Shown: piece by piece, positions 1-56,523 of the stretch | How positions within the stretch are numbered: the stretch's first letter is position 1 | Layout: every line of letters starts with the position of its first letter | Assembly: GCF_001578945.1 (NCBI RefSeq) | Contig: NZ_KQ969550.1 | Coordinates: forward strand, 203,423-259,945 | Source of the DNA: Streptococcus oralis | GTDB lineage: Bacteria; Bacillota; Bacilli; Lactobacillales; Streptococcaceae | Direction of reading: 5' to 3' | Length of the DNA: 56,523 nucleotides | Translations under genes and position numbers: made by a program | Notes under the pieces: model-generated | Told to the model about the DNA's origin: nothing | What the model saw: only the letters and a program-made list of their open reading frames with translations | The model's database searches: none

Positions 1-64
1 AGAATAAAGTCCTATCTAGAATTATCTCTTGTACTTCAACGTATATATCAGACCTACGATATTT

Positions 65-115
65 CTTGAGCTACCTGTCAATAAAATAGTTGCACTTTGA
101 TTTTAAATGAGTATA
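65..115 (+). repeat. Decayed BOX element, boxC-like end
   Basis: This stretch resembles the boxC end of the two clearer BOX elements in the window. TTGCACTTTGATTTT followed by GAGTATA lines up with the boxC end at 8995-9108, and TTGAGCTACCTG resembles the boxB-boxC junction. The middle has diverged and no boxA partner is clear to the left. It lies downstream of the rpmH terminator. I read it as a decayed copy. The similarity is short, so chance cannot be excluded. Confidence 0.35.
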
Positions 116-165
116 AAACCTTCATCTGAAATGGATGACTCATTGGAAAATTCATTATTCAATGC

Positions 166-202
166 AAAACAAAAGCCAGTAGACTCGAGTTCCTACTGAC
201 TT
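166..202 (-). terminator. rpmH terminator
   Basis: On the minus strand GTCAGTAG pairs with CTACTGGC, with one G-T wobble, around a loop that contains the palindrome ACTCGAGT. It is followed by TTTTGTTTT. It starts about 20 bases after the rpmH stop codon and fits an intrinsic terminator. Confidence 0.8.
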
Positions 203-222
203 CTTTGTTGAATTCGTTTGGA

Positions 223-357
223 TTATGCAGCCAAAACTTTGCGTCCTTTACGACGACGAGCTGCCAATACGCGACGACCGTTTTTAGTTGACATACGGTG
301 ACGGAATCCGTGTTTGCGCGCACGACGAAGTTTACTTGGTTGATAAGTACGTTTCAC
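223..357 (-). CDS. rpmH: 50S ribosomal protein L34
   Basis: This 44-residue protein is ribosomal protein L34, a component of the large subunit. The translation begins with the family signature [11 protein letters not shown], continues through the [13 protein letters not shown] core and ends in a lysine/arginine-rich tail, all at the expected length. The start is a GTG codon at 355-357, preceded at good spacing by AGGAGG. No ATG would keep the conserved N-terminus. The gene is too short for many ORF finders. It has its own terminator. In many bacteria rpmH is followed by rnpA, but here the terminator and a BOX-like remnant follow, so it appears monocistronic. Confidence 0.97.
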
Positions 358-501
358 GATGAATACCTCCTCATAGATTTTGTATTCGTTTAGCCGGCTA
401 TAAAGTGATCAGTTACTAAACATACTTTACTATTCTATCTGATTCTTACCTATTTGTCAATAGCTCTAAGGAAATGTTTCCTGCTTTTCCCTATGAAAGC
501 C

Positions 502-1716
502 TTATCTACGATACTGTTTCAAGAAACGTGTCATCTTTTCTTGGATTTGCGCTAATTCGTCCACACGAGGGAGGTAAACGATACGGAAATGGTCTGGTTC
601 TTGCCAATTAAAGCCGCGACCATGAACCAAGAGAACCTTTTCCTGCTTCAAGAAATTAAGAACAAACTGCTCATCATCATCGATGCGGTACATATTGCGA
701 TCAATTTTCGGGAAGATATAAAGCCCAGCCTTGGGTTTGACCGCAGACAAACCTGGGATATCTTGAATAGCATTGTAAATGAAGTTTCTTTGCTCGTAAA
801 TCCGTCCACCTGGAAGAAGCAATTCGTCCACTGACTGGTGCCCACCTAACGAGGTTTGCACGACTTGTTGGGCCAAAACATTAGAGCAAAGGCGCATATT
901 GGACAGCATATTGAGCCCTTCGATATAGCCCTTGACATGCGTCTTAGGACCAGATAAGACCATCCATCCTACACGGAAGCCAGCAATACGGTGGGATTTT
1001 GAAAGACCATTCATGCTGACACAGAAAACATCTGGCGCGAGACTTGCGACTGGCGTGTGCACATGCCCATCCATCACCATACGGTCATAAATCTCATCCG
1101 CAAAGATAATCAAATCGTTCTGACGAGCGATTTCAATAATCTCCAACAAGAGTTCCTTAGGATAAAGGGCTCCAGTTGGGTTGTTTGGATTGATAAGAAC
1201 GATTGCCTTAGTATTGGAAGTAATTTTCGACTTAATATCGTCAATATCTGGGTACCATTCTGCAGCTTCATCACAGATATAGTGAACGGCATTTCCCCCA
1301 GCTAGGCTGACCGCGGCTGTCCAGAGAGGATAGTCTGGCATAGGCACCAAGACCTCATCTCCATTGTCCAAAAGCCCTTGCATGGACATAACAATCAGCT
1401 CACTGACACCATTTCCAAGGTAAATGTCCTCAATATCCACATTTGGAAATTTCTTGAGCTGGCAATACTGCATGATCGCTTTTCGCGCAGAGAAAATCCC
1501 CTTGGAGTCTGAATAACCTTCACTATCACGCGCATTCATAATCAGGTCATGAATGACCTCATCTGGCGCTGTAAAGCCAAATTCTGCTGGATTTCCAGTA
1601 TTGAGACGGAGAATTTTTTCTCCGTTGGCCCGCATACGCATGGCTTCTTCAAGCACAGGACCACGGATATCATAAGCAACATGCTCTAACTTACTAGACT
1701 TGTTATATTCTTTCAT
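502..1716 (-). CDS. PLP-dependent class I aminotransferase, AlaT-like
   Basis: This 404-residue fold-type I aminotransferase should move an amino group between an amino acid and a 2-oxo acid in the cytoplasm. The PLP lysine is K240 in SLSKSHRIAGFR-type context (here NGLSKSHRIAGFR). The NPNNPTG cofactor motif is at about 176-182, FADEIYD at about 205-211, and the C-terminal substrate arginine region reads FRIVYLPR. Length and motifs best match the AlaA/AlaT alanine-pyruvate group rather than classical aspartate aminotransferase, but substrate cannot be settled from sequence alone. The ATG at 1716 is followed by MKEYNKSSKLEHVAYDIRGP, typical of the family N-terminus. It is separated from neighbours and probably transcribed alone. 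Confidence 0.88.
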   Translation of the reverse strand: MKEYNKSSKLEHVAYDIRGPVLEEAMRMRANGEKILRLNTGNPAEFGFTAPDEVIHDLIMNARDSEGYSDSKGIFSARKAIMQYCQLKKFPNVDIEDIYLGNGVSELIVMSMQGLLDNGDEVLVPMPDYPLWTAAVSLAGGNAVHYICDEAAEWYPDIDDIKSKITSNTKAIVLINPNNPTGALYPKELLLEIIEIARQNDLIIFADEIYDRMVMDGHVHTPVASLAPDVFCVSMNGLSKSHRIAGFRVGWMVLSGPKTHVKGYIEGLNMLSNMRLCSNVLAQQVVQTSLGGHQSVDELLLPGGRIYEQRNFIYNAIQDIPGLSAVKPKAGLYIFPKIDRNMYRIDDDEQFVLNFLKQEKVLLVHGRGFNWQEPDHFRIVYLPRVDELAQIQEKMTRFLKQYRR

Positions 1717-1859
1717 CTTGTTTCCTCAATTCACCGAGATAGTAACATTATACCACTAGAAAGGGATGGCGACAAGTTTCCTGAAATGAGCAAGCAAAGA
1801 AAAAAACTCACAACGACTAGGTTCTCACCGTCTAAATAACTAGAATGCAGAATCATTTC

Positions 1860-2159
1860 TCACATACCAAAAGACAAACCTAGGAAGAGCAATGCTAAAA
1901 AGGAATCATACAAAAGATTAAACATGAGAAAGAGCCCCCACGTAACCAAATAGTCCAAGCGAGCACTTCTCTTTGCAATCACAAATAAAATGATGTGGTA
2001 GACTAAGTGAAAGAGAAGAAAGCCAACAAAACCTCGATAGAGAACAGGCACAACTCTTTCCAGCTGCCAAACCATCACTACTTCTCCTACAAGTGACGCA
2101 AGGATAATTCCATGATAAAGAAAACTTATTTTTTTAGAAGCTTGAACAGACTCTTTCAT
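1860..2159 (-). CDS. Small four-helix membrane protein of unknown function
   Basis: I do not recognise a named family for this 99-residue protein. It has a short basic N-terminus (MKESVQASKK) and then about four hydrophobic stretches of membrane-spanning length (approximately residues 12-30, 40-60, 67-82 and 84-98), so it is an integral membrane protein with almost no soluble part. The start is ATG with GGAGAAAG just upstream. It lies between the aminotransferase and the divergent stress-protein gene and has no obvious partner. No motif suggests a function. Confidence 0.7.
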   Translation of the reverse strand: MKESVQASKKISFLYHGIILASLVGEVVMVWQLERVVPVLYRGFVGFLLFHLVYHIILFVIAKRSARLDYLVTWGLFLMFNLLYDSFLALLFLGLSFGM

Positions 2160-2326
2160 ACTTTCTCCTTCCTCTCACTGTGTTTCCTACTATCCCGTTT
2201 TCTTTTATTTTAACATATCTCCACCAAATCGAATCTCCGATAATATTTATTTAAATATGATTTTTACTTTACTTCTTTAGTGAAAAGGATTACAATAAAA
2301 GTAAGAAAATTTCAGGAGGTTTCATT

Positions 2327-2779
2327 ATGGCACAACGTTACCAAAATGTTATGGTTGCAATTGATGGTTCTAAAGAGGCTGACTTGGCTTTCGTCAAAGG
2401 TGTTTACACTGCTCTACGCAACGAATCTAAACTCACCATTGCCCATGTTATTGACACACGCGCTCTTCAAAGCGTGTCTACCTTTGACGCTGAAGTTTAC
2501 GAAGAACTTCAAGTAGATGCTGAAAGTTTGATGAAAGAGTACGAAAAACGTGCAAAAGATGCGGGCGTGACGGATATTCACATCGTCATCGAAATGGGAA
2601 ATCCGAAAACCCTCCTTGCCCGCACCATTCCAGACGCAGAAAATGTTGACTTGATTCTCGTCGGTGCAACAGGGCTTAACGCCTTTGAACGCCTCTTGGT
2701 TGGCTCTTCATCTGAATACATCCTCCGCCACGCAAAAGTTGATTTGCTGGTCGTGAGAGAACAAGAAAAAACATTATAG
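2327..2779 (+). CDS. Universal stress protein, UspA family
   Basis: This 150-residue cytoplasmic protein has the single-domain Usp fold. It opens with YQNVMVAIDGSKEADLAF, where the aspartate of VAIDGS contacts the nucleotide. It carries the ATP-binding pattern G-x2-G-x9-G(S/T) as GATGLNAFERLLVGSSSEYI near residues 119-138 and ends in the typical VDLLVVR strand. An ATP-binding Usp is therefore likely. The start follows CAGGAGG at ideal spacing. A TACAAT -10 box lies at 2291-2296 with a TTTACT -35 box 17 bases upstream. The gene is monocistronic and closed by a strong terminator shared with the opposite gene. Confidence 0.92.
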   Translation: MAQRYQNVMVAIDGSKEADLAFVKGVYTALRNESKLTIAHVIDTRALQSVSTFDAEVYEELQVDAESLMKEYEKRAKDAGVTDIHIVIEMGNPKTLLARTIPDAENVDLILVGATGLNAFERLLVGSSSEYILRHAKVDLLVVREQEKTL

Positions 2780-2785
2780 GAACAC

Positions 2786-2813
2786 AAAAGGAGCCTGCTA
2801 GGCTCCCTTTTTT
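2786..2813. terminator. Bidirectional terminator between usp and the HAD gene
   Basis: AAAGGAGCC, loop TGCTA and GGCTCCCTTTTTT form a GC-rich hairpin with a run of T on the plus strand and a run of A on its other side. It lies between the stop codons of two convergent genes and can serve both. Confidence 0.88.
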
Positions 2814-2814
2814 C

Positions 2815-4200
2815 TTACTTATTTCTCTCTTTATGTCGTTCATAAGCCTTGATTTGACGTTGAATTTCTTTTTCAATCGCAGGTTCTGGAGCATATTTTT
2901 CGTCCCAGTCATCTGGTTTTAAAATTTTGTGCGTAACAGGGTCAAAATGAGCTTTCCCATCAGGAAAAACCTTCCCCATGTTTGCCTCATGCACAATATC
3001 AAAGATGCGTTCTGGATCCACTCCCATCAGGGCAAAACTGCCGTAAGTAAAATACAGTGTATCAATTAAGGCATCAACCTGCCCGATTAGATCTTTTTGG
3101 GCAGGCGTTTTTTGCCTCACCTTTTCAGCCGCCTTATCAAGTGCTTCATGCATGCTTGCAAGGGAGTTTTGGAATTCTTCCTCCGAAGAACTTGCTGCAC
3201 GGACAAACTCTACTAATTCTTCAATTTTAAAGTCTGCGCGGTGGGTTGCACCTTCAGCATCCCATGCCTGTGGTTCTTCTTGAGTTCGTTCATCCATTAT
3301 GTGGTGGAAGGTCTTGACCTTATTAAAGTGGTAGTCCCGACTGACAAACACTTTTTCTGAAGCCAAAACACCAAAGTGCTCGAGCGCCTTGTGGATGCCA
3401 TCTTGTTGGTTACTTGCTGTAATGTGCTTGGCAACTTCTTTGACGCTGCTACTGCCATTTCCCATGGCTACAGACATACCAACACCTGCCAACATTTCCA
3501 GGTCATTGTCTGAATCACCAAAGGCCATGACTTGGTTGAGATCAAAACCATACTCTTTACCGACTCGACGAATGCCTTCTAGTTTGGAATTTCCTTGGTT
3601 AATGATATCTGCGGCAAAAGGATTGCTTCGAGTTAATTTCAAGTCGTCAAAATCACTTGCTGCCTTCTCAGATTCTTCTGGCGTCATCAGCATCAAAACT
3701 TGGTAAATGGGTTGATTAATCAAGTTAAGCAAGTCGTTTTCCTTTTGAGGAACTGCCTTGCTGACCATTCGATTAAAAGAGCGGCTAACAGTTCTTGTCA
3801 GCACAGTCGGAATAAAACGACTAACCAGTTGGGAAAAGGATCCGAGACCAAATGACATAATCTTCGAACCAACAACGGCATGCTCGGTTCCAAGAGCGAT
3901 TTCTTTTCGCTCCTTTTTTGCATAAGCAATCAGTTGACGCAGGCTTGACTTAGCGATTGGGCTTGCAAAGAGTACCTTTTCTTTATTAAAAATGTATTGA
4001 CCATTGTAGGTCACCGCAAAGTCTAAGTCCAAGTCTTCCATCAATTCCTTGACAAAAAACGGCCCTCGCCCTGTCGCTACTCCAACAAGTACCCCTTGTT
4101 CTTTAACAATCTTAATCGCGTCCTTAGTGGATTTCAAAACACTCTTGCGATCGTTGACTAGCGTTCCATCAATATCAAAAAAAACAGCTTTGACTTCCAT
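2815..4200 (-). CDS. Cof-type HAD-IIB phosphatase fused to a MazG-like domain
   Basis: The protein has 461 residues, while a Cof-type phosphatase alone has about 270. Residues 1 to about 275 are a HAD-IIB phosphatase, with FFDIDGTLV (motif I nucleophile), ATGR (motif II), a conserved lysine, and GDSDNDLEML (motif IV). Residues from about 285 to 461 look like an all-alpha NTP pyrophosphohydrolase. The pattern IEELVEF followed by QVDALIDTLYF is the E-x-x-E / D-x-x-x-D metal-binding layout of MazG and phosphoribosyl-ATP pyrophosphatase. The fusion suggests a two-step clean-up of a nucleotide or sugar-nucleotide: pyrophosphate release, then dephosphorylation. That pathway is inference. The C-terminus ends in a charged tail. 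A TATAAT -10 box lies upstream in the spacer shared with asparaginase. Confidence 0.85.
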   Translation of the reverse strand: MEVKAVFFDIDGTLVNDRKSVLKSTKDAIKIVKEQGVLVGVATGRGPFFVKELMEDLDLDFAVTYNGQYIFNKEKVLFASPIAKSSLRQLIAYAKKERKEIALGTEHAVVGSKIMSFGLGSFSQLVSRFIPTVLTRTVSRSFNRMVSKAVPQKENDLLNLINQPIYQVLMLMTPEESEKAASDFDDLKLTRSNPFAADIINQGNSKLEGIRRVGKEYGFDLNQVMAFGDSDNDLEMLAGVGMSVAMGNGSSSVKEVAKHITASNQQDGIHKALEHFGVLASEKVFVSRDYHFNKVKTFHHIMDERTQEEPQAWDAEGATHRADFKIEELVEFVRAASSSEEEFQNSLASMHEALDKAAEKVRQKTPAQKDLIGQVDALIDTLYFTYGSFALMGVDPERIFDIVHEANMGKVFPDGKAHFDPVTHKILKPDDWDEKYAPEPAIEKEIQRQIKAYERHKERNK

Positions 4201-4265
4201 CCTATCCCATTCTCCCCTTTTGTGTTACAATGATTATACCACATTTCAGAAAGAGTGAGTAATTC

Positions 4266-5228
4266 ATGCCTAAGAAAATCCTTGTTTTACATACAGGTGG
4301 GACTATTTCCATGCAAGCTGACGCCACTGGGGCAGTTGTGACTAGCCAGGACAATCCCATGAATCATGTTTCCAATCCACTTGAAGGGATTGAGGTTCAT
4401 GCCCTAGACTTTTTTAATCTGCCAAGCCCCCATATCAAACCCAAGCATATGCTTGCACTCTATCATAAAATCAAAGAGGAAGCTGATAACTACGATGGAG
4501 TTGTCATCACACATGGTACAGATACCTTAGAAGAAACAGCTTACTTCCTTGATACCATGAAAATTCCACCCATCCCCATCGTTCTAACAGGCGCCATGCG
4601 CAGTTCCAATGAACTGGGCAGCGATGGTGTTTATAACTATCTGAGCGCTTTGCGAGTTGCCAGCGATGATAAAGCAACCGACAAGGGGGTGCTGGTCGTC
4701 ATGAACGATGAGATCCACGCAGCCAAGTATGTTACCAAAACTCATACGACCAACGTCAGCACCTTTCAAACCCCAACACATGGACCACTTGGTCTCATCA
4801 TGAAGCAAGAAATCCTCTACTTCAAAACGGCTGAACCTCGTGTCCGGTTTGATCTCGAACATATTCAAGGTCTGGTTCCCATCATCTCAGCCTATGCAGG
4901 CATGACAGACGAGCTGATCGATATGTTAGACCTGGAACAGCTGGATGGCTTAGTCATTCAGGCCTTTGGAGCAGGTAATATTCCCAAAGAAACAGCTCAA
5001 AAATTAGAAAATCTCCTCCAAAAAGGAATTCCAGTCGCCTTGGTCTCACGGTGCTTTAATGGTATTGCAGAGCCCGTTTACGCCTATTCGGGCGGAGGGG
5101 TTCAATTACAAGAGTCTGGCGTTTTCTTTGTCAAAGAACTCAATGCTCAAAAAGCTCGCCTCAAATTATTGATTGCTATCAACGCTGGGTTAAAAGGACA
5201 AGAACTTCGCAATTACATGGAAGGTTAA
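4266..5228 (+). CDS. ansA: Type I (cytoplasmic) L-asparaginase
   Basis: This 320-residue enzyme hydrolyses L-asparagine to aspartate and ammonia. The two catalytic threonine motifs are plain: HTGGTIS with T13, and HGTDTLEE with T85-D86. It has no signal peptide, which fits the cytoplasmic low-affinity type I enzyme rather than the secreted type II. The start ATG follows GAGTGAGTAATTC, and a 65-base spacer separates it from the divergent HAD gene. The two promoters must overlap there. The gene ends in a terminator shared with ccpA. Confidence 0.93.
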   Translation: MPKKILVLHTGGTISMQADATGAVVTSQDNPMNHVSNPLEGIEVHALDFFNLPSPHIKPKHMLALYHKIKEEADNYDGVVITHGTDTLEETAYFLDTMKIPPIPIVLTGAMRSSNELGSDGVYNYLSALRVASDDKATDKGVLVVMNDEIHAAKYVTKTHTTNVSTFQTPTHGPLGLIMKQEILYFKTAEPRVRFDLEHIQGLVPIISAYAGMTDELIDMLDLEQLDGLVIQAFGAGNIPKETAQKLENLLQKGIPVALVSRCFNGIAEPVYAYSGGGVQLQESGVFFVKELNAQKARLKLLIAINAGLKGQELRNYMEG

Positions 5229-5233
5229 AATTG

Positions 5234-5268
5234 AAAATCAGGAAATCTTCTCGATTCCCTGATTTTTT
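5234..5268. terminator. Bidirectional terminator between ansA and ccpA
   Basis: AAAATCAGG pairs with CCTGATTTT, with further pairing of AAATC to GATT in the upper stem and T or A runs on both sides. It fills the whole spacer between two convergent stop codons. Confidence 0.85.
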
Positions 5269-6279
5269 CTATTTACGTTTTCGTGTCGAACGACGTTCTG
5301 TCAAACCGTGAGGTAAGAGAACTTCACGTTCTTCCAACTCTTCCTTATGCATAATCTTGGTCAACATACGCATACTGATAGCACCAAGGTCGTATAGAGG
5401 TTGAGCAATTGTCGTTAAGTTTGGACGAGTGAATCGTGCAATCTGAGAGTCATCTGTCGTGATGATTTCAAACTCTTCCGGTATAGAAATACCATGATCC
5501 GCCAAGCCATTCAACACACCCGCAGCCAATTCATCACCTGTTACAACTGCGGCTGTGGCCTGTGAAGAAACTAGACGTTCTGCCAAGGCATAACCATCGT
5601 CATAGCTGTATTTAGACTCAAAGACCAATCCTTCACTGTAGGAGATTCCTGCTTTTTTTAGCGCCTCTTTATAACCAATCAAACGAACCTTGCCATTGAT
5701 ATCATCGACTAGTGGTCCACTCACAAAAGCAATTTTCTCGTTTTCTTTTAGAAGGTAGCTCACTGCGTCAATCGTTGCTTGTTTGTAGTCGATATTGACA
5801 CTTGGAAGTTGGTGTTCTACATCCACAGTACCGGCAAGAACAACCGGTGTCCGTGAACGAGAGAACTCCGAACGAATCTTTTCAGTTAAGTGATATCCCA
5901 TAAAGACGATTCCATCTACTTGTTTTGAAAAGAGAGTGTTGACTACTGAAACTTCCTTCTCATCGTCCTCATCACTATTAGCAAGGACGATGTTGTATTT
6001 GTACATTTCAGCAATATCATCGATTCCTTTAGCTAGAGATGAAAAATAACCATTAGTGATATTTGGAATCACAACACCAACTGTCGTGGTTTTCTTGCTG
6101 GCCAAGCCACGCGCTACCGCATTTGGACGGTAGTCAAGACGATCAATCACCTCTAGAACTTTTTTACGGGTATTCTCTTTGACATTCTTATTGCCATTAA
6201 CTACACGGCTAACCGTTGCCATGGAAACACCGGCTTCACGGGCAACATCATAAATTGTTACTGTATCATCTGTGTTCAT
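5269..6279 (-). CDS. ccpA: Catabolite control protein A, LacI/GalR family
   Basis: This 336-residue regulator is the master carbon-catabolite repressor of low-GC Gram-positives. It binds cre sites with HPr-Ser46-P as partner. The N-terminal LacI-type helix-turn-helix reads TIYDVAREAGVSMATVSRVV at residues 8-27, followed by the hinge helix YRPNAVARGLASKKT. A periplasmic-binding-like effector domain fills the rest. The N-terminal sequence and length match streptococcal CcpA closely. It sits alone behind its own promoter, which holds a cre-like site, so autoregulation is likely. At least one further target is visible in the window, the manLMN promoter. Confidence 0.95.
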   Translation of the reverse strand: MNTDDTVTIYDVAREAGVSMATVSRVVNGNKNVKENTRKKVLEVIDRLDYRPNAVARGLASKKTTTVGVVIPNITNGYFSSLAKGIDDIAEMYKYNIVLANSDEDDEKEVSVVNTLFSKQVDGIVFMGYHLTEKIRSEFSRSRTPVVLAGTVDVEHQLPSVNIDYKQATIDAVSYLLKENEKIAFVSGPLVDDINGKVRLIGYKEALKKAGISYSEGLVFESKYSYDDGYALAERLVSSQATAAVVTGDELAAGVLNGLADHGISIPEEFEIITTDDSQIARFTRPNLTTIAQPLYDLGAISMRMLTKIMHKEELEEREVLLPHGLTERRSTRKRK

Positions 6280-6330
6280 TCCGTTTCCTTTCTATATTGA
6301 AAATTTCGCTTTCATACACCTACTTACTCC

Positions 6331-6359
6331 ATTTTATCACTTATTGTAAACACTTTCAA
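6331..6359 (-). promoter_or_regulatory. ccpA promoter with overlapping cre
   Basis: On the minus strand TTGAAA (6354-6359) is followed after 17 bases by TAAAAT (6331-6336). A cre-like sequence, TTGAAAGTGTTTACA (6345-6359), covers the -35 box and matches the consensus WTGNAARCGNWWNCA at all but one fixed position (T for C). This layout predicts repression of ccpA by its own product. Confidence 0.7.
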
Positions 6360-6485
6360 GTATTTTTTAGAGAATCTTTGAAAAAATTTCATCCCATGTT
6401 CTTGTTTTTTAGAAAAGAAGAAACTTCTCTTGATTTTTAGACCAATTTGCTGTATGATAAGAAAAAAGCAAAGGAGGGAGACACC

Positions 6486-6803
6486 ATGGCTTTTACGGAT
6501 ACTCAGAGACGTTCGGCCAGTTTTGGCGTTGTGACTAGCTTACCTGACGATGTCATCGATTCTTTCTGGTATATTATAGATCATTTTTTGAAAAATGTCT
6601 TCGAATTAGAAGAAGAGCTAGAGTTTCAACTTCTCAATAACGAGGGGACTATCACCTTCCATTTCTCTAGCCAGCACCTGCCGACGAGCATTGATTTTGA
6701 TTTTAGCCATCCGTTTGACCCTCTTTACCCTCCTAGGGTACTTGTTTTAGATATGGACGGCAGAGAAACCATCCTCCTTCCAGAAGAAAATGACTTATTT
6801 TAA
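6486..6803 (+). CDS. DUF960-family protein of unknown function
   Basis: This 105-residue soluble protein matches the streptococcal/lactobacillar DUF960 family as I remember it. It has an N-terminal segment FTDTQRRSASFGVVTSLPDD, a central hydrophobic helix and an acidic C-terminus. The family has no known function. I place the start at ATG 6486 because AAGGAGGGAGACACC precedes it. An in-frame upstream codon at 6447 would overlap that ribosome-binding site and has none of its own. It is convergent with the folate-operon membrane gene and shares a long terminator with it. Confidence 0.75.
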   Translation: MAFTDTQRRSASFGVVTSLPDDVIDSFWYIIDHFLKNVFELEEELEFQLLNNEGTITFHFSSQHLPTSIDFDFSHPFDPLYPPRVLVLDMDGRETILLPEENDLF

Positions 6804-6852
6804 AAACTCTAGCTTCTTGGCGCAAACTGCCGAGGAGTTAGAGTTTTCTTTT
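6803..6852. terminator. Bidirectional terminator after the DUF960 gene and the folate operon
   Basis: AAAACTCTA pairs with TAGAGTTTT, and CTTCTTGGC pairs imperfectly with GCCGAGGAG above it. This gives a long hairpin between the two convergent stop codons, with T runs on both strands. Confidence 0.8.
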
Positions 6853-8136
6853 CTAATAAATGGAGCGACTAACAACTAGACCGTTTGGTTTTGTGTACTC
6901 TAAGTCAAGGTAATCCTGGTAAGTTCCTGGAACAATGAAGCCTTGCGGGCTCAATATGTCCGTTCCGGCCTTTCCGACAATAGAGTCTGCCAGTAAAACA
7001 CAATTAGTGCTAAGAACAAAGTAGGTCTTAAACTTAGATGAGCTGAATTTATAGAGAGTCGCATCCGCTTCATGCTTTAACTGATAGGAGTAGGTATGTT
7101 TGACCTCTCCTTCTCTTCTTTTCATCAACTGTGAGCTTGGTTCCCAAGGAATTAACAGGTCTTCTATTTCTGCCAAACGAGCTTGGATAGCTGCTTTCTG
7201 TTGGTCTGTCAAACTCAAACCATAAGCAAACAAGGTCTTCTGACTTTCCCTCTTACAGAGTTCAATGTATTTTTCCCTATTGGCCTTAAATAAAACACCG
7301 TCTCCGACCATGCCGAATAAACGCTCCGAGGAGGGATCATACGAACCATAGGAAATGACCGTCCCTTGATAACAAATATCCACATGTCCCATAGCGAGAA
7401 AGAAAGAGGTTTCTGAGGTATGGACAAAAATTTCCAAATCAACCGTCTGGTCGTTTTTTCTTTCTGAACGGACTCCCCTCTCCTTGCTCTCATGACTGGA
7501 AAACCATTCATTTAACTTTCGCAAGGTACTGATAGGAATCAGGGCTGTTACAAATATCGGTAGTGTCACTCGCATGTGGCGCTTCAGCTTGGGGTTGTTT
7601 ACTAGCTTTTCAAAAAAGAAACCATCCCGAAGACTACTGCCTCCTAGCATGAGCAAGTAGAATCCTAGTAAGAGTAATTCAAAATTCGCCGCATCATGAA
7701 AAGGAGAGATGCTATAAATTCCAAATCCTATCATCCATACGGCATCGAAAAGACGATGAATCCGTGGATGAATGGCATTTTTTCGATAGAGAGACCAAGT
7801 CACTAGGCTAATAACTCCCGTAAACAGCTGATAGCTTGCAAGGACAAAAACCAGAAAGTAGAGGGCAAGGTCTTGCAAGATGATGGAGTCAAACACGAGA
7901 GCCGTGACCACCAACTTAGCCAAGGTTACAAAGATGTTTTCCCTGCGGTTTTTATCCTGAAACCAGCGAGTAAACAAGTTCCCAACTGCTGATAAGGAAA
8001 AGTAGCCCATCAGCAACTGGTACCCCATCCGTGGGATAACTTGTCCAAAATGAATCAAGAGAATCCCTAAAACAATAGCAAGCAAGCCTTCCCCAATGCT
8101 CTTCCACTTGCTATAGGTCTCGGAAAGTTTAGGCAT
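6853..8136 (-). CDS. Membrane protein at the end of the folate operon, HdeD/DUF308-like N-terminus
   Basis: This 427-residue protein has about six hydrophobic helices in residues 15-185, arranged in short repeats that resemble HdeD/DUF308 proteins. A soluble, mixed alpha/beta region of about 220 residues follows. I see no catalytic motif. The start overlaps the folBK stop by eight bases, so it is translationally coupled to the folate genes, and I recall a similar open frame in the same place in pneumococcus. A role in folate biology is possible but unsupported. The 8-base overlap is the only functional clue. Confidence 0.72.
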
Positions 8137-8950
8137 TTCCTTGCTCCAACTGGCTAAGCAAGTAGCGAATTGGTTGTTTTAAGATTGGATGGATAAAATG
8201 GGGAGCTATTTCCTGTAAAGGCTCAAGAACAAAGCGGCGTTCTGCTATATAAGGATGAGGCAAGATGAGGTCGTCTGTATAGATGACCTGGTTTTCTACA
8301 AAGAGTAAATCTAAGTCAATCAAACGAGGCCCCCAATGCACCTCTCTCACCCGTCCCATTTCTGACTCAATGGCTAACAAAGTTTCTAACAAGACTGGTG
8401 CTGGAAGCCAAGTTTCTACTTCAATCACCTGATTGGCAAAACTATCCTGTTCCACACCACCCCAAGGCTCCGTCGTCAAGACACTGGACTCTTTGAGAAT
8501 ATGGATACCACGAACTCGCAGTTTGTCAATGGCTTGCTCCAAGTTTGCTTGCTTATCTCCCATATTGCTTCCTAGAGCGATAAAGGCTCGCTGCTTACGA
8601 CGGTGAATGGTCACCGAGCAGGTATCCAACGGTAAATGCACTGGAGCCCAAGGTTTTTTTAGTTCCAACTCAACCTCTTGGACAAGAGGGTAGGTCTCAA
8701 AGGTACGTTCAACTAGTTTGTAAGCTACCGTTTCAATCAAGTCCTCAGCGGTTTCCTGAAACCAAGTCGTCCACTGCTGACACAGTTCTCCGTAATGGAC
8801 AGATGCCGTTAAATCCAAGTCTGTCGCCGCCTTGGTCATATCATAGGATAGGATGGCTGAAACGACAAACTTCTGCCCCAATTCTTTCTCACTTGGAAAG
8901 AGACCATGATAGGCAAAAATTTCCAAATCTTTAATCTGCAGTTGATCCAT
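8129..8950 (-). CDS. folBK: Bifunctional dihydroneopterin aldolase / HPPK (SulD)
   Basis: This 273-residue fused enzyme catalyses two consecutive steps of folate synthesis. Residues 1 to about 118 are dihydroneopterin aldolase ([21 protein letters not shown]). Residues from about 122 onward are 6-hydroxymethyl-7,8-dihydropterin pyrophosphokinase, shown by [15 protein letters not shown], the ATP-site segment [21 protein letters not shown], and [12 protein letters not shown] with its metal-binding D-L-D. The fused form is the pneumococcal SulD arrangement. It follows folE in the operon, but a BOX repeat and a small hairpin separate the two, and it overlaps the membrane gene downstream. Confidence 0.93.
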
Positions 8951-8969
8951 AACTAGTCCTTTCTAGAAA

Positions 8970-8988
8970 AATCCGCATAAAGCGGATT
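8970..8988. other. Small hairpin inside the folate operon
   Basis: AATCCGC, loop ATAAA and GCGGATT form a perfect 7-bp stem. T-rich sequence flanks it on both sides (CTTTTT on plus, TTTTTCT on minus). On the minus strand it lies between the BOX element and the folBK ribosome-binding site, so it could act as an attenuator or mRNA-processing signal. Confidence 0.5.
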
Positions 8989-8994
8989 CTTTTT

Positions 8995-9108
8995 ATACTC
9001 AATGAAAATCAAAGTGCAAACTAGGAAGCTAGCCGCAGGCTGCTCAAAACACTGTTTTGAGGTTGCAGATGGAAGCTGACGTAGTTTGAAGAGATTTTCG
9101 AAGAGTAT
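8995..9108 (-). repeat. BOX element with internally shortened A/B modules
   Basis: Read on the minus strand, it starts with ATACTCTTCGAAAATC (boxA), passes through a partial boxB (CCTCAAAACAGTGTTTTGAG) and ends with CGGCTAGCTTCCTAG and GATTTTCATTGAGTAT (boxC). The usual GTCGCCTTGCCGTAG end of boxA and the start of boxB are missing. The element is 114 bases long, and its outer end coincides with the folE stop codon, so it lies inside the folate transcript. Confidence 0.85.
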
Positions 9109-9662
9109 TATAGTCCCATTAAACGATAAGCCTGATCTCGGAGGTCCTTATCTGTTTCAAATAGACCACGAGCGACTGTTGTCAAAGTCGCAGTACCTGG
9201 TTTTCTGACACCACGCATGCTCATACACATATGCTCGGCCTCAATGACAACAACGGCTCCTTTAGCCCCCAGATAATTCATCAAGGCATCGGCCACTTCG
9301 ATATTCAAACGTTCTTGAATCTGTGGTTTTTTAGAATAAACTTCAAGCGTACGGGCTAGCTTAGACAAGCCTGCCACCCGACCATCTGGAATGTAGGCAA
9401 TGTGAGCTCTCCCATAAAAGGGCAAGAAGTGGTGCTCACACATGGTGTGGAAAAAGATATCCTTTTCCACTACCATATTATCATCAATAATCTCAAAGGA
9501 TTTTGACAAATGTTCCTCAGCAGTTTGGCCAAGACCTGAAAAAATCTCTTGGTACATACGGGCTACACGAGCAGGTGTTTCCTGTAATCCCTCGCGGTTA
9601 GCGTCCTCACCGACAGCCTCGATAATCATTTTTACAGCTCTTTCAATCTTTTGTGTATCCAT
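9108..9662 (-). CDS. folE: GTP cyclohydrolase I (SulC)
   Basis: This 184-residue enzyme converts GTP to 7,8-dihydroneopterin triphosphate, the first committed step of folate synthesis. The zinc ligands are visible as C75 and H78 in [12 protein letters not shown] and C146 in [23 protein letters not shown] completes the substrate pocket. Length and motifs match the family. The stop codon TAA at 9108-9110 is partly formed by the end of the BOX repeat, yet the C-terminus (DQAYRLMGL) looks complete. In an unshifted folC, that gene's stop would lie four bases before this start, which shows tight operon packing. Confidence 0.95.
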
Positions 9663-9703
9663 TCTCTAGTTATTCCTCTCCATCAGAAAGGCTCTCACTT
9701 GGC

Positions 9704-10963
9704 TCAAGAAATACAAGGAGCCCGTGACAATCCTAACTGTTTTTTCTCTCCATCTTCTACCATTTTCTGTTCTAAAAACTCTTGCCAATTTTGGTAATTA
9801 AGATTTCTAGACTTAGCCGTCTCTTTCAGCACGCTTTCATCAGTCGCCCGACTATCGTCAAAATGGGTTAAAGTCAATTGACTATCTGGCACTGTTTCTA
9901 GCAAATCCAACATATCCTCCAAGGCCTTGGTTTTGATACAGGTAAAAAGGATTTCCTTGTGAAAGTCGGCAAATCGGCCTTGCAAGGTTGCTAATAAAGC
10001 CTTGATAGCATGGGGATTGTGGGCCCCATCTAAAAGCAACAAGGGGTCACTAGACACGACCTCTAAGCGCCCTGGCCATCTGGTTTCCTCAAGGGCTTGA
10101 GCAACTAAGTCATTACTTGCTAATTCTCGTCCAGTCTCTTGACAATAAGTGTCCAGGAGAGCAAGCGCCATCGCCGCATTCTCTATCTGATGCAAGCCAA
10201 GCAAACCTGTTTGAAAGCGACCTTGTCTGACAGAACTGGTATAATCAAAGATTTCACCCGTTATCACGCTTTCTTGATGACGAACCTGGTAATCACTTCC
10301 ATAGGCAAGTCTAGGTGCATTTTTAGCTTCTGCAATAGGGTCGATCACAGTCAAGGCTTCAGGAACAATATGACCTGTCACCAAGGGAATACCTTGTTTG
10401 ATAATACCAGCCTTCTGCTCTGCTATGGCTTCTAAGGTATCACCTAGTAGGGCCACATGATCCAGTCCAATGGTCGTAATTCCTGTTAAAATTGGCTGGC
10501 AAATATTGGTACTATCCAGAAGGCCACCCATGCCGACTTCCATGATGGCTACATCTACTTGCTCTGAGGCAAAGTAATCATAAGCTAGAGCTGTGATAAT
10601 TTCAAACTCGGTTGTTCCCTGCAAATTGTCAGCAGATTCCCCCTCAAGCAAAGACTGATAGTCTGCCATGAGGACTTCTAGCCTCGCTTCTGGGATGGAT
10701 TCCCCATTGATGCTAATCTGATCCGTATAATGAATGAGATAGGGCGAACTAAACACGCCAACTCTCAGACCTAGCTTTTCCAGCATCTTTTTCAAAAAAG
10801 CAATGGTCGAACCCTTTCCATTGGTTCCTCCGATATGGATGACCTTGAGTTTGAGATGGGGATTGCCACGCTGAGCTAGGAGTTCCACCATTCGTTCCAA
10901 ACCAAAATGCGGTTGGTCCGTACGGTAGTGGGCAATCCACTGATTGTTTTGAATTTCGTTCAT
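9704..10963 (-). CDS. folC: Folylpolyglutamate / dihydrofolate synthase with a 3' frameshift (SulB)
   Basis: The gene encodes a Mur-ligase-type enzyme that joins glutamate to dihydropteroate and folates. The P-loop GGTNGKGST is at about 45-53, with the omega-type loop TTEFEIITALA and LLLDGAHNPHA further on. The open frame gives 419 residues ending in LGLSRAPCIS, which is not a family-like end. One base away, the next frame reads IVTGSLYFLSQVRAFLMERN and stops at 9666-9668, just before folE. IVTGSLYF-SQVR is the conserved last strand and helix of FolC. The shift lies near a run of six T at 9740-9745 (A on the coding strand). It is either a true mutation or a homopolymer sequencing error. The catalytic core is intact. 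Confidence 0.88.
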   Translation of the reverse strand: MNEIQNNQWIAHYRTDQPHFGLERMVELLAQRGNPHLKLKVIHIGGTNGKGSTIAFLKKMLEKLGLRVGVFSSPYLIHYTDQISINGESIPEARLEVLMADYQSLLEGESADNLQGTTEFEIITALAYDYFASEQVDVAIMEVGMGGLLDSTNICQPILTGITTIGLDHVALLGDTLEAIAEQKAGIIKQGIPLVTGHIVPEALTVIDPIAEAKNAPRLAYGSDYQVRHQESVITGEIFDYTSSVRQGRFQTGLLGLHQIENAAMALALLDTYCQETGRELASNDLVAQALEETRWPGRLEVVSSDPLLLLDGAHNPHAIKALLATLQGRFADFHKEILFTCIKTKALEDMLDLLETVPDSQLTLTHFDDSRATDESVLKETAKSRNLNYQNWQEFLEQKMVEDGEKKQLGLSRAPCIS

Positions 10964-10964
10964 C

Positions 10965-11930
<966 letters not shown>

Positions 11931-11948
11931 TCACCACATTATTTCTCT

Positions 11949-11995
11949 ATTTTACCATAAAAAGAAAAAGATGGATACGCTAGCATTCATCTTTC
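11949..11995 (-). promoter_or_regulatory. folP operon promoter overlapping the upstream gene's terminator
   Basis: On the minus strand an AAAGATG...CATCTTT hairpin with a T-rich tail (11961-11995) can end transcription of the CPBP gene. Directly after it lies an extended -10 box, TATGGTAAAAT (TAAAAT at 11949-11954). The -35 region is weak. The folate operon therefore has its own promoter tucked behind the terminator. Confidence 0.55.
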
Positions 11996-12023
11996 CAAGC
12001 GAGTCATTGCTTTAGAATGTCAT

Positions 12024-12731
12024 TTAGAACGACAGGCCTAAATTTCTACTAATCAAAACTAGCAAGGCTATCAAACAAAAGGCAATGCCATTGACAATCA
12101 TATGGAGCAATATTGACATCTCTAAACGATTAGTCTTGTAGGCTGTCCAGGTCAAAACTGTTGACATCCCTCCATAAATAATCACAGAAGGTAAATTGGT
12201 TGGAGTGTGGAGCAGGGCAAAGACAAGCGCCCCGACAATAAAACCAATTTTTTCCTTGCCACGGAAGATTTTTTTAGGAATGATCCCACGACACAAAATT
12301 TCCTCACAAATAGGAGCAACTACTACAAGCAAGAAGAAAGTTGAAATTAAGGAAATATTTTGAAACAAGCCATTGAGTGTTGACTGATTGCTGGTCGTTG
12401 TCTCATTCATCATGCGAAGCAAAACTGAACCAAACAGATTGGTAACAAAAATCACTAGATAACTCAATACCAAGCGAGCTAAGTCTTTGGCTTTGAAAAA
12501 TGAGAGATTAAAGGTAGCAAGCTGTGTTTTTCGTGCACCTATAATAAAAGTGACAACCACCATGATAGAAAGTAGTGCTACCAACAAACCTGACTGTAAA
12601 AGGGGGAATTGAAATCTGACAAGCCATATAGATAAAATAAGAGGGAGTTGCGACAATCCTAAAGCAAGTAGCAAAACTAAAATCCAAATCCCTCTATTGA
12701 CAATTTCTTTCCAGATACTTTTATTTTCCAT
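12024..12731 (-). CDS. CPBP-family intramembrane metalloprotease (Abi-type)
   Basis: This 235-residue integral membrane protein belongs to the CaaX protease / bacteriocin-processing (CPBP) family. The diagnostic motifs are in the right order: EEILCRG (E-E-x-x-x-R), FALLHTPTN (H-x-x-x-N) and a third conserved His in LLHMIVNG. About six to seven hydrophobic helices surround them. Members process prenylated or peptide substrates or confer bacteriocin self-immunity. No bacteriocin gene is nearby, so the substrate is unknown. The start at 12731 is preceded by AGGAGGCAGTAATC. It is flanked by terminators on both sides and is probably monocistronic. Confidence 0.86.
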   Translation of the reverse strand: MENKSIWKEIVNRGIWILVLLLALGLSQLPLILSIWLVRFQFPLLQSGLLVALLSIMVVVTFIIGARKTQLATFNLSFFKAKDLARLVLSYLVIFVTNLFGSVLLRMMNETTTSNQSTLNGLFQNISLISTFFLLVVVAPICEEILCRGIIPKKIFRGKEKIGFIVGALVFALLHTPTNLPSVIIYGGMSTVLTWTAYKTNRLEMSILLHMIVNGIAFCLIALLVLISRNLGLSF

Positions 12732-12754
12732 GATTACTGCCTCCTTATTAAGAA

Positions 12755-12788
12755 AAGGAGACAGACTATGAATGAACTGTCTCCTTTT
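12755..12788 (-). terminator. Terminator after the purine permease gene
   Basis: AAAAGGAG and CTCCTTTT form an inverted repeat around a loop of roughly 18 bases. It lies between the permease stop codon and the CPBP start, with an A/T-rich edge on each side. Confidence 0.65.
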
Positions 12789-12801
12789 AACCTGTAGTTA
12801 T

Positions 12802-14238
12802 TTAGATTGCCATACTGATATAGTTAAGGATAAACAAGACATCCAAAATCCAAATCATTGCATGCACTTCTTTTGCCTGACCCTTAATAATTTTTGTCAA
12901 GGTATAGGTCAAAAAACCAATTGCAATTCCTTGTGTGATTGAGTAGCTGAATCCCATAAAGATAGAGGTGAAGAAAGCCGGTACTGCTTCTGACAAGTCA
13001 TGCCAATCAATATCTTTTAGGCTCGCCAGCATCATAATCCCCACGATAATTAAAATCGGAGCAACTGCAACAGTTGGAACGATTGCAAGTAAAGGGCTAA
13101 AGAAGCTAGCAACCGCAAAGAGAATCGCCACAACCAAAGCTGTCAGACCTGTACGTCCTCCTGCTTCAATACCTGCAGCAGACTCTACATAGGTAGTGAC
13201 ATTAGAGGTTCCGGCTACTGCACCGATCGTTGTTCCTACCATATCTGAGAACAAGGCCTTGTCCATTTTCGTTTGAAGACCTGCTGAATCTTTGGCGGCC
13301 TCTTCATCTGCTACGTTAAAGATACCTGCCTTGCGTCCTGTACTGATGAGAGTTCCAATGTTGTCAAAGATATCTGTCAAAGAGAAGGCCAAAATTGCCA
13401 TTAGCACCTCTGGAATGCGAGATGCATCAGAGAACAAGGCACCCAAACCTTCGCTACCAAGCGCTGCACCAAAAATTGTTTTTAAGTCATTGATTGCAGC
13501 ACCTAGGTTATTTGAGGCGAAATTCACAGAACCTAAATCCACAACTCCGACAGCAATCGCAACCAGTGTTGTTGCAGCAATAGATAAGATAATTCCTCCT
13601 CGAACGCGTTTCAAAACAAAGAAAATCGTGATGATGATACCAAAGAGAGCCACTAGAACAGCTGGATTGTTAAAATCAACCAAACCCGGGGTTGCCATTC
13701 CATTTGCAGTAATGGCAGCCTGACCCTGATCCGCCCCTGTTCCTGCTACTGTATAAGTTCCTGGATCAATCGAAAACTTCAACAAACCAGCTTTTTTAAT
13801 ACCAATATAGGCTAGAAAGACACCAATACCAGCTGAAATAGCATGCTTGAGCGTTTCCGGAATCGCATGAATGATGATCGTCCGAACCTTTGTCAAGGTC
13901 ACGATAATACTAATAACTCCGCACAAGAAAACCATAGCCAAAGCTTCTTGCCAAGTGTAGCCCAAAGCAAACACGACCGTGTAGGTAAAGAAAGCATTCA
14001 AGCCCATACCAGGAGCTTGTGCATAGGGAATATTGGCATAAAATGCCATCATCAGTGTCCCTGCAACCGTCCCTATAATCGTTGCCAAGAAGACACCTTG
14101 CACAGGCATTCCTGTTTGACTAAGCATCTCTGGGTTTACAAAGAGGATATAACTCATTGCAAAGAAAGTGGTTAAACCAGCGAGAACTTCTGTACGAACG
14201 TCTGTTCCATTCTCTTTTAGTTTAAATAGTTTGTCCAT
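12802..14238 (-). CDS. NCS2-family purine (guanine/hypoxanthine) permease
   Basis: This 478-residue transporter has about 12-14 hydrophobic helices and the AzgA/PbuG-type N-terminus FKLKENGTDVRTEVLAGLTT followed by FFAMSYILFVNPEML. The conserved QAPGMGLNAFFTYTV segment and SLTDIFDNIGTL in the second half belong to the same branch, whose members import guanine, hypoxanthine or adenine with protons. I place the start at 14238, where AGGAGATTTATA precedes it. A longer in-frame start at 14292 falls inside the promoter. A strong promoter and a PurBox-like site lie upstream, which fits purine control. Confidence 0.9.
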   Translation of the reverse strand: MDKLFKLKENGTDVRTEVLAGLTTFFAMSYILFVNPEMLSQTGMPVQGVFLATIIGTVAGTLMMAFYANIPYAQAPGMGLNAFFTYTVVFALGYTWQEALAMVFLCGVISIIVTLTKVRTIIIHAIPETLKHAISAGIGVFLAYIGIKKAGLLKFSIDPGTYTVAGTGADQGQAAITANGMATPGLVDFNNPAVLVALFGIIITIFFVLKRVRGGIILSIAATTLVAIAVGVVDLGSVNFASNNLGAAINDLKTIFGAALGSEGLGALFSDASRIPEVLMAILAFSLTDIFDNIGTLISTGRKAGIFNVADEEAAKDSAGLQTKMDKALFSDMVGTTIGAVAGTSNVTTYVESAAGIEAGGRTGLTALVVAILFAVASFFSPLLAIVPTVAVAPILIIVGIMMLASLKDIDWHDLSEAVPAFFTSIFMGFSYSITQGIAIGFLTYTLTKIIKGQAKEVHAMIWILDVLFILNYISMAI

Positions 14239-14256
14239 TATAAATCTCCTTTTGTT

Positions 14257-14304
14257 TTTTACGAACAATATGAGTATTATACCATTTATCATTCACCTTT
14301 TCAA
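14257..14304 (-). promoter_or_regulatory. Purine permease promoter with PurBox-like site
   Basis: On the minus strand TTGAAA (14299-14304) and TATAAT (14276-14281) are 17 bases apart. Near the start of the transcript, the plus strand reads TTTTACGAACAAT (14257-14269), one base from the core of the lactococcal PurBox CCGAACWWT. Control by a PurR-type regulator is therefore plausible. The promoter is firm, the operator less so. Confidence 0.6.
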
Positions 14305-14427
14305 TATGTTTGCTTGATTTATTTAACAAACTAAATCCTCTCTATCAGTTTCAAGTCTGTTTTTCTGCTTTCTTTTTGATATAATAGTAGACACCTTATC
14401 TAGAATATACTATATAGGACGGTTTAT

Positions 14428-15240
14428 ATGACTAAAAAAATTATCGCAGTTGATTTGGACGGAACCCTGCTTAACTCAGAAAGCAAACTCTCCGATTTCA
14501 CCAAAAAGACTATCAAAAAAATATCAGAAGAAGGACACCATGTCATCATCACTACTGGGCGCCCTTATCGTATGGCAAAAGAATTTTATCAAGAGCTAGA
14601 GTTGCACACACCCATGATCAACTTCAATGGTTCCCTCACTCATCTACCAGGACAGGCTTGGAAGCATGAAAAATGTTTGACTTTGGACAAAAAATACCTC
14701 TTGGATATGGTCGAACGCAAAGAAGATATTCAAGCTGACTTTATTGCAGGAGAATATCGAAAGAAATTTTACATTACAGCCCCTAATAAAGAAATTGCAG
14801 ATCCTAAACTATTTGGCGTAGAAAACTTCCAACCGGAAAATCAATTTAAGCCTGAATGCGTAACCAAGGATCCTAACTGCATCCTCTTGCAAACAAGAGC
14901 TGAAGATAAATACGCTCTAGCTGAGGAGATGAATCGTTTTTACCAACATCAGCTATCCATCAATACCTGGGGAGGTCCCCTCAACATTCTCGAATGCACT
15001 CCAAAGGGAGTAAACAAAGCCTTTGCCTTAGAGTATTTGCTCAATATTATGAACCGTGATAAAAAAGATCTAATTGCCTTCGGTGATGAGCACAATGACA
15101 CCGAAATGCTAGCTTTTGCAGACAGGGGATATGCTATGAAGAATGCCAACCCCACCTTGCTACCATATGCAGATAAACAGCTCTCTTTGACAAACGATGA
15201 AGATGGTGTCGCCCATACCCTACAAAATTTATTCCTATGA
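14428..15240 (+). CDS. Cof-type HAD-IIB sugar-phosphate phosphatase
   Basis: This 270-residue cytoplasmic phosphatase has the HAD motifs in order: VDLDGTLLNS at 8-17 with the nucleophilic aspartate, TTGRPYRMA for motif II, and FGDEHNDTEMLAFADRGYAMKNA for motif IV. Family members act on sugar phosphates, flavin nucleotides or pyridoxal phosphate, and the exact substrate cannot be read here. An extended -10 box, TGATATAAT (TATAAT 14380-14385), lies upstream. The gene precedes manLMN but is separated from it by a terminator and the man promoter. The region resembles the pneumococcal order as I remember it, except that no alcohol dehydrogenase gene lies in between. Confidence 0.88.
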   Translation: MTKKIIAVDLDGTLLNSESKLSDFTKKTIKKISEEGHHVIITTGRPYRMAKEFYQELELHTPMINFNGSLTHLPGQAWKHEKCLTLDKKYLLDMVERKEDIQADFIAGEYRKKFYITAPNKEIADPKLFGVENFQPENQFKPECVTKDPNCILLQTRAEDKYALAEEMNRFYQHQLSINTWGGPLNILECTPKGVNKAFALEYLLNIMNRDKKDLIAFGDEHNDTEMLAFADRGYAMKNANPTLLPYADKQLSLTNDEDGVAHTLQNLFL

Positions 15241-15245
15241 CACTC

Positions 15246-15272
15246 AAAAGTTAGCTTGTGCTAGCTTTTTTG
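15246..15272 (+). terminator. Terminator of the Cof phosphatase gene
   Basis: AAAAGTTAGC, loop TTGT and GCTAGCTTTT make a 10-bp stem with one wobble, and more T follow. It starts six bases after the stop codon. Confidence 0.85.
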
Positions 15273-15380
15273 ATTTTCACATTTTTCAATCAATCTACTT
15301 TGTATCGTTTTACAAAATATTTATATATTAACATCGCAGGCGGATTTTCGTTGAAAATAATACATATTTATGAGAAATAG

Positions 15381-15409
15381 TTGATTTTTATTTGAAAACG
15401 GTTTATACT
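15381..15409 (+). promoter_or_regulatory. manLMN promoter with internal cre
   Basis: TTGATT (15381-15386) and TATACT (15404-15409) are 17 bases apart. Between and across them lies TTGAAAACGGTTTAT (15392-15406), which fits the cre consensus except for the C near its 3' end. A CcpA complex bound here would block RNA polymerase. The ccpA gene is in the same window at 5269-6279. A 66-base leader follows before manL. Confidence 0.72.
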
Positions 15410-15475
15410 TAATATTAGTCTTAAAGTTTTCTTAAAAACTAAGAGTCAAACATTTTATAAGGAGGAATGACAATA

Positions 15476-16465
15476 ATGAGTATCGGAATCATTATTGCGA
15501 GCCACGGCGAATTTGCTGCGGGTATTCATCAGTCAGGATCTATGATCTTTGGTGAACAAGAAAAGGTTCAAGTTGTAACCTTTATGCCAAATGAAGGTCC
15601 AGATGACCTTTACGCTAAATTCAATAACGCTGTGGCTGCATTTGACGCAGAAGATGAGGTTCTAGTATTGGCTGACCTTTGGAGTGGATCTCCATTCAAC
15701 CAAGCTAGCCGCGTAATGGGAGAAAATCCAGAACGTAAGTTTGCCATCATCACAGGACTTAACTTGCCGATGTTGATCCAAGCCTACACAGAGCGCCTTA
15801 TGGACGCGAATGCAGGTGTGGAAAAAGTCGCTGCGAATATCATTAAAGAAGCCAAAGATGGCATCAAAGCTCTTCCAGAAGAGCTTAACCCAGTTGAGGC
15901 AGCTGCAACTGCTGCAGCTGCTCCAGTTGCCCAAGCTGCTATTCCAGAAGGAACAGTTATCGGTGACGGTAAACTGAAAATCAACCTTGCTCGTCTAGAC
16001 ACTCGTCTCCTTCACGGTCAGGTTGCAACTGCTTGGACACCAGATTCGAAAGCAAACCGTATCATCGTTGCTTCAGACAACGTTGCAAACGACGAGTTGC
16101 GTAAAGAATTGATCAAACAAGCAGCTCCTAATGGAGTAAAAGCCAACGTTGTTCCAATCCAAAAATTGATTGACGTTGCAAAAGATCCACGTTTCGGCGA
16201 AACTCATGCCCTTATCTTGTTTGAAACTCCACAAGATGCACTTCGTGCTATCGAAGGTGGCGTGCCAATCAAGACCCTTAACGTCGGTTCTATGGCTCAC
16301 TCAACAGGTAAAACAATGATCAACAACGTTTTGTCTATGGACAAAGAAGACGTTGCAACATTTGAAAAAATGCGTGACCTCGGTGTTGAATTTGACGTAC
16401 GTAAAGTACCAAACGACACGAAAAAAGATTTGTTTGACTTGATTAACAAAGCGAACGTTCAATAA
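15476..16465 (+). CDS. manL: PTS mannose-family IIAB component
   Basis: This 329-residue protein relays phosphate from HPr to incoming hexoses (glucose, mannose, glucosamine and others). The IIA domain covers about 1-130 with active-site H10 in [12 protein letters not shown]. An alanine-rich linker lies at 141-156. The IIB domain starts near 166 with H180 in [13 protein letters not shown] start at ATG 15476 because GGAGGA lies at 15461-15466. The earlier ATG at 15467 directly touches that ribosome-binding site. It is first in the operon manL-manM-manN. In streptococci this PTS is the main glucose route and also signals catabolite repression. Confidence 0.95.
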
Positions 16466-16469
16466 TTAG

Positions 16470-16507
16470 AATCTTCTTCTCTCGAACTCTCGGAAGAAAG
16501 ATTTTAC
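16470..16507 (+). other. Hairpin between manL and manM
   Basis: AATCTTCTTC pairs with GAAGAAAGATT, with one bulged base, and TTTTAC follows. Placed inside the operon just after manL, it may act as a partial terminator or protect the 3' end of a manL-only transcript. Confidence 0.5.
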
Positions 16508-16542
16508 ACTTTATTATAATTAAATAGAAAAGGAATAAAACC

Positions 16543-17355
16543 ATGTCAGATATTTCAATCATTTCTGCTATCTTGGTTGTAGTTGTTGCCTTCCTTGCAG
16601 GTCTTGAAGGTATCCTCGACCAATTCCAATTCCACCAACCAATCGTCGCATGTACCCTTATCGGACTTGCAACTGGTAACCTCGAAGCAGGTGTTATGCT
16701 TGGTGGATCTCTCCAAATGATCGCCCTCGGTTGGGCAAACATCGGAGCTGCTGTAGCTCCTGACGCTGCCCTTGCATCTGTTGCCGCAGCGATCATCTTG
16801 ATCAAAGGTGGTAACTTTACTACTGATGGTATCGCCGTTGCAACTGCAACAGCTATCCCTCTTGCCGTAGCTGGACTTTTCTTGACAATGATTGTTCGTA
16901 CAATCTCAGTTGCTTTGGTTCACTCAGCTGATGCTGCTGCTAAAGACGGAAACTTTGCTGCCGTTGAACGCGCTCACTACTTTGCCCTTGTTCTTCAAGG
17001 TCTTCGTATCGCTATCCCTGCAGCCTTCCTTATTGCTATCCCAGCTTCTGCTGTTAAAGACGCTCTTGGTCTAATGCCAGAATGGTTGAATGGTGGTATG
17101 GCTGTCGGTGGTGCTATGGTCGTTGCCGTTGGTTACGCTATGGTTATCAACATGATGGCAACTCGTGAAGTATGGCCATTCTTCGCTATCGGTTTTGCTC
17201 TTGCAGCAATCTCTCAATTGACTTTGATTGCCCTTGGTGTCATCGGTGTTGCCCTTGCCTTCATCTACCTTAACCTTACAAAACAAGGTGGAAACGGTGG
17301 CGGCGGAGCTGCGACTTCTAACGACCCAATCGGTGATATCCTAGAAGACTACTAG
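16543..17355 (+). CDS. manM: PTS mannose-family IIC component
   Basis: This 270-residue membrane protein forms the sugar channel of the mannose-family permease together with IID. It starts with SDISIISAILVVVVAFLAGLEGILDQFQFHQP, typical for IIC-Man, and contains the conserved GNLEAGVMLGGSLQMIALGWANIGAAVAPD segment that is deposited near the substrate site. It has multiple hydrophobic helices and a glycine-rich cytoplasmic tail (NGGGGAATSND, approximately). The start follows AAAAGGAATAAAACC. Fourteen bases separate its stop from manN, so the two are tightly coupled. Confidence 0.95.
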   Translation: MSDISIISAILVVVVAFLAGLEGILDQFQFHQPIVACTLIGLATGNLEAGVMLGGSLQMIALGWANIGAAVAPDAALASVAAAIILIKGGNFTTDGIAVATATAIPLAVAGLFLTMIVRTISVALVHSADAAAKDGNFAAVERAHYFALVLQGLRIAIPAAFLIAIPASAVKDALGLMPEWLNGGMAVGGAMVVAVGYAMVINMMATREVWPFFAIGFALAAISQLTLIALGVIGVALAFIYLNLTKQGGNGGGGAATSNDPIGDILEDY

Positions 17356-17369
17356 AAAGGGGAACAATC

Positions 17370-18281
17370 ATGGCTGAAAAAATTCAATTATCAAAATCAG
17401 ATCGTCAAAAAGTTTGGTGGCGTTCACAATTCCTTCAAGGTTCTTGGAACTACGAACGTATGCAAAACTTGGGTTGGGCTTACTCATTGATCCCAGCTAT
17501 CAAAAAATTGTACACTAAAAAAGAAGATCAAGCGGCTGCACTTGAGCGTCACCTTGAGTTCTTCAACACTCACCCATACGTCGCTGCTCCAATCATGGGG
17601 GTTACTCTTGCACTTGAAGAAGAGCGCGCTAACGGTGTTGAAATCGACGACGCGGCTATCCAAGGGGTTAAGATCGGTATGATGGGACCTCTTGCTGGTA
17701 TCGGTGACCCAGTATTCTGGTTTACAGTTCGTCCTATCCTTGGAGCCCTTGGTGCATCACTTGCTGCATCTGGTAATATTGTTGGTCCCCTTCTCTTCTT
17801 CTTTGGATGGAATGCTATCCGTATGGCCTTCCTATGGTACACACAAGAATTCGGTTACAAAGCTGGATCTGAAATCACTAAAGACATGTCTGGTGGTATC
17901 TTGAAAGACATCACTAAAGGAGCTTCTATCCTTGGTATGTTTATCCTTGCCGTTCTTGTACAACGTTGGGTATCTATCAACTTTACTGTTAATCTTCCAG
18001 GTAAACAATTGGCAGAAGGGGCTTACATCAACTTCCCAGAAGGTGCTGTAACAGGTTCAGAATTGAAAGGAATCCTTGGTCAAGCACTCGGAGGTTTGAG
18101 TTTGGACAGCGTTCAACCACAAACTCTTCAAGGTCAGTTGAACTCATTGATTCCAGGATTGATGGGACTTCTCCTTACTTTCCTTTGCATGTGGTTGCTT
18201 AAGAAAAAAGTATCACCAATCGCAATCATCCTTGCTCTCTTTGCAGTAGGTATTGCAGCTCGTTTCTTCGGTATCATGTAA
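17370..18281 (+). CDS. manN: PTS mannose-family IID component
   Basis: This 303-residue protein is the IID subunit that completes the mannose-family membrane complex. The long N-terminal cytoplasmic part includes SQFLQGSWNYERMQNLGWAY and the family segment MGPLAGIGDPVFWFTVRPIL. Hydrophobic helices dominate the C-terminal half. The Man-family membrane complex is also the receptor for class IIa and some other bacteriocins in related bacteria. The start follows AAAGGGGAACAATC. The operon ends here at a strong terminator shared with the P-type ATPase on the opposite strand. Confidence 0.95.
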   Translation: MAEKIQLSKSDRQKVWWRSQFLQGSWNYERMQNLGWAYSLIPAIKKLYTKKEDQAAALERHLEFFNTHPYVAAPIMGVTLALEEERANGVEIDDAAIQGVKIGMMGPLAGIGDPVFWFTVRPILGALGASLAASGNIVGPLLFFFGWNAIRMAFLWYTQEFGYKAGSEITKDMSGGILKDITKGASILGMFILAVLVQRWVSINFTVNLPGKQLAEGAYINFPEGAVTGSELKGILGQALGGLSLDSVQPQTLQGQLNSLIPGLMGLLLTFLCMWLLKKKVSPIAIILALFAVGIAARFFGIM

Positions 18282-18304
18282 TCCAAGCCATCGAGAATAT
18301 AGAT

Positions 18305-18337
18305 AAAAAAGAATCAGGATTAAATCCTGATTCTTTT
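18305..18337. terminator. Bidirectional terminator after manN and the P-type ATPase
   Basis: AAAAAAGAATCAGGAT and ATCCTGATTCTTTTT form a long perfect hairpin with a three-base loop and A/T runs on both sides, placed between convergent genes. Confidence 0.92.
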
Positions 18338-18343
18338 TGTGTA

Positions 18344-20572
18344 TCAACTTTTTCTTCTAGTCAGATAATGCAAGCCTCCAATCACCACTGCTAGCATGGC
18401 TACATAGACGACTCGGCTGGCTTCTAAAGGCACAAAAGCTCCTCGCAGGATAAATGTATTGGCAAGTACGCCAACGAGGGCTGAAAGGCTCAAAAACGTG
18501 AGCAAGACTAGTTTGTATCGATTAAATGGCAGACTGACCTTGACAACTAGGCACAGACCATTGATCAAAGCAAGGAGGAAGCAAATAAATTTGACCTGAC
18601 CTGGGACAGTGATAAAGAAGTTAGTCAAGAGTACACTAGCAACCAGAATGCCACCACCAATCGCAGCATTGGTCAAAATATCTCGCATAAAATGTGTGCT
18701 GACCTTTTCTTTATTGGACTCAAAAGTTAGGAAGAAAGATGGAATCCCAATCGTAATAGCTGAAATGATTGTAAACTGAATGGGGATAAAGGCAAATTCC
18801 AAACCAAATACCACACTTAAAATCGCAAACACGATGGAGAAGAAGGTCTTTGTTAGAAAGAGAGAGGCTACCTTTTGAATGTTATTGATGACACGGCGTC
18901 CTTCCATCAAAATATCATAAAATACTGCAAAATCATCTGTCAGGAAAACAATATTGGATACACTTTTGGCTGCACTCGTAGCCCCCTTCATAGCAAAACT
19001 AATATCTGCTTTCTTGAGAGCCAGAACATCATTGACCCCGTCACCGCTCATGGCAACTGTCTTACCAGCCTTTTGCAAAATAGATACCATCTTTTGCTTC
19101 TGTTCGGGTGTCACGCGTCCAAATATATCGTGTTCCAAGACCACTCTTTCAAAGCCATCATCGCTCACCTTGGTCATATCAATCGCACGGGCTTCTTCCT
19201 TAAAACCTGCCTTACGAGCCACCCCATATACAGCCACATGATTATCACCACTGATAATCTTCACTTCAACACCTTGAGATTCGAAATAGTCAAAGGTTTC
19301 CTTGGTATTGTCCTTAATCTCATCCGACAAAACGACGTGCCCTAGTAGTTCCATATTGGCTGGACTCGTGATGTGGTCCTTGCTATGAGCAAGTGACAAA
19401 ATTCGAAAACCTTGCTGTTTCAGATGCTCATAGTAGGCATCCATTGGCTGGGTAAAGCCTAGAAACTCATAGGCTCCGAAGAAATAGGTCCCACCCTCTT
19501 TTACTTGAACAAAGGAATACTTGTTTTTGCTTGAAAAGGCACCGACTTCTTGAACTTCCCACTTCTTCTCACAAGTTAAGTAAGTCTTCAGAGCCCGCGA
19601 AGTTGCATTTTCATCCTCGAAATAAGCCAGATAAGAAGACAGTTTCTCTGCCACATTAGCATCCATTTCTTGGACCTTCATATTGCCAGTCGTGATGGTA
19701 CCTGTCTTATCAAAACAAAGAACATCTACACGCGCCAAGGTCTCTACACAGTATAGCTCCTGCACCAGAACCTTCTTTTTGGCCAGCTTCATGGCCGCTA
19801 CTGCTAGGGAGACACTGACAAGGAGAATCAACCCCTCCGGAATCATGCCGACCAAGGCACCAGAACTTCCCAAGACAATTTCAACATAAGACCGTCCTAG
19901 ACTAAAACCTCTGACATAGAGCAGAATGGCAACTGGCACCAGCAAGATCGAGACGATTTTTAAAATCTTATCCATGTAATCACGCAGTTGAGAAGGGTAT
20001 TTTTTGAATTCCTTGCTGGATTTTGCGAGTTTGTTAATATAGCTATCTGAACCCACAGCTGTCGCCGTAACCAGACACGTACCGCTGACGACATTGCTTC
20101 CGCTCATCAGCTGGTCACCAACTGTTTTAAAGACCGAATCACTCTCACCCGTCAGCAAGGACTCATCAACTTCAATATTCCCTTCAAGGACTTCTGCATC
20201 GACAGGCACCTGATCACCCAGATTGAGATGCAGATACTCCCCTAGAACGATGTCCTCTGGATCAATCTCAATCGTTTGACCATCTCGGTTGACTTTGTAC
20301 TTACTTTTACCAAGCAAACTCAGCTTTTCTAAGGCATTTTTTGAACGTACTTCTTGGAAAATCCCAATGGCTGTATTGATAGCAATCACACCTAAAAAGA
20401 GCATATTTTCAAATCGCAAGGTTGTGGCTACCAGAACTGCCAGAGCCAAGTTCATAGCATTAAAGAAGGTAAAGATATTTGAAACGACAATTTCCTTGGT
20501 TGTTTTATAGGGTTTAATGTCGCTGATGTTTCGTTGACGACCCTTGATGTCTTGACTGCTTAAATACTTCAT
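18344..20572 (-). CDS. Cation-transporting P-type ATPase (P2-like)
   Basis: This 742-residue membrane pump has every P-type signature: LLTGESDSV in the actuator domain (about 139-147), MIPEGL in helix M4 (243-248), the phosphorylation site CFDKTGT with D288, and MSGDGVNDVLALKKADI in the hinge. MIPEGL is typical of the Ca2+/Mg2+/Mn2+ group rather than heavy-metal pumps, whose CPC motif is absent. It is shorter than classical Ca-ATPases (about 900) and resembles pneumococcal Exp7 as I recall it, which is inference. I prefer ATG 20572 because GGAGTAGAA precedes it. The upstream codon at 20629 has no such site and overlaps promoter-like sequence. Confidence 0.88.
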   Translation of the reverse strand: MKYLSSQDIKGRQRNISDIKPYKTTKEIVVSNIFTFFNAMNLALAVLVATTLRFENMLFLGVIAINTAIGIFQEVRSKNALEKLSLLGKSKYKVNRDGQTIEIDPEDIVLGEYLHLNLGDQVPVDAEVLEGNIEVDESLLTGESDSVFKTVGDQLMSGSNVVSGTCLVTATAVGSDSYINKLAKSSKEFKKYPSQLRDYMDKILKIVSILLVPVAILLYVRGFSLGRSYVEIVLGSSGALVGMIPEGLILLVSVSLAVAAMKLAKKKVLVQELYCVETLARVDVLCFDKTGTITTGNMKVQEMDANVAEKLSSYLAYFEDENATSRALKTYLTCEKKWEVQEVGAFSSKNKYSFVQVKEGGTYFFGAYEFLGFTQPMDAYYEHLKQQGFRILSLAHSKDHITSPANMELLGHVVLSDEIKDNTKETFDYFESQGVEVKIISGDNHVAVYGVARKAGFKEEARAIDMTKVSDDGFERVVLEHDIFGRVTPEQKQKMVSILQKAGKTVAMSGDGVNDVLALKKADISFAMKGATSAAKSVSNIVFLTDDFAVFYDILMEGRRVINNIQKVASLFLTKTFFSIVFAILSVVFGLEFAFIPIQFTIISAITIGIPSFFLTFESNKEKVSTHFMRDILTNAAIGGGILVASVLLTNFFITVPGQVKFICFLLALINGLCLVVKVSLPFNRYKLVLLTFLSLSALVGVLANTFILRGAFVPLEASRVVYVAMLAVVIGGLHYLTRRKS

Positions 20573-20694
20573 TTCTACTCCAATATCCTTTTGTACTACT
20601 ATAGTAACACATATCTTTTTCTCTGTCACTTAAAGACTCAAAATAAGAAGAACTCACTTGGCAAACATCATCTATCGCCACTTTAAGAAGAACT

Positions 20695-20724
20695 TAAAAA
20701 AGAAGCTAGGATTTCCCTAACCTC
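20695..20724 (-). terminator. pepC terminator
   Basis: On the minus strand GAGGTTAGG pairs with CCTAGCTTC through nine pairs including two wobbles, around GAAAT, and TTTTTT follows. It lies 13 bases after the pepC stop codon. Confidence 0.75.
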
Positions 20725-20737
20725 TTTTCTTTATGCT

Positions 20738-22072
20738 TTATTCTGCCAAGGCTCCCATTGGATCCCATGGTGCTAACACGATTGGTTCTGCTTCATAAGC
20801 AGCTTGTTCTTCTGCTGTCAGCAATTCCTTACGGACAACGATTTGGTAAGTGTATTCGTCCATCCAAGCGTCTGAGGCAACGAAGTAACCATCTGTACCG
20901 ACCTTATCTCCCCATGAGTTTTCAACCTTCCACTTGATTGATTTGCCATTTTCGTCCAAGTCCACACCTGTCAAGACCATGGCGTGGGTCATCAAGCTTT
21001 CGCTGTAGTCCAAACGTCCAGCCTTGTCTTGAGTGAGTTGAATATCCATGCTTGATTCAAAGTCATAAACATCTGTCGCAAGGATCCCAGCTTTACGATT
21101 GCTGAGTTGGCCAACATCTGAACCAAACCAAACAGTTTCTCCTGTTTGCATTTGGGCAATCGCCAATTCTTTCAAGCGTTCCATTGGAACGTTGATGTAG
21201 CGAACTGCACGACTGCCAACCACATTTCCCAACATCTCAACTGTGTAAGATTGGCCGTAAGGCTTGTCAGCAGTTGGAGCATTGATAACAGAAACGTAGT
21301 CTTCTAGAGGAAGATTGACATATTTCTTGTAAAATTCCTGTGGTGTGATTCCTTTTTCACTTTGGTAGTTATCATCCTTATCGCGATAAGCAAAGTCAAA
21401 TTTACGTGGTGGAAGTCCTAGTGACATAGCAAGGAAGTTAAAGATTTCTTGCAAGAGGTCTTCTTTCTTAGCTTGAACAGTCGCTTGGTCTGCACCAGAA
21501 GCGAGCAAGTCACGCAAGATTTGAGCATCTTGACGAAGCAATTTGTTAAGGATTGCATTGAGCTCACGGCTGCTGCTAGATGAAACAGACTCAGGATAAA
21601 CAGACTTAGGAACGACACCGTATTTCTCAAAGAGGGCAACGACCATATCCCACTGTCCACCGTCTTGTTGTGGAGTTTGGAGTAGGAAGCTAACCTTACG
21701 GCTCGTCAATTCTTGGTCTGCAGTCGCAATGACTTGCTCCAAGAACCAGTTGGATTTCTCGTACTTGTCCCAGAAGAAAGTGTGGGCTTGTGACAATTCA
21801 AAGTTTTCCAGTTTGTATTGAGAGATGAGTTTGTGGCGGAAGGTGTTGAGAGCTGCAAACATCCAGCAACGACCAGACGCTTTCTGGTTAGTAACCTTGT
21901 CCTTGGTCAAATCCAATGAGAAAACAGGTATGTTGTCTACATGGCTCTGGCGACGCTCTAGGGCTGCAAAAATTCCATTGTGACTAGCAGCATTTTCGAT
22001 CGCTTGGTATTTGACATTTGCTTCATAGTTGGCAAATAGTTTATCTGTAAATGATTCTTGAATCGCGTTCAT
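20738..22072 (-). CDS. pepC: Aminopeptidase C (bleomycin-hydrolase family, C1B)
   Basis: This 444-residue cytoplasmic cysteine aminopeptidase trims residues from the N-terminus of peptides taken up or produced by proteolysis. The nucleophile is C69 in NQKASGRCWMFAALN, and the catalytic histidine and asparagine sit in SLMTHAMVLTGVD and KVENSWGDKVG. The length matches lactic-acid-bacterial PepC, and the conserved C-terminal tail that gates the active site ends in MGALAE. The ATG at 22072 is followed by the family N-terminus. The gene has its own terminator and is likely single. Confidence 0.95.
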   Translation of the reverse strand: MNAIQESFTDKLFANYEANVKYQAIENAASHNGIFAALERRQSHVDNIPVFSLDLTKDKVTNQKASGRCWMFAALNTFRHKLISQYKLENFELSQAHTFFWDKYEKSNWFLEQVIATADQELTSRKVSFLLQTPQQDGGQWDMVVALFEKYGVVPKSVYPESVSSSSSRELNAILNKLLRQDAQILRDLLASGADQATVQAKKEDLLQEIFNFLAMSLGLPPRKFDFAYRDKDDNYQSEKGITPQEFYKKYVNLPLEDYVSVINAPTADKPYGQSYTVEMLGNVVGSRAVRYINVPMERLKELAIAQMQTGETVWFGSDVGQLSNRKAGILATDVYDFESSMDIQLTQDKAGRLDYSESLMTHAMVLTGVDLDENGKSIKWKVENSWGDKVGTDGYFVASDAWMDEYTYQIVVRKELLTAEEQAAYEAEPIVLAPWDPMGALAE

Positions 22073-22182
22073 AGATTCCTCCTTTTATTCTACTGTCTAT
22101 TATAACTCTTTTCACAAAGGAAGCAACCGAAAAACTTAAAAAGGCAAGGACATTCTCCTCATCTTTTCTAACATAATCCAAA

Positions 22183-22905
22183 CTAAGCAATACTAGCAAG
22201 GAGATTCTCTAGCTCCTCCTTGGTCAAGCGACGCCATTCTCCTTGTTCTAAGTTCTCATCCAAGGCTAAAGTTCCCATCGTCAAACGTTGTAGGTCCACC
22301 ACTTCCTTGCCACAGTAGGCCACCATTCGTTTGACCTGGTGGAACTTCCCTTCTGCAATGGTTACACGAACCAAACTTTGATTTTTTTCTGGATCTACCG
22401 ATACAAGTTCCAGTCTAGCCGGCTGACAAGTAAAATCCTTGAGCGGAATGCCCTTGGCAAATGTCTCCACATCTTCTTGGGTCATAATTCCCTCGACATG
22501 TGCCAGATAGGCCTTATCCACATGACGTTTTGGTGAAAGAAGAGCGTGAGCTAGTTTGCCGTCATTGGTCAAAAGTAGGAGACCATGCGTATCGATATCC
22601 AAGCGTCCTACTGGGAAAACTTCCTTGGTCCGCGCTAAGTCATCCAACAAGTCCAACACCGTTCTGTGTTTAGAATCCTCAGTCGCTGAAATAACGCCTT
22701 GGGGCTTGTTCATCATGTAGTAGACAAACTCCTCGTACTCTAGCACTTGACCATCAAAGCAAATCTCATCTCCTTCTTCATTGATCTGGAGTTTAGCTGA
22801 TTTTTCTTTTTTACCATTTACCATCACGCGCCCAGCCTTGAGCAAGTTTTTGACTTTTGTCCGACTCCCTACAGCGCAGGCTACTAAAAATTTATCTAAT
22901 CTCAT
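22183..22905 (-). CDS. rsuA: 16S rRNA pseudouridine(516) synthase
   Basis: This 240-residue enzyme isomerises a uridine in 16S rRNA. An N-terminal S4 RNA-binding domain (MRLDKFLVACAVGSRTKVKNLLKAG, with KVMVNGK-like continuation) is followed by the RsuA/RluB/RluE catalytic domain. VFPVGRLDIDTHGLLLLTNDG contains the catalytic aspartate (RLDxDTxGLL). The GEWRRLTKEE tail is typical for RsuA. The upstream region contains a GATATAATAG-like -10 box on the minus strand near 22915. The neighbouring terminator at 22926-22959 belongs to the gene behind it. Confidence 0.92.
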   Translation of the reverse strand: MRLDKFLVACAVGSRTKVKNLLKAGRVMVNGKKEKSAKLQINEEGDEICFDGQVLEYEEFVYYMMNKPQGVISATEDSKHRTVLDLLDDLARTKEVFPVGRLDIDTHGLLLLTNDGKLAHALLSPKRHVDKAYLAHVEGIMTQEDVETFAKGIPLKDFTCQPARLELVSVDPEKNQSLVRVTIAEGKFHQVKRMVAYCGKEVVDLQRLTMGTLALDENLEQGEWRRLTKEELENLLASIA

Positions 22906-22925
22906 AGAACTATTATATCATACTC

Positions 22926-22959
22926 AAAAGGAGGCTGGTACAATGACCAACCTCCTTTT
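22926..22959 (-). terminator. Terminator after the pepS-glsB pair
   Basis: AAAAGGAGGCTGGT and ACCAACCTCCTTTT form a 14-base stem with one mismatch, and T run out on both strands. It ends the unit of pepS and the GlsB-like gene on the minus strand. Confidence 0.82.
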
Positions 22960-22965
22960 CGTTTC

Positions 22966-23070
22966 ATACTCTTCAAAAATCAAATTCAAACCGCGTCAAC
23001 GTCGCCTTGCCGTACTCAAGTACAGCCTGCGGCTAGTTTCCTAGTTTGCTCTTTGATTTTCATTGAGTAT
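22966..23070 (+). repeat. BOX element, A-C form without boxB
   Basis: It starts with ATACTCTTC, carries the boxA core GTCAACGTCGCCTTGCCGTA (the reverse complement resembles the well-known BOX-PCR primer site), and continues directly into boxC (CTGCGGCTAGTTTCCTAG ... GATTTTCATTGAGTAT). The 105-base length equals boxA plus boxC with no boxB copy. It lies between a terminator and the 3' end of the GlsB-like gene. Confidence 0.9.
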
Positions 23071-23083
23071 CAGATTTAGGAAC

Positions 23084-23314
23084 TTAACTTCCTCGTCTCC
23101 AGAAAATAGCTAAGACAATCATAGCACCCAAAACAGCAGGAATAACAGCTGTTCCCGCTAAAATTGGTCCCCAAGTTCCAAAGAGCAGGTGCCCCAGAAA
23201 GGCACCAATCCAACCGAGGAACATCTTCCCAAAGCATCCCATACGTTCTCCACGATTGGTCAAAGCACCTGCCAAGAGTCCCACTAGGAGACCAACAAAC
23301 ATACTTCCTAGCAT
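23084..23314 (-). CDS. GlsB/YeaQ/YmgE-family small membrane protein
   Basis: This 76-residue protein belongs to the transglycosylase-associated / GlsB-type family. It has three hydrophobic segments rich in glycine (about 3-18, 30-47 and 52-70) and the loop NRGERMGCFGKMFLGWIGAF (approximately), where family members carry a conserved glycine-rich turn. Its function is not established, though relatives are stress-induced. The start lies only nine bases after the pepS stop, so the two genes share a transcript. A terminator and a BOX element follow. Confidence 0.8.
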   Translation of the reverse strand: MLGSMFVGLLVGLLAGALTNRGERMGCFGKMFLGWIGAFLGHLLFGTWGPILAGTAVIPAVLGAMIVLAIFWRRGS

Positions 23315-23323
23315 TGTAACTCC

Positions 23324-24565
23324 TTAAATAGACCAGTCTCCATTACGGAAGAGGGGTACGCGTGTTCCATCCTCACGGATACCATCGATATCCATTTGAC
23401 TAGAACCAATCATAAAGTCCACGTGAACATCTGAACGGTTCAGCCCTGCAGCTTCAAGCTCTTCTTCGCTCATCTCTGCTCCACCAACAATGCTGGTCGC
23501 ATAGGCTGCACCGATAGCCAAGTGGTTTGAAGCATTCTCATCGAAAAGGGTGTTGAAGAAGGTAATGCCTGACTGTGAAATTGGACTTGGATCTGGTACC
23601 AAGGCACATTCACCCAAGGCACGAGCGCCCGCATTTTCAAAGACAAGATCCTTCATAACCTGATCACCCTTTTCAGCAGTAATGTCAACGATTTGTCCAT
23701 CCTTGAAGGTTACTTTAATGCCTTCGATGATATTTCCGTTGTAGCTAAGTGGTTTTGTAGAGGTTACATACCCATCTGCACGACGGAAGTCAGGAGCCGT
23801 AAAGACTTCTTCTGTTGGCATATTTGGCAAGAATCCTTCGCCCTGTGCATTGATGGCACCAGCTGATTCCCAAACGTGGTTCTTAGGCAAGCCAAGTGTC
23901 AAATCTGTTCCTGGTGCTGTGTAGTGAAGGGCTGAGAATTGTTCCTTATTGAGCATATCTGCCTTGCTCTTGAGGATGGCTGCATGTTCTTCCCAAGCCT
24001 TAACAGGATCTTCTTCGTAGACACGGCAAGTTTTGAAGATTTGATCCCAAAGGAGATCGACTGCTTCTTCATCGCTCGCAGCATTTGGAAAGACTTTCTT
24101 AGCCCACTCAAGTCCAGCTGCAGCTGCTACAGTCCAGCTAACCTTGTTGGATTGCGTTGCGATACGCATTGGCTTCATCGCAACTCCCATAGCTTTAGCA
24201 GAAGCTGAAAGTTTGTCAGCATCCACTCCGTTCAAGGCACCTGGATCAGAAGAGCGGACACCGAGACGACTTGCTTTATTTTCAAGGAGATAGTTCATCT
24301 CAGCAATCTTGTATTCGGGCACATTGTCCAATCGATCCATCGGTGCATGGAGGAATTTCTCACGATTGATCACATCATCTGTCCACTGGACGATGACTTC
24401 ATGTGCACCGAGTGCATAGGCTTCTTTCACGATCAAATGCGCCAATTCACGTTGCTCCACATCGATTGAGAGAGCCAAAGTGTGACCAGGTTGCACGTTG
24501 ATTCCGTTCGCAACCAACAATTTGGCATATTTTTCTAGATTTTCTTTAAAATTTGGTAAAACCAT
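23324..24565 (-). CDS. pepS: M29-family aminopeptidase (PepS/AmpS type)
   Basis: This 413-residue enzyme is a metal-dependent aminopeptidase of the thermophilic-aminopeptidase (M29) family, as described for PepS in streptococci. Conserved elements include the N-terminal NFKENLEKYAKLLVANGINV, the metal-binding region around EGFLPNMPTEEVFTAPD, ALGECALVPDPSPI, and the C-terminal HVDFMIGSSQMDIDG. There is no signal peptide, so it works on cytoplasmic peptides. It is in a run polC - 50-residue ORF - pepS - glsB-like on one strand with small gaps. Confidence 0.93.
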   Translation of the reverse strand: MVLPNFKENLEKYAKLLVANGINVQPGHTLALSIDVEQRELAHLIVKEAYALGAHEVIVQWTDDVINREKFLHAPMDRLDNVPEYKIAEMNYLLENKASRLGVRSSDPGALNGVDADKLSASAKAMGVAMKPMRIATQSNKVSWTVAAAAGLEWAKKVFPNAASDEEAVDLLWDQIFKTCRVYEEDPVKAWEEHAAILKSKADMLNKEQFSALHYTAPGTDLTLGLPKNHVWESAGAINAQGEGFLPNMPTEEVFTAPDFRRADGYVTSTKPLSYNGNIIEGIKVTFKDGQIVDITAEKGDQVMKDLVFENAGARALGECALVPDPSPISQSGITFFNTLFDENASNHLAIGAAYATSIVGGAEMSEEELEAAGLNRSDVHVDFMIGSSQMDIDGIREDGTRVPLFRNGDWSI

Positions 24566-24586
24566 TTTGTTTTTCCTTTTCTTTTG

Positions 24587-24739
24587 TTATTTCTCTTTAA
24601 ACAAGGACAACAGGCTAACCGTTGCCACCGTGCCGCAAATCAAAGCGGTCATTCTCAAAATCGTATCAGGGTCAAGATCCAGCTGGTAATCAAACACCTT
24701 TTGCGCTGGCTTATCCTGAGCGGAAATGGTAAGTTTCAT
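24587..24739 (-). CDS. 50-residue predicted membrane protein between polC and pepS
   Basis: This short frame encodes 50 residues starting MKLTISAQDKPAQKVFDYQL, and its C-terminal half (TALICGTVATVSLLSLFKEK) is long enough for one membrane helix. The start ATG at 24739 is preceded by GGAAGAG at suitable spacing, and it begins 20 bases after the polC stop, so it looks translated as part of that operon. I do not recognise a family. It is too short for standard ORF cut-offs and would usually be missed. Confidence 0.62.
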   Translation of the reverse strand: MKLTISAQDKPAQKVFDYQLDLDPDTILRMTALICGTVATVSLLSLFKEK

Positions 24740-24758
24740 AAAAATCTCTTCCTATATT

Positions 24759-27700
24759 TTAGAAAAATTCATCAAACAAACTCAACTGGTTATCCTCTGG
24801 CATATTGCCGAGGATCCCCATTTCATCCATCTTCTCAACCAAGGTCGATGAAAGCCCACCGCGTTTGCGTAGTTCTGTCTTAGAGAGGAATTCACCCTCT
24901 TCACGCGCACGCACCAACTGCTTAGCAACGTTCTCTCCCAGACCATCCATTGCTACAAATGGTGGGATGAGGGTATCTCCATCAATGATGAATTCAGTCG
25001 CATCACTACGATAGAGGTCTAACTTGCCAAACTTAAAGCCACGTTCCCACATTTCATTGACAATCTCAAGAGTTGTATAGAGGTCAATTTCCACATTAGA
25101 GGCTTCATTATTCTTCCGTTTTTCAGCGATTTCTTCCATTCTACGCTTAATGGCATCCAAGCCCGCACCCATGGTCTTGATATCAAAGGCCTTGGCGCGG
25201 ATAGAGAAGTAAGCACAGTAATAATAAATGGGATGGTGAACCTTGAAGTAGGCTACACGCAAGGCCATCATAACGTAGGCCGCCGCATGGGCTTTAGGGA
25301 ACATATACTTGATTTTCCCACAAGACTCGATATACCACTCTGGCACCTTGTTGGCCTTCATGGCTTCGATATAGCCATTTCGCTCCTCTTCGGAAATCTT
25401 CAGCCACAAACCTTTACGCACCCGTTCCATGATGGTAAAGGCTATCTTAGGTTCGAGACCCGCATGCATGAGGTAAACCATGATGTCGTCCCGACAACCG
25501 ATAACGGTTGATAGATCCGCAATCCCTTGCTTGATCAGATCCTGGGCATTTCCCAACCACACATCGGTACCGTGGGACAGACCAGACAGCTGAAGTAACT
25601 CCGCAAAAGTCGTCGGATGCGTTTCATCGACCATCCCACGTACAAAGTTTGTTCCAAACTCTGGAATTCCCAGCATACCCGTCGGAGTGCCGATTTGCTC
25701 AGGTGTTACCCCTAACACATCAGTCCCTGAAAAGAGGGCCATCACGCCTTCATCATCCATAGGAATTTCATTAGGATCAATACCAGACAAGTCCTGCAAT
25801 TTCCGAATCATGGTCGGATCATCATGCCCCAGCACATCGAGTTTGAGGACGTTCTCATCGATATCGTGGAAGTTAAAGTGGGTCGTCTGCCATTCAGCCG
25901 TCACGTCATCCGCTGGATACTGAACAGGCGTAAAGTCATAGACATCCATGTAGTTAGGAATAACTACGATTCCTCCCGGGTGTTGTCCTGTAGTCCGCTT
26001 GACACCAGCAGCACCTTGAGCAAGGCGTTCCACCTCTGCATCGCGATAAAACTTCCCATAGTCTCTCTCGTAGCCCTTTACAAATCCATAGGCAGTCTTG
26101 GCAGCAACTGTACCAACCGTTCCTGCACGGAAGGCATATTCCTCACCAAAGATATCACGTACATCCAAGTGGGCGCTAGGCTGGTCCTCTCCCGAGAAGT
26201 TCAAGTCAATATCGGGAACCTTGTCCCCATCAAAACCTAGGAAGGTCTCGAACGGAATATCCTGCCCATTTTTGCTGAGTTTGTGACCACACTTTGGACA
26301 ATCCTTATTGGGCATATCAAACCCTGAACCGTAAGAACCATCCGTGATAAACTCGCTGTACTGACACTGGCTACAAACATAATGAGGAGAGAGAGGATTA
26401 ACCTCTGTGATCCCGATCATAGTCGCAACGAAACTGGAACCAACAGACCCACGGGAACCAACTAAGTAGCCCCGTTCATTGGAACGTTGTACCAGCATCT
26501 GCGATGCCAGGTAAATCACGGCAAATCCATTCCCCAGAATAGAAGTTAGTTCTTTTTCAATCCGCAAATCAACGATATCTGGCAGCGGATTTCCATAAAT
26601 CTCAAAAGCTTTCTTATAGGTCAATTCAGCGACCGTTTCTTCAGCCTTGTCTATGAAAGGCGTGTACAAGTCACCCTTAACAACCTCAACAGGCTCAAAG
26701 ATATCTGCCAAGGCATTGGTGTTTTCAATAACCAGTTTACGAGCCAGTTCCTCACCCAAGAAGGCAAATTCATCCAACATCTCATTGGTTGTTCGAAAAT
26801 GAGCTTTCGGAAGAGGAGCTGGTTGGGCATGTTCACCATGACCGATGGTTCGGTTAATCATAGCCCCCTGGCCCAAACTACGGACGATAATTTCGCGATA
26901 AATCTCTTCTTCCGGTTCAATATAGTGAACATTTCCCGTAGCCAATACAGGCTTACCAAGACGGTCCCCGACCTCTATCAAACTCTTGATAATGGTCTGG
27001 AGCTCCTCCATATCCTTAACCTGCTCTTTAGCAATCAATGGTGCATAGATAGCTGGTGGCATGACCTCGATAAAGTCATAATACTTGGCCACCTCAACCG
27101 CCGCATCCACACCTTGGGAAACGACTGCGTCAAAAACTTCACCTTCTGAACAGGCTGAGCCCAAAATCAAACCTTCCCGATGAGCATCTAGAACCGTTCT
27201 CGGAATCCGTGGTACCCCTTCAAAGTACTTGGTATTGGACAAAGAAACCAGCTTAAAAATATTTTTTAAACCAACTTGATCCTTAACATAAATAGTCGCA
27301 TGCTTGATTCGAGCTTTTTTATAAGAGTCTGGACTAATCAAATCAATGTTGAGTCTAGCTAGGTCGGTCACACCATGTTTTTCTGCTACCTCTTTGATAA
27401 AGATGAAAAGTAGACGACCAGTAGCTTCCGCATCGTAGTTGGCCATGTGGTGGTGTTCAAGTGCTACACCAAAACGCTTGGTCAAAGGCCCCAAACCATG
27501 ACGTTTATACTCAGGATAGAGATTTCTAGCAAACTCCAGCGTATCAATAACTGGCTGGCTAATCTTAGGCAAACCATGACGCTCATAGTTGGCATTCATA
27601 AAGCCAACGTCAAAGGTGGCATTGTGGGCAACTAATACTGTATCCTTGCAAAATTCTTGGAATTCTTGCAAAACTTGTTCCAGTGGTTTAGCATTTTTGA

Positions 27701-29150
27701 CATGATCATCTGTAATACCAGTCAACTCAGTAGTAAAGGCTGATAATGGATGCCCGGGATTGATAAATTCATCAAATTCAGCAATAACATTTCCCTTATA
27801 CATCTTAGAAGCCGCAACCTGAATCAAGTCATTATAGATGGCTGAAAGTCCCGTCGTTTCAACGTCAAAAACCACGTAGGTTGCTTCTGACAAGTCCATC
27901 TCCACTTCGTTGTAAACGATAGGAACACGGTCTTCAACGATATTGGCTTCCATTCCATAGATCAGCTGAATTCCTGCTTTCTTAGCTGCCTTGTAGCCAT
28001 GTGGAAAGGACTGAACATTCCCATGGTCCGTGATGGCAACCGCCTTGTGTCCCCACTTAGCAGCTGTCGCAACGATCTCCTCTACCTCTGGTAGAGCATC
28101 CATGGTCGACATGTTAGTATGAGCATGAAACTCAACCCGACGCTCATCTTCTGGCATCAAATCCTTCCGCTCATAGTGAACAACTTCCTGCACATCCTGG
28201 ACATTCATGGTCAAATCGCGTGTGAAGTTATTCATCTCCACATTCCCACGCACTCGGAGCCAAGAATTCTTCTTAATAATGTCAAACTTCTGAGCTTCTT
28301 CTTCATTCTTAACCCATTTTTGCATAGAGAAGCTTGAACTATAGTCCGTCATCTTAAAGTTGATCAAAACGCGACCTGTTCTGGTCACTTTATGCTCGAC
28401 ATCAAAGACTACCCCTTCAAAGACAAGACGATTTTCCTCAGTTGTCACGTCAATCATCTGGGTAACTTCAGCCTTATCTAGTTTAGGCTTGGCCGCAGCT
28501 TTTTTAGCCTGAAAATCAAAGACCGGTTTCTCTTCTACTGGAGGAGGAGACATTTGTTCCAGTTGCTCCATAGCCCGCAAAGCCTCTTCATTGGCAGCCT
28601 GGACAATTTGTTCATTCTCCGTATGGAAGGCTTTCTCCTGCTCTTGTGTAAGGGCATCATTCTTTTCTATCTGGCATACAAAGGCTGGGAAACCAAACTT
28701 TTCGAGTTGTTTTGCTAGATTAGGAAGATGATTCTTCTTAAAGTGTTCCTTATCAATCGCCTCTGAACCTTCAATAAAGAGATGATTTCCCTCCGCACGA
28801 ACTTGCAGATTTTGATAAAGAGATTTAAAGCCTTGACTAGCACATGGACCTTCAGAAAAAGCTTCTCTATAGTAGGCCTGCAAGAGTTCATTAGAGAATT
28901 CTTGAGAAAGAGCCTTGATTTCGAAAACAGCTCGATTCCCTGTCTTAGAAAATTCTTCACTAAGCCCTTTCTTTAACTCTAAAAAGATTTCAATCGGTAA
29001 AATATTAGAAAATACAAAATGAAATTCCCAAACCTTACTAATTTTATGAACCATAACACGCTCAATACTTGCATCAACAAGAGCAGGATCCTGTCTCAGC
29101 TGATCAGAGATTCCTATTTGATTCATTAAGATTTCAAACTTACTTGACAT
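24759..29150 (-). CDS. polC: DNA polymerase III alpha subunit, Gram-positive PolC type
   Basis: This 1463-residue protein is the essential replicative polymerase with built-in proofreading. In order, it has an N-terminal region, an OB-fold segment, a PHP domain split by the exonuclease ([20 protein letters not shown] and [14 protein letters not shown]), a DEDD 3'-5' exonuclease starting at [13 protein letters not shown], a zinc-binding cluster (CSQCQYSEF ... CPKCGHKL), and the polymerase core with [12 protein letters not shown]. The order and length match PolC, not DnaE. The C-terminus [10 protein letters not shown] contains the QLSLF clamp-binding motif. It is the first gene of the unit polC - small ORF - pepS - glsB-like. 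An extended -10 box, TATGGTAAAAT, lies upstream. Confidence 0.98.
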
Positions 29151-29292
29151 TCAATTTCCTCACATTATTCTCTTACTATTTTACCATAATTAAAGAAAAT
29201 ATATAGCCAGTACCATTTCCCTTACGATTTAGATGGAAAGATTTTATCATACTTGTAGTAGATAAAACTATACTGATTCGTAGTCACATATT

Positions 29293-29325
29293 AAAAAGTG
29301 AGATGAACACCATCTCACTCTTTTT
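29293..29325 (-). terminator. Terminator of the GH1 gene
   Basis: On the minus strand AAAAAGAGTGAGATG, loop GTGTT and CATCTCACTTTTTAA form a strong hairpin. It begins right after the 6-phospho-beta-glucosidase stop codon. Confidence 0.9.
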
Positions 29326-29329
29326 ATTT

Positions 29330-30709
29330 TTAAAATCCATTATGGTCGCTAAGCTCTTTGAACCAGTGGCCTGATTTTTTCAAGCGACGTTCTTGTGTTT
29401 CCAAGTCAAGCTCAACTAGACCATAGCGGTTTTTATAGCTATTGAGCCATGACCAGCAGTCGATAAAGGTCCAAATCAAGTAGCCCTTACAATTGGCTCC
29501 GTCTTCAATAGCACGGTGGAGTTCACGAAGATGCCCTTTGACAAAGTCGATACGATAGTCGTCTTGAATCATGCCATTCTCACGGAACTTGTCTTCCCCT
29601 TCAACCCCCATGCCATTCTCTGTCAACATCCACTCGATATTACCATAATTTTCCTTGATATTTTGAGCGATATCATAAATCCCCTGCTCGTAGATTTCCC
29701 AACCGCGGTGAGGATTAATTTTACGGCCCGGCATGACGTAAGGTTCGTAGAAATGCTCTGGCAAAAGCGGGCTATCAGGATGTTTAGCAAAACGCGGCGC
29801 CATGACACGCAAAGGTTGGTAGTAGTTGACCCCAAGAAAATCAACTGTATTCTCGCGAATGAGTTCTAACTCTTCAACAGTGTACTCTGGTAGCAAATCA
29901 TGCTCAGCTAAAATCTCTACCAACTCCTGTGGATAAGCTCCCAAGACAGACGGATCTAGGAAAGATTGAGCTTGAACAAGATCTGCAATGCGCGCAGCCT
30001 TGACATCCGCAGGATGCTGGCTACGTGGATAAGCAGGCGTTAAGTTAAGAACAATCCCAATCTTGGAATCAGGCAAAATCTCATGACAGGCCTTAACCGC
30101 AAGACTACTAGCCAGTTGCGTATGATAGGCAACCTTAACCGCTGCTTTGGCATCTACCTTGTGAGGATAGTGGGCATCGTAGAAATAGCCGAACTCCACA
30201 GGAACGATGGGTTCATTGAATGTAATCCATTGGTCCACCAAGTCACCGTAAGTTTCAAAACAAAAACGAGCATAGTCTTCATAAGCCTTGACAGTTGCCT
30301 TATTTTCCCAACCATCGCCGTCTTCTTGGAGGGCAAAAGGCAGGTCGAAGTGATAGAGATTGACTAAGAGACGAATCCCCTTGGCCTTAATAGCTTCAAA
30401 GACCTGACGGTAGAAAGCCACCCCTTGAGGATTGACCTCTCCACGACCTTGCGGGAAAATACGAGACCACTGGATAGAAGTTCGAAAGGCTGTATGCCCA
30501 GTCTCTACCAAAAGCTCAATATCCTTTTCCCAGTTTTCATAGAAAGTTGATGTTTTGTCAGGTCCAATCCCATTGTAGTAGCGATTGGGTTCCACCTGAT
30601 ACCAATAATCCCAGAGATTATCTCCTTTACCATCACCTGGCACTCGTCCTTCTGTCTGTGGTCCAGAAGTGGAGGAACCCCAAACAAAATCCTTTGGAAA
30701 TTTTAGCAT
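29330..30709 (-). CDS. GH1 family glycosidase, probable 6-phospho-beta-glucosidase
   Basis: This 459-residue TIM-barrel enzyme hydrolyses beta-glycosides. The acid/base is E166 in TFNEPIV and the nucleophile E364 in MLTENGMG. Near the C-terminus the stretch SWLNSYKNRYGLVEL has the S...K.RYG spacing that binds the 6-phosphate in phospho-glycosidases, so the substrate is probably a PTS-imported phosphorylated disaccharide such as cellobiose-6-P. No PTS gene for such a sugar is adjacent. The start follows GAAGAGGTAAAGCT. A promoter with TATAAT at 30741-30746 lies just behind the proS terminator. Confidence 0.88.
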   Translation of the reverse strand: MLKFPKDFVWGSSTSGPQTEGRVPGDGKGDNLWDYWYQVEPNRYYNGIGPDKTSTFYENWEKDIELLVETGHTAFRTSIQWSRIFPQGRGEVNPQGVAFYRQVFEAIKAKGIRLLVNLYHFDLPFALQEDGDGWENKATVKAYEDYARFCFETYGDLVDQWITFNEPIVPVEFGYFYDAHYPHKVDAKAAVKVAYHTQLASSLAVKACHEILPDSKIGIVLNLTPAYPRSQHPADVKAARIADLVQAQSFLDPSVLGAYPQELVEILAEHDLLPEYTVEELELIRENTVDFLGVNYYQPLRVMAPRFAKHPDSPLLPEHFYEPYVMPGRKINPHRGWEIYEQGIYDIAQNIKENYGNIEWMLTENGMGVEGEDKFRENGMIQDDYRIDFVKGHLRELHRAIEDGANCKGYLIWTFIDCWSWLNSYKNRYGLVELDLETQERRLKKSGHWFKELSDHNGF

Positions 30710-30740
30710 AGCTTTACCTCTTCATTTACTCATTTTCCCC

Positions 30741-30793
30741 ATTATATAGAAAAAACAAGGTAAAAACTAGTACCATTTTTGCCTTGTTTTTCT
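30741..30793 (-). terminator. proS terminator with the GH1 promoter -10 box behind it
   Basis: On the minus strand AAAACAAGGCAAAAA pairs with TTTTTACCTTGTTTT around TGGTACTAG, with one C-A mismatch, and a T run follows (30749-30793). Directly downstream is TATAAT (30741-30746), which drives the GH1 gene. The spacer is so short that the terminator stem overlaps the promoter's -35 area. Confidence 0.75.
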
Positions 30794-30806
30794 TCTGATT
30801 ATAGTT

Positions 30807-32672
<1,866 letters not shown>

Positions 32673-32676
32673 TTAT

Positions 32677-33933
32677 CTAAAAGAAGAGTCGCATAATGTC
32701 ATTCCAGGTCACAGCAATCATCAAGACAACCATGATGACCACTCCTGCCAAGGTGACATAGGTTTCAATTTCTTGTTTCAATGGTTTGCGGCGAATAGCC
32801 TCTAGGATATTGAGCACAATCTTACCACCATCCAGTGCTGGAATCGGAATAAGGTTAAAAATCCCGATATTGATGGAAATCATAGCTAGGAAGTAGAGGA
32901 CATTCTCAATTCCATTTTTAGCAGCATCGCTACTTGCCTTAAAAATAGCAACGGGACCACCGAGTTTGTTCAAATCTGGATGGAAAATCAAGTTTTTCAG
33001 AGCCGAAAGGATACGGAGCCCTGAGTCAGCAGCGGTTGTAAATCCACCAACAAACATGGATAGAAGGTCTGACTTGACCCCCGGTTGAACCCCGAGAATA
33101 TAACGTCCTTGATTCTCTTCTGGAGTCACCGTGACTTGTTTTTCGCTACCATTTTCAGAAATGGTCACATCTAAGGTCGGGGCTGTCTTGTCCTTGGTAT
33201 CTGCTTCCACAGCCTGGGTCAAGTCTTGCCAATTCTTAACCTCATGCGAGCCGACCTTGGTAATTTGAGCTGTCTCAGCTACACCCACCTTAGCCAAAGC
33301 TCCCTCAGGCATGACGTGAAAGAGATTGGTTTGAGTATCTCTAACACCGCCCTGCAAAAAGATCAAGATCCAAAAAACAATAACACCTAAGATAAAGTTA
33401 TTCATAGGACCTGCAAAGTTGGTGATGAGCTTGCCCCAGATAGAAGCATTTTGATACTGTACATCCAAAGGAGCGATGCGCACTTCAGTTCCGTCTTCTT
33501 CAACAACCGTTGCATCATGATGCACTGTAAAAGACTTTTCTTCTTCCAGGACCAACCCCTTGATAAAGAGCTTGTCTTCAAAATCAAACTGGGTTACCTG
33601 CATAGGAAGAGCCGTTTGATCCAGTTTCTTCCCTGAGAGGTTGATCCGTTTGACCTTACCATCATCAGCAAGTGTTAAACTGACTGGAGTTCCTGTCTTG
33701 ATTTCTGTCGCATCATCACCCCAGCCAGCCATACGAACATAGCCTCCTAGAGGAAGGATTCGAATGGTATAAGCAGTGCCATCCTTACCGATATGGGAAA
33801 AAATCTTGGGCCCCATACCAATGGCAAATTCACGAACTAGAATGCCTGATTTCTTGGCAAAATAAAAATGTCCAAACTCATGCACCACCACGATAATCCC
33901 AAAAACGAGGATAAAGGTTAGCAATCCAATCAT
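32677..33933 (-). CDS. rseP: Site-2 intramembrane metalloprotease RseP (Eep)
   Basis: This 418-residue membrane protease cleaves transmembrane segments, including peptide-pheromone signal sequences and anti-sigma factors in related bacteria. The zinc site is HEFGH at 18-22, and the third ligand is the aspartate of [11 protein letters not shown] near residue 370. A PDZ domain lies between the helices (about 195-285). The first and last segments are hydrophobic, as expected. It lies in the order uppS-cdsA-rseP-proS, the usual streptococcal envelope cluster, with a 15-base gap to cdsA. Confidence 0.95.
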
Positions 33934-33948
33934 TCAATATTCCTTTCT

Positions 33949-34752
33949 TTAAAACAGGCCAAATAAGTGCATCATTGGAAACACAATCAGCATGCTGTCA
34001 AAGCGATCCAATACACCACCATGTCCAGGGATAAATTTTCCAGAATCCTTGACACCGAAATGGCGTTTCATAGCACTCTCAATCAAGTCACCAAACTGAC
34101 CTGCCACACTGAAGAAGGCAGCAAAGAGACTCATTCTATAAATTCCATAAGGGAGAGCAACTGTGCTGTCCACTAACATGAAAATCACTGTTATCAGTAC
34201 CGCACCTAGAATGCCCCCGACAAACCCCTCAATACTCTTATTAGGAGAAACTCTCGGAGCCAACTTATGCTTGCCAAAATTCATTCCCGCCAGGTAAGCT
34301 GCACTATCTGTCGCCCAAACGATAAAGAGGGCAAGGAGAACTTTATCAAATCCAGCTATACGAGCATCTAGTAAGGCATTAAAACCAAAGCCTACATAAA
34401 AACTCACAGCAATCGGAAAGGCAGCATCCTCAATCGTATAGCTTTTACTGAAAACAGTCGTCCCTAGCATAATCGTAATCAAGACGCTGTAGGCAACCAC
34501 ATTTCCATCAACAGGCAAGAAAGTTAGATAATTTTCTAAAGGGATTGTGAGGGCAAAGGTCGCAAAGAGAGTCAAAGCCCCCTCAATGGTCATAGTGTTT
34601 AGTCCCTTCATCTGCAAGAGTTCATGGACGCCCAGCATGGCTAACAAACCAATCCCTATCTGCAACAAGAGTCCACCCACAAACAGGACTGGAAGGAAAA
34701 TAGACAGGGCCAATACCGCAAACAATGTTCTCTTTTGTAAATCTTTGGTCAT
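33949..34752 (-). CDS. cdsA: Phosphatidate cytidylyltransferase (CDP-diglyceride synthase)
   Basis: This 267-residue membrane enzyme makes CDP-diacylglycerol from phosphatidic acid and CTP, feeding all phospholipid synthesis. It has about seven to eight hydrophobic helices. The CDP-DG synthase signature is in the C-terminal third: SPNKSIEGFVGGILG followed by KRHFGVKDSGKFIPGHGGVLDRFDS, where the conserved aspartates bind metal. Its start is nine bases after the uppS stop, which implies coupling. Confidence 0.95.
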   Translation of the reverse strand: MTKDLQKRTLFAVLALSIFLPVLFVGGLLLQIGIGLLAMLGVHELLQMKGLNTMTIEGALTLFATFALTIPLENYLTFLPVDGNVVAYSVLITIMLGTTVFSKSYTIEDAAFPIAVSFYVGFGFNALLDARIAGFDKVLLALFIVWATDSAAYLAGMNFGKHKLAPRVSPNKSIEGFVGGILGAVLITVIFMLVDSTVALPYGIYRMSLFAAFFSVAGQFGDLIESAMKRHFGVKDSGKFIPGHGGVLDRFDSMLIVFPMMHLFGLF

Positions 34753-34760
34753 ATCTTCTT

Positions 34761-35519
34761 CTAAATTCCTCCAAAACGGCGATTGCGATGGTTAAAAGCA
34801 GCAATAGCTTCCTGCAAGGCGGCTTCATCAAAATCAGGCCACAAGGTATCCGTAAAGTAAAGTTCGCTGTAGGCTGCTTGCCATGGCAAGAAATTACTTA
34901 AACGCAACTCACCACTCGTGCGGATAATCAAATCAGGATCTCGCAAATCCTTTGGCAGGTGTTGCGTGAAAAGATAGTCCCCTATCATATCTTCTGTAAT
35001 ATCACCAGGATTGATTTTGGCATCTAGAACTTCCTGAGCCAAGCTCTTAAAAGCCTGCGTAATTTCAGCACGACCACCATAGTTAAGCGCAAAATTGAGA
35101 ATCAAGCCCGTATTGTTCTTTGTCAACTCCTCTGCTTTTTTCAAAGCTTCAAAAGTCTGCTTAGGCAAACGGTTCGTCTCTCCAATCATCTGAATCTTAA
35201 CGTTATTTGCGTGCAATTCAGGGACATAGTTGTCATAAAACTCGACTGGCAAGTTCATGATAAACTTGACTTCTTGATCTGGGCGTGTCCAATTTTCCGT
35301 TGAAAAGGCATAAACAGTGATGATCTTAACTCCCATCTTGTTAGCTGCCTTGGTCACCTTTTGGAGGGCTTCCATCCCCGCCTTATGACCAAAAACCCGT
35401 GGTTGCATCCGTTTTTTAGCCCAGCGGCCATTCCCATCCATGATGATGCCGATGTGAGCAGGAACCTGTGTTGGAACCTCAACTTCTACAGCTTTATCTT
35501 TCTTAAAAAATCCAAACAT
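34761..35519 (-). CDS. uppS: Undecaprenyl diphosphate synthase
   Basis: This 252-residue cis-prenyltransferase makes the C55 lipid carrier for peptidoglycan and other wall polymers. The catalytic signature IGIIMDGNGRWAKKR is near residue 22-36, with AFSTENWTRP and the C-terminal RTSGELRLSNFLPWQAAYSE-type block further on (split here as ELRLSNFLPWQ). I use ATG 35519, preceded by TAGGAATAAGATC. An in-frame TTG at 35537 has no ribosome-binding site. It heads the envelope operon. An extended -10 box, TATGGTATAAT (35552-35557), is upstream. Confidence 0.95.
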   Translation of the reverse strand: MFGFFKKDKAVEVEVPTQVPAHIGIIMDGNGRWAKKRMQPRVFGHKAGMEALQKVTKAANKMGVKIITVYAFSTENWTRPDQEVKFIMNLPVEFYDNYVPELHANNVKIQMIGETNRLPKQTFEALKKAEELTKNNTGLILNFALNYGGRAEITQAFKSLAQEVLDAKINPGDITEDMIGDYLFTQHLPKDLRDPDLIIRTSGELRLSNFLPWQAAYSELYFTDTLWPDFDEAALQEAIAAFNHRNRRFGGI

Positions 35520-35551
35520 GATCTTATTCCTATTCAAAAATCTATCGTTTC

Positions 35552-35557
35552 ATTATA
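35552..35557 (-). promoter_or_regulatory. uppS operon extended -10 box
   Basis: The minus strand reads TGGTATAATG, an extended -10 element (TGn-TATAAT), about 32 bases before the chosen uppS start. The -35 region is poor, as is common with extended -10 promoters. Confidence 0.65.
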
Positions 35558-35609
35558 CCATATTTCCCTATTTTCTTCTATCGCTAAGTTATTAGCTCTC
35601 CTTACAGAC

Positions 35610-35702
35610 AAAAAATAAGCCGCCTGATTGGGCGACTTAATTTTATAGGGAGATTATTATGAAAAAGTTTTAGGAGTTTAAGTTAAGTTTCTCTTAACTT
35701 AT
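35610..35702 (-). ncRNA. cia-dependent small RNA (csRNA), uppS side
   Basis: A CiaR-type promoter drives a transcript of about 93 bases on the minus strand. It contains two CUCC-bearing stretches (AAACTCCTAAAAC and ATAATCTCCCTA). The second, preceded by TTTTTCATA, is complementary to a Shine-Dalgarno-plus-AUG sequence. It ends in AAGTCGCC-CAATCA-GGCGGCTT followed by a T-rich tail. This is the architecture of the streptococcal csRNAs, which block translation starts by base-pairing. A 22-base core (35646-35667) is identical to the second copy at 50728-50749. Ends are estimated from the -10 box and the T run. Confidence 0.82.
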
Positions 35703-35708
35703 GAACTC

Positions 35709-35741
35709 AGTATACCGTCCCTAACTTAAATTTTTCTTAAG
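35709..35741 (-). promoter_or_regulatory. CiaR-type promoter of the first csRNA
   Basis: The minus strand carries CTTAAG-AAAAA-TTTAAG (35725-35741), one base from the CiaR direct repeat TTTAAG-N5-TTTAAG. It lies exactly 10 bases before TATACT (35709-35714). This spacing is the same at the second csRNA. No -35 hexamer is needed when the response regulator takes its place. Confidence 0.8.
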
Positions 35742-35926
35742 TTTTTTGAGAAATGAGAACTTTAAAATAAGATTGCCCACTTGAGTGTACGAAAAGTATA
35801 TCAAATAGCCAATCTAAGTCTAAAACCTAGCTTTTTCTGAAAGTCATTTCAAGCTGACACCTTTTTGCCATAGTTTATAGATTTGAACTTTGTTTTCATA
35901 AGTTAATTTCATAATGTACTTATCTA

Positions 35927-36691
35927 TCAAATCATGTATTCTACACTGTAGGTAGCATCCGACAAGATACGAGCCAAAAACTGCTTGGTTCGCTCTTCCT
36001 GCGGACGACCAAAGAAATCACGTGGATTGTTCTCCTCTACGATACGGCCTCCATCCATGAAAATAACGTGGTTAGCGACATCCCTAGCAAATCCCATTTC
36101 ATGCGTGACGACCACCATGGTCACACCTTCTCCCGCCAACTGTTTCAGAACATCCAAAACATCTCCAACCAACTCAGGGTCTAGTGCAGATGTTGGTTCA
36201 TCTAGCAAAATCACCTCAGGCTTGACGGCAATAGCACGCGCAATTCCTATTCGTTGTTGTTGCCCTCCAGATAGCTGGGAAGGGTAGTAGTCTTTGTAGG
36301 CCAGTAAACCAACTTTTTCCAAGGCAGATTCTGCACGTTTAAGCGCTTCTTCCTTAGGTACTTTACGAGCCACGATTAGGCCTTCCAGAATATTTTCCAG
36401 AGCAGTTTTATTTGCAAAGAGATTGTAGTGTTGGAAAACAAAGGCTGTTTTTTGGCGAATTTCTAGAATATCTTTCTTGCTTAATTTGGCTAAGTCATAG
36501 GTCTCTCCTGCCAAGGTCAAACGGCCACTGTCAGCTTTTTCTAAGTGATTGAGACAACGGAGAAAGGTCGTTTTCCCCGAACCTGATGGTCCCAAAATAA
36601 CGACAACATCCCCTTGGTTGACCTGGAGATTGACATCCTCCAGTACCTGCCTCTCACCAAATGTTTTTGCGATATGTTCTACTTGTAACAT
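35927..36691 (-). CDS. Amino-acid-type ABC transporter ATP-binding protein
   Basis: This 254-residue ATPase belongs to the polar-amino-acid (PAAT) importer family. Walker A is GPSGSGKTT (34-42), the signature [14 protein letters not shown] is mid-protein, Walker B is [14 protein letters not shown], and the switch histidine is in VVTHEMGF. It is the last gene of the nine-gene-strand run that also encodes two permeases, two binding proteins and two MtaA-like proteins. PAAT systems import amino acids, cystine, opines and related small zwitterions, and which of these is moved here is unknown. The gene ends at the edge of the csRNA region. I see no clear terminator after it. Confidence 0.92.
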
Positions 36692-36700
36692 CCTGTCCTC

Positions 36701-37423
36701 CTATACAAAACGCGCGCTAGATGCTTTTGCGCCCTTTTCTTTCTTTACATAGCCTTTCTCCAATACTGAAAAGCCCCACTGAATCAAGCCACAGATCAAA
36801 ATATACTGTAAAAAGATCACAAAATAAGATTCAAAATACTGGTAACCGTAAGACGCTTCCACACGAGCAATAGCGGTGATGTCCTTGATGGTCATGACAA
36901 AGACCAGAGATGTCCCTTTGACGATATTGATCACCAGATTGGCCAAGTTAGGTAAGGCCGAGCGCAAGGCTTGAGGAAAAACGATCCTTAGATAGGCCTG
37001 TGTCGTAGTCAACCCAATCGCATGCGCTGCCTCTAATTGCCCCTTGTCCACAGTCAAGATAGCTGAACGTAAGATCTCCGACAAACTCCCGACCGTCATC
37101 AAACTATAAATGATGAAGGCATAATAGAGAGGATTAAGCTTGAAAATATCAAGGTCACTTCCTATGCTTTTGAGAAATTGGTTCAACAAACTTGGAAACA
37201 AACTATAAAAGAAGAGAATTAATAAAATCGGAGGAGTCGCTCGGATAAAGGCCAGATAAACCAGAGAAAAACTCCTCACCCCTCGAATCTTATAAATCTG
37301 TCCCAAGGCCAAAAATAGAGCCGGTAAAAAACTTAAGACCATAGCCACAATCATGATGATCAAGGTGGTCGGTACACCTTTCAAGGTCTCCAGAAAGGTC
37401 TTTGCAATATAGTCTATATCCAT
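36701..37423 (-). CDS. Amino-acid-type ABC transporter permease, second subunit
   Basis: This 240-residue membrane subunit has about five helices and the HisM-type inner-membrane-permease motif. The EAA loop reads EAAHAIGLTTTQAYLRIVFPQALRSALP (about 130-157, in parts), which contacts the ATPase. It pairs with the permease upstream, and the two presumably form a heterodimer. Nine bases separate it from the ATPase gene and three from the other permease, so the order permease-permease-ATPase is tightly coupled. Confidence 0.9.
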   Translation of the reverse strand: MDIDYIAKTFLETLKGVPTTLIIMIVAMVLSFLPALFLALGQIYKIRGVRSFSLVYLAFIRATPPILLILFFYSLFPSLLNQFLKSIGSDLDIFKLNPLYYAFIIYSLMTVGSLSEILRSAILTVDKGQLEAAHAIGLTTTQAYLRIVFPQALRSALPNLANLVINIVKGTSLVFVMTIKDITAIARVEASYGYQYFESYFVIFLQYILICGLIQWGFSVLEKGYVKKEKGAKASSARFV

Positions 37424-37426
37424 TTC

Positions 37427-38119
37427 TTACCTCCCTTTTGTTTCCAAAGACTTCTCAAGCAAACGACTCAAGCTAGAAATAACCAAGGCAATTCCCCAGT
37501 AAAGAAGTGCAACCGCCGTATAGGTTTCCAAAGAGTAGTTCCCTAAGTTGCGACTAATCAAGAGATTCCCTGCTCCCATAACATCAACAAAACCGATCGT
37601 ATAGGCCAAGGCAGCATCTCGCATGAGGTTGAGAACAGCGGTCGTTATATTGGGAAGAGCAACCTGAAAAGCTTGGGGAAAAATGATTCTCCAAAAGGTC
37701 TGAGCTGGAGTCAAACCAATACTAAGCCCGGCCTCTGTCTGCCCCTTCGGAATAGCTTGATAGGCCGCCTTGAAAACCTCGGCAACAATAGCCGCAAACA
37801 AGAGAATCATCGTCAAGAGAACAAAAATAGTTTTAGACCAGTTGTTGATATCCAAACCAAGCCACCATTTCAGAAATTCTGGCAAGCCATAAAAGACTAG
37901 AAAGAGCAAAACAATAGGCGGCGTACAACGAAGGGTAAAAATGTAACCCTTTGAAAGACTCGCAAAGGTTTTGTCCTCAGCCAGTTGTCCCCAGGCCAGC
38001 AGACCACCAAATAAGGAACCCAATATGGTTGTTAAAACTAGCACCAAGAGCGTCATAGGAAGAGCCTGCCAAAGAGTCGGCAAAAACTGAAAGACCTTTG
38101 AAAAATCATAAGAAACCAT
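37427..38119 (-). CDS. Amino-acid-type ABC transporter permease, first subunit
   Basis: This 230-residue HisM-type permease has a hydrophobic profile like its neighbour. It carries the family segment SKGYIFTLRCTPPIVLLFLVFYG and the EAA loop EAGLSIGLTPAQTFWRIIFPQAFQ. It is not a recent duplicate of the other permease, because the two differ along most of their length. It follows the second binding-protein gene after a 36-base gap that contains GAAAGGGTTTCGCAAGC as ribosome-binding region. Confidence 0.9.
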   Translation of the reverse strand: MVSYDFSKVFQFLPTLWQALPMTLLVLVLTTILGSLFGGLLAWGQLAEDKTFASLSKGYIFTLRCTPPIVLLFLVFYGLPEFLKWWLGLDINNWSKTIFVLLTMILLFAAIVAEVFKAAYQAIPKGQTEAGLSIGLTPAQTFWRIIFPQAFQVALPNITTAVLNLMRDAALAYTIGFVDVMGAGNLLISRNLGNYSLETYTAVALLYWGIALVISSLSRLLEKSLETKGR

Positions 38120-38155
38120 GCTTGCGAAACCCTTTCTAATTTCGTTTAGAATGTT

Positions 38156-39037
38156 CTAGTCTTTATCTACATAGCTAAAGACATCTTCTTTAAAGTATTG
38201 CTGAGATAGCTTAGCAAGCGTGCCATCTTCTTTCAACTCTTTGATTGCTTTTTCGTATTCTTTGGCAAATTTTTCCCCCTTTTCATCACGGTGAATCAAA
38301 GGATAGGTCGGAATCCCCTTATACGGGAACCAACTGAGTTTGTCTGCATACTGATGGTAGGATCCATCCTCTGCTGTCACCGCCTTTTCAAAGGAAAGTT
38401 TAATATCAAAGAAGGCATCATAGCGCCCTTCTAGGACCCAAGCATAGGCATCCGCAACCTTGAAAGATTCTGCTGCGGTCAATTCAATTGGAGCATCCTT
38501 GTGCTTGTCGTTGTAGCTGGTAATAACATTCCATTGCGCATTTTGCGGTGAAATAGGCACTAATTTCCCTTTATTCTTAGCAAAGTCATCAATGGTTTTG
38601 TATTTCTGTTCATCTTCTTTTCTGACAGTAAATCCGATGATGCTGGCTCCGACTGGTTCAGATGGAATGACAAACTTTTTAGCTCGTTCATCTGTGTACC
38701 AAGCTCCCTTGGTTCCGATGTCATACTTGCCTGATTCCAGACCAATCAAGAGGTCGTCATCACTGGTTCCAGTATATTCAAATTTATAGTTTGCTAACTT
38801 CTCATCAACAGCCTTCAAAACAGCTACTTCGTAACCATCTGATTCCCCTTTTTCATTGACAAAGTCATAAGGAACGTAGTTCTGGGTATGGGCTACTTTG
38901 AGCGTTGTCACTGCAGTTGAAGCAGCTGTGTTACTATTACTTTCTGCCTCGGAACCAGACAAACTGCGCACAAGAATCGTTCCTCCAACTACTGCAACTA
39001 AGGCAACGCCTCCGATAATCCATGTTTTTTTACTCAT
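38156..39037 (-). CDS. ABC transporter substrate-binding protein (SBP_bac_3), copy 2
   Basis: This 293-residue extracellular receptor has a basic N-terminus and one hydrophobic segment (WIIGGVALVAVVGGTILV, 6-23) but no lipobox cysteine, so it is probably held by an uncleaved N-terminal helix rather than a lipid. The mature part, from about 45, is a family-3 solute-binding fold: YVPYDFVNEKGESDGYEVAVLKAV and LLIGLESGKYDIGTKGAW. It is closely similar to the gene just upstream, mostly in the binding core and C-terminus, which shows a tandem duplication. The ligand is unknown. Confidence 0.88.
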   Translation of the reverse strand: MSKKTWIIGGVALVAVVGGTILVRSLSGSEAESNSNTAASTAVTTLKVAHTQNYVPYDFVNEKGESDGYEVAVLKAVDEKLANYKFEYTGTSDDDLLIGLESGKYDIGTKGAWYTDERAKKFVIPSEPVGASIIGFTVRKEDEQKYKTIDDFAKNKGKLVPISPQNAQWNVITSYNDKHKDAPIELTAAESFKVADAYAWVLEGRYDAFFDIKLSFEKAVTAEDGSYHQYADKLSWFPYKGIPTYPLIHRDEKGEKFAKEYEKAIKELKEDGTLAKLSQQYFKEDVFSYVDKD

Positions 39038-39054
39038 TCATTTCCTCTTTCTCA

Positions 39055-39930
39055 TTATTCATCTGCATAGGAGAAGACATCTTCGCCAAAGAATTTCTCA
39101 GATAATTTAGCCAAGGTTCCATCTGCTCTTAATTCTTGAATAGCCTGATCATAAGCCTTTGAAAACTCCTCGTTCTCTTCATTTCGGTGAATCAAAGGAT
39201 AGGTCAGAATTCCTTTATAAGGGAACCAGGTCAGCTGGTCTGCGTATTGGTGGTAAGGACCGTCTTCCTTTGTCACAGATCGTGCATAGGACAACTTAAC
39301 ATCAAAGTAGGCATCATAACGCCCTTCTAAGACCCAAGCATAGGCATCCGCTACTTTAAAGGATTCCGCTGCGGTCAACTCAATCGGAGTATCTGCATGC
39401 TTGTCATTGTAGTCCTTGATCACACTCCACTGGGCATTTTGCGGCGAAATGGGCACTAATTTCCCTTTTTCCTTGGCAAAATCATTGATGTTTTTGTACT
39501 TGGCTTCGTCCTCTTTTCGCACCGTAAAGCCGATGATACTTGCCCCAATGGCCTCTTTTGGAATGATGAATTTCTTAGCCCGTTCATCCGTATACCAAGC
39601 CGCCTTGGTTCCGATGTCAAACTTGCCAGATTCCAGTCCGATTAGGAGAGCTTCGTCATTGGTTCCTGTATATTCAAAGCGGTATTGAGGCAATTTTTCA
39701 TCGATCGCCTTTAGAACGGAAGCTTCATAGCCATCTGGTTCTCCCTGCTCATTGGTGAAATTGTAAGGAGCATGAGCCTGAGAATAGGCTACTTGAATAA
39801 CCCTTTCCGATTGACTTGCTTGACTTTCAACCGCTTGGGTGCCTTTTTGAGTGGCCAATCGACTGATAATCGTTACTGCGACAACTCCTGCTAGCGCAAC
39901 TCCTGTAATAATCTTTGCTTTCTTTGACAT
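39055..39930 (-). CDS. ABC transporter substrate-binding protein (SBP_bac_3), copy 1
   Basis: This 291-residue paralogue of the next gene has the same build: a basic start, one hydrophobic anchor (IITGVALAGVVAVTIISRL) without a lipobox cysteine, and a family-3 binding domain (YNFTNEQGEPDGYEASVLKA ... IGTKAAWYTDERAKKF). The start at 39930 is preceded by GGGAGGAGGACTT. The apparent longer frame from 39945 would overlap that site. Blocks such as AAESFKVADAYAWVLEGRYD are identical in both copies, while the surface-exposed N-terminal third differs more. This suggests the copies may differ in affinity or ligand. Confidence 0.88.
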   Translation of the reverse strand: MSKKAKIITGVALAGVVAVTIISRLATQKGTQAVESQASQSERVIQVAYSQAHAPYNFTNEQGEPDGYEASVLKAIDEKLPQYRFEYTGTNDEALLIGLESGKFDIGTKAAWYTDERAKKFIIPKEAIGASIIGFTVRKEDEAKYKNINDFAKEKGKLVPISPQNAQWSVIKDYNDKHADTPIELTAAESFKVADAYAWVLEGRYDAYFDVKLSYARSVTKEDGPYHQYADQLTWFPYKGILTYPLIHRNEENEEFSKAYDQAIQELRADGTLAKLSEKFFGEDVFSYADE

Positions 39931-39994
39931 AAGTCCTCCTCCCACTTGATCCTAACTTTTCAAAGCTCCTAAAACAACACTTGGACCGCAACCT

Positions 39995-40990
39995 TTATAG
40001 AGTGGCTTCCTTGACCCACTGGAGACGTTCCACAGCAATATCACTAGGGACGGTACAGTCCGCTCCGATGATCAAGCCTTCTTTACCAGATTCAGCGATC
40101 AATCGTTTGGTTTCCGCTTGAATTTCTTCCTTGCTTCCAGTATAAAGTAAGCCTGACTTACCATTTTCAAAACCACCCAGTACAGTCCGACCTTTGAAGA
40201 TTTCTCGACCTTCAGAAAGGCTGATGCCTTCTGGACCGACTGCCCAGTTAAAGACTTGCGCTGGATAGTCTGCAAAAATATGAATATCGTTCCGAGCACC
40301 TTCATAGCCACAGATATGCAGAATATTGATACCACCAACCTCATTTGCAGCTTCAAGTACCGCTACTTCGCTTGGAGCAATGATTTCTTGATAATCCTCT
40401 ACTGAAACGGCTCCGCCTTGGATACTTTGGACACTGAGATAAATCCCATCCGCTCCTGCTTCTTGGATGATTCTCTTGCTAAGCGCGGCAATGTCTTGAG
40501 CAATCACATCCAAAACTTTTTTCAAGGTTGCCTTGTCTTCTTTGAGATAGGCTGCGATTTCCTCATCACCTCCTGCAACTTTCCCAACCAACCATTTGAG
40601 ATAAGTAATTGGCGCAAAGATATTGTAAATCGCCACAATATCCTCAGGGAAATCGGCCTTAATCTTCTTAACCAAGTCCACTTGTTCTTGGATCCATGGG
40701 TGATCGGCCCCAAGAGGTTGAATAGCGCCTAGCTCCTGAATGGTTTTTTCCTTGCCAATAACGGGATTTGGATAGGCGAAATAGCCATCACTCATGAGTT
40801 TGACAAAGTCTGGATCCAACTCCTTGATAAAGGTCTTGTGCCCCTTCAAGTTTTTCTCAATGATTCTAGGATTCGAAAATCCTTCTAGCCATTCACTTTC
40901 TTCTGTAAAGTGGTGCCAAAATCCGATTGGGACTCGATCTACTGCTTCACCTTTAAATGCTTTTAAAACGCGTTCTCTTTTTTCTGACAT
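39995..40990 (-). CDS. MtaA/UroD-superfamily zinc methyltransferase-like protein, copy 2
   Basis: This 331-residue TIM-barrel protein belongs to the uroporphyrinogen-decarboxylase superfamily. It keeps H225-x-C227 (ILHICGYEG) and C312 (IIGADCTVP). That is the H-x-C...C zinc site of MtaA/MtbA/CmuA methyltransferases, which activate a thiol acceptor. True UroD enzymes lack this site, and no other heme gene is nearby. A methyl transfer to or from a thiol is therefore more likely than decarboxylation. No corrinoid protein is encoded here. Its start is coupled to the 67-residue gene upstream, and the transporter genes follow. Substrate and acceptor are unknown. Confidence 0.78.
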   Translation of the reverse strand: MSEKRERVLKAFKGEAVDRVPIGFWHHFTEESEWLEGFSNPRIIEKNLKGHKTFIKELDPDFVKLMSDGYFAYPNPVIGKEKTIQELGAIQPLGADHPWIQEQVDLVKKIKADFPEDIVAIYNIFAPITYLKWLVGKVAGGDEEIAAYLKEDKATLKKVLDVIAQDIAALSKRIIQEAGADGIYLSVQSIQGGAVSVEDYQEIIAPSEVAVLEAANEVGGINILHICGYEGARNDIHIFADYPAQVFNWAVGPEGISLSEGREIFKGRTVLGGFENGKSGLLYTGSKEEIQAETKRLIAESGKEGLIIGADCTVPSDIAVERLQWVKEATL

Positions 40991-40992
40991 TC

Positions 40993-41196
40993 TTATTCTC
41001 CATTTCTTACTTTTTCAACTAATAAACTGCTTGCGATATCATTCGAGCGTAGAAAGGGGAGACTGGACTTGGAAAAATCCTGAACTCCACGACATCTCTC
41101 TCCATTTTTGCAGTGCTGATTTTTTACGACGCTTATGGCGACCAAGGCCAGCAAACCGACAACTGCAATGAAGATACCCCATCTTTTACTTTTCAT
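40993..41196 (-). CDS. 67-residue membrane protein with two cysteines, within the MtaA-like operon
   Basis: This small protein has a basic start (MKSKRWG), one membrane helix (IFIAVVGLLALVAISVV, 8-24) and a soluble tail of about 43 residues with the pair HCKNGERC near the membrane. AAGGAGGAGCT directly precedes the ATG, so it is very probably translated. It lies between the two MtaA-like genes: 12 bases after the first, and its stop is two bases before the start of the second. I do not recognise a family. The cysteine pair could bind metal or form a disulfide, which is inference. Confidence 0.68.
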   Translation of the reverse strand: MKSKRWGIFIAVVGLLALVAISVVKNQHCKNGERCRGVQDFSKSSLPFLRSNDIASSLLVEKVRNGE

Positions 41197-41207
41197 AGCT
41201 CCTCCTT

Positions 41208-42212
41208 TTAGAGAACGGCTGCTTGACGAATCCAGTCCAACCTCTCTAAGTCAAAGTCATCTGGGACAGTACAGTCAGCTCCAAGAAGAACTCCTCTGCT
41301 ACCAGCTTCAGCCAGCAACCGCCTTGTTTCATTTTGCAATTCCGCCTTGGAACCTTGATAAAGTAAGCTTTTCTTACCATTTTCAAAACCACCTAAAACG
41401 GCCTTACCTTGAAACAACTCTTGCCCCTGCGTCAAACTAACATTCTCATGGTGTGTTGCCCAGTTAACTACCTGCACCGGATAATCTTTAAAAATTGTCA
41501 CATCATTGCTAGCACCTTCGAAACCGCAGATATGAAGGATATTGATCCCACCAGCTTGATTTGCTGCCTTTAAAATCTCTATATTGCTCGGCTCAATATA
41601 GGCTTGATAGAGTTCAGGAGTGATTCGTTGATCCTGAATCTCTTGAGTGCTGAGGTAAATCCCATCAGCACCACCTTGCTGGATGATTTTCTGAGTTAGG
41701 ATAGCAATATCTCCTGCAATCACATCTAGAATTGCTCTGAATCGCTCAGGATTTTCGAGCAAAAGATCAGCTACTTCCTTATCTCCTCGTGAAGTTTCTG
41801 TGCGAAACCAGCGCTTGAGGTAGGAGATAGGTGAAAAGATATTGTAGAAAGAAGCAATCTCTTCAGTAAAGGTCTCTCGAATTGCTTGAACTACTTCCAC
41901 CTGTTGCTGAATCCAAGGGTGATCCTCACCAATCGACTCAATAGAAGTCAGTTCCTGAATACTTGCAATCTTAGGACTATAGACATTACTTGGATAAATG
42001 AAAAAACCATCGCTCATGATTTTGACAAAATCAGGTTTGATAGCTTCCACATACCGTCTATGCCCATCAACGCTTTTATTGAAAATTCTTGGGTTATTCA
42101 AACCTTGACCTTTTTCTTCCAAGGTTACAAAATGAAACCAAAAACCAACTGGAACTCGCTCCACTTCTTCTCCTCGAATTGCCCTAAAAACTAAGTCTCT
42201 TTTACTTACCAT
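41208..42212 (-). CDS. MtaA/UroD-superfamily zinc methyltransferase-like protein, copy 1
   Basis: This 334-residue paralogue of the 39995-40990 protein has the same zinc triad: H227 and C229 in ILHICGFEG and C314 in LLGADCTVP. Both copies share GFW-HF near residue 23, SDG(Y/F)F near 67-71, DHPWIQ and GGFENGK. These positions may line the substrate pocket. ATG 42212 follows AAGGAGAAAGGT. The frame open to 42251 has no such site. It is the first gene of the run that leads through the 67-residue protein, the second copy, two binding proteins, two permeases and the ATPase. Confidence 0.78.
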   Translation of the reverse strand: MVSKRDLVFRAIRGEEVERVPVGFWFHFVTLEEKGQGLNNPRIFNKSVDGHRRYVEAIKPDFVKIMSDGFFIYPSNVYSPKIASIQELTSIESIGEDHPWIQQQVEVVQAIRETFTEEIASFYNIFSPISYLKRWFRTETSRGDKEVADLLLENPERFRAILDVIAGDIAILTQKIIQQGGADGIYLSTQEIQDQRITPELYQAYIEPSNIEILKAANQAGGINILHICGFEGASNDVTIFKDYPVQVVNWATHHENVSLTQGQELFQGKAVLGGFENGKKSLLYQGSKAELQNETRRLLAEAGSRGVLLGADCTVPDDFDLERLDWIRQAAVL

Positions 42213-42267
42213 ACCTTTCTCCTTCCATTTGGATTGAAACCATCTTACCATTCCTTTTCCCCTTTTC

Positions 42268-42308
42268 CCAATATATATTGACTATCAACTCGATTGGAAA
42301 TTTTTATA
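42268..42308. repeat. 41-base imperfect direct repeat, copy proximal to the MtaA-like operon
   Basis: This copy matches 42395-42435 at 32 of 41 positions by my count. The conserved blocks read CTATCAA, CGATTGGA and TTTTTATA on the plus strand. It lies 56 bases before the start codon of the first MtaA-like gene, where a promoter must be, so it is a candidate operator or promoter-operator unit. Confidence 0.6.
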
Positions 42309-42394
42309 TCTATAAAGAAAAAAATCCCTGAAAAGCTTGATGTTACTGGCCTTTCAAAGATTCTATTTATTTTTATCTATTGTTCAAAAAGGAG

Positions 42395-42435
42395 CTTATA
42401 TAGATTTTCTATCAAACCGATTGGATTTTTTTATA
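42395..42435. repeat. 41-base imperfect direct repeat, distal copy
   Basis: This is the partner of 42268-42308, with centres 127 bases apart. Its end overlaps the stop codon of the luciferase-like gene (42431-42433). The inner part contains ATAGATTTTCTAT, a small palindrome. Same orientation and similar context suggest binding by one regulator at two sites. Confidence 0.6.
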
Positions 42436-43483
42436 CCCCCTCTTTCATGGCAAAGTAAGCTCGTACTTTGGGCGCCACTTGTGTGCCAAAGAGTTCAATG
42501 GCTCTCAAAACTTGATCATGAGGCATGGAACCAAGTGGTAAGTGTAGCATGAAGCGATCCAAACCTAAATCCTCAATCATGTGAATCAATTTTTCTGCCA
42601 CCTGATCTGGATTTCCCACAAACATGGCACCATTTGGACCAACTTGCTCCAAATATTGCTCATAGGTCAACTCCTGCCAGTGTGGACGGTCCTTGGAAAT
42701 CGCATCCACCACTTGCTTGGTCGGATGGAAATAATCTTTTACAGCCTGCTCGCCATCTTCAGCAATCCAGCCCCAAGAATGAGCACCCACTTTCAGGTCT
42801 TTTTCAGCATGACCGACTTCCCTACCAATCTCACGATAAGCTTGAATCAATTTCTTGAAGTAACGCGGATTGCCACCGATAATGGCATAGACAATCGGCA
42901 ACCCAATCTGAGCAATCTTCACTGTTGACTCTACATGACCACCTGTCGCCACCCACAATGGCAATTTGTCCTGAACTGGACGGGGATAAACTTCTTTTCC
43001 AGCAATGCTTTGAGTCAATTGCCCCTGCCAAGTCACTTTGGTGGTTTTATTTGCCAGCTGAAGCAGATCTAACTTTTCATCAAAGAGAGTTTCGTAGTCT
43101 TTCAAGTCATAGCCAAACAGTGGGAAAGACTCAGTGAATGAACCACGCCCTGCCATAATCTCCGCACGGCCATTTGACAAGGCATCGATGGTGGCATATT
43201 GTTGGAACAAGCGAATCGGATCCATACTCGAGAGAATGCTGACTGCACTAGTCAAACGAATCTTCTTGGTATTAACCGCCCCAGCTGCAAGAACAATCTC
43301 TGGCGCCGATACCGCAAAGTCCTCCCGATGATGCTCCCCAATCCCGTACACATCCAAACCAACCTTATCAGCCAGCTCTATCTCTGCCACCAACTGACGA
43401 ATGCGTTCATCATGACTGTAAATCTGCCCAGTCGATTCTAGAGCTGTTGTTTCACCAAATGTTGAAATTCCTAATTCTACCAT
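42431..43483 (-). CDS. LLM-class flavin-dependent oxidoreductase
   Basis: This 350-residue protein has the luciferase-like monooxygenase TIM barrel: MVELGISTFGETT, the segment GLDVYGIGEHHREDFAVSAP (in parts), IRLTSAVSILSSMDPIRLFQQYATIDALSNGRAEIMAGRGS, and a C-terminal GNPDQVAEKLIHMIEDLGLDRFMLHL. Members use reduced flavin and oxygen to oxidise aldehydes, sulfonates, thioethers or nitrilo compounds. It has its own promoter and is co-oriented with the MtaA-like operon 219 bases downstream. A shared pathway is possible. This subgroup is widespread in lactic bacteria without an assigned substrate. Confidence 0.85.
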   Translation of the reverse strand: MVELGISTFGETTALESTGQIYSHDERIRQLVAEIELADKVGLDVYGIGEHHREDFAVSAPEIVLAAGAVNTKKIRLTSAVSILSSMDPIRLFQQYATIDALSNGRAEIMAGRGSFTESFPLFGYDLKDYETLFDEKLDLLQLANKTTKVTWQGQLTQSIAGKEVYPRPVQDKLPLWVATGGHVESTVKIAQIGLPIVYAIIGGNPRYFKKLIQAYREIGREVGHAEKDLKVGAHSWGWIAEDGEQAVKDYFHPTKQVVDAISKDRPHWQELTYEQYLEQVGPNGAMFVGNPDQVAEKLIHMIEDLGLDRFMLHLPLGSMPHDQVLRAIELFGTQVAPKVRAYFAMKEGV

Positions 43484-43518
43484 CCTGTTTTCTCACTATC
43501 TCTTTTAGTTTTTAGGAC

Positions 43519-43547
43519 ATTTTATCACTAATTAGTTTTATTTTCAA
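43519..43547 (-). promoter_or_regulatory. Promoter of the LLM oxidoreductase gene
   Basis: On the minus strand TTGAAA (43542-43547) and TAAAAT (43519-43524) are 17 bases apart, 36 bases before the start codon. Confidence 0.65.
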
Positions 43548-43563
43548 TAAATTTGCTCATTAG

Positions 43564-43588
43564 AAAAAGCCTAGATGAACTAGACTTT
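43564..43588 (-). terminator. Terminator after the frameshifted membrane gene
   Basis: On the minus strand AAAGTCTAG, loop TTCAT and CTAGGCTTT form a nine-pair stem with one mismatch, and TTTC follows. It begins seven bases after the stop codon at 43595. Confidence 0.7.
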
Positions 43589-43594
43589 CTTAGT

Positions 43595-44127
43595 TTATTC
43601 TACCTGTAGTTTATTGTCTTTCAAAGTTAACTTCGAGTTTTCTGTCAATTCTGTTTGTTCAAAAGTGTAAATCGTCTCACCCTTTGTATCAATCATGTAC
43701 CAGGCTTGGTCTTTACGGACAACCAGGGCAAGCCCCGTACTATTTGTGTCCTCGTTCTTGACAGTCAAAGGAAAGGCCTTGTCCACACCTTCCAGAGTTA
43801 CTTTCTCACCTGTTTTTAATTCCACTAGGTAGTGTACTCCATCCTTTGTACCAAAACTATATTCCGCATTAATCTTTGTGTGGCTATCATAGTCTTTCAT
43901 TTGAATGGAAGTTCTATCTATACCTTCAAACGCCTTTTTAAATTGTTCTTTCTGCTCTTCAGCTTTCTTTTGATCTTGAGACTGAACCGTCTCTTGCACC
44001 GCAGCAATCCATTCCAGGTTTTGCTTTTTCGCTTGTCTCCTCTGATGGATCAAGACCGTACGTATCAAGAAAGAACTAGACAAGACGATACCAATCAGCA
44101 TAGCAATAATATTTTTTTCTTCTTCAT
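43595..44127 (-). pseudogene. Membrane-anchored protein of unknown function with a frameshift in codon 6
   Basis: The open frame from 44101 gives 168 residues but starts without a ribosome-binding site and begins inside a hydrophobic segment. A proper site, AAGGAGAAGAAA, precedes an ATG at 44127. From that ATG the frame reads MKKKKILLLC and stops after ten codons. One extra A in the run at 44112-44118 (seven T on plus) would give MKKKKNIIAMLIGIVLSSSF joined to the long frame, a normal anchor helix. The product would then have a helix, a charged coiled stretch (about 30-65) and a small beta-rich domain outside the membrane. No family is recognised. It is either a true mutation, slippage control or a sequencing error. 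Confidence 0.7.
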
Positions 44128-44168
44128 TTTCTTCTCCTTAGAGTATACAATATAGGGGTGAGAAAATG

Positions 44169-44780
44169 CTATTTTATCTGTTTTTTTAAAATAATATAAC
44201 TTGTAATCAAAATCACAAATAGAACTAATATAAAATTCAAAACGTGAAATATTCCTATAGGGTATGGCGCAACCCACCCCTGTTTGAAAATCAACAATGA
44301 AATAAAACCAGTAGCCATAGAAGTAGGCATAAAAGCAATTCCAATTATATTAAGCCAATTCACATAAAACGGTGCTTTTTCTTCTGATAATATTCTTGCG
44401 ATAAAATATCCAACAATTCCTACCACTTGAATAATTATTGCCCCCAAAATAGCTTCCATTGTTTGTTTTTCATACCATTCAGCAAATGCACAAAACAATC
44501 CAATAGCAATAAAGGCTGTTGATGAGATATAAAGTACCTTGCTAGCAAATTCTCTATTTTTTTGTTCTTTATCTACTACCAGTTCAATTCCTTTTAAAAT
44601 ATAATCTGTAGTAACACCAAAATAATCACTCATTATAATTACTTTTTCTAACTCAGGTGTACTTTGTTCACTTTCCCACTTTGAAACAGCTTGTCTTGAA
44701 ACACCTACCTTATCAGCAAGTTCTTCTTGTGATATTCCTTTAATTTTTCTTAAATATTGTATTCTGTCTGCCATGTTCAT
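44169..44780 (-). CDS. XRE-family HTH regulator with C-terminal membrane helices
   Basis: This 203-residue protein has an N-terminal XRE/Cro-type helix-turn-helix (IQYLRKIKGISQEELADKVG and SRQAVSKWESEQSTPEL, residues 6-45). A linker and four hydrophobic segments follow (about 83-100, 110-130, 140-162 and 172-198). A DNA-binding domain tethered to the membrane suggests sensing of envelope state or of a membrane partner. The gene for a small membrane-anchored protein lies 41 bases downstream on the same strand. I start at ATG 44780, after AAAGGAGTGTTGTCAA. Target sites are not known. The upstream palindrome-like TTGCAGTTGCAA near 44869 could be one. Confidence 0.82.
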   Translation of the reverse strand: MNMADRIQYLRKIKGISQEELADKVGVSRQAVSKWESEQSTPELEKVIIMSDYFGVTTDYILKGIELVVDKEQKNREFASKVLYISSTAFIAIGLFCAFAEWYEKQTMEAILGAIIIQVVGIVGYFIARILSEEKAPFYVNWLNIIGIAFMPTSMATGFISLLIFKQGWVAPYPIGIFHVLNFILVLFVILITSYIILKKQIK

Positions 44781-44965
44781 TTGACAACACTCCTTTCTTT
44801 TATGATACAATCATAACAATTTCATTGGTTGCATAGCCACCATTAAAATATAGAAATATGTCAACTTGCAGTTGCAAATGTATTTTTCAATACAAATCCC
44901 TATAAATTCCGATTTGTTATATATTTACATTATACCCTACTTATGGCAAACTAGACTCTTTTATC

Positions 44966-46774
44966 TTATTCTACTGTTACTGACTTAGCAAGATTACGTG
45001 GTTTGTCCACATCAAGGCCACGGTGGAGTGTTGCAAAGTAAGCGACCAATTGTGTTGGCACGACCATTGAGATTGGTGAGAGGTAAGGGTGTACGGTCGT
45101 AAGGACGATATCGTCTGTGTCTTTAGCAACATTTTCTTCTGCGATAGTGAGAACCTTAGCACCACGGGCTGCGACCTCTTGGATATTTCCACGAGTGTGG
45201 TTGGCAAGAACTGGATCTGACAAGAGAGCCAAGACAGGCGTCCCTTCTTCAATCAAGGCAATGGTTCCGTGCTTGAGTTCTCCTGCCGCAAATCCTTCAC
45301 ACTGGATGTAAGAAATCTCTTTGAGTTTGAGACTTGCTTCCATGGCTACATAGTAGTCTTGACCACGTCCAATGTAAAAGGCATTGCGAGTGGTTTCAAG
45401 AAGGTCACGAACCTTGGCATCAATGGTTTCTTTTTCAGAAAGGGTTGATTCGATAGACTGAGCTACGATTGACAATTCATGAACCAGGTCAAAGGCTTGC
45501 GCTTTAGCATTGCCGTTTGCTTCTCCGACTGCTTTTGCAAGGAAGGCGAGAGCTGCAATTTGTGCTGTGTAGGCCTTGGTTGATGCCACAGCAATTTCAG
45601 GGCCCGCGTGAAGAAGCATAGTATGGTTGGCTTCACGAGAAAGAGTTGAACCTGGAACGTTTGTCACTGTCAAGCTTGGGATACCCATTTCATTGGCCTT
45701 GACAAGCACCTGACGGCTATCCGCTGTTTCACCAGACTGACTGATAAAGATAAAGAGCGGTTTCTTGCTGAGAAGTGGCATACCATAGCCCCACTCCGAT
45801 GAGATTCCAAGTTCAACTGGTGTATCCGTCAACTCTTCCAGCATCTTCTTAGAAGCAAATCCTGCGTGGTAAGATGTTCCAGCTGCAAGGATGTAGATGC
45901 GGTCTGCATCTTGAACAGCCTTAATGATAGCAGGATCTACCACTACTTGACCAGCCTCATCTGTGTAGGCTTGGATGAGTTTACGCATAACAGTTGGTTG
46001 CTCATCGATTTCCTTGAGCATGTAGTAAGGGTAAGTTCCCTTACCGATATCTGACAAGTCAAGCTCCGCAGTATAGCTAGCACGTTCACGGCGATTGCCA
46101 TCATAGTCTTGAACTTCGACGCTATCAGCCTTGACGATTACCAACTCTTGGTCATGGATTTCCATGTATTGGTTGGTCTCACGAATCATAGCCATAGCAT
46201 CTGAGCAGACCATATTATAACCTTCTCCAAGACCAATCAAGAGTGGTGATTTGTTCTTAGCGACATAGATGACATCTGGATTTTCAGAGTCAATCAAGGC
46301 AAAGGCATATGAACCACGGATGATGTGAAGGGCTTTTTTGAAGGCTTCAAGAACTGACAAACCATCTTCTTCTGCAAATTTTCCAATCAAGTGAACGGCG
46401 ATTTCCGTATCTGTTTGCCCCTTGAAGTGGTGACCTGCAAGGTATTCTTCCTTGATCTCAAGGTAGTTTTCAATCACCCCATTGTGTACCAAGACAAAAC
46501 GTCCAGTCTCAGAGCGATGTGGGTGAGCATTGTCCTCAGTTGGTTTCCCGTGAGTCGCCCAACGCGTATGACCGATACCAGTTGTTCCCTCAACACCAGC
46601 TGTCTTAGCAGACAATTCAGCGATACGGCCAACAGCCTTGACTAGATGATTTTCAGCACCACCTAGGACAAAAATTCCCGCAGAATCATAACCACGGTAT
46701 TCGAGCTTTTCAAGCCCTTGAATTAAAATATCAGTTGTATTTGTGTTTCCTACAACACCGACAATTCCACACAT
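44966..46774 (-). CDS. glmS: Glutamine-fructose-6-phosphate aminotransferase (isomerizing)
   Basis: This 602-residue enzyme makes glucosamine-6-phosphate from fructose-6-phosphate and glutamine, the entry to amino-sugar and peptidoglycan precursor synthesis. The start must be ATG 46774, because the glutaminase nucleophile is C2 of MCGIVG, and a frame open further upstream would bury it. The glutaminase domain spans about 1-220, followed by two SIS domains ([22 protein letters not shown]) and the C-terminal [11 protein letters not shown]. No GGAGG lies close to the start: AAGGAGAAAG is about 30 bases away across a small hairpin. The promoter carries NagR-like sites. It is not linked to other amino-sugar genes here. 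Confidence 0.96.
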
Positions 46775-46811
46775 AGTATATACGACACAGGCTAGCTGTG
46801 CTTTCTCCTTA

Positions 46812-46917
46812 AATTGGTATAGTCTGATTTTCCTTTCACAGAACCAGCAAAGACAGTATATACTTGTTTTTCTCACTTGTCAAGCATAAAAATTGGTATA
46901 GTTTTTAAAATACCATC
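46812..46917 (-). promoter_or_regulatory. glmS promoter flanked by two NagR (dre)-like sites
   Basis: On the minus strand TTGACA (46878-46883) and TATACT (46855-46860) are 17 bases apart, an almost perfect promoter. AATTGGTATAG occurs on the plus strand at 46812-46822 and again at 46891-46901, one on each side. It matches the left half and centre of the dre operator ATTGGTATAGACCA known for GntR-family NagR. The distal copy is followed by a second, reversed ATACC. A CACAG...CTGTG hairpin lies in the leader between AAGGAG and the start codon. Confidence 0.7.
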
Positions 46918-46939
46918 AGAGCAAGATTTCACTTGAGAA

Positions 46940-46968
46940 CTGACAAGTCGGATTCGATTACTTATAAT
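46940..46968 (+). promoter_or_regulatory. Promoter of the EamA gene
   Basis: CTGACA (46940-46945) and TATAAT (46963-46968) are 17 bases apart, close to consensus, and TAGGAGG follows at 46975-46981. Confidence 0.75.
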
Positions 46969-46988
46969 AGAGATAGGAGGTAGTTATC

Positions 46989-47402
46989 ATGTGGTTTTTC
47001 TTCGCACTTTTATCTGCTGTCTTTGCAGCCTTAACTTCTATTTTAGCCAAAATTGGGATTGAAGGAGTTCCATCCAATCTAGCAACAGCCATTCGTACGG
47101 TCGTCGTCATCCTTATGGCTTGGGCCATGGTTTTCTTGACCAATAGTCAGACTGAGATTGTCAACATCAGTAGAAAAAGTTGGCTCTTTCTCATCTTATC
47201 TGGTTTGGCAACAGGCGCCTCCTGGCTCTGCTACTACAAGGCCTTGCAGATGGGCAATGCGACTGAGGTATCTGCTGTCGATAAGTTTAGTCTCGTCATC
47301 ACACTCGTTTTAGCCTTTTTCTTTCTACAAGATGTCCTGACGTTAAAAACAATCATTGGATGTATACTGATTACGATTGGGACCTTGGTGATGATCTTAT
47401 AA
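46989..47402 (+). CDS. Single-domain EamA-family transporter
   Basis: This 137-residue membrane protein has four to five helices and one EamA (DMT superfamily) repeat, whereas common members have two. Single-repeat members work as dimers. Typical segments are MWFFFALLSAVFAALTSILA at the start and LLSGLATGASWLCYYKALQMG-like sequence (here LILSGLATGASWLCYYKAL). No substrate can be inferred. It is one of the few plus-strand genes here and is transcribed away from glmS. Confidence 0.85.
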   Translation: MWFFFALLSAVFAALTSILAKIGIEGVPSNLATAIRTVVVILMAWAMVFLTNSQTEIVNISRKSWLFLILSGLATGASWLCYYKALQMGNATEVSAVDKFSLVITLVLAFFFLQDVLTLKTIIGCILITIGTLVMIL

Positions 47403-47512
47403 TCATCACCCTCCTCCGTATATAACCCACCCTTAAAAAGTTAGATAGCTTTTTAGGGTATTTTGTCATGTCTAAATTTATAAGTACAGGGAATCAGCTT
47501 CAAGCGTCTAGC

Positions 47513-47542
47513 AAAAAGGAGAGAACCAAATTGGTTCCCTCC
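47513..47542 (-). terminator. Terminator downstream of the Gtf3-like gene
   Basis: On the minus strand GGAGGGAACC, loop AATTT and GGTTCTCTCC form a ten-base stem with one G-T pair, and TTTTTGC follows. It lies 125 bases after the glycosyltransferase stop codon, with no recognisable gene in between. Confidence 0.75.
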
Positions 47543-47666
47543 AAGATGAGTTTTTTCATCAACCCATTACAGTTGATATAAAAACTAATTATCTCAGATG
47601 GCTAACTTCGACTTGAAATTTTGCCTTTCTAAATCTGAATGTAGTAAATCGATGACCGACTTCTGG

Positions 47667-48671
47667 CTAATCTAAGAGCATCATGGAATCAATAAATAAT
47701 TTCTTCGTGAAATACCCATTTTTAATCAAGTAGGCTGTGTATTTCGCTCTTGTGACCATTTGATCATATTCTTCTGCCGTACATTCCTGAACTACACGGC
47801 TAGCTTCTTCCAAACTGGACACGACAAAGCCCAAACCTTTCTCACGGATATAGTCCACATTAGAAAGATAGTCTGGCACAACCACAGGAATACCCGCAGC
47901 CAGATAAGTTGTCAACTTATAAGAAACATTTTCTTTGTAGTAGTCACGCTCTTCCGCAGGATTTTCGGAATTTCCCCATACTAGGCCAAAACCTCCTCCT
48001 TTAGACAACTCCAACAATAATTCCTGCTGAGTTCGCCACCCCTCAAGATGGACTTTGGAATAATCTACTCCCTCTGCTCTCGTAGCATAAACATGAAGGG
48101 GGGTACTGTGTTTCCAGTCAACAATATGTGGAAAACGAGACGGATCTCCTGAGAAGATTAATTTTTTCTCAAACTTTGGAGTATAGAGTTCCAAACCATG
48201 GGGAAGATCCCAGAGTTTTTGAACAACATACTTCTTGACGGTTAATCCCTCTGAAACGAGTTTCTGGTACATTTGTTCTGATGGCACTACCACCACATCA
48301 CACTTGTTATACATATCAATGTGTGCCTTCATAAGGTAATAATTGCTCTCAAACATCAGCGGCTGAACATCGTGTATAAACATCACCATTTTTACATGAG
48401 AAAGCTTTAACTTTTCTATCAAGTGATTGTCCCATTCAACACTATTCCATGAGGGGGATTGGAAAAAGACCACATCTCCATAAGATACCCCCGCGACAAT
48501 TCCATCCATCCGCGAATTCAGTTCTTCCCACGGCTCATGGCTTGCATCATAAAAATATATCCCCAGTTCGTTAACTCCGAAGTCTCGAACAATTTTCATG
48601 ACATTGTTCTGTGCCATTAAGGCCACACTCGTTGATGCTTGCCCAAATAAATTTGTGAAATGTACTTTCAT
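47667..48671 (-). CDS. Gtf3-like / galactofuranosyltransferase-type glycosyltransferase
   Basis: This 334-residue protein resembles the streptococcal Gtf3 and WefE-type family. The N-terminus KVHFTNLFGQASTSVALMAQ, GELGIYFYDAS-like segment (here ELGIYFYDASHEPWEEL), DGIVAGVSYGDVVFFQSPSWN, and the GT-B C-terminal half with LTTYLAAGIPVVVPDYLSN are characteristic. Family members add glucose, galactose or galactofuranose to serine-rich adhesins or to coaggregation polysaccharides. Neither an adhesin nor a polysaccharide cluster is adjacent, so it is an orphan. The start follows GAAAACAATGAAAG without a strong GGAGG. Upstream lies a 440-base stretch without intact genes. Confidence 0.82.
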   Translation of the reverse strand: MKVHFTNLFGQASTSVALMAQNNVMKIVRDFGVNELGIYFYDASHEPWEELNSRMDGIVAGVSYGDVVFFQSPSWNSVEWDNHLIEKLKLSHVKMVMFIHDVQPLMFESNYYLMKAHIDMYNKCDVVVVPSEQMYQKLVSEGLTVKKYVVQKLWDLPHGLELYTPKFEKKLIFSGDPSRFPHIVDWKHSTPLHVYATRAEGVDYSKVHLEGWRTQQELLLELSKGGGFGLVWGNSENPAEERDYYKENVSYKLTTYLAAGIPVVVPDYLSNVDYIREKGLGFVVSSLEEASRVVQECTAEEYDQMVTRAKYTAYLIKNGYFTKKLFIDSMMLLD

Positions 48672-49113
48672 TGTTTTCTAAATCCTCGTCTCAGTAATTT
48701 CTCTAAACATTGTATCACAATTTACAACTTTTCTAAAGCGTTTATATGCTAATTTTCAAGCTCAAGTTAGCTATCTGAGATAATTTTTCTAAGAGTCTTA
48801 TCTTTTTAGGATAATGTTATCCAGCATCTATTTTAGGAGACTAGTTTTCTAGTTGTTCGTTTTACCCCTTTAAGTACGGACTTATGGATGAGACGACTAA
48901 GATTTTCATTGTTTTCTCTCTTCCAAGAACAATCTAGTAGACGTTTTTCTCACTTAATCTCACAAATTCGGCATCTTTGTTAGCTATGATAGATTGAATG
49001 AGTTGTTCCTGTTAAGTATATAATTTTTTGCATCTTTAGATTTCTCTGTTTATCTTGTGATGACCACAAGCTCACATATAGAATTCTTATGTAATCAAGT
49101 CACTAACTTCTTT
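48672..49113. other. 442-base region without an intact gene, with coding remnants
   Basis: This AT-rich stretch has no open gene. On the minus strand two short frames still look protein-like: QEQLIQSIIANKDAEFVRL... ending at a stop at 48934-48936, and DCSWKRENNENLSRLIHKSV... ending at 48833-48835. They lie in different frames, one after the other, as expected for a decayed gene. I cannot name the ancestor. No terminator or promoter is convincing. Confidence 0.4.
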
Positions 49114-49686
49114 TCAGAGATTTGAGAAAGTGAGATTTTCCCATTTTTCTTGCCATTTTTTCTTGGATAAGCGTTCTTGATAGAGCTTCATTCGGTCTTC
49201 ATTCTCTAAGAAATGAGGAGTTGGGGAAACCTGAAAGTTCAAAATATCCTCTAAGCCATAAGGCGCAAAGAGCTCTAAAGTTGCGTCAGCATGCAAGCGA
49301 AGCCCTATCGCCGTACAACGTTCTGGATACTTACTCATAGCATCACGAGAACTCGTATAGGGCACAGTGTGGGGACTGTGCTGATGCATATAGACCTGAT
49401 TTTTCAACTCCCACTGATACTGGGGAAAATCTTCTCTCAGCTTTTTCTCTAGGGATACTGTTTCCTCATAAGAAACATCTGGATCAAAGAAAATCACATC
49501 CACATCTGTTTCATGATCAAAAGCTGATTTGTCTGACAAGAGATTCCAGATGAAATTCCTAACTGAGCCTGCTGCCAACCACGAGTCTTTCAGACCAAGG
49601 TCTCGAATGATGGTCAGAATGGTCATCATATCTGGATTTTTTCTAAAAATGTCTAAAATATCTTGCTCATTTTTCACTGTATTCAT
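49114..49686 (-). CDS. Nucleotidyltransferase-family protein
   Basis: This 190-residue protein fits the bacterial nucleotidyltransferase-like family (COG3575 as I recall it). It has a polymerase-beta-type pattern, [11 protein letters not shown] followed by [15 protein letters not shown], in which G-S and the D-x-D-V pair bind metal and nucleotide. The second half has [26 protein letters not shown]. The substrate is unknown. Its start lies within the last 20 bases of ruvB in another frame, so the two are translationally coupled, and I recall the same pairing in pneumococcus. Confidence 0.78.
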
Positions 49687-50665
49687 AGCCTAAATGCTCA
49701 TATGCCTTAGCTGTTGCCACCCGCCCAGACCTTGTCCGCATGATGAAACCTTTCTGGATCAGGTAAGGTTCGTACATATCTTCGACCGTCTCACGCTCCT
49801 CGGCAATATTAACAGAAAGAGTTCCTAGCCCGACAGGTCCACCACCGTACATCTCAATCATGGTACGAAGGATTTTCTGATCCACATAGTCCAAGCCTTC
49901 ATGGTCAACATCTAGCATGGTCAAAGCCTTATCGGTAATGACATCATCGATAACCCCATCTCCCATAATCTGAGCAAAGTCGCGCACGCGCTTGAGGAGA
50001 CGATTGGCGATACGAGGAGTTCCACGACTACGCAAGGCCAACTCAGTTGCCGCCTCATGGGTGATTTCCATCTCAAAAATATCTGCCGTCCGTTCAACAA
50101 TTTCCGTCAAGTCAGCGTGGGCATAGTATTCCATATGACCTGTAATCCCAAAACGTGCTCGCAGAGGATTTGAAAGCATACCGGCTCGGGTTGTCGCACC
50201 AATCAAGGTAAAAGGTGGCAAGTCCAAATGAACACTGCGACTGCCTTCACCAGCCCCAATCATAATATCAATGTAAAAGTCCTCCATGGCACTATAGAGC
50301 ACCTCTTCCACCGACATGGGCAAGCGATGAATCTCGTCAATAAAAAGGACGTCTCCAGGTTCCAAATCATTCAAAATTGCTACCAGATCACCTGCTTTTT
50401 CAATGACAGGACCAGACGTTTGCTTGAGATTGACTCCCAGTTCATTGGCAATGACAAAGGCCATGGTCGTTTTCCCCAAACCTGGAGGCCCAAATAAGAG
50501 CACATGATCCAGCGCTTCATCCCGCATTTTAGCAGCTTCGATAAAGATTTGGAGCTGATCCTTGACCTTATCCTGCCCAATATATTCACGTAAATACTGA
50601 GGACGGAGCGTACGTTCGACTAACTCCTCATCCTCTATTATCTCATTATCTAAAATTCTACTCAT
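49667..50665 (-). CDS. ruvB: Holliday junction branch-migration helicase RuvB
   Basis: This 332-residue AAA+ motor drives branch migration with RuvA during recombination and repair. Walker A is GPPGLGKTT (59-67), Walker B is [10 protein letters not shown], and sensor 1 follows in [12 protein letters not shown]. The C-terminal winged helix ends in [18 protein letters not shown]. The start is ATG 50665 (MSRILDNEI), the family start. There is no ribosome-binding site and almost no leader, because the -10 box ends only six bases before the ATG. ruvA is not adjacent, as is usual in streptococci. Confidence 0.96.
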
Positions 50666-50671
50666 GTTTCT

Positions 50672-50700
50672 ATTATAGCAAAAATCCAAGCCACAAACAA
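50672..50700 (-). promoter_or_regulatory. ruvB promoter giving a leaderless transcript
   Basis: On the minus strand TTGTTT (50695-50700) and the extended -10 box TGCTATAAT (TATAAT 50672-50677) are 17 bases apart. Six bases (AGAAAC) separate TATAAT from ATG, so transcription should start at or next to the A of the start codon. The -35 box overlaps the T run of the csRNA terminator. Confidence 0.75.
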
Positions 50701-50796
50701 AAAAGCCACCTGATTGGGTGGCTTCTTTAGGGAGATTATTATGAAAAAGAAAGGATTAGGAATTCATTAAATAAAGTTAGGAGGTCTTTATTTAAT
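50699..50796 (-). ncRNA. cia-dependent small RNA (csRNA), ruvB side
   Basis: This second csRNA, of about 98 bases on the minus strand, has the same plan as the one at 35610. A CiaR-type promoter is followed by two CUCC-bearing segments (GACCTCCTAAC and ATAATCTCCCTA) and by the terminator AAGCCACC-CAATCA-GGTGGCTT plus T run. Its 3' half is nearly identical to the first copy. The 5' half is different, so the two RNAs likely share some targets and differ in others. It lies between the flavoprotein gene and ruvB. The ends are estimates. Confidence 0.82.
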
Positions 50797-50802
50797 GACT
50801 AT

Positions 50803-50835
50803 ATGATACACGAGGAGACTTAAAATTACCTTAAC
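50803..50835 (-). promoter_or_regulatory. CiaR-type promoter of the second csRNA
   Basis: The minus strand carries GTTAAG-GTAAT-TTTAAG (50819-50835), one base from TTTAAG-N5-TTTAAG. It ends 10 bases before TATCAT (50803-50808), the same spacing as at the first csRNA. It begins 15 bases after the stop of the flavoprotein gene. Confidence 0.8.
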
Positions 50836-50850
50836 TTTTTAAATCAATCA

Positions 50851-53262
50851 CTAACAATTTTCTTTAACAGCTGTTTGACCTGCAATACGTCCAAAAGTAA
50901 AGATATCCGTAAGTGAATTTCCTCCTAGACGGTTACCTGCATGGAGTCCACCTGCGACTTCTCCGGCAGCATACAAACCAGGGATAATCTGACCTTTTTC
51001 ATTCAAAACGTGTGTTGAAGTATCAATCTTGAGTCCACCCATTGTATGGTGAACGGCTGGTTTTCTCGGTGTTGCATAAAATGGTGCAACCTCACACTTG
51101 AGATCGAAACTACCCTTGTTGAATTCAGGGTCAAATCCTGCATCAACATAAGAATTGTACTTCTTGATTGTATCTGCTAACACCTGTGGATCCATATCAA
51201 TCTGAATCGCCAACTCTTCTATCGTATCTGCACGATAGAGAGTGCCTGCTTTGACTTGGGCATCGATTTTTTCTTGGCTAGTGTTGTAGGCTGTTGCCTT
51301 GATACGTTCATCTGCGATTAGATAGAACAAGCCTCCATTATCAATCGCCGCTTGAGATAGCTTGTCACGGCTACCGTACTCATCTACAAAGCGCTTCCCT
51401 TCAGTATTTACCATGATGAAGTTTGCTGGAGGAACTTGAAGCCCTGAGAAAAGGGCTCCTGTCACTGGATCGGATACTGGCATCATTTGACTAAAGCCCA
51501 TACCCACTAGATCTGCACCTACACTTTGACCTAAAAGAATACCATCCCCTGTTACAGCTGGTGTATTAGATGTAGCAATATCATCTGCAATTTCAGTCCA
51601 GTAGGTATTGTATTTTTGTAGCATCTTTGTATTGGCACCAAATCCTCCAGAAGCTAGAACAACGGCATCTGCATTGACAATGATGGTTTGACCGTTTCGA
51701 CCTTCTGCTCTGACACCCTTGACAGCCCCGTCTTTTACAAGCAATTCTTTAACTGGAGAATCTGTCAAAATCTTGCCACCATGCTCTAGAACATATTTTT
51801 GTAGGACGGATATAAAGGCATACCCCATTGGTTGAACCGGCTTATGGCCACGACGCCAAAGGGCTCCAACTGGCATTGTCACTTCACTACGAACAAATTC
51901 AACGCCGATGTCTTCCAACCAACGAACAGACTCTAGGGCCCGTTCGGTTAAAACAGATACTAAATCGTATTGGCCATGAATTTCATTTCCTTGTAAATCT
52001 TTTCGTTTCCCACCGATATAGGTTTGGATACGGTAAAGTAAGGTAGAGTCAAACAAATAGCTCGGATCCTGCAAATACTGCTCAACCTCAACTTTCAAGG
52101 CTCTAAAGTCCTCTAGATATTCTGGATCAATCGTTGATTCATCTGTCGCAATCAATTCTTGAAGCGTATGAGCCTCTCCTGGATTCGCTCCAAAGGTCTT
52201 TTGCCATGCTGGATCTGGTGCATTCATTGGACCACCTGCACGAACAGTATTTCCTCCAATTGCAGGAAATTTCTCTACCACAATTGGTTTCTTACCAGCT
52301 TGTAAGACTGCAGCCGCTGCAGCTAATCCAGCTCCTCCGCCTCCGACGATGACAACGTCTGCCTGATAGGTTTTATCTTCTTTATCTAGGGCAGATGGCG
52401 CTTTTGAACGCTTGCGTAAAACATCCGGATTTGCACCGGCTTGTTTGACTGCACGCGCAACTCCATCTAAAACACCATTTGAAGTCACAGAAGCTCCTGA
52501 CACCGCATCAACATTTAATGTTTGCCCCTCAATGATTTCTGCTGGAATACGAGTAAAGACAACATCTGCGATTCCTGAAGATTCTCCAGAAGAGTCAATC
52601 TCAATTTTTTCAATACGCTCTTCTGAAACCGTTACCTCCATCGGCAGTTTACCATTATGTCCCTCGGTTGTAACGTGATAAGTCCCCGGTTCAAACCGAA
52701 CTTCTTCAGGAAGGTTTAGTTGGTTTGCAACGGATACAAAGCGAAGGAAGCGATAAAAACAGCTATCTAGGAAATCAACGGTTCGCTCATCAATCAAATC
52801 TCCATTGTCATCAAACGCTCGATGCGCTCGACCAAGTAAAAACTCACTACCTGGCATAACTGTTGCATTTACCCCAGGAGCATCCAGAATCTGACGAAGA
52901 TGAAGTTGGGCACGTGAAGAACCTTGAATATCATAAGAAGCTCCGACAATCATTGTCGGCTTTCCGTCTAGTGGATGAATGTTAAAAGACAACCACTCGA
53001 GCAAGCTATTCAAACTTGATGGAATCGTATGATTGTGCTCGGGTGTTGAGATAATGACACCATCGGCTTCTGAAATAGCTTGATTAAACTTCTGAATAAT
53101 AGGTGTACCTGTTTGATCATCTGTTTCATTGAACATTGGTACATCTGTTATTTCTAAAATCTCAATATCCGCTTTCTGAGCAAAATGTCTTTTCATAAAT
53201 TGCAACAGGTTGCGATTATAGGATTTTTTTGCATTAGTCCCAACAATAGCTACTAATTTCAT
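50851..53262 (-). CDS. Three-domain NADH-dependent enoate/fumarate reductase-type flavoprotein
   Basis: This 803-residue cytoplasmic protein fuses three modules. Residues 1-180 are an NAD(P)H:FMN reductase flavodoxin fold ([23 protein letters not shown]). Residues 200-276 are an FMN-bind domain with DAVSGASVT, where T260 is the expected site for covalent FMN. Residues from 300 on are a flavocytochrome-c/fumarate-reductase FAD domain ([48 protein letters not shown]). NADH-dependent fumarate, cinnamate and acrylate reductases share this build. The acceptor here is unknown. Covalent FMN needs an ApbE transferase, which is not in the window. The start follows AAGGAGTAGAGTCA. Confidence 0.88.
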
Positions 53263-53287
53263 TGACTCTACTCCTTTCATTAATTCC

Positions 53288-53896
53288 CTATGCTTTCAAC
53301 CATTCTTCCCAGATGAATGATTTTTTTCGATTTGTATCTTCAGGTTTGACCAAAGCTTTTGTTAGTTCAACAAAATTTTGAAACTCTGAAAAATGTTCTT
53401 CTAGTTCTGCAACCTTTTCAGGATTGTTCAAATGACACTCATCATCTAGTACTTGCTCAGAATGACCTAGAAAGAACTCTGTACCAGGCATAACTCTCGC
53501 TTTAAGCTCTGGCGCATCTAAAATCTGACGCAAATGCGCTTGCGCTCTAGATGTTCCTAGCAAACCGAGAGAAGCTCCGACAATCATCGTTGGTTTGTTA
53601 ACCAAGGCACGACTGGTATAAGCAATCCACTCCAAAGCAGAGGCCAAAGGTGCTGGTATCGTGTGATCGTATTCAGGTGTTGAAATAATCACACCATCAG
53701 CGGCAAGAATTTTTTCTGAAAAAGCTTGAACTTCAGCTGGCGCTTGCTTGTCCTCAGGTTCGTTAAATGCTGGCAATTGTTTGATTTCCAATACCTCAAT
53801 GTCAGCTTTATCTGAAAAATGTTTTTGCATAAATTTCAAGAGTTTGCGATTGGTTGAGCGATCCGAATTGGTTCCAACGATAGCAACTAGTTTCAT
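53288..53896 (-). CDS. NADPH-dependent FMN reductase family protein
   Basis: This 202-residue flavodoxin-fold protein is closely related to the first 180 residues of the downstream flavoprotein. Both begin [10 protein letters not shown] and share STPE-(H/Y)-(N/D)HTIP and the segment [13 protein letters not shown]. It probably passes electrons from NAD(P)H to FMN. Its stop is 25 bases before the next start, so the pair is co-transcribed. A stand-alone copy of a domain that is also fused suggests gene duplication followed by fusion, or a helper that supplies reduced flavin. Confidence 0.88.
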
Positions 53897-53930
53897 CTTG
53901 GTACCCCTTTCATTTATTTAATCTACTTTC

Positions 53931-53958
53931 ATTATACTACTTTAGAAAATCTTGTAAA
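53931..53958 (-). promoter_or_regulatory. Promoter of the FMN reductase - flavoprotein pair
   Basis: On the minus strand TTTACA (53953-53958) and TATAAT (53931-53936) are 16 bases apart, 34 bases before the start codon. Confidence 0.68.
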
Positions 53959-54049
53959 TCCTTGATAATAAAAGACCGTGTTATTCTATCAGATTATCGT
54001 ACTTTAGTATAAGTTCGTGAAAAAATTAACAAAATATCTTCATAAACTA

Positions 54050-54078
54050 TTGACCATCTTACTTAACTATGATATAGT
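54050..54078 (+). promoter_or_regulatory. Promoter of the MFS carboxylate transporter
   Basis: TTGACC (54050-54055) and TATAGT (54073-54078) are 17 bases apart. The divergent FMN reductase promoter is about 90 bases away, so one regulator bound between them could control both. Confidence 0.7.
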
Positions 54079-54115
54079 CTTGGTGAAAAAATATACATTT
54101 ACGGAGGATGTTTTT

Positions 54116-55315
54116 ATGAAAGAGACATTCAATCGTTGGCGGATTTTAGTCGCGTCTACGGCCATTCTTCTTTGTACAGGTGCCGTCTATTCCTTTTCTG
54201 TTTTTGCCGGACCACTTAGCAGTTCAACAGGCTGGTCCATGTCAGATATTATGTTAGCATTTGCTATCAACTCTGCAATAGGCCCTATCCCCATGATTCT
54301 CGGAGGTTATTTAGTTGACAAAGGTTATGTAAAATGGACCATCGCCCTCGGCGCTCTCCTATTTGCTAGTGGATTTTACTTAACCGGCTATGTCAATTCA
54401 CCAGCCATGCTTTATTTGACCTATGGATTAATGGCTGGACTTGGTCAAGGTTTTGCCTATTCAGGTGCCCTCTCCAATTCACTTCGCCTCTTCCCTGATA
54501 AACGTGGCTTAGCCTCTGGAATTCTGACAGGCGGAATGGGATTTGCCGCAGTCATCGCTTCTCCAGTCGCAAGCAATCTCATTCAACAACAAGATGCCTT
54601 CTTTGCTTTTCGTACAATTGGGCTAGTCTATATTGTTGTTATCATCTGTGCAATTTTCTTTATCAAGGCAGCTCCAAGCGGCTACCAACCAGCAGGCTGG
54701 AAAGCTCCAGTACAAACGAAGCAAGGACCTACTAATAAAACCTGGAAACAAATGCTACAAAGTCCTCTGTTTTACATTATCATTAGCATGTTCTTTGTTG
54801 GCGCCTTTTCTGGTTTGATGATTGCCTCTCAGGCATCACCAATCGGTCAATCAATGTTTGGACTCTCTGCAGGCGCTGCAGCTCTCTATGTCTCTCTTTA
54901 TTCAATCGCAAACTCTAGTGGTCGCTTTATCTGGGGGTCACTTTCTGATAAAATTGGCCGTTCAAAGACCTTATTGATTATCTATTCTGTCATTGTCCTA
55001 GCTTTATTCTCCCTAACTATCGTTCCGGGTCAATTCGGGTTTACCTTAGGAATTATAGGGCTTGGTATCTGCTTTGGTGGTGTTATGGGGGTCTTCCCAT
55101 CTATCGTCATGGAAAATTACGGTTCTGCAAATCAAGGGGTCAACTACGGTATCGTCTTCACTGGATATTCTTTAGCAGCATTTTTCGCTCCCAAAGTCGC
55201 TGTTCAAATGGCAATGGCTAATAATGGAAATTATAGTGTAGCTTTTTATGTTGCTATTGCTTTGGCCTTCATTGGACTTATGCTTACTATTTTTTATATG
55301 AAGAAGAAAGCTTAA
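54116..55315 (+). CDS. OFA-family MFS transporter (oxalate/formate antiporter type)
   Basis: This 399-residue permease has twelve predicted helices and the OFA-type N-terminus WRILVASTAILLCTGAVYSF-VFAGPL. The first-half loop LVDKGYVKW and the second-half WGSLSDKIGRSKTLL are MFS loop motifs. OFA members carry small carboxylates such as oxalate, formate, lactate or pyruvate. Given the divergent enoate-reductase-like genes, an unsaturated carboxylate is a reasonable guess. The start follows GGAGGATGTTTTT. An in-frame start at 54017 would put 33 hydrophilic residues in front and overlap the promoter. Confidence 0.88.
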   Translation: MKETFNRWRILVASTAILLCTGAVYSFSVFAGPLSSSTGWSMSDIMLAFAINSAIGPIPMILGGYLVDKGYVKWTIALGALLFASGFYLTGYVNSPAMLYLTYGLMAGLGQGFAYSGALSNSLRLFPDKRGLASGILTGGMGFAAVIASPVASNLIQQQDAFFAFRTIGLVYIVVIICAIFFIKAAPSGYQPAGWKAPVQTKQGPTNKTWKQMLQSPLFYIIISMFFVGAFSGLMIASQASPIGQSMFGLSAGAAALYVSLYSIANSSGRFIWGSLSDKIGRSKTLLIIYSVIVLALFSLTIVPGQFGFTLGIIGLGICFGGVMGVFPSIVMENYGSANQGVNYGIVFTGYSLAAFFAPKVAVQMAMANNGNYSVAFYVAIALAFIGLMLTIFYMKKKA

Positions 55316-55322
55316 AGCCCGA

Positions 55323-55349
55323 AAACTTCCTATATACGGAAGTTTTTTT
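55323..55349 (+). terminator. Terminator of the MFS gene
   Basis: AAACTTCC, loop TATATAC and GGAAGTTTTTTT form an eight-base stem with a T run, eight bases after the stop codon. An extended -10 box, TGGTATAAT (55352-55357), follows at once and should drive the AraC gene. Confidence 0.85.
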
Positions 55350-55390
55350 GGTATAATAAAAGTAGTAATAGTATATTGGGAGGATTTACC

Positions 55391-56269
55391 ATGGCAGACC
55401 GTTCACGTTTCTTACGAGATAACCCATCTGACTTCCCATATGATTTTGAAAAACAAATCTTATCCAAAACATCTCCTGACACAATCTATCATTGTCATCC
55501 CGAGCTAGAGGTTATTTATGTTACAAAGGGTTCTGCCATCGTTCATATCAACTCTGAACGCTTTGAAAGTCGCGAAGGGGATATTTTTCTTATTCAGCCA
55601 ACAGCCCTTCACACTATCTACTCTATCGAAGATCAAGAACAACTTTCTACCACCTTTCGTTTCCACCTAGATTGTCTTGGAAGAAATCAAATAGACAGCT
55701 TTAGTCAACGCTATATCCAACCCCTCCACTCTGGTCACTTTTGCCTCACTCCTCAAATATCACCAGGCGATAAGGCCTATGATCAAATTCAATCCTGCCT
55801 TCTTTCCCTCTTTTCTATCCTTGAAGAAAAAGGCATATACTACGATCTACTCATAAAATCTAAACTATACGAATTGCTTCATCTTCTCTTTAAGTATCGA
55901 TACGTCAATCGACACTATACAGATGATACCTACCAAAAATACCAAAAACTAAAAGAAGTGATTTGCTACCTTGAACAGCACTATGCAGAACCCGTTTATA
56001 TCGAGCAACTGGCTGCAACATTTGGATATAGTAAAAATCACTTTATGAGTATTTTCAAGCAACATACTGGAGCCAGTTGTATGGACTACTTGCTCCAGTT
56101 ACGTCTTGAGAAATCCTGTGAGAAACTCGTCCAAACCAACCTCAGCATTCAAGAAATTGCAAGCCAAGTCGGTTTCACCAACCTTTCAAACTTCAACCGT
56201 CAATTTAAACAACACTATCACTTAACACCTAGACAGTATCGAAACCAACAACTTAAAAAGAAAACATAA
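55391..56269 (+). CDS. AraC-family transcriptional regulator
   Basis: This 292-residue regulator has an N-terminal cupin-like ligand-sensing domain (HCHPELEVIYVTKGSAIVHI near 35-54, with RFESREGDIFLIQP). The C-terminal AraC/XylS domain has two helix-turn-helix units: YIEQLAATFGYSKNHFMSIFKQHTG and IQEIASQVGFTNLSNFNRQFKQH. ATG 55391 follows GGGAGGATTTACC. AraC proteins of this type usually activate nearby genes when a sugar or organic acid binds. The neighbours suggest control of the transporter and the flavoprotein operon, which is inference. Confidence 0.9.
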   Translation: MADRSRFLRDNPSDFPYDFEKQILSKTSPDTIYHCHPELEVIYVTKGSAIVHINSERFESREGDIFLIQPTALHTIYSIEDQEQLSTTFRFHLDCLGRNQIDSFSQRYIQPLHSGHFCLTPQISPGDKAYDQIQSCLLSLFSILEEKGIYYDLLIKSKLYELLHLLFKYRYVNRHYTDDTYQKYQKLKEVICYLEQHYAEPVYIEQLAATFGYSKNHFMSIFKQHTGASCMDYLLQLRLEKSCEKLVQTNLSIQEIASQVGFTNLSNFNRQFKQHYHLTPRQYRNQQLKKKT

Positions 56270-56275
56270 TTCTTT

Positions 56276-56303
56276 CTCCTTAGTCTTTTCTAAGGAGTTT
56301 TTT
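56276..56303 (+). terminator. Terminator of the AraC gene
   Basis: CTCCTTAG, loop TCTTTT and CTAAGGAG are a perfect eight-base stem followed by TTTTTT. Confidence 0.9.
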
Positions 56304-56463
56304 CAAACGAAAAGGATTCTAGAATTTCCGTAGTGGGTAAATCCACCGTAGGAATTATAGAGTCTATTTTGTCCCTTGAATATACAATATAAGTGCACAA
56401 TAAAAACTCATAAGATCTTCTAGTAGAATGGAATTAAACGAACTAGTTACAAAAGGAAATCTT

Positions 56464-56523
56464 ATGAGTTATCACCATTTTAGCATGGATGAGCGAGAAA
56501 GTATTCTGATTTACCATACACGA
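56464..56523 (+). mobile_element. Start of an IS30-family transposase, cut by the window edge
   Basis: The last 60 bases encode MSYHHFSMDERESILIYHTR, the start of streptococcal IS30-family transposases as I remember them. AAAGGAAATCTT precedes the ATG. Upstream, ACTCATAAGAT near 56407 is the inverse of ATCTTATGAGT at the start codon, so the leader can fold back over the ribosome-binding site, as is common for transposase mRNAs. The left inverted repeat cannot be fixed without the right end. Whether the element is intact is unknown. Confidence 0.78.

Follow-up and report, generated by a model that had tools for sequence, protein, structure and literature searches.

Which acid is reduced, and to what end, by a locus in which two divergent units combine a multidomain flavoprotein with a carboxylate transporter? 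The question arose from a 56,523-nucleotide stretch of Streptococcus oralis DNA (the window; contig NZ_KQ969550.1, positions 203,423 to 259,945), for which a preliminary description had proposed the import of an unsaturated carboxylate and its reduction as an internal electron sink.

Gene content and kinship of the locus

The four genes named in that description (FMN reductase, three-domain flavoprotein, OFA-type transporter, AraC regulator) all have open reading frames at the positions given. On the reverse strand lie an HcrA-like FMN_red partner of 202 aa (53288–53896) and an HcrB-like flavoprotein, a predicted NADH:enoate reductase of 803 aa (50851–53262). The forward strand carries an OFA/MCT-type MFS carboxylate transporter of about 399 aa (54116–55315) and an AraC-family regulator of about 292 aa (55391–56269). 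Pfam profiles identified FMN_red in the 202-aa protein, MFS_1 in the transporter and AraC_binding plus HTH_18 in the regulator, and the domains described for the flavoprotein (FMN_red, FMN_bind, FAD_binding_2) all scored above the Pfam cut-offs. The listed frame of HcrB reaches an ATG at 53280 (809 aa); since AAAGGAG precedes the second ATG at 53262 and relatives have matching lengths, the latter is probably the start, and the frame from the first start is already 803–804 aa long in many named streptococcal loci. Similarly, the transporter probably starts at ATG 54116, which is preceded by GGAGG, and not at GTG 54017 where the listed frame begins, and the regulator probably at ATG 55391 (listed frame from TTG 55376). 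Among the matches listed, near full-length, stop-free relatives of HcrB with at least 76% identity occurred in 51 of 284 Streptococcus genomes, and HcrA was directly upstream of HcrB in all 26 named Streptococcus loci; HcrB is thus no chance reading frame. The OFA-type gene is not universal, being present in 17 of those 26 loci and in 29 of 54 hcr loci outside Streptococcus.

Judged by sequence, the HcrA-HcrB pair is of the hydroxycinnamate reductase type of lactic acid bacteria, a known system that the preliminary description had not recognised, although the enzyme class it proposed is supported. Across residues 6–808, the HcrB proteins of two Lactiplantibacillus loci, L202 and L203, each show 68% identity to window HcrB. 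Locus L202 comprises a LysR gene (315 aa), an FMN_red gene (204 aa), hcrB (822 aa counted from its first start and 812 aa from the one taken for the alignment) and a 186-aa frame, while L203 differs solely in FMN_red (210 aa from the first start). With the later HcrB start, the L202 lengths agree with those published for hcrR, hcrA, hcrB and hcrC of L. plantarum WCFS1 (315, 204, 812 and 186; PMC11126511, Table 2); orthology was judged by way of these Lactiplantibacillus sequences and the published WCFS1 lengths. The L. plantarum and window systems have in common an FMN_red partner next to a three-domain flavoprotein, with identical gene order and the same pocket residues; the pocket motifs of window HcrB and L202 are identical. 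In contrast to the L. plantarum-type loci with their LysR gene hcrR and 186-aa hcrC, the window locus has an AraC gene, a divergent OFA-type transporter and a Rex-like site. Neither hcrR nor hcrC was found at the window locus, the LysR cluster occurred in none of the 26 Streptococcus loci, and in L. plantarum-type loci a 186-aa gene takes the OFA position. In L. plantarum, in vitro activity of HcrB is described as low and oxygen-sensitive, induction and reduction as not always coupled, and a benefit under oxygen as unlikely (PMC10295242). No hydroxycinnamate reductase of Streptococcus was named in the titles and abstract openings retrieved from open PubMed Central papers. The enzyme kind is known; new are the streptococcal setting with its own transport and control and the Rex-operator-like site in the divergent hcr promoter region.

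More distant relatives differ in their N-terminal parts. A 1004-aa protein of Vibrio sp. THAF190c, encoded on a plasmid of this gammaproteobacterium and annotated as NADH-dependent flavin oxidoreductase, is 56% identical in the FMN_bind/FAD core (query 179–804). It resembles HcrB in its WRRAHKP and VPP motifs and is followed by an ApbE gene, but the protein is longer and its N-terminal part different, and Leu occupies the Met593 position (FIQLMPV). In Limosilactobacillus fermentum (L228), an HcrB-like protein of 617 aa with 60% identity over query 182–808 is encoded beside a divergent LysR gene; it has WRRGHKP and PP motifs, at this length has no room for an FMN_red domain, and yielded no match in a pattern search for D-x-x-[ST]-G-A-[ST]. 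An HcrB homologue of L. fermentum, hcrF, has been reported with 63% identity (PMC11126511). The feruloyl-CoA reductase FarA/FarB of Weissella cibaria likewise uses a hydroxycinnamate as electron acceptor in redox balance, but by a CoA-thioester route, and according to its authors it shows no similarity to Hcr proteins (PMC13101492).

Flavinylation and substrate pocket of HcrB

All domains of HcrB are encoded on the reverse strand. The NADH-side FMN_red domain (52822–53262) comprises residues 1–147 of 803 (7–153 of the 809-aa frame), bearing out the claim that the protein has its own NADH-side domain, and the FMN_bind domain (52444–52662) comprises residues 201–273 (207–279 of 809). The fumarate-reductase-type FAD_binding_2 core (50911–52368) extends to residue 790 of the 809-aa frame. 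No signal peptide was seen by eye, in line with the earlier reading. The motif DAVSGASVT noted earlier is indeed present in the FMN_bind domain, and its part DAVSGAS (52489–52509; residues 252–258) matches the ApbE motif D-x-x-[ST]-G-A-[ST] (PMC12052999), a published rule by which the last serine, Ser258, is the predicted flavin acceptor. Asp252, Ser255, Gly256 and Ala257 do not vary among the 44 aligned sequences, and Ser258 is present in at least 90% of them. In the S. oralis assembly, which is estimated to be 87% complete, we found a single ApbE and a single FMN_bind protein, HcrB itself. The ApbE (320 aa) appears cytosolic, as neither a signal peptide nor a lipobox was seen by eye, so that modifying enzyme and predicted acceptor would share a compartment. 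Of the 54 non-streptococcal hcr loci, 30 contain an ApbE gene. An ApbE-linked 415-aa FMN_red plus PAS_10 protein, whose tail carries flavinylation motifs, does not count as new, since flavinylated C-terminal tails have been published for FMN_red proteins of Lactococcus (PMC11334425).

The HcrB model (pLDDT 88.6) has UrdA and Fcc3 as its nearest solved folds, with UrdA (6t86) as the best match (E = 4.5e-43), and the protein scored 352 bits against the flavocytochrome c family TIGR01813 (cut-off 285). HcrB shares fold, FAD core, catalytic arginine and carboxylate ligands with UrdA and the flavocytochrome c3 fumarate reductase of Shewanella, whereas the residues at the far end of the substrate differ and HcrB has the FMN_red domain and no visible signal peptide. 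In an alignment of window HcrB with 43 relatives, L202 included (n = 44), Met593-Met594, Pro611-Pro612, Arg632, His738 and Arg778 were invariant in all sequences. Arg632, His738 and Arg778 align with UrdA Arg411, His520 and Arg560 (roles as given in PMC10882135 and PMC7921117; UrdA numbering with an offset of 128). The proton-donor and first-carboxylate residues of fumarate and urocanate reductases are thus retained. An apparent loss of the catalytic arginine (Arg402 opposite a proline) was ruled out, the counterpart of Arg411 being the retained Arg632 of GSRDKLS. In contrast, the residues that contact a second carboxylate or an imidazole are exchanged for the invariant methionine and Pro-Pro motif. 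Met594 occupies the position of Fcc3 His365 and UrdA Tyr373, and LQVPP (with Gln609-Val-Pro611-Pro612 in our numbering) that of Thr377-Glu378-Arg381 in Fcc3 and Asp388-Arg390 in UrdA. The Fcc3-type residues for the second carboxylate and proton relay (His365, Thr377/Glu378, Arg381) are absent from window HcrB, as are UrdA Tyr373 and Asp388, the latter being replaced by Gln609. The pocket also differs from those of two UrdA-like outgroup proteins, L120 and L143; L120, from another Streptococcus genome, is a separate protein that keeps the tyrosine and aspartate. Because of this replacement of the second-carboxylate and imidazole contacts, the pocket argues for a hydrophobic enoate such as a hydroxycinnamate or cinnamate and against fumarate or urocanate. 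The list of possible substrates proposed earlier is narrowed accordingly: its cinnamate-type members are favoured, and fumarate and urocanate are disfavoured.

Transport and regulation

The transporter is an MFS protein similar to OxlT (E = 1e-42) and to the SfMCT lactate transporter (E = 8e-45). It scored 415 against NF049980 (SfMCT L-lactate MFS; cut-off 320), a family name that reflects the annotation of its members, and is related to the oxalate/formate antiporters while remaining below their cut-offs (TIGR00890, 237 against 375; TIGR04259, 183 against 335). Arg303, which corresponds to the substrate arginine of OxlT, and Tyr384 were conserved in 47 of 47 proteins; Tyr384 replaces the second charged residue of OxlT, a lysine (Lys355). 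The protein probably imports the acid and/or exports the reduced product, making its gene a concrete carrier candidate. The word transporter is absent from the main text of a review of lactobacilli (PMC10295242).

Between the divergent units, sequence and intergenic alignment predict a sigma-70 promoter of hcrAB on the reverse strand (53931–53958; TTTACA, 16-base spacer, TATAAT), and a sigma-70 promoter of the transporter gene is predicted from the sequence on the forward strand (54050–54078; TTGACC, 17-base spacer, TATAGT). A conserved block, GTGTTATTCTATCAGATTATCGTACTTTAGTA (53978–54009), lies between the two promoters in the alignment and is a candidate AraC operator. A Rex-operator-like site, TCGTGAAAAAATTAACAA, was found by pattern match on the forward strand (54015–54032); it precedes the -35 element of the transporter promoter and does not overlap it. 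The genome encodes Rex, and the site is a candidate TTGTGAAWWWWTTMACAA-like operator. It has one mismatch to a relaxed pattern, which was relaxed after the site had been seen, and two to the plain consensus. With the relaxed pattern it shares second rank in the genome with three other places, and two of these four lie inside reading frames without an evident redox role; the pattern also matches in front of rex, pgk and an adhE-like gene. With as many as two mismatches allowed, the Rex pattern gave 21 strand hits and a control pattern 4. A site as good as that of the window occurred in 1 of 5000 order-1 random sequences, and 59 of 100 window shuffles contained a match to the plain consensus with up to three mismatches. 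In non-mitis streptococci, the Rex-like site is located elsewhere or is weaker, and in several of them a TGTAAACG stretch (CRE) was seen by eye across the -35 box of hcrA. With a single mismatch allowed, the CRE pattern gave 7 hits in the window versus 3.86 expected, a number reached by 11 of 100 shuffles; one hit, at 53899–53912, lies in the hcrA leader and not in the -35 box, and was given no weight. The acid is probably the signal for AraC, and the NADH/NAD+ ratio that for Rex.

Proposed function and alternatives

Taken together, we assign a probability of roughly 0.75 to a streptococcal hcrAB module that reduces a hydrophobic monocarboxylic enoate with NADH, with OFA transport and AraC/Rex control. 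We infer the biochemical steps as follows. The N-terminal FMN_red domain of HcrB would accept hydride from NADH, and HcrA, as in L. plantarum, may help or stabilise HcrB. Cytosolic ApbE would attach FMN to Ser258, and this FMN would relay electrons to FAD, at which the fumarate-reductase-type core would reduce the enoate double bond to yield the propionate. Arg632 would act as proton donor, His738 and Arg778 would grip the carboxylate, and Met594 and the Pro611-Pro612 turn would give space for the ring; the likeliest substrate would be a hydroxycinnamate (p-coumarate, caffeate, ferulate) or cinnamate. The OFA-type transporter would carry the acid in and/or the product out.

If the enzyme reduced a small enoate instead (acrylate, crotonate or a different non-aromatic acid), the transporter would be a short-chain monocarboxylate carrier. 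The single conserved positive charge at Arg303, paired with Tyr384, suits any monocarboxylate, and the best match among named transporter families is that of lactate. Acrylate reductases of similar build have reportedly been described from Vibrio, in work on acrylate and cinnamate reductases. The orthology with HcrB and the pocket motif common to both proteins, together with the characterisation of HcrB on hydroxycinnamates (PMC10295242), render this quite unlikely. That HcrB is a soluble NADH:fumarate or urocanate reductase is highly improbable: the nearest solved folds and the flavocytochrome c score would fit, but the pocket exchanges at Met594 and LQVPP and the existence of a separate UrdA-like protein in a Streptococcus genome speak against it.

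The main activity of HcrAB might be that of a peroxide-forming NADH oxidase or flavin reductase (the product being hydrogen peroxide), with enoate reduction as a secondary activity, given the two FMN_red units of HcrAB and the statement that oxygen disturbs HcrB electron transfer (PMC10295242). Pocket residues that never vary in the alignment and the presence of a linked carboxylate transporter gene at 46 of the 80 named loci make this very unlikely. Selection for detoxification of antimicrobial phenolic acids, which bacteria counter in several ways (PMC10295242), would involve the same enzyme activity and does not exclude the main reading. The neighbouring ligand-binding AraC regulator suits such substrate sensing, while the Rex-like operator and the published finding that hydroxycinnamates can serve as electron acceptors (PMC13101492) favour redox balance, and we regard detoxification as the selected function as possible but the less probable case.

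The hcrAB reading thus retains the enoate reductase class and the internal electron sink of the preliminary description, both of which gain support from HcrAB orthology, the catalytic residues, the cytosolic-looking ApbE and the Rex-like operator. An HcrAB-like enzyme together with a transporter, a regulator and a probable redox switch indicates that the locus probably disposes of surplus electrons onto plant-derived acids. A wider scenario, which is speculative and on balance unlikely, would have human oral commensals of the mitis group perform a Rex-gated, respiration-like process with hydroxycinnamates. The OFA protein would swap incoming enoate for outgoing phenylpropanoate, in the manner of OxlT with oxalate and formate, and HcrAB would reoxidise NADH and so leave pyruvate available for the formation of acetate and ATP. 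A single cytosolic ApbE would then serve one modular NADH-FMN_red heterodimer with two outputs, HcrAB and the ApbE-linked FMN_red pair of this genome with its flavinylated tail. If the hcrAB reading is true, HcrAB would be directly under Rex redox control, which the L. plantarum literature compared, as far as it was covered, does not mention. Common oral streptococci would then hydrogenate dietary plant acids and balance NADH by them, which would connect acids from coffee or plants with acid production by bacteria of the mouth in a testable way.

Gene content and kinship of the hcrAB locus

Open reading frame (ORF) and domain searches placed an HcrA-like FMN_red gene of 202 aa first (53288–53896), followed by the gene of an HcrB-like flavoprotein with FMN_red, FMN_bind and FAD_binding_2 domains (50851–53262; 803 aa from the better start), both on the minus strand. 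Divergent from these, on the plus strand, lie an OFA-type MFS gene (54116–55315) and an AraC gene (55391–56269). All four components and the divergent arrangement given in the preliminary description were recovered. As also described there, HcrB carries its own NADH-side domain, here the N-terminal FMN_red, and no signal peptide was seen by eye at its N-terminus.

The window pair shares its build, FMN_red beside FMN_red-FMN_bind-FAD, with HcrA and HcrB of L. plantarum. A full-length HcrB relative at 67–69% identity was found in 14 of the 21 Lactiplantibacillus genomes searched, and six of these 14 loci (L202–L207) were inspected. L202 comprises a divergent LysR gene (315 aa), an FMN_red gene (204 aa), HcrB (822 aa if counted from the first start, 812 with that of the alignment) and a 186-aa ORF; L203 is alike, except that its FMN_red gene has 210 aa from the first start. 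For L. plantarum WCFS1, lengths of 315 (hcrR), 204 (hcrA), 812 (hcrB) and 186 (hcrC) are reported, the order R, A, B, C following from strain SN13T locus tags (PMC11126511). Since the window HcrB is 68% identical to those of L202 and L203 over residues 6–808, and the L202 locus matches the WCFS1 lengths (HcrB from the later start), we assign the window gene, on sequence grounds, as an hcrB orthologue, WCFS1 being compared by published gene lengths. In L204 and L205, an HcrB of 830 aa (first start) is followed by a 202-aa ORF; L206 has an OFA-length ORF (409 aa) there, and in L207 there is no ORF of that kind on the strand of HcrB.

Among the matches listed, at least 51 of 284 Streptococcus genomes hold a near full-length HcrB relative without internal stop at ≥76% identity, and in a further five a single stop interrupts the alignment. 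In three one-stop copies matched by coordinates (L050, L054, L059) the frame is open at 807 aa; the stop therefore lies in the upstream extension, which supports the later hcrB start. The listed matches further include G052 with five stops, G277 matching residues 4–721 only, a full-length relative at 54% identity in G238, and matches in pieces in G043, G035, G080, G004, G045, G280, G056 and G218, the last an incomplete genome. HcrB proteins 96–97% identical to that of the window occur in named relatives filed as S. infantis, S. oralis and S. pseudopneumoniae, among others. In the HcrB tree, the ten streptococcal sequences formed one clade (100/100), and the single Gilliamella protein (Pseudomonadota) grouped weakly with Enterococcaceae (89/69). 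Bee-gut Gilliamella (L064, L066, L067, L070, L071, L082, L090, L108, L116) carry an ApbE-LysR-HcrA-HcrB-OFA cluster with HcrB at about 73% identity, the OFA gene of L071 being in pieces only; this cluster was probably transferred from Gram-positive bacteria.

Predicted active site and flavinylation of HcrB

Arg632 of HcrB aligns with the proton donor (Arg411 in UrdA, Arg402 in Shewanella fumarate reductase), and the carboxylate ligands His520/His504 and Arg560/Arg544 correspond to His738 and Arg778. These roles are taken from published work, in which Arg411Ala is reported to abolish activity (PMC10882135, PMC7921117). At the far end of the pocket, HcrB has Met594 whereas fumarate reductase has His365 and UrdA Tyr373, and LQVPP stands against a Thr-Glu-Arg or Asp-Arg-Phe stretch in these enzymes. 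Met593, Met594, Pro611, Pro612, Arg632, His738 and Arg778 were invariant in all 44 aligned sequences (the window and 43 relatives at 62–89% identity, including L202); in more distant cores (Vibrio, L. fermentum) Leu replaces Met593, Met594 is retained, and the motif reads LIVPP or LQTPP. This predicted pocket is read from the alignment. An AlphaFold2 model (51 sequences; pLDDT 88.6, pTM 0.74) had UrdA as best solved match (6t86, E 4.5e-43, TM 0.91 by target). The urocanate Tyr and Asp are retained in UrdA-like proteins of a Streptococcus (L120) and a Lactiplantibacillus (L143) locus; the former (L120:3377-5209, another Streptococcus genome) is a 610-aa lipoprotein with FMN_bind and FAD domains, whose gene adjoins PhoU-like and two-component genes (names by eye).

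HcrB-like cores also occur in other settings. In Lactiplantibacillus (L137:37-3357, L136:1447-4784), an FMN_bind and FAD core, 55–57% identical and without the FMN_red domain, directly adjoins a CoA-transferase family III gene (Pfam; L137) or a partner of the same length (L136), and the reductase perhaps acts after or on CoA esters. On a plasmid of Vibrio sp. THAF190c (L227:2888-6928), a 1004-aa protein, annotated as NADH-dependent flavin oxidoreductase, has the core at its C-terminus, and ApbE follows immediately downstream. The NADH-side portion of this enzyme looks interchangeable.

The HcrB motif DAVSGAS ends in Ser; ApbE is reported to prefer Thr and to accept Ser (PMC12052999). The window's assembly (2.05 Mb, 139 contigs) encodes one ApbE (320 aa, no signal peptide visible) and one FMN_bind protein, HcrB itself, though at 86.6% completeness others may be missing. 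ApbE was found in 276 and FMN_bind in 121 of 284 Streptococcus genomes; as none of the eight genomes lacking ApbE has FMN_bind, 155 encode ApbE but no recognised FMN_bind domain. This is probably explained by an FMN_red + PAS_10 protein encoded beside ApbE, which carries motifs in its tail. One to four D-x-x-[ST]-G-A-[ST] motifs were present in the tails of 62/62 such proteins, one per locus, picked by script from 55 Streptococcus loci (own genome counted twice) and 7 Lactiplantibacillus loci, a sample leaning to near relatives (30 loci were best matches of one search). Tail-flavinylated FMN_red proteins have been published for Lactococcus (PMC11334425). In the window's own genome (L118:1911-4762; G000:C3), ApbE, FMN_red (201 aa) and FMN_red + PAS_10 (415 aa) genes lie in a row, the 415-aa protein lacking an FMN_bind domain and carrying two DATSGAS motifs in a tail rich in Gly, His and Asp. 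FMN_bind also occurs in long proteins of 969–1011 aa in several streptococci (e.g. G085:C2, G033:C1, G017:C1).

The transporter and putative control signals

Neighbourhoods were compared by an ORF and cluster script in 80 named loci chosen by exact window-HcrB peptides, and thus biased to near relatives, with counts taken as found, contig ends included. In the 26 Streptococcus loci, HcrA was directly upstream in 26, a divergent OFA gene present in 17, and LysR and ApbE in none; AraC of the window type was found in 13 by script and in a 14th (L052) by tblastn only. The 54 other loci, in one of which (L105) the script missed the HcrB frame, had HcrA directly upstream in 50, LysR in 46, ApbE in 30 and OFA directly downstream in 29. 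The transporter is therefore tied to HcrB in two gene orders, a linkage spanning Streptococcus, Enterococcus, Vagococcus, Gilliamella and lactobacilli. In the window and 46 loci, all 47 transporters have Arg303 at the place of the OxlT substrate Arg and Tyr384 at that of its second charged residue; this combination would fit a monocarboxylate substrate. We infer from linkage alone that the OFA-type protein carries the acid or product and that AraC senses a ligand.

The 221-base divergent region contains TCGTGAAAAAATTAACAA (54015–54032), with one mismatch to the Rex-like pattern TTGTGAAWWWWTTMACAA. At up to two mismatches, this pattern gave 21 strand matches at 14 places in the own genome versus 4 for the reversed control; one place had no mismatch and four, including 54015–54032, had one. 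One of these four lies just before rex. Two others fall within ORFs, of which one looks glycosyltransferase-like by eye and the other encodes 106 aa, indicating some background in the pattern. The zero-mismatch place and two more precede an aldehyde-dehydrogenase-type gene, taken for adhE; others lie before pgk, before a gene resembling gapN (by eye) and at genes with no obvious connection. A site as good arose once in 5000 order-1 random versions of the divergent region (0.0002), TTGTGAAWWWWTTMACAA being the consensus as relaxed (M for C) after the window site was seen. Compared with the plain consensus TTGTGAAWWWWTTCACAA, two positions of the site deviate; at up to three mismatches it is the sole match in the window, where 0.83 were expected and 59 of 100 shuffles had at least one. 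Of 30 different intergenic sequences, 17 carry the identical core GTGAAAAAATTAACAA, and all 17 adjoin an HcrB ≥96% identical. The remaining streptococcal regions had their best match at other positions, with one to four mismatches, except for one close relative with a Rex-like site at the same position (two mismatches).

The aldehyde-dehydrogenase-type gene downstream of three Rex-like sites (L213:1-1479; G000:C6) is split into two open frames, one of 316 aa and then another, reflecting either a broken gene or an assembly error. By eye, a CRE-like TGTAAACG overlies the hcrA -35 box in several non-mitis loci (e.g. L027, L029, L030, L035, L050, L058), where the window lineage has TGTAAATC.

Proposed working

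NADH would reduce FMN in the N-terminal domain of HcrB, from which electrons would pass to the tethered FMN, then to FAD, and finally to a hydroxycinnamate-type acid, whose double bond would be reduced. For HcrB of L. plantarum a requirement for NADH and FMN is reported; HcrA is reported to have no activity alone, with stabilisation of HcrB as its proposed role (PMC10295242). Hydroxycinnamates are documented as electron acceptors of lactic acid bacteria (PMC13101492). The window locus belongs to the known HcrAB kind and has transport and control of its own; its points of interest are the putative Rex link, the candidate carrier and a host from a common group of mouth commensals.
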